This document shows positions 1-35,558 of a DNA stretch of 35,558 bases, piece by piece. The stretch is from Nitrospinota bacterium (lineage in GTDB: Bacteria; Nitrospirota; Nitrospiria; Nitrospirales; UBA8639). Under the pieces are notes generated by a model. It was not told where the DNA came from, ran no database searches, and saw nothing but the letters and a program-made list of their open reading frames with translations. Both the position numbers and the translations under genes were made by a program. The DNA is taken from NCBI GenBank assembly GCA_022572725.1, contig JACZVJ010000020.1, forward strand, positions 1-35,558. Direction: 5' to 3'. Position 1 is the stretch's first letter. Every line of letters starts with the position of its first letter.

Positions 1-144
1 GTTGGCCTTTCGAATATCAAGCCGATCGCGAATACCTTGTGTTATCTGGGATTGATCAGTCGGTGGATTCGAGATGAAGAAGCCACGCTCTCCGCGAACA
101 GCCGGCTCTTTAACGAATGGTATGTGGAAACAATGACTTCCTAA
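1..144 (+). CDS. C-terminal end of an unidentified protein (partial)
   Basis: The window opens inside a reading frame that runs from base 1 to a TAA at 142-144, giving 47 residues that end in WYVETMTS. It has no recognisable domain and the start lies outside the window. The frame ends 89 bases before the DUF6883 gene on the same strand, so the two could be co-transcribed. It could be a spurious open frame, but the short gap and the absence of any better frame here favour a real gene end. Confidence 0.4.
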   Translation, partial: VGLSNIKPIANTLCYLGLISRWIRDEEATLSANSRLFNEWYVETMTS

Positions 145-233
145 AGGAAAGGGACAGCCAAAATAATGATACGCGCTGCAAAACTCGACGCGGTTCTCCC
201 CTCCATCCTCGTCAAGGCTTTTAAAGGAGAGTT

Positions 234-566
234 ATGAAGCTGCCAAACGCCGACAGGGCAGTGGTTGACCTAAGAAAGCTACGAGATTACTGTCTTAGTC
301 AGGAACATCCGCGAGGTCAGCATAAGGCTCGTCTCTTTAAAAGTGCGGTAGGGTTGACGGCTCAAGATGTTTTGGAATTTCAAAATTTGTTGCTTTCTGC
401 AGCAAGGAGCGAAGATGCGGTGTCTCTTGATGCAGATGACTATGGGCAACGATATGCGTTAGACTTTTCAGTCAAGAGGACGAGTGGACAGGCGACGATT
501 CGCAGCCTGTGGATCATTAGAAGAGGAGAAGACTTCCCCCGACTGGCAACCTGCTATATTCTTTAA
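234..566 (+). CDS. DUF6883-type protein of unknown function
   Basis: This is a 110-residue protein. The N-terminal segment LPNADRAVVDLRKLRDYCL, the HPRGQHKAR motif near residue 25, and the ending WIIRRGEDFPRLATCYIL match, from memory, the small family annotated as DUF6883. The family has no established function. The ATG at 234 is preceded by AAAGGAG (223-229) at normal spacing, which fixes the start. A DUF4926 gene follows 12 bases after the stop on the same strand. The two families are often adjacent, which suggests a two-protein unit, possibly toxin/immunity-like, but nothing in the sequence proves that role. No signal peptide or membrane segment is visible. Confidence 0.75.
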   Translation: MKLPNADRAVVDLRKLRDYCLSQEHPRGQHKARLFKSAVGLTAQDVLEFQNLLLSAARSEDAVSLDADDYGQRYALDFSVKRTSGQATIRSLWIIRRGEDFPRLATCYIL

Positions 567-578
567 AATAGGAGCCCG

Positions 579-791
579 ATGATGAACTCAGAAATCCATA
601 CCTTAGATGTGGTGGCTTTAACGGAAGACCTTCCAGAGCATGACTTGCGTCGTGGACAGGTAGGGACAGTGGTCGAGACGCTGAGTTCAGGCATGTTCGA
701 AGTCGAGTTTGTCGACAATGATGGCCGTACCTATGCGACCCTCCCATTAAAATCCAGCCAACTCTTAGTGTTGTATTATCAACCTGTCTAG
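579..791 (+). CDS. DUF4926-type small protein
   Basis: This is a 70-residue protein with the layout of the DUF4926 family: LDVVALTEDLPEHDLRRGQVGTV, then a predicted small beta-barrel with FEVEFVDNDGRTYA, and LLVLYY near the C terminus. Such proteins look like compact SH3-like barrels. The function is unknown. The gene starts 12 bases after the DUF6883 gene with GGAGCCCG just upstream, so translation in one operon is likely. It may partner the upstream protein, which is inferred from adjacency only. Confidence 0.75.
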   Translation: MMNSEIHTLDVVALTEDLPEHDLRRGQVGTVVETLSSGMFEVEFVDNDGRTYATLPLKSSQLLVLYYQPV

Positions 792-997
792 CGATCCTCT
801 GTAGCCCAAGGCATGCCTCTTCATCTCTTTGGACCGGAAAAGGGGACAGATTGTTTTCTGGGAATAATGAAGAGGCAGCAGAATCCTTTTCCTTGAACGT
901 TGGGTAAACTCATTGCCCTCATCGACCTTTCAAATAGACTGTTGGCCAACCCACCGTTTTCCCGATGTTGATGTCTAGCAGAATTAGGGTAAACTGG

Positions 998-1013
998 TCT
1001 AAGTCTAATCTAA
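998..1013 (+). promoter_or_regulatory. Candidate operator/promoter region of the toxin-antitoxin operon
   Basis: Three TCTAA units lie at 998-1002, 1004-1008 and 1009-1013, directly before the AAGGAG ribosome binding site (1016-1021) of the antitoxin. Phd/YefM-type antitoxins normally repress their own promoter by binding short repeats at this place. The assignment is inferred from position and repetition only. Confidence 0.3.
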
Positions 1014-1030
1014 ACAAGGAGATATTCTGT

Positions 1031-1303
1031 ATGCCTGAAGTTGGCGCATATGAGGCGAAAACCCACTTATCACAATTGCTTGAGCGCACCCAAAAAGGGG
1101 AGCACTTCGTGATCACGAAACATGGGCGACCCGTGGCTGAGCTCGTCCCCGTGAGCCGGACTGATGGTGACGCCGTTCGTCGAACGATCACTAACATTCG
1201 TTCGTTTCGAGAGACCCTGCGAAAACGAGGGATTCGAATGCAAGGATTACTCAAGAAAGACGAAGGACTTCGCGATCTGGCTCATCAAGGACACCGCTAC
1301 TGA
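1031..1303 (+). CDS. Phd/YefM-family antitoxin
   Basis: This 90-residue protein has the Phd/YefM N-terminal domain: VGAYEAKTHLSQLLERTQKGEHFVITKHGRPVAELVP at residues about 4-40. That segment forms the DNA-binding dimer in this family. The charged C-terminal tail (about residues 50-90) would wrap and neutralise the toxin. I chose ATG 1031 because AAGGAG lies 9 bases upstream and the family begins here; an in-frame upstream start at 965 would add 22 residues with no family match. The stop overlaps the toxin start by one base (TGATG at 1301-1305), giving translational coupling. It is expected to repress its own promoter and neutralise the PIN toxin. Confidence 0.88.
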   Translation: MPEVGAYEAKTHLSQLLERTQKGEHFVITKHGRPVAELVPVSRTDGDAVRRTITNIRSFRETLRKRGIRMQGLLKKDEGLRDLAHQGHRY

Positions 1304-1716
1304 TGTCGTTTGTCCTGTATAGTTCCGTCGCCTTAGCGTGGGCTCTTCCTGACGAATCCAACCTCACCCTTGATCCTTTATGTGATCGCCTGACGACCGA
1401 GATGGCGACTGTGCCACCCATTTGGCCTTTGGAGATTGGGAATGTGTTACTGGTGGCGGTGAAACGGGGTCGGCTTACGGCTCGGGACATGAATCGTCTC
1501 GTCCGAGAACTTCGTGCATTGCCAGTGGAGGTCGACGTCACCTCTACTGAAGAATCCCTCAACGAGATGCTGATATTGGCTCGAAAGTACGAGTTGAGCA
1601 CATACGATGCATCATACATCGAATTAGCCAAGCGACGTGATATGCCGTTAGCTACGCTCGATGCCAAGCTGCGCAAAGCCTGCCTGTCAGCTAAGATCAC
1701 GCTTCTGCCTTCATAA
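1303..1716 (+). CDS. VapC-like PIN-domain protein with an altered catalytic residue
   Basis: This is a 137-residue PIN-domain protein, the usual VapC length. Members are Mg-dependent RNases that cut tRNA or rRNA when freed from their antitoxin. The sequence reads MSFVLYSSVALAWALPDES, where family members normally have Asp at position 6; here codon 6 is TAT (Tyr). The other expected acidic residues are present: E44 (WPLEIGN), D102 (STYDASYIELA) and D120 (ATLDAKL). Loss of the first metal-binding Asp would be expected to weaken or abolish RNase activity. The gene overlaps its antitoxin by one base. It may be an inactivated toxin kept as an antitoxin or DNA-binding partner, or an early stage of decay. 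Confidence 0.88.
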   Translation: MSFVLYSSVALAWALPDESNLTLDPLCDRLTTEMATVPPIWPLEIGNVLLVAVKRGRLTARDMNRLVRELRALPVEVDVTSTEESLNEMLILARKYELSTYDASYIELAKRRDMPLATLDAKLRKACLSAKITLLPS

Positions 1717-2347
1717 ATCCGGCTTGTCACAACCCTGCCGCGATCGGATTGGGGAAGGAAGTCTTTCATTAGCACGTCTCGTCGTTGATGATTGGAGGTT
1801 TCGCTTTGCGCCGCGTGTCAGGGCAGGTCTATCGGCATAGCCGACTATCGTCAGGTGTTGACCACTCTCACCCTCACCCCGGCCCTCTCTCTGCAGAGGG
1901 AGAGGGAACTTAGGGGGTAATCCCAACGCTACAAAAACTCTTCAAGAGAAACCCCCTGCAGAGGAAGAGGGAAGATGGCAGGTGCTATCTCTCTTTGGGT
2001 TGGCTCACTCACTATTGAGGTTTCACTAATACCGTGACAGTCAGGCGACCGTGGCTATCCTAGAAGGGAGCAATTTATCCTCGCTCTTTTCCTCCCCTTG
2101 GTAAGGGGAGGTTAGGTGGGGTAGAAGTCTTTTCCCCCTTGTGAGGGGACGCCTCGAGGGATAGAGTTCAGCAGGGCCATGCGCTTAGGTCCTTACGAAG
2201 CGTAGCGCGGCCGTGTGAGTCCTCTACCTCCCCTCACCCCTCCTTACCAAGGAGGGGAAACATGCGTCATGCATGACCCGAATAGCAGCACTGAACCCGG
2301 GACCGGCAACGTCACTCAATTTGTGAATGCTCAATAGTCGAGAACGT
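1717..2347. repeat. Gene-free stretch with several palindromic repeat units
   Basis: No convincing gene lies here. The stretch holds several GC-rich palindromes. One is at about 1868-1912, with CCCTCTCTCTGCAGAGGGAGAGGG-like symmetry. Another is at about 2092-2112, around CCCCTTGGTAAGGGG. A third is at about 2131-2148, CCCCCTTGTGAGGGG. The last is at about 2236-2260, around CCTCCTTACCAAGGAGG. The second and last units are related and lie in opposite orientation, so about 170 bases could fold back on themselves. They look like dispersed MITE/REP-like elements of the kind seen elsewhere in the window. Confidence 0.55.
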
Positions 2348-4501
2348 TCAGGTCGTTTCGCTTGGGACGGCTTTCATGGACAGCGCAATGCGCCGGCGTG
2401 GAATGTCGACCTCTAAGACGGTCACTCTGACTTGTTGGTTGACCTGTACGACCGTATTGGGATCGCTGACAAACCGATTGGCGAGCTGACTGATGTGGAC
2501 GAGGCCATCCTGATGCACCCCGATATCGACAAAGGCTCCAAAGGCCGTGACATTGGTGACCACACCGGGAAGGATCATGCCGGGTTTGACCTGCTCAATG
2601 GATTGCACGCCTTCCTGGAATCGTACCGGTTCAAATTGCTGACGTGGGTCACGGCCTGGCTTGGCCAATTCGGTCACAATATCGGTTAGCGTCGGTTTTC
2701 CCACTTCCTCTGTGATGTATCGATGGAGGTCGATCGTGCGTTGGCGATCAGAGTCGTTCATCAGCTCCTTCACGGTACATCCCAAGTCTTTGGCCATCGC
2801 GTGGACCACGGGGTACCGCTCGGGGTGCACCGCGCTGGCATCCAGAGGATGCTCGCCATCGGTAATGCGTAAAAATCCTGCGGCTTGCTCAAACGCTTTT
2901 GGTCCCAAGCGGGGGACTTTCTTCAATGCCGTCCGGCTTCGAAAGGGTCCATGTTCCTGTCGATAGGCCACGATATTCGTGGCGAGTTGCGGACCCACAC
3001 CAGAGACGGCGGTGAGGAGTTGCGGGCTCGCCATATTGACCTCCACCCCCACCCGATTCACGCAACTGATGACCACATCCTGGAGCCGCTGCTTCAAGAT
3101 CCCTTGATCGACATCATGTTGGTACTGCCCGACCCCGATGGCCTTGGGATCGATCTTCACCAGTTCGGCTAACGGATCCATGAGCCGCCGACCGATCGAG
3201 ACCGCCCCACGCACGGTCACATCCTTGTCAGGAAATTCCTCACGGGCCACCGCGGATGCGGAATACACGGACGCCCCGCTTTCGTTCACCATCACGATGG
3301 GAATGTCCGATGGCAACGTCAACGTGCGAAGAAACGTTTCGGTCTCCCTCCCTGCTGTCCCATTGCCAATGGCGATGGCCTCAATCTGGAAACGCTTACA
3401 CAACTCCACAATCGTGTCCCCCGCTTTGGAGGCGGCCGCTGATCCCTGATGCGGAAAGATCGTCTCCGTATGACGCAAATTGCCTTGCCGGTCGAGACAG
3501 ACCACTTTACACCCGGTGCGAAACCCAGGATCTATGGCCAGTACCGTCTTCTGTCCTAAGGGTGACGCCATGAGCAATTGCTGCACGTTTTGCGCAAACA
3601 CCTCAATGGCCGTCTGATCCGCGCGGGATTTTGTCAGCACACGGGTTTCCGTTTCCATCGATGGGGCCAGGAGCCTGGCAAAACTGTCCTGGATGGCCAT
3701 GGTCACTTGAGCCGACGCCGGCCCGCTCCCTTTCAGAAAGAGGCGATGCAGGAGAGACAGCGCAGCCGGTTCCGGCACCACCACACGAAAACTCAGAAAG
3801 CCTTCCTGTTCCCCCCGGCGCATGGCCAGCACACGATGTGAGGGCGCCGTCGCCACTGGTTCTTCCCATTCGACATAATCCCGATACTTGCTTCCTTGCA
3901 CATCTTTTCCCCGTATCCCTGTCGTCTTGAATGTCCCGTGTTCCAAAAACAGCGAGCGCATGGAGGCGCGAGCCTGCTGGTTTTCGTTCATCCATTCGGC
4001 CATGATATCGCGCGCGCCGGCCAACGCCTCTTCTACCGACTCCACTCCCTGATCTGCATTGAGAAATTTCCCTGCTTCGGCGACGACATTCAACTGTGAA
4101 TCTTGAGCCCACAGGCTCTGTGCCAGCGGTTCCAGCCCCCGTTCTTTGGCGATCATGGCTCGTGTGCGGCGTTTGGGTCGATAGGGTAAATACAGGTCCT
4201 CCAACTCCGTCATCGAGGTTGCGGCTTGAACCTGCCCTTGCAGAATGTCCGTGAGTTTTCCTTGTTCCTCTAGCGACGCCACAATGACAGCCCGACGTTT
4301 GTCTAATTCTCGAAGTTGGGCCACTCGATCCCGAATGGACGTAATGACGACCTCATCTAACCCACCCGTCCTCTCTTTTCGATAGCGTGCGAGAAATGGA
4401 ACCGTGGCGCCATCATCCAGAAATTCCACCGTGGCCGTTACCTGCTTGATTGCGATACCCAGCTCCAACGCAATCGTTCTGTCATGAAATTCTGATTTCA
4501 T
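2348..4501 (-). CDS. tex: Tex-family RNA-binding protein
   Basis: This 717-residue cytoplasmic protein belongs to the Tex (toxin expression/Spt6-like) family. It reads N-terminal helical HTH-like domain (FHDRTIALELGI, VPFLARYRKERTGGLDE), then a YqgF/RNase-H-like domain (TVLAIDPGFRTGCKVV, about residues 320-450), then a tandem helix-hairpin-helix region (LLTAVSGVGPQLATNIVAYR and LKKVPRLGPKAFEQAAGFLR), and a C-terminal S1 RNA-binding domain (about 640-710, GVVTNVTAFGAFVDIGVHQDGLVHIS). Full-length homologues are about 720-780 residues, so it is complete. Tex proteins are thought to act in transcription and RNA metabolism. The gene stands alone on the minus strand, separated from rbgA by about 160 bases that carry a repeat. 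Confidence 0.95.
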   Translation of the reverse strand: MKSEFHDRTIALELGIAIKQVTATVEFLDDGATVPFLARYRKERTGGLDEVVITSIRDRVAQLRELDKRRAVIVASLEEQGKLTDILQGQVQAATSMTELEDLYLPYRPKRRTRAMIAKERGLEPLAQSLWAQDSQLNVVAEAGKFLNADQGVESVEEALAGARDIMAEWMNENQQARASMRSLFLEHGTFKTTGIRGKDVQGSKYRDYVEWEEPVATAPSHRVLAMRRGEQEGFLSFRVVVPEPAALSLLHRLFLKGSGPASAQVTMAIQDSFARLLAPSMETETRVLTKSRADQTAIEVFAQNVQQLLMASPLGQKTVLAIDPGFRTGCKVVCLDRQGNLRHTETIFPHQGSAAASKAGDTIVELCKRFQIEAIAIGNGTAGRETETFLRTLTLPSDIPIVMVNESGASVYSASAVAREEFPDKDVTVRGAVSIGRRLMDPLAELVKIDPKAIGVGQYQHDVDQGILKQRLQDVVISCVNRVGVEVNMASPQLLTAVSGVGPQLATNIVAYRQEHGPFRSRTALKKVPRLGPKAFEQAAGFLRITDGEHPLDASAVHPERYPVVHAMAKDLGCTVKELMNDSDRQRTIDLHRYITEEVGKPTLTDIVTELAKPGRDPRQQFEPVRFQEGVQSIEQVKPGMILPGVVTNVTAFGAFVDIGVHQDGLVHISQLANRFVSDPNTVVQVNQQVRVTVLEVDIPRRRIALSMKAVPSETT

Positions 4502-4577
4502 CGTCTCAATACATCCTTCTCATCATCAGTGACTACCACCTTAACACCTGCTGGCTTACAGACGAATCCTGAGATCA

Positions 4578-4662
4578 TCCCCTCACCCCAACCCCCCGCC
4601 TTCGCCGAAGCGGCTTCGCGCAGGCAGGTCTCCCCAAAGGGGCGAGGGAATTTTGAAGGGGT
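4578..4662. repeat. Palindromic repeat between rbgA and tex
   Basis: The stretch begins CCCCTCACCCCAA and ends with CTCCCCAAAGGGGCGAGGG, which are near-complementary arms. Between them, 4599-4630 carries a unit CCTTCGCCGAAGCGG...GGCAGGTC that recurs at 12283-12322. It looks like a dispersed non-coding repeat and may serve as a transcription barrier between rbgA and tex. Confidence 0.5.
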
Positions 4663-5541
4663 TTAGTTGAAAGTTGAAATACTATAGTCCAGGGCCTCGC
4701 GCGTGTCTGGTGTCTCCAGGCTGGTGCGGCCCAGTGTGCCGTTGCGGTATTCCGTCAGCAGGATTCTGGCCGCTTTTTCTCTATCCAATTCCCCACCCTT
4801 TCCTTTACGCAGACATCCCCGTTTGGTGGCAATGGCTTCGAGCACGCCCGCGCCATCCAGCCCATCTACCTCAAACCCGTAACGCGCCGTGAGCAGCGCG
4901 GGGTAGCGCGCGCGTAAGGTGGTGGCGAGGAACTCGGCGATTTCTTCGTCGACGACCGCATTGGCGCCAATCGCGTGGATGGTGGCGAGCAGGAGGCCCA
5001 CGACGGGATGCTTGATTTTTGGCCACAACAGGCCCGGTGAGTCGATGAGCGTCATGCGGTCGTTCAAGATGTGGCGTTGCTGTCCTTTGGTCACGGCGGG
5101 TTCGTTGCCCACTGTTGCGAGGCGGCGTTTGAGCAGCGTGTTCATGAGCGTGGATTTGCCGACGTTGGGGATGCCCATGATCAGCATGCGTAGCGGCTTG
5201 GTGATGCTGTTGCGATGCGGGGCAAGGGGCTGACACAAACCAGGCACCTTGGCTGCCTGGCCAGCACGGTTGCCGGAAAGGGCCACGGCGTTGACGCCAG
5301 GTTCCCGGTTGTACACGTTCAGCCAGGCTTGGGTGACAGTGGGGTCGGCGAGATCGGCTTTGTTGAGCACTTTCAAACAGGGACGCTGCCTAGACAGCCG
5401 CAGTTCCGTGATCATCGGATTGCTGCTGGCTTCCGGCATGCGCGCATCCAGTACTTCGACGATGACATCGATTGCCTCCATCGTCTTGGCCGCTTCTCTG
5501 CGCGCGACATTCATGTGACCGGGAAACCACTGTATGGACAT
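4663..5541 (-). CDS. rbgA: Ribosome biogenesis GTPase RbgA/YlqF
   Basis: This 292-residue protein is a circularly permuted GTPase of the YlqF/RbgA family, required for late 50S subunit assembly. It starts with the family signature IQWFPGHM (residues 3-10). The GTPase motifs follow in the permuted order G4 (NKAD, 60-63), G1/P-loop (GIPNVGKST, about 123-131) and G3 (DSPG, about 166-169). A C-terminal helical ANTAR-like region, which binds rRNA in this family, includes ATKRGCLRKGKGGELDREKAAR. The start at 5541 gives the conserved N terminus directly. No strong Shine-Dalgarno sequence is visible upstream. Length is normal. It is a stand-alone gene on the minus strand. Confidence 0.93.
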   Translation of the reverse strand: MSIQWFPGHMNVARREAAKTMEAIDVIVEVLDARMPEASSNPMITELRLSRQRPCLKVLNKADLADPTVTQAWLNVYNREPGVNAVALSGNRAGQAAKVPGLCQPLAPHRNSITKPLRMLIMGIPNVGKSTLMNTLLKRRLATVGNEPAVTKGQQRHILNDRMTLIDSPGLLWPKIKHPVVGLLLATIHAIGANAVVDEEIAEFLATTLRARYPALLTARYGFEVDGLDGAGVLEAIATKRGCLRKGKGGELDREKAARILLTEYRNGTLGRTSLETPDTREALDYSISTFN

Positions 5542-5959
5542 GTGGAATGTGGGGAAAATGGGGGTTGTGTATCTACTCGATTATGAACTTTTCGGCAACA
5601 TGCTATCAAACCTCGCCCGTTTGCCAGCGAATCATCATGCTGCCTTGGGAATCGGCTCGACATCCTGTGAAAGGTCATAGGACGAAGCGAGAGCCCCCAC
5701 GGACCTCAGTCTGCCCCTGTTTGCCATGGGGTGGAGTCATGCGGTAGTCTCTCCTCTCCCTGGTACCGATCAGCGTCAGCTCCGCGCGTCATCGCAAGAT
5801 GGATGCCCTTCCCGACTTGCACGCCAACATTGGTGTCCAAGTCCTCGACCGGAAATGACACAGCCTGATCATTGGCCCCTTCCCGGCGCCGTCGGAGGAT
5901 GGCCTTGCGCCTCATAGGCCGGGGATACCCACAGCCGATCACGATGAAGGAGAAGAGAT
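5542..5959. other. Gene-poor stretch between rbgA and the small zinc-finger gene
   Basis: I found no supported gene here. A minus-strand open frame (5706-5942) is compositionally unremarkable and matches no family I recognise. The stretch must hold the rbgA promoter on its left side and the promoter of the zinc-finger gene on its right, but neither shows a clear -35/-10 pair. Confidence 0.4.
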
Positions 5960-6127
5960 ATGCCGAAGGCGAAACGAGAAAAGAACTGTTATCGGTGCGA
6001 GGAAGCCGGTGGGATACGTATGAGTTTTATGGTCTGCGCACAATGTTCCCGTCATTATTGCAGCCGTCATGGAGATCCCCAATTGGAAGAATGCACCACC
6101 TGCCTTGAGAGTGGGGAGGAAACGTAG
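5960..6127 (+). CDS. Small zinc-finger protein with eight cross-brace-type ligands
   Basis: This is a 55-residue protein, short enough to be missed by automatic callers. It begins MPKAKREKNCYRCEEAGG and has AAGGAG at 5947-5952, 7 bases before the ATG. Its ligand set is C10, C13, C26, C29, C34, H37, C45 and C48, with H32 as a further candidate. The spacing C-x2-C-x12-C-x2-C-x4-C-x2-H-x7-C-x2-C resembles the AN1/FYVE/RING type of two-zinc cross-brace fingers. The basic N-terminal tail (KAKREK) could contact nucleic acid or another protein. There is no signal peptide or membrane segment. It is not in an obvious operon. The zinc-binding nature is quite secure; the fold and role are inferred. Confidence 0.75.
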   Translation: MPKAKREKNCYRCEEAGGIRMSFMVCAQCSRHYCSRHGDPQLEECTTCLESGEET

Positions 6128-6235
6128 ACTGCCTCACTAACCATGAGCCCCCAGAAAACATACAGAGGTTGTGAATTTTTTAACTTAATTGTGAGAAATA
6201 GGGTCAAACTGAGCTTGGGCGCGATGCCGTAGGAG

Positions 6236-6439
6236 CGGGCGATGCACTACCGCGCCTGGGTTCGGGGAGCAATTCCTGAGGGGGAGTGGGAGGACATTCG
6301 CCAGACCGTTCAACGGGGGCAATGAACTGGCAGGGATCGGTTTATGGTGGAAGTGGCGAGGAAGATAGGCCGGCGGGTAGAGCGCCGTGGACGGGGCCGC
6401 CCGCTGAAAAAAATTTGTAAAATCTTGAATTTTAGATGA
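6236..6439 (+). pseudogene. C-terminal fragment of a REP-associated tyrosine transposase (RAYT)
   Basis: From 6245 the frame reads HYRAWVRGAIPEGEWEDIRQ, an in-frame TGA at 6323-6325, then DRFMVEVARKIGRRVERRG and GRGRPLKK, ending in TGA at 6437-6439. This is the C-terminal part of the Y1/IS200-like RAYT family, whose ends typically contain a basic RRGRGRP stretch. The N-terminal catalytic part is absent and an internal stop is present, so this is a remnant. It is a different copy from the N-terminal fragment at 11921. Confidence 0.7.
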
Positions 6440-6493
6440 CGGACACTTTCAGATGAATGTGGGAATTCCTGCAGAGCTTCGGGCTAACCAACT

Positions 6494-6582
6494 CGTCATG
6501 CCCGCAGTCGTGAGCGGGCATCCAGGATTATAAAGAAAGATGGATCCCCGCTAAAAAACGGCGGGGATGACCGGGAAAGGAT
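6494..6582. repeat. Twin-hairpin intergenic repeat downstream of sucD
   Basis: Two hairpins lie side by side. The first is GCCCGC (6500-6505) with GCGGGC (6514-6519). The second is ATCCCCGC (6544-6551) with GCGGGGAT (6561-6568). The outer ends CGTCATGCCCGC and GCGGGGATGAC are similar in inverted orientation. This kind of TCATGCCCGC/GGGGATGA unit is a common dispersed palindromic repeat. It lies just after the sucD stop on the minus strand and might stabilise that mRNA end. Confidence 0.6.
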
Positions 6583-6656
6583 ACACGGGCCAGCTTTTCG
6601 AAACTTCACCAGCCCTTGTCTGAAAGATTCAATCCAAGTCTTTACAGTTGCTATTA

Positions 6657-7529
6657 TTATGCGCCCAACGTTTTCTTGACCGTCTCGCCGATTTCTGCTG
6701 GATTTCGGACTACCCGAACCCCTGCCTCTTCCAGCGCGGCCATTTTTTCGGCTGCCGTGCCTTTTCCTCCGGTGATAATCGCCCCGGCATGCCCCATGCG
6801 GCGCCCCGGAGGGGCCGTGATCCCAGCGATAAAGCTGATCACAGGTTTGGTCATCTGTTCCTTGATAAAGACTGCAGCTTTTTCTTCGGCATCGCCGCCG
6901 ATCTCACCGATCATCACGACTGCTTCGGTTTCAGGGTCTGCTTCAAACATCTGCAGAAGATCAATGTACCCCGTTCCAATAATGGGGTCTCCCCCAATAC
7001 CAATGCACGTGGTTTCTCCCAACCCCAGGTTGGTCAGTTGGTTCACGGCTTCATAGGTCAAAGTCCCGCTCCGGGAGATCACACCCACTCGGCCTTTTTT
7101 ATGAATAAACCCGGGCATAATGCCAATCTTACATTCATCGGCTGTAATCACCCCTGGACAATTCGGGCCAATGAGCCGCGAAATACTACTTTGCAGGGCC
7201 CGCTTGACCTTCACCATTTCATTAATGGGAATCCCTTCGGTAATACAGATGATTAACCAGATGCCGGCATCTGCGGCCTCCAAAATGGCATCGGCGGCAA
7301 ACGCCGGGGGAACAAAGATCAGCGAGGTGGTCGCCTCGGTTTTTTTCACCGCATCCCGGACCGTATTGAACACTGGAATCCCTTCAACTTCCTGGCCGGC
7401 CTTCCCAGGCGTGACCCCTGCCACAACCTGCGTTCCATAGGCCTTGCACTGAGTCGCATGAAAGGACCCTTCTTTTCCGGTGATGCCTTGGACAACGACC
7501 CGAGTCGACTTGTTCACTAAGATGCTCAT
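6657..7529 (-). CDS. sucD: Succinyl-CoA ligase (ADP/GDP-forming) alpha subunit
   Basis: This 290-residue subunit joins SucC to interconvert succinyl-CoA and succinate with nucleotide phosphorylation, in the oxidative or reductive TCA cycle. The N-terminal CoA-binding Rossmann domain has [17 protein letters not shown] (12-28) and PGKAG (41-45). The ligase domain has GPNCPG (121-126) and the phospho-histidine loop [10 protein letters not shown] with H247. Length matches the family. It lies downstream of sucC on the minus strand with a 229-base gap that holds a long nested hairpin, unlike the short gaps usual for sucCD. The gene appears intact. Confidence 0.97.
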
Positions 7530-7674
7530 CCGTCCTACCTTTCAATTACTCTGAATGATTTTTTAAAGGAACTCTTTCCCCCCTCACCTTCCTTGTCTCC
7601 TCACCCCACAGGTGCCACAACTGGCTCTACCTGCGCGCATTCACCGAGCACTTTTCCTCTCTTTTCTGCTTTCT

Positions 7675-7763
7675 GTTGACGGGGCTGAGCCTCAACTGCG
7701 ACCGTCGAGCGAGCACCTTCTGAGGTGCGCGGTCCGGGAGCACGGGGGCTCAGCCCCGTCAAC
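7675..7763. repeat. Nested inverted repeat between sucC and sucD
   Basis: A perfect 17-bp inverted repeat has arms at 7675-7691 (starting GTTGACGGGGC) and 7747-7763 (ending GCCCCGTCAAC). Inside the loop, GACCG pairs with CGGTC and GCACCT pairs with AGGTGC around a TCTG tetraloop. The right arm covers the sucC TGA stop (7759-7761). In the transcript this could form a long hairpin right at the end of sucC. It may be a mobile palindromic element, an mRNA stabiliser, or an attenuator that sets the SucC:SucD ratio. Confidence 0.75.
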
Positions 7764-8940
7764 CCTTCTTCTTCCTTCGCATGCCCACGATCTTCTGCGC
7801 CGCTTCCCACAAGTCTGTCGCCACGTCGACTTTGAGACCGGAGTCCAGCAGCAATTGCCGGCCCTCTTCCGCATTGGTTCCCTGGAGCCTGACCACGACG
7901 GGTAGCCTGATGCCCACCTCCTTGGCCGCATCAATGACCCCGTGAGCAATTCGCTCACAACGAACAATGCCGCCAAAGATGTTAATGAAGACACCCTTGA
8001 CTTTTTTGTCCTTCAAGAGAATTCGAAATCCGGCCGCAACGGTCTCCTTGGTGGCACCACCGCCGACATCAAGGAAATTCGCGGGTTCGGTTCCCGCGAG
8101 CTTGATGACATCCATTGTAGCCATCGCCAAACCGGCTCCATTGACCATACACGCAATATCTCCATCTAATTTGACATAGCTCAAATTGTGCTTGCCGGCT
8201 TCAATTTCCAGGGGTTCTTCTTCATGTACATCCCGCAACGCTTGGATATCTGGATGCTTAAACAGTGCATTGTCATCAATGGACACTTTCCCGTCTAAGG
8301 CGAGGAGCCGTTTATCCGTCGTGATCACGAGCGGGTTGATCTCCACCAACGATGCGTTCTTTTCCATAAACAGGCGGTACAGATTGCCTAACATCTGAAT
8401 GAATGGATTGACCACGGCCGGCTCAATGGATGCCAAGCCCAACCCAAACGCAAGATTTCGACCGTTGTATCCTTGAAATCCTACAGCAGGATCGATGGCT
8501 TCCCTCAACACCTTCTCGGGTGTGTGAGCGGCTACTTCCTCAATTTCCATCCCCCCCTCAGTGCTCGCAATAAAGGTGGGGCATCCCGAATCCCGATCGA
8601 CCACCAGGCTCAGATACAATTCCTTGGCAATCCCTGCCCCTTCCTCAATCAGAAGACGGCGAACTTTTTTCCCTTTGGGGCCAGTTTGGTGGGTGATTAA
8701 AGTTTTCCCAAGTAACTCTTTGGCCAACGCCGGCACTTCTTCTTTATTCTTTGTCAGCTTGACGCCACCCGCCTTTCCCCGCCCCCCGGCATGAATCTGG
8801 GCTTTCACCACAAAGACCGCCGAATCGAGCGTCGCTGCCCATTTCTCTGCGGCTCGTGGAGTTTTGATTTCTTTGCCTTTTGGAACCGGCACCCCGAATT
8901 GCGTAAATAATTGCTTCGCCTGAAATTCATGAATGTTCAT
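7759..8940 (-). CDS. sucC: Succinyl-CoA ligase (ADP/GDP-forming) beta subunit
   Basis: This 393-residue protein starts [20 protein letters not shown], the classical SucC N terminus. It has an ATP-grasp domain ([20 protein letters not shown], about 43-62) and the C-terminal ligase domain with FLDVGGGAT (about 290) and [13 protein letters not shown] (about 315-327). It binds nucleotide and, with SucD, makes the active enzyme. The start at 8940 is preceded on the minus strand by AAAGGG. The gene is the first of a sucC-sucD pair. An IS481 element ends about 70 bases upstream of the start, so the native promoter may have been displaced. The last codons (RRKKKG) lie next to the long hairpin. Confidence 0.97.
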
Positions 8941-9012
8941 AAGAACCCTTTACATTCCTTTAAGAAAACCCCTCACCTTTTCCTCTCCCCTCAGGGGAGA
9001 GGAATTCTTAAG

Positions 9013-10312
9013 GGTACAAACCGGTAAGATGGTTTACAGAATAAACCGGGCACATGGTTTACCCTGTCTCGGCAAGGAGGGTCTTGCCGATGCCATGGAA
9101 GGAAACCAGTGCGATGGACCAACGTGTTCAACTGATTGGTGATTGGTTGAGTGGGGAGTACACCAAACGTGAGCTGTGTCAGATGTACGAGATCAGTCGG
9201 CCGACGGCGGACAAATGGATGGCGCGGTATCGTGCCCGCGGGGCACCCGGGCTGGAGGAACTGTCGCGTGCGCCTCATTGCCACCCGAATCAGACCGCGG
9301 AGGAGCTGCGCGTGCTGATCGTGGCGGGGAAGCTGAAGCATCAGAAATGGGGGCCCAAGAAAGTGCTGGACCTGTTGCGTCGAGAGCAGCCGCACGTGGC
9401 CTGGCCTGCCGACTCGACGGCGGGGGAGATTCTCAAGCGCGCGGGCTTGGTTCGTCCCCGCGTGCGACGGCGCCGGGTCGCGCCCTACACGGAACCATTT
9501 GGCGACTGTGCCGGCCCGAATCAGACGTGGAGTGCTGATTTCAAAGGGGACTTTCCGTTGGGCAACGGCCGGCGGTGCTATCCGCTGACCCTGAGCGACA
9601 ACTTCTCCCGGTATCTGCTGTTGTGCCAGGCCCTGGCGCGGCCCCGCTACGAGGCGGTGCGGCCGTGGATGGAGTGGGCGTTTCGGGAGTACGGGCTGCC
9701 CGCGGCGATCCGGACCGATAACGGAGCGCCGTTTGCGTCGCTCGCCGTCGGTGGGATCAGTCAGTTGTCGAAGTGGTGGATTCAGCTGGGAATCCGGCCC
9801 GAGCGGATTCGTCCGGGCAAGCCCGCGCAGAATGGGCGCCATGAACGGATGCATCGCACGTTGAAGGACGCGGTGCCTCCCCACGCCAATCTTCACGCGC
9901 AGCAACGCCACTATGATCCGTTTCGAGAGGAGTATAACTGGCAGCGGTCCCATGAGGCGCTGGGCAGAAAGACGCCAGGCAGTGTGTATGGTTCCTCGGA
10001 ACGCTCCTATCCGATCAAACTCCCACCGATCGAGTATGAGTTGGGAGTCACCGTGAGACAGGTACGTCACAACGGCGAGATTAAGTGGCGGGGTGAACGC
10101 ATTTACGTCTCGGAGGTCCTGGCGAAAGAGCCGCTGGGACTCACGCCCATTGATAATGATACGTGGGAACTGCGGTACAGTTTTCATGTGCTCGGTGTCT
10201 TGGATCAACGCACCAACACGATCACGCCCGCGCAAGGCTGGCATGGCGCTAACTTAAAAAAAGGGTAAACCTTGTCCCCGGTCTAACATGTAAACCATGT
10301 CCGGCTTGCACC
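9013..10312 (+). mobile_element. IS481-family insertion sequence
   Basis: The element is about 1300 bases, bounded by roughly 50-bp imperfect inverted repeats. The left end (9013-9064) begins GGTACAAACCGG and ends ATGGTTTACCC. The right end (10263-10312), read on the opposite strand, begins GGTGCAAGCCGG and ends AAGGTTTACCC. It holds a single intact transposase gene. No target-site duplication is obvious. It has separated the outer arms of a palindrome: ACCCCTCACC at 8968-8977 and GGTGAGGGGT at 10318-10327. Confidence 0.85.
9090..10268 (+). CDS. IS481-family DDE transposase
   Basis: This 392-residue transposase has an N-terminal helix-turn-helix (YTKRELCQMYEISRPTADKW, then YRARGAPGLEELSRAPH). 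A central linker includes KHQKWGPKKVLDLLRREQP. The retroviral-type catalytic core has the first Asp in QTWSADFKGDF, the second in AIRTDNGAPF and the Glu in GRHERMHRTLKDAVPP. A C-terminal beta-rich segment follows (VRHNGEIKWRGERIYVSE). I prefer ATG 9090 (MPWKET) because AAGGAGG (9074-9080) lies 9 bases upstream and the family usually begins this way; an upstream ATG at 9054 falls in the inverted repeat. No frameshift or internal stop is seen, so it may be active. Confidence 0.93.
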   Translation: MPWKETSAMDQRVQLIGDWLSGEYTKRELCQMYEISRPTADKWMARYRARGAPGLEELSRAPHCHPNQTAEELRVLIVAGKLKHQKWGPKKVLDLLRREQPHVAWPADSTAGEILKRAGLVRPRVRRRRVAPYTEPFGDCAGPNQTWSADFKGDFPLGNGRRCYPLTLSDNFSRYLLLCQALARPRYEAVRPWMEWAFREYGLPAAIRTDNGAPFASLAVGGISQLSKWWIQLGIRPERIRPGKPAQNGRHERMHRTLKDAVPPHANLHAQQRHYDPFREEYNWQRSHEALGRKTPGSVYGSSERSYPIKLPPIEYELGVTVRQVRHNGEIKWRGERIYVSEVLAKEPLGLTPIDNDTWELRYSFHVLGVLDQRTNTITPAQGWHGANLKKG

Positions 10313-10991
10313 GTTGGGGTGAGGGGTAATCTCGCCAGAAAGTTAAAACACTTTAGTTTCGGCAAAAGGACCCAAAACCACTGGCGCCGCGGTACGGCCC
10401 TTCGGCCCCGCTGCTTAGACACTGGAGAAATATAATACCTTCTCGGTTAAAACAAAGTGAGAGAACAGACCTGGAGGGACCCCCTTTGACAAAGGGGGTG
10501 AGGGGGATTGTACAAAGGGCTCCTTTCTCTCCTGGGTCGTATTGAAAAACCTGAAAAAATGGTATGCTTACCAGGCCACAGTATGAACATTTCCCTTTTG
10601 CTTGCTATTGCAGCCTAACGCCACTTAACAAAAATTTACGATGGACATAACGTATTGACCCATTGATTCTTTCTAGTCGGAAACTCCAAGAACACCGTAA
10701 ACTATCACGGCTTTTGGGCAGTCTATTTCTAGATAGCGCGCCGCGCCGCGCTATCGGGTCCGCGAGCTGTCTCGAGGTTCCGCCGGTGCACAGCGCCGGC
10801 TATCACCTCGCTGGAGCGGACACCGCTCCGCGGCGAGCGCCAGGTGCTCGCAATGCCTGCTGGGACCAGGCCCTTCATCAAACGGGCCAGGGTCGCCGTT
10901 CACTCATGGCCTTCAGGTCTTCCGATCCCGCCAGGCTCATTGCGCGCGTGGTGCCGCTCAGCTCTCGGGCCCGTTAGAGGGCGATACACGA
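10313..10991. repeat. Gene-free stretch rich in hairpins
   Basis: No supported gene lies here. At about 10480-10504 there is a palindrome ACCCCCTTTGACAAAGGGGG. At 10732-10755 GATAGCGCG and CGCGCTATC form a perfect 9-bp hairpin. At about 10805-10855 a compound fold has outer CACCT/AGGTG, middle CTCGC/GCGAG and inner GGAGCGG/CCGCTCC around ACA. The last 250 bases are more GC-rich than the gene that follows. They could be a cluster of non-coding repeats or a structured leader. Confidence 0.5.
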
Positions 10992-11769
10992 ATGTCCGAT
11001 CTGCTCGACAAGATCCAAAGAGATCTAAACAGCTCTCGTGCGGAGTTTGATGCCGCACGGCAGAGCGAAACTCGGCCTCGGATAACAAAACACGGGACTA
11101 TTCTCATTGGCAAGGACGGCGTACGGATTCGGGATTTCAGTACGGATAGACCGGGCGACTCTGACGAATGGAGAGAAGTTATTGTCGACTGGGGACTCAG
11201 TCAACTACGAAACGCTCGTGGGTTGCTAACCGAGCCCCACGAGGGGTTGCGCCGGTATACCGAAGCGATACGAACCTCCGTACGCAACGAAAACTGGTTT
11301 GCGGCACTTTATCTGGCATTGACCATGCCGGATATCTGTGGGGCATTGGAGAATCCGTCAAGTAAAATCCGAAACCGATACGAATCTTGGTTCAAAAAGT
11401 ACCTCGGCGGGTTGTATCCGCCGGATCTCTTTTCTGCCTCAGATTGTTACTACCTGAGGTGCTCCGCCCTGCACCAGGGGTTCCCTACACATCGAAAGGC
11501 ACAGGCAAAGCGCTTTGCCTTTCTTGCTCCTGTTCCAAACATCTCCATGCATTGTTGCTTTTCTAAGCCGGAAGAAGGTAAGTTCGTTCTACTACTTCAA
11601 GTGGACATTTTTTGCACCGACATTGTGCGGGGTGTTGAAAGGTGGCTCGACGATGTCGTCGGGCAGGAAGAGATTCTCAAACAGATAAGCGGAATGCTAA
11701 CTTTCATGGACGGGCGAAGTCCAATGGACCTCACTTGAGCGCCGGACAACCGGAAATTCGCCCTCTAAC
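10973..11769. other. Cassette-like unit bounded by an 11-bp inverted repeat
   Basis: GTTAGAGGGCG at 10973-10983 and its exact complement CGCCCTCTAAC at 11759-11769 enclose one gene with only 8 bases before its start and 20 after its stop. Integron gene cassettes show this geometry: the cassette begins with TTAGRR after the crossover G, and its attC begins with the complementary R'' box ending in AAC. The rest of an attC is not recognisable downstream, where RAYT-flanking sequence starts. The match may be to a truncated cassette or may be chance. Confidence 0.35.
10992..11738 (+). CDS. Hypothetical protein with a HEPN-like R-x4-H motif
   Basis: This 248-residue soluble protein has no signal peptide and no membrane segment. 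I do not recognise a named family. The N-terminal 85 residues include a beta-rich piece (TKHGTILIGKDGVRIRDF). The rest is mostly helical: RRYTEAIRTSVRNENWFAALYLALTMPDICGALE (88-120), then SKIRNRYESWFKKYL, then SDCYYLRCSALHQG (about 150-163). R156-C-S-A-L-H161 fits the R-x4-6-H motif of HEPN RNases and nucleotidyltransferase partners, placed in a helix as expected. The C terminus is weakly conserved in appearance. A defence or stress role is possible by family but not shown. The gene fills a cassette-like unit. Confidence 0.7.
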   Translation: MSDLLDKIQRDLNSSRAEFDAARQSETRPRITKHGTILIGKDGVRIRDFSTDRPGDSDEWREVIVDWGLSQLRNARGLLTEPHEGLRRYTEAIRTSVRNENWFAALYLALTMPDICGALENPSSKIRNRYESWFKKYLGGLYPPDLFSASDCYYLRCSALHQGFPTHRKAQAKRFAFLAPVPNISMHCCFSKPEEGKFVLLLQVDIFCTDIVRGVERWLDDVVGQEEILKQISGMLTFMDGRSPMDLT

Positions 11770-11920
11770 AAGTGTAGTCTTCATTAGGGTCAGACACGAA
11801 TTTTTGTCGGTAAAGAATTCGGTTTGGTCAATTGGGGTTTGAAGTTTATTATTTGTGGTCAGAATTTGGGGTCAGGCATGAGTATTGACTTATCCTCTAC
11901 ACACCGGTAGCCTCGGCCCC

Positions 11921-12154
11921 ATGGTGGGAAAACCGCGCGTGGAATTCGCTGGGGCTTTTTATCATGTGATTACCCGCGGCAACCGGCGTGTGGCTCTCTT
12001 TCACGAGGCCGCCGATTATGCAGCCTACCACCAACGCTTCGAACGTTACCGCGAGCGAGGTCGGCTCTGGTGCTATGCCTATGTCTTACTGGCCAATTAT
12101 GTTCATCGGCTGGTGGAAACTGGAGAGGTCCCGTGGTCCTGGACCATTCAGTAA
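11921..12154 (+). pseudogene. N-terminal fragment of a REP-associated tyrosine transposase (RAYT)
   Basis: The frame from ATG 11921 reads MVGKPRVEFAGAFYHVITRG, then LFHEAADYAAYHQRFERYRE and YVLLANYVHRLVETGEVP, and then leaves the family at a TAA. Intact RAYT proteins have the metal-binding HUH motif NHVH; here it is NYVH. The helix with the catalytic Tyr is missing. The upstream bases (about 11790-11885) carry GGGTCAGACACGA and GGGTCAGGCATGA, typical of sequence in front of such transposases. It is a decayed copy. Confidence 0.8.
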
Positions 12155-12415
12155 GCGAGTATTCATTGGCAGGATATTGAAAAAGCGTGCCCTGAGCATG
12201 GCCGAAGGGTCCGCCAGCTTTGTTCTCGCGGGTCTTGGAGGCTCGACGTACTGAACAGAGTAACCTCCCTTCGCCTCCCCAGCCTTCGCCGAAGCGGGGC
12301 TTCTCGTCCGTGCAGGCAGGTCGCTTGCTGCGGCCGCGCTGGACGGCCTTTTTGACCATCCTGCGGGCTGTTTTCCGATGCCGTCCCTGATCTCCGAGAG
12401 TGCTGTATTGCCCCT
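12155..12415. repeat. Repeat-rich stretch before ybeY
   Basis: Three repeat-like pieces follow each other. The first, about 12187-12212, is CCCTGAGCATGGCCGAAGGG, a well-known kind of dispersed palindrome. The second, 12283-12322, is CCTTCGCCGAAGCGG...GGCAGGTC, which also occurs at 4599-4630. The third, about 12328-12372, contains GCGGCCGCGCTGGACGGCC followed by a CATCCTGCGG segment. No gene is supported. The pieces run up to the ybeY start and blur where that gene begins. Confidence 0.5.
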
Positions 12416-12922
12416 GTGCCAAAAGGGTTTTTCAACCACCTGCTAATCTCTGGCGTGCCGGTCCTTGTTCGCCATCGGCTCCGTCGGACGACCATTCGGT
12501 TGTCCATCCTCACTCAATTAGCTCAGAAACTCCTTGAAGCGGTAGGTGAGGCGCACGCCGAACTCAGTTTGGAGTTGGTCGGGGACGGACGCATGAGCCG
12601 GCTCAACAGGACATATCGAGGAGGGGACGGGCCTACGGATGTCTTGGCCTTTCCACTTCGGGAATCTCCTGGTCCTCGGTCGGCATTGCTTGGGGATGTG
12701 GTGATTGCCTTTCCTACAGCCGTTCGGCAAGCGGTCTCGCTAGGTCATTCCATTGATGAGGAACTGGTCAGGTTGTTGATCCATGGCGTGTTGCACTTGC
12801 TGGGGTATGATCATGAACGGGGAGAACACGACGCTCGGCGTATGCAGCGCAAAGAAAAAGCTCTTTTCCGCACTCTCCTTCCCCTGCCCAAATTGGTCAC
12901 CAGGGTCTTAAAGTCAAAGTGA
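12416..12922 (+). CDS. ybeY: Endoribonuclease YbeY (rRNA maturation factor)
   Basis: YbeY is a zinc-dependent endoribonuclease needed for 16S rRNA 3'-end maturation and 70S ribosome quality control. The metal site H-x3-H-x5-H is seen as HGVLHLLGYDH. The core also has LSLELVGDGRMSRLNRTYRG and PTDVLAFPLRE, both typical. With GTG 12416 the protein has 168 residues; GTG 12455 (starting VPVLVRH) gives 155, closer to the family, and avoids the repeat just upstream. Neither start has a clear Shine-Dalgarno sequence. The four-helix-bundle gene and ftsY follow on the same strand. The family assignment is secure; the start is not. Confidence 0.93.
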   Translation: MPKGFFNHLLISGVPVLVRHRLRRTTIRLSILTQLAQKLLEAVGEAHAELSLELVGDGRMSRLNRTYRGGDGPTDVLAFPLRESPGPRSALLGDVVIAFPTAVRQAVSLGHSIDEELVRLLIHGVLHLLGYDHERGEHDARRMQRKEKALFRTLLPLPKLVTRVLKSK

Positions 12923-12970
12923 AAAGGGTCATGCGTAATGTGTAATTCGGGATAAGTTGAGGAATGGACA

Positions 12971-13345
12971 GTGGACAGCCAAAAGAAAACGCATAAGGAC
13001 CTCGATGCATGGAAAAAAGCAATGGAACTAGTGGAGGGCGTTTATACGTTGACTTCCAAGTTCCCCAAAGAGGAAGTCTATGGGTTGGCATTTCAGGCAA
13101 AACGATCTGCTGTTTCCGTGCCGAGTAACATTGCAGAGGGTGCGGCTAGAGCTTCTAAGAAGGAATTTATTCAATTTCTCCATGTGGCTTTAGGTTCCCT
13201 GGCTGAGTTAGAAACTCAGCTCATTTTAGCGACCCGAATGGGTTTCATCCGAAGAAGTAGTGTCCTGGATCAACTGACCCAGGTGAGGAAAATGGTCCTG
13301 GGACTTCTCAAGTATTTGAGGCGAGGGCTCGCTGCAGGGGTGTGA
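12971..13345 (+). CDS. Four-helix-bundle protein (23S rRNA intervening-sequence type)
   Basis: This 124-residue protein belongs to the IVP/TIGR02436 four-helix-bundle family. It was first found inside intervening sequences of 23S rRNA genes but is now known as a stand-alone gene in many genomes. Family features are DLDAWKKAMELVEGVY, FPKEEVYGLAFQAKRSAVSV, PSNIAEGAAR and FIQFLHVALGSLAELETQL. A GTG at 12971 is the start. The molecular function is unknown; the family forms pentamers with a basic surface that may bind nucleic acid. It stands between ybeY and ftsY, flanked on both sides by degenerate 7-base repeats, which suggests insertion into an older operon. Confidence 0.92.
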   Translation: MDSQKKTHKDLDAWKKAMELVEGVYTLTSKFPKEEVYGLAFQAKRSAVSVPSNIAEGAARASKKEFIQFLHVALGSLAELETQLILATRMGFIRRSSVLDQLTQVRKMVLGLLKYLRRGLAAGV

Positions 13346-13393
13346 GGAGTGGTCCGGACACATTGTTAGAAAAATCACTCCTGCTTAGAAAAT

Positions 13394-13604
13394 GCGTGAG
13401 GCGTAAGGGGTGAGGTGTAAGGGGGAACCCCATGGTTCGTGAGGCGTCATGGGTGAAACGTTAGGCAAAAAAAGAATTGTTTTCCCTCCTCACGCCTCAC
13501 GCTTTACGCCTCACAAGGTTGGTTGCCCATTTTCATTATGCACGGGCGGGCCCTAGGCCAATCACCAAAATTACGCCTTACCTGTCACTCATAACTCGTA
13601 ACGA
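13394..13604. repeat. Degenerate 7-base tandem repeats upstream of ftsY
   Basis: At 13394-13421 four heptamers read GCGTGAG, GCGTAAG, GGGTGAG, GTGTAAG. At 13437-13464 there are TCGTGAG, GCGTCAT, GGGTGAA, ACGTTAG. At 13488-13515 the complement appears as CCTCACG, CCTCACG, CTTTACG, CCTCACA. At 13570-13604 there are ATTACGC, CTTACCT, GTCACTC, ATAACTC, GTAACGA. A further run is at 12928-12962. The arrays on the two strands could pair. They resemble the heptanucleotide STRR repeats known from cyanobacteria, though no relation is shown. Confidence 0.65.
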
Positions 13605-13608
13605 ACCT

Positions 13609-14526
13609 ATGGCATGGTTTGACCGTCTCAAGGAAGGGTTATTAAAAACCCGTCAGGGGGTTCAAAGTTCACTCAGGCGGTTGGTAGGCCGGGGGGTGGA
13701 TCCGGCTGTGTTGGAAGAGGTCGAAGCGGCCCTCCTGAGCGCCGATGTGGGGGTTCGGGCCGTTGACCGGATGATGGAGCGGTTGCGAGATCACGGACGT
13801 GGAACTGATCCTACCGAGTCCCTTGGTTTGCTTAAGGAGACCCTTTTTGAAATCCTGGCCCCCGCTCAATCCGAGCCTCTTGAAACGATAATCCGGAGAG
13901 GGCCTCGGCCCTATGTCATTCTTGCCATCGGCGTCAATGGGGTTGGAAAGACGACAAGCGTGGCCAAGTTGGCGAGCCGGCTCAAGCAAGCAGGGATGAC
14001 GCCCTTGTTGGTCGCGGCTGATACCTTTCGTGCTGCGGCGATTGAGCAATTGGAAATTTGGGGAAAAAAAATTGGAGTTGAGGTGATTAAACATCGACAG
14101 GGAGCCGACCCAACCGCCGTGGTTTTTGATGGGATTGCCGCGGCGAAGGCTAGGGGCGTCGATGTCGTGCTGATTGATACTGCCGGTCGACTCCACACGA
14201 AGGTGAACCTCATGGATGAACTGAAGAAGATGAAGCGGGTGCTGAACCGTGAACTCCCTGGGGCGCCGCATGAGATTTTGCTTACCCTGGATGGGACAGT
14301 TGGACAAAACGGCCTGGCTCAGGCTCGGCAGTTCCATGAAACGCTTGGGGTGACTGGCTTAGCATTGACCAAATTGGATGGCACCGCGAAGGGCGGCGTT
14401 CTGGTTGCCATTGCCGAGGATTTAAAAATTCCCGTCCGGCTGATTGGGGTGGGCGAGCAGGAAGAGGACCTGCAGGATTTCCGAGCACGGGAGTTTGTCG
14501 ACGCTCTGTTTGGGGTGGAAGTCTGA
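13609..14526 (+). CDS. ftsY: Signal recognition particle receptor FtsY
   Basis: FtsY is the membrane-associated GTPase that docks the SRP-ribosome complex to SecYEG. The N domain starts MAWFDRLKEGLLKTRQ. The G domain has G1 GVNGVGKTTSVAKLASRL, the DTFRAAAIEQL insertion-box motif, G3 DTAGRL and G4 TKLDGTAKGG. I chose ATG 13609 (305 residues) because it gives the conserved N terminus; the longer open frame from 13477 would run through the heptamer repeats. The acidic A domain is almost absent, as in many non-enterobacterial FtsY proteins. The stop TGA overlaps the ATG of the next gene, so they are probably co-translated. Confidence 0.95.
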   Translation: MAWFDRLKEGLLKTRQGVQSSLRRLVGRGVDPAVLEEVEAALLSADVGVRAVDRMMERLRDHGRGTDPTESLGLLKETLFEILAPAQSEPLETIIRRGPRPYVILAIGVNGVGKTTSVAKLASRLKQAGMTPLLVAADTFRAAAIEQLEIWGKKIGVEVIKHRQGADPTAVVFDGIAAAKARGVDVVLIDTAGRLHTKVNLMDELKKMKRVLNRELPGAPHEILLTLDGTVGQNGLAQARQFHETLGVTGLALTKLDGTAKGGVLVAIAEDLKIPVRLIGVGEQEEDLQDFRAREFVDALFGVEV

Positions 14527-16688
14527 TGGTATGGGGTAGGGTGGTTCACGGGCTTTTAGCGTTCAGTTTCTGTGTTTCAATGATTCCCGCTGTCAGGGCG
14601 GCCGAGGTGACAATTCGTCACCACACCCTTGAGGTGGATATACATCCGGAGCAACATGAAATTTTTGCGCAAGATACGATCCGGCTGGAAGGTCATGTAT
14701 CGAGCGGGTCCTCCCTCCATGTGTTGCTGAATCCGGCCCTTACTCTGGATCAGGTGCTGTGGGGATCTCGCCCCCTTTCCTTTCGGGAACCCCAGCGAGT
14801 TCCCCCGATGAGAAAGGCGGAATCCTTAAAAGGCAGGCCTCCGCGAATCATCGAAATCACTTTACCGGAAGGCATGAAACAGCCCGAGGCCGTGGAGCTG
14901 ACCATGGTCTACCATGGTCAAATTAATGAACCACCCCGCCCCACCCCTGGGCTGCGTTTTGTCAGGCCCGACAAGACCAATGGGCATATCGGGCCGGAGG
15001 GTGTGTATTTGACTGCCGAGACGTTCTGGTATCCGGATATTCCGGGGTCCCTGGCAACGTATCATGTGAGGGTGAGAGTTCCTGAGGGATGGGAGGCCGT
15101 GACCCATGGCCGTGAGGTGGGTCGAATGTCGGAAGCTGGCAAGACCAGAACGGAATGGACGGTAAAGGCGAAGACCGAGGCGCTCACATTGGTGGCCAAC
15201 CGGTTTGTGAAGAAGCAGCGGGATTGGGAAGGCATCGAAATTGCCTCCTTCCTTTTCCCAGAAGACGCGCATCTGGCTGATCAATACCTTGATGCCACGG
15301 TGGAGTATTTGAAAGTTTATACAAAACTGTTAGGACCTTACCCATTTCCGAAATTTGCGGTGGTGGAAAATTTTTTCCCGAGCGGGATTGGGCTTCCCTC
15401 TTTTACGCTTTTAGGGAGCCGAATCATCAAGCGGGGGTACACCCAACCGTATTCCCTCGGCCATGAAATTGTCCATTCTTGGTTTGGGAACTCTGTGTTG
15501 AACGACGTGGATCAGGGCAACTGGGTGGAAGGTCTCACAACTTATTTAGCCAATTATTATTATGAGGAATTATTTGGGGGAGGTGGAAAGGCGAGAGCTG
15601 AGCGCCGAAGGATGGTCTTCGAGTATAGCCTCTATGCCCCTCCTGAAAAAGATTACGCGCTCGTTGAGTTTCATCACAAAGAAAGCCGGTTGGATAATGC
15701 CGTTGGGTACCAAAAAGCCGCAATGGTCTTCCACATGCTCCGCCGAGAAATTGGTGATCAAGCCTTTTTCCGGGGGATTCGAACCTTGGTCGCCACCGGA
15801 ACGGGGACCTATGTCCAGTGGAGTGTTCTGCAGCGGATTTTTGAAAATATTTCGGGACAGGACCTCCAATGGTTTTTTCGTCAATGGGTCGAGGAGCCGG
15901 GTGCCCCAAGTCTGAGGATCACTGGGCAAACCGTGCGGCAAGACCCCCAGTCACCGGAAGGGTTTTGGGTGCAGGTTCGTGTGGCACAGGAGGGCAAACC
16001 CTATCGAATGCGCGTCCTCGCGGCGATTGACCTTCCGGGAAAACGGGTACACCAAACTTCGATCGAACTTCGGGGGAAGGCCCAAACTATCTCAATTTGG
16101 GTGCCGGAACGCCCCACCCTGCTTACTCTTGACCCGGGGTTTGACGTATTACGCCGTCTCAGCCGAGACCAAATTCCACCGATGATGAACCTCTGGGTGA
16201 CGGATTCACAACGATCGCTGGTTTTGCCCAAAGGTGGGTTGGGGCCAGGTCAGGCTTCTTTTGAACCCGTCCTTCATCGGGTTCGATCTCAGGGCACGAG
16301 TGTGGTTCACCGAACCGATGATTCTCTCAACCTGGGAAAAGAATCTATTCTGGTTTTGGGTGGGCCAGGGATGAATCGTCTGGCAAACTTAACCGCTGAG
16401 GGGTGCGGGGAGAAGGTCACCTTGGGAGAGGATCATTTTTCAATACAGGGGAAAAAATATACGGGGCCAGACAAGGCGGTTTTGGTGACGTGCCATCATC
16501 CCACTCATCCTGGCCATGTGAGAACCGTGTTTTACGGACTCTCCCCTTCGAGCGTGGCGAGGGTGGCCCGGTTGTTGTTTTTTTATGGATGGGATAGTTT
16601 TCTCGTGTTTCAAAATGGCAAGGTGATCGCAAGAGGCCTTTTCCCCCCGGGAAAAAATAATTTGGAAATAAGCCTTCAAGCGGCTTAA
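14526..16688 (+). CDS. Exported M1-family metallopeptidase
   Basis: This 720-residue protein begins with a signal peptide (about residues 1-26, ending VRAAEV). An N-terminal beta domain follows. The gluzincin catalytic domain has the zinc motif HEIVH (H313, E314, H317) and the third ligand Glu in GNWVEGLTTYL (about E335). This spacing, one residue shorter than in classical aminopeptidase N, is what I expect for the bacterial branch with a GNWxEGLTTY motif. A helical domain and a beta-rich C-terminal region complete it. The role is presumably periplasmic or outer-membrane-side peptide cleavage; the substrate is unknown. It overlaps ftsY by one base and is followed after 10 bases by the TolB-like gene. 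Confidence 0.88.
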   Translation: MVWGRVVHGLLAFSFCVSMIPAVRAAEVTIRHHTLEVDIHPEQHEIFAQDTIRLEGHVSSGSSLHVLLNPALTLDQVLWGSRPLSFREPQRVPPMRKAESLKGRPPRIIEITLPEGMKQPEAVELTMVYHGQINEPPRPTPGLRFVRPDKTNGHIGPEGVYLTAETFWYPDIPGSLATYHVRVRVPEGWEAVTHGREVGRMSEAGKTRTEWTVKAKTEALTLVANRFVKKQRDWEGIEIASFLFPEDAHLADQYLDATVEYLKVYTKLLGPYPFPKFAVVENFFPSGIGLPSFTLLGSRIIKRGYTQPYSLGHEIVHSWFGNSVLNDVDQGNWVEGLTTYLANYYYEELFGGGGKARAERRRMVFEYSLYAPPEKDYALVEFHHKESRLDNAVGYQKAAMVFHMLRREIGDQAFFRGIRTLVATGTGTYVQWSVLQRIFENISGQDLQWFFRQWVEEPGAPSLRITGQTVRQDPQSPEGFWVQVRVAQEGKPYRMRVLAAIDLPGKRVHQTSIELRGKAQTISIWVPERPTLLTLDPGFDVLRRLSRDQIPPMMNLWVTDSQRSLVLPKGGLGPGQASFEPVLHRVRSQGTSVVHRTDDSLNLGKESILVLGGPGMNRLANLTAEGCGEKVTLGEDHFSIQGKKYTGPDKAVLVTCHHPTHPGHVRTVFYGLSPSSVARVARLLFFYGWDSFLVFQNGKVIARGLFPPGKNNLEISLQAA

Positions 16689-16698
16689 GAGGAAGACC

Positions 16699-17808
16699 AT
16701 GCAGAAATCCCGTTTTCCTTGGAGGAACTTGTTGATGTCGAGGGTCGTAGTTTTTCTCTTCGCCCTCCTTTGCATGTTGGGGCCTGGACGTCTGTGGGCT
16801 GAAGACACCCGTTCTTCTGTTCATAAAACTGAAGGCCACCTGGCGAACATCCGCCAGCTCACCGTGGGTGGGAAGAGCGCAGAAGCCTACTTTTCCTTTG
16901 AAGGGGATAAGTTAATTTTTCAGTCCACCAAAGGGGAAGATGGCAAGACCATTCGCGCCTGCTATCAAATGTTTGTGATGGATCTAGATGGAAGCAACAT
17001 CCATCGGGTCAGCACGGGTTTAGGAAGAGCCACCTGCGGATATTACTTTCCTGGTGGACGGCGTGTCCTCTTTTCCTCGACCCACCTCAGGAGTCCGAAC
17101 TGTCCACCCAAGCTGAAAAAAAGCCACCGGTATCGGTGGGCCCTTGATGATTATGACATTTACTCAGTGAAGATTGATGGGCAGCACCTGCAACGGCTGA
17201 CCACCACCCCAGGGTATGATGCTGAGGCCACGATTTCTCCTGATGGGAAAACGGTCGTGTTTACTTCGGTGCGGGATGGAGATCTTGATTTGTACACGAT
17301 GAGGTTGGACGGGACAAAGTTCAAACGCCTGACCCATGAGGTTGGGTACGATGGCGGGGGATTTTTCTCCCCTGATAGCCGGCGGATTGTCTACCGGGCG
17401 TATCATCCTGACAGTCAGGAGGACATTCAGCGTTACCGGGACTTGTTAGGGCAAAATCTTGTGGAACCTTCAATCCTGGAAATTTTTATCATGAACGCCG
17501 ATGGGTCCGACCGACAACAGGTTACGGCGAACGGAGCTTCCAACTTTGCACCCTTTTTTCACCCAGATGGCCGCCTGATTATCTTTTCCTCCAATCTGTC
17601 GAGTCGAGAGGGCTCTCAAGGGCGCCCTTCCTTTCACCTGTACTTAGTGAATGATGACGGAACAGGACTGGAGCAAATCACCTTCCAGGGCCACTTTAAC
17701 AGCTTTCCCATGTTTTCCCCCGATGGAACCAAATTGGTTTGGGCCTCGGATCGGAATACGACCGGACCACGGGAATTCAACGTGTTTCTCGCTGATTGGG
17801 TGCCCTGA
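16699..17808 (+). CDS. Exported TolB-like beta-propeller protein
   Basis: This 369-residue protein has a hydrophobic N-terminal signal sequence (about residues 14-34, ending RLWAED). It carries several PD40/WD40-like blades, for example ATISPDGKTVVFTSVRDGDL, FFSPDSRRIVY, FFHPDGRLIIFSS and MFSPDGTKLVWASDR, with DLYTMRLDGT-type strands between. Such propellers usually mediate protein contacts in the periplasm. It is not the Tol-Pal TolB itself, since no tol or pal genes are nearby and the N-terminal TolB domain is not seen. The gene follows the M1 peptidase by 10 bases, so the two may work together. Confidence 0.88.
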   Translation: MQKSRFPWRNLLMSRVVVFLFALLCMLGPGRLWAEDTRSSVHKTEGHLANIRQLTVGGKSAEAYFSFEGDKLIFQSTKGEDGKTIRACYQMFVMDLDGSNIHRVSTGLGRATCGYYFPGGRRVLFSSTHLRSPNCPPKLKKSHRYRWALDDYDIYSVKIDGQHLQRLTTTPGYDAEATISPDGKTVVFTSVRDGDLDLYTMRLDGTKFKRLTHEVGYDGGGFFSPDSRRIVYRAYHPDSQEDIQRYRDLLGQNLVEPSILEIFIMNADGSDRQQVTANGASNFAPFFHPDGRLIIFSSNLSSREGSQGRPSFHLYLVNDDGTGLEQITFQGHFNSFPMFSPDGTKLVWASDRNTTGPREFNVFLADWVP

Positions 17809-17886
17809 CTCTTTTCAAAGGGGAATCACCGCCTTCAACGCCGGCCCATTCCAAGCGCCTTGCCTTCCCATTTATGATACTCCAGC

Positions 17887-18975
17887 GTGAGCTCTAACCC
17901 TGCATCCTCCCCAATTCCCTCTCGAAGCGAGAGTTGGTCCTTGGGGCATCCAACCCGATTGAAAACTTTCTTGGCTCTCCTCTTGGCCGTTATTATTTGC
18001 CTTATCGTGATCGGGGCCCTCTCCCAATTGGATTTTCACGTGATTCTCTTTGTCCGGTCGCTGCATCACCCTCTTCTTGAGCGGATCGGTAATGTCGGAA
18101 ACCGCTTGGGACATGGGCTGACCTTAACATTGCTTTGCGGTGGGCTTTTCGCTGTGGGATATGTATGGAAAAAAAATTCCCTTCGTTGCACGGGGATTGA
18201 TGGGGTGATCGCCCAAGCACTGGTGGGCCTTACCACCCAGGCACCCAAGCATTTGATTGGACGTCCACGGCCACGATTCACTCATCAGGATCCCTTTCAG
18301 TTTGGTCCTTCTTTTCAGAGCGGGTTGGATGGATTTCCCTCCGGTCACGCAGCTGGGGGGTTTGCAATGGCGGCTGTGCTCGCGAGGTATTTCCCAAGGG
18401 GGGCCTGGCTGTGGTATGGCGCGGCGTTGTTCGTGACGTTCAGCCGTGTGTTTCGCGGATCGCATTTTCCCACCGATGCCCTGGCAGGAGCGGTGTTAGG
18501 TTACCTGGTGGGGAATGTGTGTGCCCATCCGTTACGGGAGTGGCGGACGACCTTGGTACGAGCTGTGCCCGAGGGCCTGCCGCTCCTAGTCGGGAGCTTT
18601 GCCCTTGTGTGGATCGTCTTTCACCGTTCCTTGGGTGGGGGCTTAGAGATGGGCTTGGTCTGGGCAGGGTGGCTGACCCTCCTCTTGGGGATCGGCATGA
18701 GATTGCGCCTCCATTGGGAGAAATGGGAAAAACAAAGCCACATTGGGCTCTTGGAGGCCAACTTGCTGATTGGTCTAGGGCTCGCCCTTCACACCCACTC
18801 CCTGTTGGTTGTTGGCTTGGTACTTCTCACGGGGATCGCGTGGTGGCTACTCCACAAAGATACAAGAACGGGGTCGGAAACACGAGGTCTAGCCTGGGAG
18901 GCTTTGCTCGGAATTGGGGTCGTTGGCCTCTCCTTGGCCATTCACCAATTACAGGGCCTGATTCCCCTTCACTGA
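17887..18975 (+). CDS. PAP2-superfamily membrane phosphatase
   Basis: This 362-residue integral membrane protein has multiple hydrophobic segments. The phosphatase signature is complete: motif 1 KHLIGRPRPR, motif 2 FPSGHAAGG and motif 3 SRVFRGSHFPTDALAG, with the catalytic His residues in motifs 2 and 3. Such enzymes dephosphorylate lipid diphosphates such as undecaprenyl diphosphate, or phosphatidate and lipid A phosphates. The C-terminal 170 residues add four or more hydrophobic segments beyond the core. The start is a GTG with no strong ribosome binding site. The substrate is unknown. The facing glycolipid cluster suggests an undecaprenyl or lipid A phosphate link, which is an inference. 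Confidence 0.9.
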   Translation: MSSNPASSPIPSRSESWSLGHPTRLKTFLALLLAVIICLIVIGALSQLDFHVILFVRSLHHPLLERIGNVGNRLGHGLTLTLLCGGLFAVGYVWKKNSLRCTGIDGVIAQALVGLTTQAPKHLIGRPRPRFTHQDPFQFGPSFQSGLDGFPSGHAAGGFAMAAVLARYFPRGAWLWYGAALFVTFSRVFRGSHFPTDALAGAVLGYLVGNVCAHPLREWRTTLVRAVPEGLPLLVGSFALVWIVFHRSLGGGLEMGLVWAGWLTLLLGIGMRLRLHWEKWEKQSHIGLLEANLLIGLGLALHTHSLLVVGLVLLTGIAWWLLHKDTRTGSETRGLAWEALLGIGVVGLSLAIHQLQGLIPLH

Positions 18976-19063
18976 AGAGATTTCTAACATATTCAATCCT
19001 ACTCCAATTCCTAGGTCTCCCCTCCTTGGGAGCTGTTCCTCACACTGCTTGTACTCCGACCCA

Positions 19064-20767
19064 TTATCGAAGGAGGGACTCACTCGATAGGAGAGAAAAT
19101 CCATATCGTTGCAACACCACCGGAAACTCCGAGACCGGACTAGGAAGGCGGGACCGCAGGCGGGATTGGAGGATAATCATGGTGCGATGGGAGGGATCGA
19201 GGTGGGGTTGGAATTTCTGGTCTTCACCTGGATTAATCTGGAAAATTTTGCGTTTGGCGTAAAACATCAATGAAGGTTGTTTTCGACCAAACTGAATGAG
19301 GCGATCATCTGGACCCAGATTCAGTCCGGCAATCTCGGCCAGTTCCTGTGGGGGAGCGATAAAGTACTTGTTGAATCGGGGAAGGGCAAGCAGGATGAGG
19401 ATAAGCAAGACGGTAAGAGTCATGCCCCCCGCCACCCAAAACGCCGAAGCCCGATAATTCTCCGTGAGTCCTAGATACCGGATGACCATCACTCCCACGA
19501 GGACGGTCGCTCCGGCGATAATCGGGGTAAGTCCTGGGCCAACCTTGAGGGCTGCAGGAAATTCGAGCGCGATCTTGTCAATGAATGCCTCGTATACCGT
19601 GGGGAGGGAGGCTAGGGCTAATCCCAGCAGGTAGCCGAGAATGACTATGGTCGTCAAGGAGGGACGAAGGCCTGCGGGAGATGGCTCGTGAACGAAGCGA
19701 GACCACACTATAGCGGTCAGGATCGATGCTGCGGGAAACAGAGGAAAGAGGTAGTGAGGGAGTCGTGTTGCCGAAAGGCTGAAGAAAATAAACATCGCCA
19801 AAACCCATAATCCCGCAAACAATGCCAGTCCATTCTCACCGGATGGAGAGAGGACCCCTGAGCGGTAGGCACGCCAGTTTTTTAGTGAATCGTACAGGGC
19901 AAAAGGAAGGAAGCCACTCCATGGGAAAAACCCAAGGAACAGGATGGGGAAATAAAATAATACCGTCCCGCCATGCCCTTCCATCGGATTGGCAAATCGT
20001 CCCATGGTATTCGCCTGGGCGGCCGCTGCATAGTCGGCCCCATGAATGGCAAACATCGCCAAATACCACGGGGCCGCCACCAGCAAAAACACAACGAGGC
20101 CTGCCACAGGGAATCCCCTCCTCCAAAATTTTCCCCACTGCCTGGTCAGAGTGAGATAGGGGATGACTGCCAACAGAGGAATCACGATCCCCACGGGGCC
20201 TTTGGTCAGCATGGCGAGAGCCATTCCCAGATAAAACAACCAGAAAAACTGACGGTCCCTTCCTTCACCGCGGAGGCCAAGCCAAAAACTATAGGATGAG
20301 AGGGTGGTAAAGAACACCAACTCCGGGTCGGTGAGAACCATGCGGCAGGTGGCGACGAACTCAACATTGAGGAGCAACATCACGGCGCCAAAGAAGGCGA
20401 CGCGTGTTCCCAAGAGTCGGGCTAGGAAGAAGTACTGAAGCAGAATCAGGCCAATTCCAAAGAGGGCACCCGGCAAGCGAGCCGCGAATTCATGAATCCC
20501 GAAAAGGGCATACGTTCCGCTGATGAGCCAGTAGACGAAAGCGGGTTTGGCATATCGGGGTTCGTAATTGAGCGTGGGGGAAATCCAGTCGCCTGTTTCC
20601 AACATTTCTCTGGCGGCTTCCGCATTGCTCCCTTCATCACGGTCGGTCAGGCCGAGATCCCCTAATCCTAGTAGCAGGACCAGGCCCGCCAGGGTCAGGA
20701 GGATGGCCAGATGAACTGGGGGTCTTGAAAGGGGTGGGAATGGCAACCGTGGTGAAGGGTCAGCCAC
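19064..20767 (-). CDS. GT39/ArnT-like membrane glycosyltransferase
   Basis: This 567-residue multi-spanning membrane protein belongs to the PMT_2/ArnT group, which transfers a sugar from a polyprenyl-phosphate donor. The first periplasmic loop has the diagnostic acidic motif DRDEGSNAEAAREML, then GDWISPTLNYEPRYAKPAFVYW. Around 11-12 hydrophobic helices follow and a soluble C-terminal part ends the protein. Its start overlaps the stop of the upstream LpxB-N gene by 8 bases, and the GT2 gene lies further upstream on the same strand. A GT2 enzyme that makes the polyprenyl-phosphate sugar, a lipid-A-type membrane protein and this transferase fit a lipid A or surface-glycan modification pathway. 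The sugar cannot be told from the sequence. Confidence 0.87.
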   Translation of the reverse strand: MADPSPRLPFPPLSRPPVHLAILLTLAGLVLLLGLGDLGLTDRDEGSNAEAAREMLETGDWISPTLNYEPRYAKPAFVYWLISGTYALFGIHEFAARLPGALFGIGLILLQYFFLARLLGTRVAFFGAVMLLLNVEFVATCRMVLTDPELVFFTTLSSYSFWLGLRGEGRDRQFFWLFYLGMALAMLTKGPVGIVIPLLAVIPYLTLTRQWGKFWRRGFPVAGLVVFLLVAAPWYLAMFAIHGADYAAAAQANTMGRFANPMEGHGGTVLFYFPILFLGFFPWSGFLPFALYDSLKNWRAYRSGVLSPSGENGLALFAGLWVLAMFIFFSLSATRLPHYLFPLFPAASILTAIVWSRFVHEPSPAGLRPSLTTIVILGYLLGLALASLPTVYEAFIDKIALEFPAALKVGPGLTPIIAGATVLVGVMVIRYLGLTENYRASAFWVAGGMTLTVLLILILLALPRFNKYFIAPPQELAEIAGLNLGPDDRLIQFGRKQPSLMFYAKRKIFQINPGEDQKFQPHLDPSHRTMIILQSRLRSRLPSPVSEFPVVLQRYGFSLLSSESLLR

Positions 20768-21083
20768 TCGGGGCCTGTTTCCGGTTTCGGTGAATAAGGA
20801 CGAGGTTTCGGAAATAGACGAAAGCGCCTAGACCTTGTCCGACAATGAAAACCGGATCCTTTCGGTGGATGGCATAGAAAAGGACGATTATGCCTCCCGC
20901 CAAACTCATGTACCAAAAAGCAGTGGGAATTCTGCTTTTGGCCTCACGTTCAGAGACGACCCACTGCAAAACCCACCGAGAGAAAAAAAGCCCTTGGCCC
21001 AAAAAACCGATGCCCAGCCATACGGCTTCAACCTGAGAGAGGTGCGCAAAGTAGGAGGTCACTTGGGACCAGAGAGCATCCAT
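20760..21083 (-). CDS. LpxB N-terminal domain (lab_N) membrane protein
   Basis: This 107-residue protein belongs to the lipid-A-disaccharide-synthase N-terminal (lab_N) family. It has about three transmembrane helices: GIGFLGQGLFFSRWVLQWVV, IPTAFWYMSLAGGIIVLFYA and FIVGQGLGAFVYFRNLVLIH. It starts MDALWSQVTSYFAHLSQ at ATG 21083. It ends in RNRKQAPSG and overlaps the GT39 gene by 8 bases, which points to translational coupling. Members are usually encoded next to GT2 and GT39 genes and may help transfer or flip a polyprenyl-phosphate sugar. The precise role is not established. Confidence 0.9.
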   Translation of the reverse strand: MDALWSQVTSYFAHLSQVEAVWLGIGFLGQGLFFSRWVLQWVVSEREAKSRIPTAFWYMSLAGGIIVLFYAIHRKDPVFIVGQGLGAFVYFRNLVLIHRNRKQAPSG

Positions 21084-21188
21084 GTGCTTTAGCTAGACGG
21101 CATGGAGAGGTGGGTCTTTAAAGAGAGGTCGAGAAGATTACGGGTCTGGAGTAGGTAGAATAAACCGGAAAGGGGATCATGATCCGCG

Positions 21189-21959
21189 CTATTGCTGGTG
21201 GGGACCAAGGCCTCCGGTCTCTTTTTTTACCACTTTGTAGCGAAAGCACCGGCTTTGCATCCAGCGAACTGCCATGAGGTCATACAGTCCGGCGAATACA
21301 CGGTTGCCGATTCCGTATTTGGATTGGCCGTGGGCTCGCGGAAAATGCTTGACCGGTGCTTCAATCACGGAAAATCCATACATTTGGGCAAGGGCTGGAA
21401 AGAATCGGTGCATTCCCTTAAACCATGGGATCCCCTCCAGCACCTCCCGCCGAAAGAGCTTGAGCGAACAGCCCGTATCAAGGATGCCGTCATGAATGAC
21501 GGCGTTTCGGACCAGGTAGGCGATGTGTGACGAAATTTTTCGAAGGAGGTTGTCCAGCCGCTGCTGTCGATGTCCACACACCAAATCGTATTGGTTCATC
21601 AAGGGCAGGAGCTTAGGGATGTCGGCGGGATCGTATTGCAAATCTCCATCTATAGTGGCGAGCAACCGGCCTCGTGACTGGCGAAACCCCGCGTGAAATG
21701 CAGCCGTTTGGCCATGGTTCCGGTCCATGTGGAGCACCTGAATTTCCGGGTATTCCTGGGCAAGCCCATCCAAAATGGTCCCGCTTCCATCGGTGCTTCC
21801 GTCGTCGACGAACAGAATTTCAAAAGGAGTTTCCTGGGATTGTTCCAGGGTTCCCAACACTTTGATCAATTGGTTTGCGAGGGGTTGGATGTTATCCCGC
21901 TCATCTTTGATTGGAATCACGACTGAAAGCCAGGGAATGGGAGAAGGACTCATCACCAC
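21189..21959 (-). CDS. GT2 polyprenyl-phosphate glycosyltransferase (DPM1/ArnC-like)
   Basis: This 256-residue cytoplasmic-side glycosyltransferase has the GT-A hallmarks: LSVVIPIKDERDNIQPL near the N terminus, FVDDGSTDGSG (about 50-60), and the DxD-type TIDGDLQYDP (about 97-106). HGQSKYGIGNR near the C terminus is typical of dolichol/undecaprenyl-phosphate sugar transferases, and no C-terminal membrane helices are present. It would load a sugar onto undecaprenyl phosphate for the GT39 enzyme encoded downstream. The start may be ATG 21959 or the in-frame ATG at 21953 (MSPSP). Confidence 0.9.
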   Translation of the reverse strand: MVMSPSPIPWLSVVIPIKDERDNIQPLANQLIKVLGTLEQSQETPFEILFVDDGSTDGSGTILDGLAQEYPEIQVLHMDRNHGQTAAFHAGFRQSRGRLLATIDGDLQYDPADIPKLLPLMNQYDLVCGHRQQRLDNLLRKISSHIAYLVRNAVIHDGILDTGCSLKLFRREVLEGIPWFKGMHRFFPALAQMYGFSVIEAPVKHFPRAHGQSKYGIGNRVFAGLYDLMAVRWMQSRCFRYKVVKKETGGLGPHQQ

Positions 21960-22239
21960 TAAGCTCCTTCCCTGGACTGGAACCTGTCAAAATGATCCAT
22001 TGAGCATTTGGTCCGACTACGAAAAAGAATCATGTTGCACCGGTTGAAAGTTTCACGCCCGGGCGTTCGGGGGCGCATTTTACTGAATCCCTGGAAGATG
22101 GGTCAAACGGTTCGGACGGGAAAGAACAAGAGTAGAATGAAAATTCGGGAGTGAGAGGGAAAAGCCCGTGAAATGCAAGGCGTAAGTCGATGGATTGGCT
22201 GTTTCCCCTTACGCTTTTTGCCTCACCCCACACACTTCA

Positions 22240-22926
22240 TCAACCTTGAGCCATCGTAAACCGCATCGTCCCCATGTGGGTCACGGGGTTGGCTTCGTAC
22301 CCCACATAAATTTCGACCCGGTATTTCCCAGGCTTCCATCCAGCGGATGGTGGAAAAAGCTTAAGGTATCCACTTTCGTCCTCTAGGGCTAAATACACGG
22401 TATCCTCTTCAAACCATTGATCTGCGGGTAATCCATCCACTTGGTCTGGATAAAGGCGTCCGATGATTTGATAGGGGGCATAGTGCTTATGAACGCGGAA
22501 CACGACGAACACAGCCAGCGCATCGGTCTGAAAACTCTCCGTGGGCCGAATGGCATAGTAGAGGTGCGCCCGCCTGAATTCGAGGTCTTCTTCAAACCCT
22601 TCGGCGAGGGTTACGTTGAGGAACAAGCCCTTTGGTGATTCATCCGCCGGCCCTGGAGAGTCAGGAACAAGGGTCTCCTGATAGGGCGCGGAATCAGACG
22701 TAGAATCCGGAGGGAGAACGGGGATGGAATCAAATTTTGAAAAACCATGTCGCATGTCTTTTGGGTCGAACGGCAATGGGTGATCTTCATTGGCGAGGAC
22801 CCCTCCTGTGCCTAGACAGAACACCAGAAGGGTAAGTGCTAGAAGGGAGGTAAGTGAAGTAGGAAGCAGCCAAAGGTCCCTCTTGAAGAAAAGGATTTTC
22901 CTTATCTGGTGCCACCCGTTCAACAT
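22240..22926 (-). CDS. Exported protein of unknown function
   Basis: I do not recognise a named family. I chose ATG 22926 (MLNGWHQIRK, 228 residues); longer in-frame starts at 23001 and 23028 are possible but add residues that look unlike a signal sequence. A hydrophobic stretch LLPTSLTSLLALTLLVFCLG, then ANEDH, is a likely signal peptide. A proline/serine-rich linker follows (PVLPPDSTSDSAPYQE). The C-terminal domain is beta-rich: ALAVFVVFRVHKHYAPYQI, VDGLPADQWFEEDTVYLAL and GWKPGKYRVEIYVGYE, looking like an immunoglobulin-like fold. No catalytic motif is visible. It stands alone on the minus strand. Confidence 0.7.
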   Translation of the reverse strand: MLNGWHQIRKILFFKRDLWLLPTSLTSLLALTLLVFCLGTGGVLANEDHPLPFDPKDMRHGFSKFDSIPVLPPDSTSDSAPYQETLVPDSPGPADESPKGLFLNVTLAEGFEEDLEFRRAHLYYAIRPTESFQTDALAVFVVFRVHKHYAPYQIIGRLYPDQVDGLPADQWFEEDTVYLALEDESGYLKLFPPSAGWKPGKYRVEIYVGYEANPVTHMGTMRFTMAQG

Positions 22927-23028
22927 CCTGAGGACCTGTCGTGTAGAAAAGCGAGGCTCTTCGCGTAATCGTGTGGGTGATGTTTGGGTTTTCCCGTTCA
23001 TCCCCCCTTTTCCAAAGTGGGGGACCAA

Positions 23029-23295
23029 AACGATAAAATCTCACCAATGCATTGTCCAGAACGAATGTTAGACAATGTGCCAGCCAATTCTACCCACTCC
23101 ATTCCACGAAGACCCAAAAATAACTTAGACAAAATCGCGCCCAGATTTGGGTCGGATTTGGACGGAACGATTGAGAAAAATCCGAGGCATAGCACGGCTA
23201 TGGTGAGGTTTTTTCGATTGAGGCGCGTTCACAGATGGCCCGAAGATGGGATGCGAGATGTCCAAGTTATTTTTGACAGGCCCTAAGCCATGTGA
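23029..23295. other. Gene-free stretch with an imperfect hairpin
   Basis: No gene is supported. At about 23171-23223 the sequence GATTGAGAAAAAT...GCATAGC faces GCTATGG...TTTTTTCGATTG, an imperfect inverted repeat around ACG. A short palindrome of the CCCCC...GGGGG type lies nearby at about 23003-23027, inside the upstream edge of the exported-protein gene. The region leads into the decayed AmpG-like gene. Confidence 0.35.
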
Positions 23296-23765
23296 ATATT
23301 GGGGGCGGCTCAGGCCGCTTCTAACCTGATGTATGTCCTGGCGGATGCGAATGAGCCGTCTGACGGTCTCATGTATTCGGCGTCGGTCGTCGAATCATTT
23401 TGTGGCGGGTTAGGCACGTCGCTGTTTTTGGCCTTTTTGATGAGCATCTGCAACAAATCCTTTGCCGCAGTTCAGTATGCGGTGTTGAGTGCGTGGTTTG
23501 GTCTTACGCGGGTGGTAGCCGGGAGTTTTTCTGGAATGGCCGCCGACCAATTCGGCTATACAACCTATGCCCGAACGTTTCGCCAACATTGGCCAAACGT
23601 TATTGCTCGTCGGTGTGCAGTAACTCCCGACAGCTAACCGTTCGTCCATCATCATACGGTACCGATTTCGCCATGAACTTTGTTCTGGCCTTTCCGGCCT
23701 TCGCCTTTCTTCCCTTTATCACACGATGGGTGCTTAATCCGTCTGAGAAGGAGGCCAGTGCCTGA
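23296..23765 (+). pseudogene. Decayed AmpG-like muropeptide permease (C-terminal part)
   Basis: The frame from 23299 shows the AmpG-family segment SVVESFCGGLGTSLFLAFLM, SICNKSFAAVQYAVLSAWFG and RVVAGSFSGMAADQFGYTTY. AmpG is a major-facilitator permease that imports anhydro-muropeptides in cell-wall recycling. The family's last helix continues in a different frame as NFVLAFPAFAFLPFITRWV (about 23672-23728), so there is a frameshift between about 23575 and 23650. The N-terminal two thirds are missing, with a stop just upstream of 23296. No functional transporter can be made. Confidence 0.8.
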
Positions 23766-23923
23766 AAAGGACCGGCAAATACCAGCTACTGGTTACCACC
23801 ACGGAGAGAATGTGCTGCCTGACCGTCAGAGGGGAGAAAGAAAAGGACCCCTCCCTTTCAGCGAGCTAATCGGAATGGAACAGTGGGCCTTGAACTGTCT
23901 CCCGCTGGAAGGGCCATGAGCCT

Positions 23924-24331
23924 TTAACAGGGCTGTCCGTTAAAGACGCAGGGCTTATAACGGCTGGGATCAAAATCTATGTTTTCCATATAAACTAATT
24001 CGTTACCGTTGACCCCGTCCTGTTCAGGATCATTCCACATGGTGTGATTCCACCAATAAAATAGCGGGTATTGCTCAAGGTAGTACACGGGATTCCCGTA
24101 GGCGCTACGTTGATGGTTCTGCACATTGCGACCCACAACATAGTCGACTTCGCTGGTTCCTGCCAGGGAGTATAGAAACATCATCATTTGGGACTCATGA
24201 TCGTAAATTTCTTCGAGCCGTGTTTCTTCGTCTGGTTCTACGGGAAGTTTTGGCTGAGCCCAACTTTCCGGAGATGAGAGCAACAAGGGTGTGAGTGCAG
24301 TAAGTAGTAAGGCAAGCCCGGTTTCCTTCAT
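23924..24331 (-). CDS. Small exported protein of unknown function
   Basis: I do not recognise a family. From ATG 24331 (AGAAGGG lies just upstream on the minus strand) the protein has 135 residues and a clear signal peptide, KETGLALLLTALTPLLLSS, with cleavage expected after SWAQ. The mature part is acidic at first (PVEPDEETRLEEIYDHESQM), then aromatic-rich (NPVYYLEQYPLFYWWNHTMW). The C terminus CVFNGQPC could form a small disulfide loop. An in-frame start at 24385 would add 18 residues that spoil the signal peptide. It faces away from mtaB; the 230 bases between them hold the mtaB promoter. Confidence 0.65.
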   Translation of the reverse strand: MKETGLALLLTALTPLLLSSPESWAQPKLPVEPDEETRLEEIYDHESQMMMFLYSLAGTSEVDYVVGRNVQNHQRSAYGNPVYYLEQYPLFYWWNHTMWNDPEQDGVNGNELVYMENIDFDPSRYKPCVFNGQPC

Positions 24332-24500
24332 GGTGTGACCCTTCTGGCAAAAGTCAAGAAACTGGCGGTACCTTGATTTACCCATTCATTGTAAATCATA
24401 TAAAACCTACCGGCAAATTTCGGGTCTCTCATCACGAGAGGAGTACCATGCGCAGTCCTCAGAAGACACACGGCAACTCTTTGCCATACCCTCGGTCTTG

Positions 24501-24530
24501 TTGTCTGATTGCATTCCTACTCTCTATAAT
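24501..24530 (+). promoter_or_regulatory. Probable sigma-70 promoter of mtaB
   Basis: TTGTCT (24501-24506) and TATAAT (24525-24530) are 18 bases apart. The -10 matches the consensus exactly and the -35 matches four of six positions. Transcription would begin near 24537, giving a leader of about 26 bases before the mtaB ATG at 24563. Confidence 0.65.
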
Positions 24531-24562
24531 ACACACATGTACCAAAGAGAGTCTGACCCAGC

Positions 24563-25912
24563 ATGAAAAAAGTGGTCTTCCATACGATTGGATGTCGCCT
24601 TAACCAAGCCGAAACGGCGGTCCTGGTGGACCGACTCAAGCGGGTGGGCTACGAAGCTGTCGAGTTTGGGCAGCCCACCGATGTCCTCGTATTAAACACC
24701 TGTTCAGTCACAGGAGAGGCCGAAGCGGATTGTCGGTATGCAATCAGGCGGACCCTGCGGCGATCCCCACATGCTTTTGTGGCTGTAACGGGATGCTATG
24801 CTCAAACAGGGGTGCAAGCCCTCCGCGGGATTCCAGGGGTCGATTTGATCTTGGGCAATCAATATAAGATGAAGTTGCCCGATTACCTTCCTTCCTTATC
24901 CTTCCAAGGGAAGCGGTCCGAACCGGTCCTGCTCCATTCACGGACAATTGACCGGGAGGACTTTGTTCAGGAGGGAGTTGGTGATTACGGTACGACACGC
25001 GCGAACTTAAAAATTCAGGACGGTTGTAATTTCATGTGCTCTTTCTGCTTGATCCCATTTGCTCGGGGCCGTGAACGGAGCCGGTGCCTGGACGATGTGC
25101 TTCGAGAGGGGTATGAACTGGTCGAACGAGGGCATAGAGAGTTGGTGTTGACCGGAGTGAACATTGGTCGGTTTGCAAACGGAGGGGTAGGGATTACCGA
25201 GCTTGTTCAGCGGCTGGAAGAGATTCCTGGGCTGGACCGGATCAGAATTTCCTCCATTGAGCCCACAACCATTCCCGAGGAGCTCCTTGACCTGATGGGC
25301 AGCTCCAAAAAACTCTGTCGCTTCTTACACGTCCCGTTGCAAAGCGGGGATGATGGGATTCTTCAGGCCATGAATCGCCGCTACACAGTTCGGGAGTATA
25401 CGGATTGGGTTGAGCGGATGGTCACCCGGATCCCTGACCTTTGCGTGGGTACGGACCTCATGGTGGGATTTCCAGGAGAAGGGCCCCAGCAATTTGACAA
25501 TACCTTTTCCGTGGCCAGGGATTTACCCTTTGCCTATTTCCACATCTTTAGTTATTCCCCACGGCCGGGGACCGCCGCGACTCGATTAGAGCAAAGAATC
25601 TCTCCGCCTATCATAAAGGCGAGAAATAGGAGGCTAGCCGAACTTTCCCGCACGAAGCGGTTGGGCTTCTACCAGCGGTTTGTTGATCGGCCCGTGTCGG
25701 TGTTGTTTGAGACCAAAGGGCCCGAGGACCTGTGGACCGGACTGACCGACAATTTCATTAGAGTTGGCGTCACAGCGCCACGAGATCTCACCAATCAAAT
25801 TTGTCAGGCCAACATTACGGGTGTCATGGATGGATTGGCCATTGGTCAGTTGACGGCCCAACCTTCTCATCCCGCGGGAAAGAGGACTCTTCCAATGTTG
25901 GAGCGGCCATGA
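24563..25912 (+). CDS. mtaB: tRNA (t6A37) methylthiotransferase MtaB
   Basis: This 449-residue radical-SAM enzyme adds a 2-methylthio group to t6A at position 37 of ANN-decoding tRNAs. It has the MTTase N-terminal domain (VVFHTIGCRLNQAETA and LNTCSVTGEAEADCR, with Cys ligands of the auxiliary cluster). The radical-SAM domain has the CxxxCxxC motif as CNFMCSFC followed by LIPFARGRERSR. A C-terminal TRAM domain follows (about residues 370-430). The GCRLNQAE sequence and CSVTGEAE favour MtaB over MiaB, whose version is GCQMNEYDSE. The start ATG 24563 is 26 bases from the predicted transcription start. The miaB gene follows 76 bases downstream. Confidence 0.94.
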   Translation: MKKVVFHTIGCRLNQAETAVLVDRLKRVGYEAVEFGQPTDVLVLNTCSVTGEAEADCRYAIRRTLRRSPHAFVAVTGCYAQTGVQALRGIPGVDLILGNQYKMKLPDYLPSLSFQGKRSEPVLLHSRTIDREDFVQEGVGDYGTTRANLKIQDGCNFMCSFCLIPFARGRERSRCLDDVLREGYELVERGHRELVLTGVNIGRFANGGVGITELVQRLEEIPGLDRIRISSIEPTTIPEELLDLMGSSKKLCRFLHVPLQSGDDGILQAMNRRYTVREYTDWVERMVTRIPDLCVGTDLMVGFPGEGPQQFDNTFSVARDLPFAYFHIFSYSPRPGTAATRLEQRISPPIIKARNRRLAELSRTKRLGFYQRFVDRPVSVLFETKGPEDLWTGLTDNFIRVGVTAPRDLTNQICQANITGVMDGLAIGQLTAQPSHPAGKRTLPMLERP

Positions 25913-25988
25913 GTCTAGGGGTGGATTTTCCAAAGTGTTCGAAGGATTCCGTCAGGATTTAGGTTTTGGATAGAGGAGGATAATCCAA

Positions 25989-27359
25989 TTGGCCTATCGA
26001 ATCTTTCTCCAAACCTTCGGTTGCCAAATGAATGAGTACGACTCCGAACTGGTGCGCTCATTGCTGAAAGCCAGGGGGTTCGCGTTTACGGAAGACCAAG
26101 AGGAAGCGGATGTGATTTTGATGAACACCTGTGCAATTCGAGAACATGCACACAACCGCGTGTTTAGTCACCTTGCCAAGTTGAAAACCCTCAAGCGCCA
26201 ACGGAACTTGGTGGTCGGCGTGTTAGGGTGCATGGCGCAGAACCTGAAGACTGAATTGACGGAAACCCAGCCCCTTGTCGATGTCTTGGTTGGGCCTGAT
26301 GGCTACCGACGGTTGCCGGATCTGCTGATCAGCGCGATTGAACATCAGGCGAAAGGGTTGGCGGTGGATTTGTCAGAGTATGAAACGTACGAGCAAATCC
26401 TTCCAGACCGAGCGGCTGGGGTGAATGCCTGGATTGCGGTGATGCGAGGCTGTGATAATTTCTGCACCTTTTGCGTGGTGCCCTATACACGAGGACGGGA
26501 ACGGTCCCGGAACCCAGAGGGGATCATTGAAGAGGCCCAAGAACTAGCCGGGAGGGGATATAAGCAAATCACCCTGTTGGGGCAGAATGTGAATTCCTAC
26601 CAGTATGGGACGTGGGACTTCGCGAGGCTGATCACAGCCGTAGCGGATGTTCCGGGTATTCAACGAGTTCGATTTACCTCTCCACATCCCAAGGATTTTC
26701 CCCCTGCGTTGCTGGATGCGGTTGCCGGGCATCCTCATATTTGCCGGCAGATTCACCTCCCCGTTCAATCAGGGAATAATCGCGTCTTGGCTGGTATGGG
26801 GCGATGCTATACGCGCAAAGAATATGTGGGGTTGGTGGACAACATCCGACGGCGTGCGGATATTGCTCTGAGCACGGACATTATTAGCGGATTCTGCGGC
26901 GAAACGGAAAACGAATACATGGACACGTATGGCCTGGTGCAGGAAATTGAGTATCACTCGGCCTTTATTTTTAAATATTCCGAACGGAAAAACACCATCG
27001 CCGCGAGAAAGTACCCTGATGATGTCCCGGAGCCTGTGAAGTCGCAGAGAGTCACGCGGCTTGTTGAACTTCAAAAGACGATTTCCGTCCGGAAAAATAT
27101 GGCCCTCCTTGGAGAGACGGTCCACGTGTTAGTCGAGGGAAATGCCAAAAAGTCTCGGGATCAATGGATGGGTCACACGGAGAGTAACGTGACGGTGGTC
27201 TGGGAAAAGAACCACACAGCCACGCAGCCCGGCGATTTCGTTTCCATTCAGGTAACCGACGCTACTGCCTCTACCCTGTATGGGACCCCTGTATCCCCAT
27301 TCCCCTTGAAAGGTGTAGAAAAACGCAACTCCCTGGTTTCCAAGTGCTTAGGCCCTTAG
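25989..27359 (+). CDS. miaB: tRNA (i6A37) methylthiotransferase MiaB
   Basis: This 456-residue radical-SAM enzyme converts i6A37 to ms2i6A37 in tRNAs reading UNN codons. The N-terminal domain has IFLQTFGCQMNEYDSE and LMNTCAIREHAHNRV. The radical-SAM motif is CDNFCTFCVVPYTRGRERSR. The TRAM domain lies at the C terminus (VHVLVEGNAKKSRDQWMG). TTG 25989 is taken as the start because the conserved N terminus begins right after it, and AGGAGGA lies 8-14 bases upstream (25975-25981). It is in tandem with mtaB and may be co-transcribed. Confidence 0.95.
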   Translation: MAYRIFLQTFGCQMNEYDSELVRSLLKARGFAFTEDQEEADVILMNTCAIREHAHNRVFSHLAKLKTLKRQRNLVVGVLGCMAQNLKTELTETQPLVDVLVGPDGYRRLPDLLISAIEHQAKGLAVDLSEYETYEQILPDRAAGVNAWIAVMRGCDNFCTFCVVPYTRGRERSRNPEGIIEEAQELAGRGYKQITLLGQNVNSYQYGTWDFARLITAVADVPGIQRVRFTSPHPKDFPPALLDAVAGHPHICRQIHLPVQSGNNRVLAGMGRCYTRKEYVGLVDNIRRRADIALSTDIISGFCGETENEYMDTYGLVQEIEYHSAFIFKYSERKNTIAARKYPDDVPEPVKSQRVTRLVELQKTISVRKNMALLGETVHVLVEGNAKKSRDQWMGHTESNVTVVWEKNHTATQPGDFVSIQVTDATASTLYGTPVSPFPLKGVEKRNSLVSKCLGP

Positions 27360-27568
27360 GACGGCCTCAAAGAGACGGGGTCTATGACCCCCCCACCAAT
27401 GTTGACCCCTCACATGATTTGGAAATAGGCATCCCCCCCCACAGCCTTTTTGCAAGAGCCTGCGAGAACTCCAAGCGGATCGACCAGAATTTCTCAAAGA
27501 TAGGGGGCTTGGGAGGGGGGATAAAAACTCTTCAATAATCCTCTCAAATTCCAGTTCCTCTTAATTCC

Positions 27569-27763
27569 TTGAAAACTAAGGCCTTTTACAGGCCCCCGGA
27601 CGCTCTTCTCGAGGAAGTGTCTCTGGTCGAGTTGCGTTCTTTGGTCATGGAACAGCGGAGTGCTCTTCTTAAGGGGTTAAAACCTATTCTTGTCCAAGAT
27701 AAATTTGTGTCAATTCAATTTGGTCCGCATCCATTTACCGATTTTGATCTCCTAGTTAGATAG
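27569..27763 (+). CDS. Possible small protein of unknown function
   Basis: A 64-residue open frame with a TTG start encodes MKTKAFYRPPDALLEEVSLV and ends FGPHPFTDFDLLVR. It has no recognised motif, no signal peptide and no good ribosome binding site. The amphipathic middle (LLEEVSLVELRSLVMEQRSA) looks protein-like. It lies in the 683-base gap between miaB and the HDOD gene, which otherwise holds no gene. It may be a real small gene or a chance frame. Confidence 0.25.
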   Translation: MKTKAFYRPPDALLEEVSLVELRSLVMEQRSALLKGLKPILVQDKFVSIQFGPHPFTDFDLLVR

Positions 27764-27779
27764 AGAAGTAGACCGGAGC

Positions 27780-27873
27780 GGCCATGTGTGGCCATCGAAA
27801 ATTAATGTAGTGCGCCAGAAAAAGTGGCTAATGCTCCCTATCTCGGACGGTGATGGTCCGAGCCAGGGTTAGC
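27780..27873 (+). other. Structured region upstream of the HDOD gene, possible leader RNA
   Basis: Two hairpins are visible. The first is GGCCA-TGTG-TGGCC at 27780-27793. The second, at 27827-27873, stacks three helices: GCTAA/TTAGC outside, CCCT/AGGG in the middle and CTCGGAC/GTCCGAG inside with a GGTGATG loop. A TGCT bulge and a 2x2 internal loop separate the helices. There is no U-tract, so it is not a standard terminator. It matches no riboswitch I can recall, including both c-di-GMP classes. It lies 170 bases before the HDOD start and could be a leader or a small RNA. Confidence 0.4.
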
Positions 27874-28042
27874 TCCTCAAACTTAAGTCAGCCCAGTTTT
27901 ACCCGATAAAGATATCATTGCTTTTTTAGGTGACCTGGTAAGGCGAACTGGCCAATTAAAACCTCAACGGTATTCTTACGCTTCTTTCCTTCGACCTGAT
28001 AGGACCCCCTTATAAACTTATAAAGGAGAAACGTTTCAACAA

Positions 28043-28999
28043 ATGAATTCCGAACTCCTTGACCGTATTAAAAATTGTAAAACCCTTCCGGCGGTTCCCG
28101 CTCTGCCGCTCCAGGTCCTTCAATTGTGTCGGAGGGAAGATGCGGATATTAAAAAATTGGGGGACCTTATCAGCAAGGATCCGACATTTGTGGCTAAAGC
28201 CCTGAATATTGCGAACTCCAGTTTTTATGGTGGCGCCAGACATGAGGTCACGACCGTGACCCAAGCCATTACTTTACTGGGCATGAATTCCATCGCGACC
28301 CTTGCGTTTTGTTTTTCTTTGTATCGTGACTTGCGTCGGCATGGAGGGAGTGGGTTCAATCATGCCCAATTCTGGCAACGATCCATTCTGGCTAGTGTTG
28401 CCGGTCGAACCTTGGGGGTGTGGTCCGGGGCAATCGAATGTGAAGAAATTTTCCTGGCCGCACTTTTGCAAGATATCGGTATCTTGGTGCTGAGTGAGAC
28501 GCACGCTGAAACCTATGGCGACTTAATGGCAAAGTCTGAAGGCAGTCACGCTCGCCTCGAGGAACTTGAGCGGCAACAGATCGGAGCAGATCATACAGAG
28601 GTCGGAGCTTGGCTGGCAGAAAATTGGAAGTTACCGGAATTATTACAGTCCGCCATTCGAGGCAGTCACGACCCCACGCAGGTGAAGGTTCCAGATGAAG
28701 CCCAAAAGATGATCAGGTGTGTGGTCACCTCTGGACGGTTGGCTGATGTGTGGTGTGATCCGCAAACCGAACAGGCGACACACGAGGCCGCTAAGGCTGC
28801 CCAGGAATTTCTCCAGATGGATTCCAATGATCTCATTACGGTCCTGACAAAAATCTCGGACGGTTTCCTTGAAATGTCGACGCTTTTCCAGATGGACTTG
28901 GGGAATGCGAAAGAAATCCAATCGACCCTCGAGATCGCGACAAAGCACCTCCAATCATTGAGCCCCTCCGAACCTCCCCAACCGGCCTCTGTTTCATAA
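28043..28999 (+). CDS. HDOD-domain signalling protein
   Basis: This 318-residue cytoplasmic protein has an HDOD domain over about residues 8-210. Typical pieces are LPAVPALPLQVLQLCRREDA, LISKDPTFVAKALNIANSSF, TTVTQAITLLGMNSIATLAF and AALLQDIGILVLSE. The HDOD family lacks the full HD metal motif and is not a nucleotidase; members act in signalling, often next to c-di-GMP or chemotaxis proteins. The last 100 residues are helical and of unknown role. AAGGAG (28023-28028) lies 14 bases before ATG 28043, a long spacing. A structured region upstream may be its leader. No partner gene is adjacent. Confidence 0.85.
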   Translation: MNSELLDRIKNCKTLPAVPALPLQVLQLCRREDADIKKLGDLISKDPTFVAKALNIANSSFYGGARHEVTTVTQAITLLGMNSIATLAFCFSLYRDLRRHGGSGFNHAQFWQRSILASVAGRTLGVWSGAIECEEIFLAALLQDIGILVLSETHAETYGDLMAKSEGSHARLEELERQQIGADHTEVGAWLAENWKLPELLQSAIRGSHDPTQVKVPDEAQKMIRCVVTSGRLADVWCDPQTEQATHEAAKAAQEFLQMDSNDLITVLTKISDGFLEMSTLFQMDLGNAKEIQSTLEIATKHLQSLSPSEPPQPASVS

Positions 29000-29253
29000 G
29001 AATCCTTTCTTCAGTTCTCCGGGCCAGCTAAAAAGAAAAGTCCTTCAGGTTTAAAGTTGGCCCACAGGATAGATCCCCAAAATATTTCCTCTCACCAACC
29101 CAGGACGCCCTGGCCTTGTGGATGTTTCCGATCAGGGTGCTTCTTTAACCTTAAGGTACTCTTTGTTTTTCCGGGATGACAAGGGCTGTTAGCGGTCTGG
29201 GAGGGCAAAGTTTGGCGGAGGGGAGCGTCAATTCAAAAGGAGAGGGAAAGAAG

Positions 29254-29601
29254 TCAACTAGGGCCGGGATTTTCTGCCGCAATGGCTTCCTCGATGGTGT
29301 CGTAACTGGGAATCAGTGTAGGCATCGAAGCCATATCCAGAATTAATCGAACCTCAGGCTGTGGGTGAACCAGGCTAATCTTTCCGCCATGCTGTTTGAA
29401 TTTCTGGTGGGAGATGGCGAGAAGACCAAGCGCTGCACTATCCACTAAAGGAACACCCGCCAGATTCAAGATGAGATGAGGGGTGCCGGCCTCATAAGCC
29501 TGCTCAATGGCGCTTTTCACCTCTTGCTTAGCAGCGGCGTCAAATCGTCCGGAAAGATCTAGGACTATGGCACTGTTAATGGCGCGTGTTGTCACCGGCA
29601 T
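29254..29601 (-). CDS. STAS-domain protein (anti-sigma factor antagonist type)
   Basis: This 115-residue single-domain STAS protein begins AINSAIVLDLSGRFDAAAKQ, continues HLILNLAGVPLVDSAALGLL and ends with NPGPS. The Ser in VDSAALG matches the phosphorylated Ser of SpoIIAA-like proteins, so it could be controlled by a kinase of the anti-sigma type. No partner kinase or phosphatase is encoded nearby. A paralogue lies at 32067-32405; both contain a PQP-x-VR segment. The two flank the PEP-CTERM gene on the opposite strand. Confidence 0.88.
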   Translation of the reverse strand: MPVTTRAINSAIVLDLSGRFDAAAKQEVKSAIEQAYEAGTPHLILNLAGVPLVDSAALGLLAISHQKFKQHGGKISLVHPQPEVRLILDMASMPTLIPSYDTIEEAIAAENPGPS

Positions 29602-29978
29602 GGCGCATTCCCCTGAGGTTTTTTAAGTTCTTTATCGGTTAATGGAAAAAGAAATTGAATGAGAGGGTGAGGCTCGAAGGGCAAGGAGCTAGGACCTTGT
29701 TGGGGTTTTCTCTCAAGCACCTCCATCTGCTAGGCCCCGGCCGTCAAAATTTTAACATGTCCTTTTGCCGAGCGTTCCTGTGGGATGACGTTTTTGAATT
29801 TTCATATTTGACGGTTTCCTGCTCTTTCGTTTTTCTCCACGTTGGATTTTTTAACAGGCCTGGAGATGGCCAAGGTCCGGCCCCTGCCTTCCCCGTGCGA
29901 AGGCCTGCATTGTTTTTCCCTGGGTTAACAACACGTTTGCCCTCATATTGTCGACCACGCGAAGACTCTTTTTGGCAG
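29602..29978. other. Gene-free stretch upstream of the PEP-CTERM gene
   Basis: No supported gene. An open frame at 29655-30050 has an unlikely composition and no family match. The stretch is expected to hold the minus-strand promoter of the STAS gene and, by family knowledge, upstream sites for a sigma-54 activator; I could not identify a specific activator motif. Confidence 0.35.
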
Positions 29979-29994
29979 TGGCATTACTCTTGCT
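29979..29994 (+). promoter_or_regulatory. Sigma-54 promoter of the PEP-CTERM gene
   Basis: TGGCATTACTCTTGCT at 29979-29994 fits the sigma-54 pattern TGGCAC-N5-TTGCW, with GG at 29980-29981 and GC at 29992-29993 and exactly ten bases between. Transcription would start near 30005, about 72 bases before the ATG. PEP-CTERM genes are known to be controlled by the PrsK/PrsR-RpoN system in other bacteria, which supports the assignment. Confidence 0.75.
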
Positions 29995-30301
29995 GCATAT
30001 GCACGCAAGAGAAGAGGGCGGCCTCGAGGACGAAGCGCAGTCTTAAGTAAACTTTCAAAAAAGGAGGGTGTGTAAAATGAGTAACAGAAACTTCAAAGAA
30101 AAATTACAAACGATACGAAAGGGGACTATTCTCCCCGTTGTAACCGGCTTATGCCTTCTTATTGGAATCTCTAATGCCCATGCAATTAGCAATGGGGGAT
30201 TTGAGGTAGGGACGTTTGGTTCTTGGGATACTATTGGTGTCACGAGCATTGAAACCGCAGCCCTGGGAACTGGACCAACGGAAGGCACCTATCAAGCCTT
30301 A

Positions 30302-31341
30302 TTATTGAGAATCGCTTAATATAGTGACATCATCAAAGAGATCGGCTTGCTTCCAAAACGCACGAACCAGCCTCGGCCGACGCCGCATGCGCCGCAAGGC
30401 TTGCCGGGCATGGTGGCTTAATTCTCCCACTGTCTGGGGGCACAGGTTGGCCAACGCATGATGTTTCCAGTACCCCCACAGATATTCCACTGGGTTGAGT
30501 TCCGGCGCATAAGCCGGCAGAAACTCTACCTGCAGCCGTCCGTGTTGATCCTCCACAAACTCCTGCACCAATCGGCTTCGGTGGGCCCGGAGGCCATCCC
30601 AGATCACCAAGACCTTCCCGGAGAGATGGCGCAGCAGATGCGTGAGGAACTCCACCACCTGCGGACTGCGAATGGTGCTCGGAAACAGCCGAAAATAGAA
30701 GTTCCACCAGGTTACCCCTGCCATCGCCGAGAGCGTGTGCCAATTGAAGTGAAATTGCAGCACCGGGGTCTGCCCCCGCGGGGCCCACGTCCGCACGCGA
30801 TGCGGCCGTTCGCTCAGCCCGCTTTCGTCGACGAAGACGATGGTTTGTCCCTGCTGTTGGGCTTTTTTTTAAGCGCGGGCCACCGCTGGCGTTTCCACTG
30901 GCGAATGGCACCTTCATCACGTTCCAGCGCTCGTCCTGTTGGCCGCTGGCAACTCCACCCAATCTGACGGAGCACCCGCCACACATGCCCCGGGTGGTAG
31001 TGGATGCCCCACTCCTGTGCAATGACTCGGGCGACCCGCGGCAAGGTCCATAAGTTGGTCGGAAACCCAAACGCATCCGGCCCGCGTTTGAGCAGTTGGC
31101 CAAGCCGTCGCAACTCCGCCGGCGCCAACTGGGGTTTCCGCCCGGCTCGCTTCGCCCGTTTGAGGCCGGCCCGCCCCTCGGTCCGCAGTTGTCGATGCCA
31201 GCGGTTGACGGACTGCCGATGGACGCCCACCTGGCGGGCGACTTCCGCTTCACTCAGGTCCTGGCGGAGCAACTGGGCAGCCCGCATGCGCCGCTGCTCC
31301 AAGGCCACAAAATCGCGTTTCACTCCGGCTGGATTTCCCAT
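30302..31341 (-). CDS. IS630-family transposase, expressed through a probable -1 frameshift
   Basis: The upstream frame (from ATG 31341, MGNPAGVKRDF) encodes two helix-turn-helix-type segments (LSEAEVARQVGVHRQSVNRW and RVARVIAQEWGIHYHPGHVW). It ends at 30814 after RWPALKKKPNS. The downstream frame reads KKAQQQGQTIVFVDESGLSE, then GKVLVIWDGLRAHRS and FLPAYAPELNPVEYLWGYWK, which carry the DDE residues. The frames are joined at A-AAA-AAG (30868-30862 on the minus strand), a classical -1 slippery heptamer. The fused product has about 340 residues, the family size. The stop TAA at 30302-30304 lies outside the element and is made by the target TA. The frames could instead reflect a decay mutation in a homopolymer. 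Confidence 0.85.
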
Positions 31342-31396
31342 ACCGGGCACTCTATCACAGCCACCTGAAAATGTCACTATATTTTACGATATTCAA
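30305..31396 (-). mobile_element. IS630-family insertion sequence with TA target duplication
   Basis: The element is 1092 bases. Its ends are imperfect inverted repeats of about 29 bases: the left end begins TTGAGAATCG and includes TATAGTGACAT; the right end, read on the opposite strand, begins TTGAATATCG and includes TATAGTGACAT. TA at 30303-30304 and at 31397-31398 is the duplicated target, as expected for IS630. Removing the element and one TA restores the host gene frame. Confidence 0.92.
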
Positions 31397-31958
31397 TAAG
31401 TAATGACGGTGGTAGTGCTAGCCAGAGTGCCCTAGAATCGTTTTTGGGCTTACCAAGTGGGGCCTTGGACACTTTGGTGACCACTCCTTCATCGAGCGGG
31501 GCGACAGAGGGTTCCGCCATCAAGCAGACTTTCTCAGGGACAGCGGGAGATATCCTCTCGTTTGATTGGAATTTCCTCACAGATGATGGCCCCCCCGGTG
31601 GTGAAAGCTCGACGTATAACGATTCCGCCTTTTACACCCTGAATGGTCAGGCATTTCTCCTGGCGGATACCTTGGGGGTATTCAGCCCCTCCTCCACCGG
31701 ATACATAGCGGAAACAGGGTTCAGTTCGGTATCGATCACTTTGCCTGGAACAGGAATATATACCCTGGGCTTTGGGGTCGTGGACGTCGGAGATTTGGCC
31801 TTTGATTCTGCCCTGTTGGTGGACAATGTAGTTACGACAAATCCCGAGCCGTCTACGATGGTTCTCTTGGGGACGGGGCTGGCGGGTTTTTTAGCCTGGC
31901 GGTGGAAGAAGGATCCGAGTATGAAGGGGTGAGCCACCCTAAAAGTGCAAACCAGGAA

Positions 31959-32000
31959 ACGAGCTCCGCACCCATCGGTGTGGGGCTCGTTTTTTTTAAT
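31959..32000 (+). terminator. Rho-independent terminator after the PEP-CTERM gene
   Basis: ACGAGC...GCACC at 31959-31972 pairs with GGTGT...GCTCGT at 31977-31990 around a CATC loop, followed by eight or more T residues. It lies 26 bases after the stop of the PEP-CTERM gene and before the convergent STAS gene, for which it could also act in reverse. Confidence 0.85.
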
Positions 32001-32066
32001 TTGCCACACCCCTTTGACCTGTTGGACCCGTGTTGGAAAGGGAAGGAAAGCCGGTGCTCTTCGTTC

Positions 32067-32405
32067 TCAAGCTGCGGCTTGGGCCTCGTCCTCGGTCTGA
32101 CAAATTTGAACCAGGCTGGGAAAATCGGCCCGCTCCAACTCTACTCGAACCTGAGGCTGAGGATTCACTATGCTGGTGCGTCCTCCCTTCCTTCTTAAGT
32201 GATGAGCGACCAGAAAGATCATTCCAAGGCCGAAACGGTCAACGGCTGGAACGTGGGTCAGATCCAAAATGATGTGCAAGGATTGAGCCTCTTTTTCTCG
32301 GTCAATGACTGTTTGGAACTCCCTCCTCGCTGAGTTGTCAAACTCCCCATACAGGACAACCACCCTGGTGTCCTTCACCATCCGTTCTGAGATGTGCATG
32401 CCCAT
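32067..32405 (-). CDS. STAS-domain protein lacking the phosphorylatable serine
   Basis: This 112-residue single-domain STAS protein has TRVVVLYGEFDNSARREFQT near the N terminus, then HIILDLTHVPAVDRFGLGMI, then VNPQPQVRVELERADFPSL. Where most SpoIIAA-like proteins have DSSG or DSAG, this one has DRFG, so the usual Ser is replaced. Phosphorylation control by a SpoIIAB-like kinase is therefore unlikely. The protein may be a constitutive partner or act in another complex. It resembles the STAS protein at 29254-29601. ATG 32405 or 32399 may be the start. Confidence 0.87.
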   Translation of the reverse strand: MGMHISERMVKDTRVVVLYGEFDNSARREFQTVIDREKEAQSLHIILDLTHVPAVDRFGLGMIFLVAHHLRRKGGRTSIVNPQPQVRVELERADFPSLVQICQTEDEAQAAA

Positions 32406-32526
32406 TCCTCCTTTCTTTATGGAGACGAAGATGATGTGGTTAAAAACTCAAAGCACGGGCAGCTGCTTAATTTCATTATCTCCCAAAATCCTGTAGTGAC
32501 AATCCCGCAAGAGAGGTAGGTGATAG

Positions 32527-32549
32527 ACTGTAAACAGTTATGTTACAAT
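32527..32549 (+). promoter_or_regulatory. Promoter and possible self-operator of the XRE regulator
   Basis: ACTGT-AA-ACAGT (32527-32538) is an inverted repeat with 5-bp arms. TACAAT (32544-32549) is a good -10 box. Transcription would start about at 32556-32557, right at the ATG, and no Shine-Dalgarno sequence precedes it. The message may be leaderless, with the palindrome as operator for autoregulation. Confidence 0.45.
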
Positions 32550-32556
32550 ATCCCCT

Positions 32557-32781
32557 ATGACGAGCTTACAGAGCCTGCGCCTGAAGCGTGGCCTATCCCT
32601 GCGGGCCCTTGGGGTCATGGCGGGAGTGCATTCGGTCTCGCTGGTACGACTGGAAGCAGGAAAGTTTGATCCTCGTTTGAGCACCTTACGCAAGCTTGCT
32701 CGAGCTTTGAATGTATCTGTGTGCGATCTGATCCACGAGGATTCTCCGGCAAAAGGCGCACGCCAAAGGGGCCCCAAATGA
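32557..32781 (+). CDS. XRE-family helix-turn-helix regulator
   Basis: This 74-residue protein is essentially one HTH_3/Cro-CI domain: LQSLRLKRGLSLRALGVMAG, then VHSVSLVRLEAGKFDPRLST, then LRKLARALNVSVCDLI. The recognition helix is near residues 26-36. A short basic tail (KGARQRGPK) ends the protein. No toxin gene overlaps or follows it, so it is probably a stand-alone regulator rather than an antitoxin. It may bind the inverted repeat just upstream of its own start. Its position close to the tRNA-Arg attachment site may be accidental; it lies outside the integrated element. Confidence 0.88.
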   Translation: MTSLQSLRLKRGLSLRALGVMAGVHSVSLVRLEAGKFDPRLSTLRKLARALNVSVCDLIHEDSPAKGARQRGPK

Positions 32782-33138
32782 AAAAACGGGGTTTGCCATG
32801 AATGTATTTGTTTTCCTGAAGAGAGGCCGACAAGGCACCTCCCATGCCGAATAGAACAAAGGAGCCAAAAATCCAACAACCAAGCGGGAGGGTGAAAAAA
32901 TCTTCAGCCCGGGTTTCCCGGCCTACTTCCTTTTTAGTGGTGCGGCTCTGAAGATCAGAAACCGGTTGGACACTTGAGTTGACGGTTTCGCTGAAGGATA
33001 GGTATAAAGTCGGCTATTCCCAGAGGACCCATGTGTTTTTAGTTGGGGTTCAACTTGAAAAACTTGAACACCAAAATAACACGTGCCCACCCACACACAA
33101 CACACCGACTCATCTAACCTGTTGAAGAAGCAGGCTGC
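32782..33138. other. Gene-free stretch before the tRNA gene
   Basis: No supported gene. Short open frames on the minus strand have no ribosome binding site or family match. The stretch should hold the tRNA promoter, but no strong -35/-10 pair is clear to me. Confidence 0.35.
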
Positions 33139-33214
33139 GCGCCCGTAGCTCAATGGATAGAGCATCAGACTACGGATCTGGCGGTTGGGGGTTCGACTCC
33201 CTCCGGGCGCGCCA
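33139..33214 (+). tRNA. tRNA-Arg (anticodon ACG)
   Basis: All four arms fold. The acceptor stem GCGCCCG (33139-33145) pairs perfectly with CGGGCGC (33204-33210). The anticodon arm is TCAGA-CTACGGA-TCTGG with ACG at its centre. The T arm is GGGGG-TTCGACT-CCCTC. G33211 is the discriminator and CCA is encoded at 33212-33214. ACG in bacteria is normally edited to ICG and reads CGU/CGC/CGA Arg codons. The 3' half is the attachment site of the integrated element. Confidence 0.97.
33165..33214. other. Attachment site (tRNA end) of an integrated element
   Basis: The integrase gene ends within the tRNA: its last codons, PEGVEPPTARSVV and TGA, are the antisense of tRNA positions 27-76. This arrangement is typical of tyrosine-integrase elements that insert at a tRNA 3' end and carry the missing piece themselves. 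The second copy of the site was not found in the window, so the other end must lie beyond 35558. Confidence 0.8.
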
Positions 33215-34319
33215 ACATATCAAGCACTTGCGACGATTCGCTCCTTCCCTCCCCTAAGGCACTCCCAGTTTTACTCCCAGTTCCAATCCCAAGATGGCTC
33301 AAACTTCCTTGTTGAATGGCCTCCTTAATATGGCTAGGTGCGAGGTGTGCATACTTGAGAGTCGTCCGAATATCTCGGTGCCCCAAAATCTCCTTAACGG
33401 TGGGGAGGGGCACACCAGCCATGACCAAACGGGAAGCCGTGGTGTGCCGGAGGGTATGCCAGGAGGCATTGGCAATGCCCGCCTGCCGAAGTGCCGGTTC
33501 AAAGGCCCGGCGGAGAAATGCCCGGCTATCCATAGGGGAGAGGGGATTTCTAACTCCCGGAAAGACCCACGGTGATCGAAGAAAAGATTCCAGGGAACGA
33601 AGTATGCGGATCGCTTCTTCGGTAAGGGGGACGTGCCGTGTGCGACCGCCCTTGGGCAAGGGGATGGTCAGAGTGGTGGACTCGAAGGATATTTGCTCCC
33701 AGCGTAAATGGAATTGCTCGTTTTGCCGAAGTCCCGTTTCCACAGCAAGAGCCACTAATTTCCAATTCTCGGAATCCATCAGATTGTGAAGATGAATCAA
33801 TTCTTTATCAGTGAAAAACCGAATTCGTTCCGCTTCAGGGAAGAATTTCACTCCGCTAACAGGATTCCGGCTTAACTTCTCATCGTCAACGGCCATCATG
33901 AGGACGTGCCGAAGAAAGGCAAAATAGCGATTGATGGTCGAGGGCTTTATCTTGCCCTTTGCCTTTAATCTGGCTTGTACCTGTCGGCAATCCTCAATAG
34001 TGATTTGTGTCAGGAGCCTCTTGCCCCATAAATGGGTCCAGAACCGGCCATACCGTCGCTCGTTACCAATGCCGATGTTGGTAGATCCCTCCAGGTAGCG
34101 GTTGGTCCATGCCTGTAAGGTGATGTCTTTGGGTTTATTGAATTTCTCTGGAAAGTATTTCCCTTCTCGAATCTCGGCTTTAAGCCTCCCATAGAGCACC
34201 TTCGCCTGAGTCTTATTCTCCGCCCGATACCATTTTTCCCTACCATTCACGAAGAGCCGCACCCACCATTTTCCTTCCTTAAAAAGGATCCCTCGGTCTT
34301 TGCCCCCTTTCCGTGCCAT
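33165..34319 (-). CDS. Tyrosine-recombinase integrase
   Basis: This 384-residue integrase would move the element in and out of the tRNA-Arg gene. An N-terminal AP2-like arm-binding region is followed by a SAM-like core-binding domain (about 70-165). The catalytic domain has Arg in AVETGLRQNEQFHLRW, the H-x-x-R box in WHTLRHTTASRL and the Tyr in LGHRDIRTTLKYAH. All catalytic motifs are present. ATG 34319 overlaps the stop of the upstream zinc-finger gene (TAATG), with AAGGA nearby. The last 17 residues are encoded by the antisense of the tRNA. It is probably functional. Confidence 0.94.
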   Translation of the reverse strand: MARKGGKDRGILFKEGKWWVRLFVNGREKWYRAENKTQAKVLYGRLKAEIREGKYFPEKFNKPKDITLQAWTNRYLEGSTNIGIGNERRYGRFWTHLWGKRLLTQITIEDCRQVQARLKAKGKIKPSTINRYFAFLRHVLMMAVDDEKLSRNPVSGVKFFPEAERIRFFTDKELIHLHNLMDSENWKLVALAVETGLRQNEQFHLRWEQISFESTTLTIPLPKGGRTRHVPLTEEAIRILRSLESFLRSPWVFPGVRNPLSPMDSRAFLRRAFEPALRQAGIANASWHTLRHTTASRLVMAGVPLPTVKEILGHRDIRTTLKYAHLAPSHIKEAIQQGSLSHLGIGTGSKTGSALGEGRSESSQVLDMLARPEGVEPPTARSVV

Positions 34320-35113
34320 TAGCGAGTTCCTTTTTGGGGTACTTTCTTTTTGGGTTTCTGGCGTTTGGTTTGGGAATTCTTCATTGCCTTTAATCGGTAA
34401 TACTCCCGCGAGGTGACCCGGCTTTGGCAGCGAACGCTACAATAGACCTGACTGATTTTCTCGGCCAAGAAAAGTGTAGAACATGCTGGGCACTTGTTCA
34501 CCATGCCACCGCAGGTCTGAAGGGCCTGAACCACTTTAAATATCATCTGGTCCACGAAGTTGGGGTCCGCCGCAGGAGGAGAGGTAGAGGTGCCCGCCAC
34601 ATTGGTCATCCAGGGGTTGTTGACAGTCTCTCGGGGGGAATCCTTCCGATTAACCCAAAATTTAATTGATAAAGGCCCCACCTCGGCAAACGAATTGTAT
34701 ACCAGTACTCTAAAGCATTCGCCCAACGTAGACACAAAATGCCGAGTTTGAGGTTTATTTGGCAGAGTAATAGAGAGGTTCTTCTGTGTGAACTTTGCCA
34801 GAGCCGCATTTAGGGAATCGCTCCAGTGTTCAGGGGAACGTTGGGTAACTTCCCAAAGAAACCCTATCTCGTAACCGAGTGCCAACCAGTCGTCAGTACT
34901 CAATTTTGTGTTCCACAGTAGGCCCCAGGGCGGATCAGGCGAAATGGGATACTCAGATTTTTTCACCCAACTAAGAGCCCATTGAACAAGGCCCTTGGGT
35001 GTTGGCCCGAACCGATAGAATTCCTTTAGGGGGCCTGACTGGGTCAAATGGAACGGCTTCTGGCTCCATCTAGAGATGTGCGTGGACGATTTTTGAGATT
35101 GTCTAGTTGGCAT
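34319..35113 (-). CDS. Element-encoded protein with a C-terminal zinc finger
   Basis: This 264-residue protein has no named family that I can fix. The N-terminal 200 residues are mostly helical with no motif. Near the C terminus, KCPACSTLFLAEKISQVYC then SVRCQSR gives C-x2-C-x13-C-x3-C, similar to the zinc fingers of CGNR-type DNA-binding proteins, though the CGNR residues are absent. A very basic tail follows (KRQKPKKKVPQKGTR). The stop overlaps the integrase ATG by one base, so the two are co-translated. A role in element regulation or excision is likely from position only. Confidence 0.75.
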   Translation of the reverse strand: MPTRQSQKSSTHISRWSQKPFHLTQSGPLKEFYRFGPTPKGLVQWALSWVKKSEYPISPDPPWGLLWNTKLSTDDWLALGYEIGFLWEVTQRSPEHWSDSLNAALAKFTQKNLSITLPNKPQTRHFVSTLGECFRVLVYNSFAEVGPLSIKFWVNRKDSPRETVNNPWMTNVAGTSTSPPAADPNFVDQMIFKVVQALQTCGGMVNKCPACSTLFLAEKISQVYCSVRCQSRVTSREYYRLKAMKNSQTKRQKPKKKVPQKGTR

Positions 35114-35315
35114 GGACGGTCAATTTTTCCCTCTGCCTATTGGGAGTTGGAATAAATCCAAAGAGAGCCACCAGGAATTTTGTTGAAAACCAATGTTATC
35201 AGTGCTTAAAACGATGATCCAATCATAGTATAGTAATGGATTATCTGGTATTCATGTTTTTTGTCAAGAACTCGGCATCGCCCAGTTGCCCTGGATTAAA
35301 GAAAAGGAGGAGCAG
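35114..35315. other. Divergent regulatory region of the integrated element
   Basis: The stretch lies between the minus-strand zinc-finger/integrase operon and the plus-strand excisionase-like gene, and must hold both promoters. ATGAT-CCA-ATCAT at 35214-35226 is an inverted repeat and could be an operator. Its A+T content is higher than that of the flanking genes. Confidence 0.4.
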
Positions 35316-35552
35316 ATGATAAATTTAGCGACGATCTTTGAAACGGCCCAAACATTGGCGATGAAAGAATCGACAATTCGGAAATGGATCCATCAAAAGC
35401 GCATACCCTACGTGCGAGTTGGAGCAAGGGCCGTGCGCGTACCCTGGGCCTGGATTGAGGAACAGATACGGCGGGGCTATTCCCAGCCCATCTTATCCCA
35501 GGGGCATAAAGGGGGAATGGAATCCCATGGAGATCGACCGGGAAGCGATTAG
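35316..35552 (+). CDS. Excisionase-like (AlpA/MerR-type) helix-turn-helix protein
   Basis: This 78-residue protein begins MINLATIFETAQTLAMKEST and has the winged-helix layout of excisionase-family DNA-binding proteins: TLAMKESTIRKWIHQKRIPY then VRVGARAVRVPWAWIEEQIR. AAGGAGG (35304-35310) lies 5 bases before ATG 35316, which decides the start over the in-frame TTG at 35286. It is divergent from the integrase operon. It probably controls excision or represses the integrase promoter. The tail after residue 60 is unstructured. Confidence 0.85.
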   Translation: MINLATIFETAQTLAMKESTIRKWIHQKRIPYVRVGARAVRVPWAWIEEQIRRGYSQPILSQGHKGGMESHGDRPGSD

Positions 35553-35558
35553 AACCCT

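Follow-up and report, generated by a model that had tools for sequence, protein, structure and literature searches.

The window, the whole 35,558-nucleotide stretch analysed here, contains a PEP-CTERM gene on the forward strand that is split in two by an insertion sequence. Sequence reading and a frame check placed the 5' part of the gene (residues 1-76, with the signal peptide) at 30077-30304 and the 3' part (residues 77-253, with the sorting signal; PF07589, 4.2e-7) at 31399-31932. Between them lies an IS630-family insertion sequence of 1,092 bp on the reverse strand (30305-31396, TTGAG...TTCAA), recognized by sequence reading and profile matches. The element is bounded by a target duplication, TA, with its left copy at 30303-30304 and its right copy at 31397-31398 (neither is assigned a strand). 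Direct reading and a script located both copies, and by the same means the coordinates given in a preliminary description of this insertion proved correct to the base. Insertion at TA with duplication of the TA is characteristic of the IS630 family, as are short terminal inverted repeats; here they are about 26 bp long, and the left repeat (30305-30330, unstranded) and its partner on the right (31371-31396, unstranded) are identical at 21 of 26 positions and carry a motif common to related elements. The G+C content of the element is 60.8% vs 53.1% in its surroundings, which is consistent with arrival from outside.

In its occupied state the gene, which has a good ribosome-binding site (AAAAAAGGAGG) directly 5' of its start, stops after 80 residues (...TYQALLLRIA, then a stop codon). 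When we omitted the element and one TA by script, the gene read in frame through 253 residues, with TYQALL joined to SNDGGS and followed by ...PEPSTMVLLGTGLAGFLAWRWKK..., exactly as the preliminary description had proposed. The restored protein has both of the features claimed for it: a signal-peptide-like N-terminus, which we judged by eye in the joined frame, and a PEP-CTERM sorting signal at the C-terminus, where PF07589 scored 30.2 bits against a cut-off of 20.7. Because the correct frame stays open for about 177 codons downstream of the element, up to a PEP-CTERM signal that exceeds the Pfam cut-off, chance is no realistic explanation for the continuity. Uninterrupted homologues are present in the same family, two in one genome (L003 and L020) and one in another (L004), with identities of about 38-49% depending on the alignment. 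A second inactivating change, which had been named beforehand as counting against the preliminary description, was looked for in the gene and not found. Insertion with a target duplication makes restoration of the frame automatic, and thus the restoration confirms the insertion and is not a separate finding. We conclude that the restored frame shows just the absence of a second lesion in the gene.

The sequence around the gene suggests how it would be expressed. A pattern scan identified a sigma54 (-24/-12) type promoter-like site, TGGCATTACTCTTGCT, at 29979-29994 on the forward strand. The site is a good match to the pattern, lies about 82 nt 5' of the start codon, and may serve as the promoter of the gene. 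Across both strands of the window the scan gave three matches vs about one expected, and this is the only match just upstream of the interrupted gene. Similar sigma54-like sites precede some other PEP-CTERM genes in the same genome and family, for example at L070, L073 and L026. Directly 3' of the gene, on the same strand, is an intrinsic-terminator-like hairpin of 19 pairs followed by a T run (31954-31995), and the gene is likely to have a single-gene transcript. The position of this hairpin right after the gene means that the damage is probably limited to one gene; we considered knock-on effects on downstream genes and found them unlikely for the same reason. Elsewhere in the genome, two exosortases matched above cut-off (C69 and C179), and a PrsR-type regulator, also above its cut-off, is on the same contig as exosortase C69. 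With two exosortases, PrsR and a sigma54-like promoter, the interrupted gene belongs to an apparently complete exosortase system. A search of the same genome with the interrupted protein found six further places with a PEP-CTERM-like C-terminus. One of the six (L072; G000 C108, 47929-48060) is apparently a truncated remnant of about 68 codons and adjoins a SEL1-repeat gene.

Several neighbouring features of the window were recorded. Two STAS-domain (anti-sigma-antagonist-like) genes, 37% identical to each other, lie on either side of the PEP-CTERM gene and are encoded on the other strand (29254-29601 and 32067-32405). A tyrosine integrase gene on the minus strand (33139-34319) terminates within or beside a tRNA-Arg gene (33139-33214). 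Such an arrangement typically marks the boundary of an integrated element, and the element would extend to the end of the window with HTH_17 and CGNR-like genes. At 9054-10268 there is a second transposase or integrase-core gene, of IS481/rve type and with one open frame, and at 965-1716 a gene pair encoding a Phd/YefM antitoxin and a PIN-domain toxin.

The transposase of the IS630-family element is encoded in two reading frames on the minus strand. The first, orfA (30814-31341), contains the helix-turn-helix part (HTH_33, 5.3e-20; positions 1-138 of the NF033545 profile) and starts at an ATG at 31341, with a GTG at 31377 also possible. The second, orfB (30302-30865), contains the DDE catalytic part (DDE_3, 1.7e-22). 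The IS630 profile NF033545 scored 101.3 and 95.8 bits on the two halves, for which the cut-off of 100 applies to the whole protein; in a whole-genome scan the transposase halves scored 118.5 and 100.1 bits. The break between the frames falls at CTT AAA AAA AAG (A8G), and within this run is a slippery heptamer, A AAA AAG (30868-30862), found in the sequence and in relatives, at which a -1 frameshift would join orfA to orfB. A -1 slip at the heptamer is predicted to give a fused transposase of 346 residues, in which the DDE triad is D172, D249 and E286, with 36 residues between D249 and E286. The target TA, together with the base after it, completes the stop codon of orfB (CAA followed by TAA, 30302-30308), and the relative L045 ends likewise, with CAG followed by TAG. 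Because the target TA contributes to the stop, the C-terminus of the transposase can depend on the insertion site.

We searched for relatives of the element in one-genome-per-species contigs and obtained 24 loci, mostly in Acidobacteria metagenome-assembled genomes (MAGs). The nearest are Acidobacteria MAG sequences with about 69% protein identity, and the search of these contigs returned no close named match; we conclude that the element is an unnamed member of the known IS630 family. Relatives end in the same terminal motif, for instance ATTGA..TCGCATAATATAGTGACA, and TA usually flanks them. Twenty relatives had usable coverage of the break point. The same -1 break at the A-run, in an AAAAAAG or AAAAAAC context, was present in 17 of them, and the other three have one open frame. 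These related elements document an IS630 clade with a conserved A-run frameshift site. Conservation of the break indicates that it is most likely programmed and not a mutation, and that synthesis of the transposase most likely relies on a programmed -1 frameshift at AAAAAAG. Members of the IS630 family are reported to use frameshifting (PMC5009743). The element is probably intact and able to move, as judged from its sequence.

The element is present in a single copy in its own genome, a draft of 221 contigs. No further copies were found in this genome or in 48 other genomes of the family. A sample of the phylum yielded only partial, diverged matches to the element, the best being 73% over 393 nt, and a plasmid collection yielded only weak, partial IS630 matches. 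The exact duplication and the intact ends fit a recent event, as does the absence of further damage. A recent insertion is plausible, with the limit that neither a 2-bp duplication nor a single copy carries a clock and that the comparison covered one genome of the genus.

The two-frame transposase could also be explained by a disabling mutation, with the element fixed in place and slowly decaying, and the single copy in the genome would agree with such a history. The break, however, is located at a canonical slippery site and recurs in the great majority of relatives, and there is no damage to the catalytic residues, to the inverted repeats or to the target duplication. We dropped the notion of a dead transposase, which had been drawn from the two frames, once the relatives showed the same break, and we consider a decaying remnant unlikely. 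A draft assembly also raises the question of whether the element was wrongly joined into the gene during contig building. Against such an artefact are the perfect TA duplication, the inverted repeats located exactly at both junctions, the continuity of the frame across the site and the lack of a second genomic copy that could cause a false join, so that we give this explanation hardly any weight at all.

The preliminary description had further proposed that excision would revert the gene and that the insertion may act as an on/off switch for a surface protein. Such a switch would require the element to leave precisely and to return to the same TA often enough to vary the surface protein in the population. 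The absence of a second lesion, the restoration of the frame by one TA and a transposase that is probably functional are compatible with a switch, and precise excision of IS5 that reverses its effect on expression has been reported in E. coli (PMC8944449). Because the target duplication guarantees a restored frame on removal of the insertion sequence, that restoration is by itself no sign of a switch. The known chemistry of excision in this group also argues against one, since the IS630/Tc1-mariner enzymes that have been characterised cleave 2 nt within the element and so leave a footprint of about 4 nt on rejoining. The transposase of ISY100 makes its cuts precisely at the 3' ends of its element and, at the 5' ends, 2 nt further in; the rejoined donor is TATATA, with four extra bases (PMC2170065). 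We computed that an equivalent 4-nt footprint in the PEP-CTERM gene, whether its middle bases are TT or AA, would bring a stop after 78 residues, a prediction that rests on ISY100, a distant member of the family. A 6-nt footprint would give a 255-residue reading frame, and exact loss gives 253. A search of the genome for the end-joining protein Ku gave no match, which makes the sister chromosome, with its copy of the element, the more likely template for repair of a break. The gene would probably not be restored by cut-and-paste excision, and exact reversion is expected to be rare, occurring by slippage between the 2-bp TA repeats or by recombination with an empty allele. In addition, TA is a common target, which makes return to the same site unexpected, and the element is both single-copy and absent from the other family genomes. 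Among the titles listed in a literature search on PEP-CTERM with transposons or phase variation there was no precedent for an insertion-sequence switch. Neither proposal was upheld by these results, and we regard a reversible switch as very improbable.

Taken together, we conclude with high confidence that this is an ordinary IS630-family insertion at TA that causes plain loss of function of an exosortase-substrate (PEP-CTERM) gene and is not a reversible switch, since cut-and-paste excision in this family is expected to leave a frame-breaking footprint. The sequence itself shows where the element begins and ends, its TA duplication and inverted repeats, the two halves of its transposase and the absence of any other lesion from the host gene. 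The element inserted at a TA dinucleotide and split the PEP-CTERM gene, and we propose that its transposase is produced by -1 frameshifting at AAAAAAG, so that the element is probably still mobile. The gene would be transcribed from the sigma54-type promoter under PrsR-like control and, in its interrupted form, would yield an exported 80-residue stub without a sorting signal. The loss is perhaps tolerated, given several other PEP-CTERM genes in the genome. As it stands, a single insertion-sequence knock-out in a draft genome is of little importance.

Both the gene and the element resemble systems described previously. RpoN-dependent PEP-CTERM genes have been shown experimentally in other organisms, and pepA of Aquincola tertiaricarbonis encodes a PEP-CTERM/exosortase substrate under RpoN control (PMC9850573). 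The gene described here shares with pepA a signal peptide, a C-terminal PEP sorting signal, a -24/-12 promoter-like site, and PrsR and an exosortase in the genome, but it encodes another protein and is interrupted by an insertion sequence. The element itself is like ISY100 of Synechocystis, an IS630 element of the Tc1/mariner superfamily, in its TA target, 2-bp duplication, short inverted repeats, length of about 1.1 kb and transposase with helix-turn-helix and DDE parts. ISY100, however, encodes its transposase in a single frame of 282 residues, whereas here a -1 slip would connect the two frames of the transposase. In that respect the element resembles frameshifting insertion sequences, both those of the IS3 type, which use an A AAA AAG heptamer, and members of IS630 (PMC5009743): orfA is DNA-binding, orfB is catalytic and in the -1 frame, and the heptamer is A-rich. 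Compared with those elements, the sequence here fits ribosomal frameshifting and transcriptional slippage alike.
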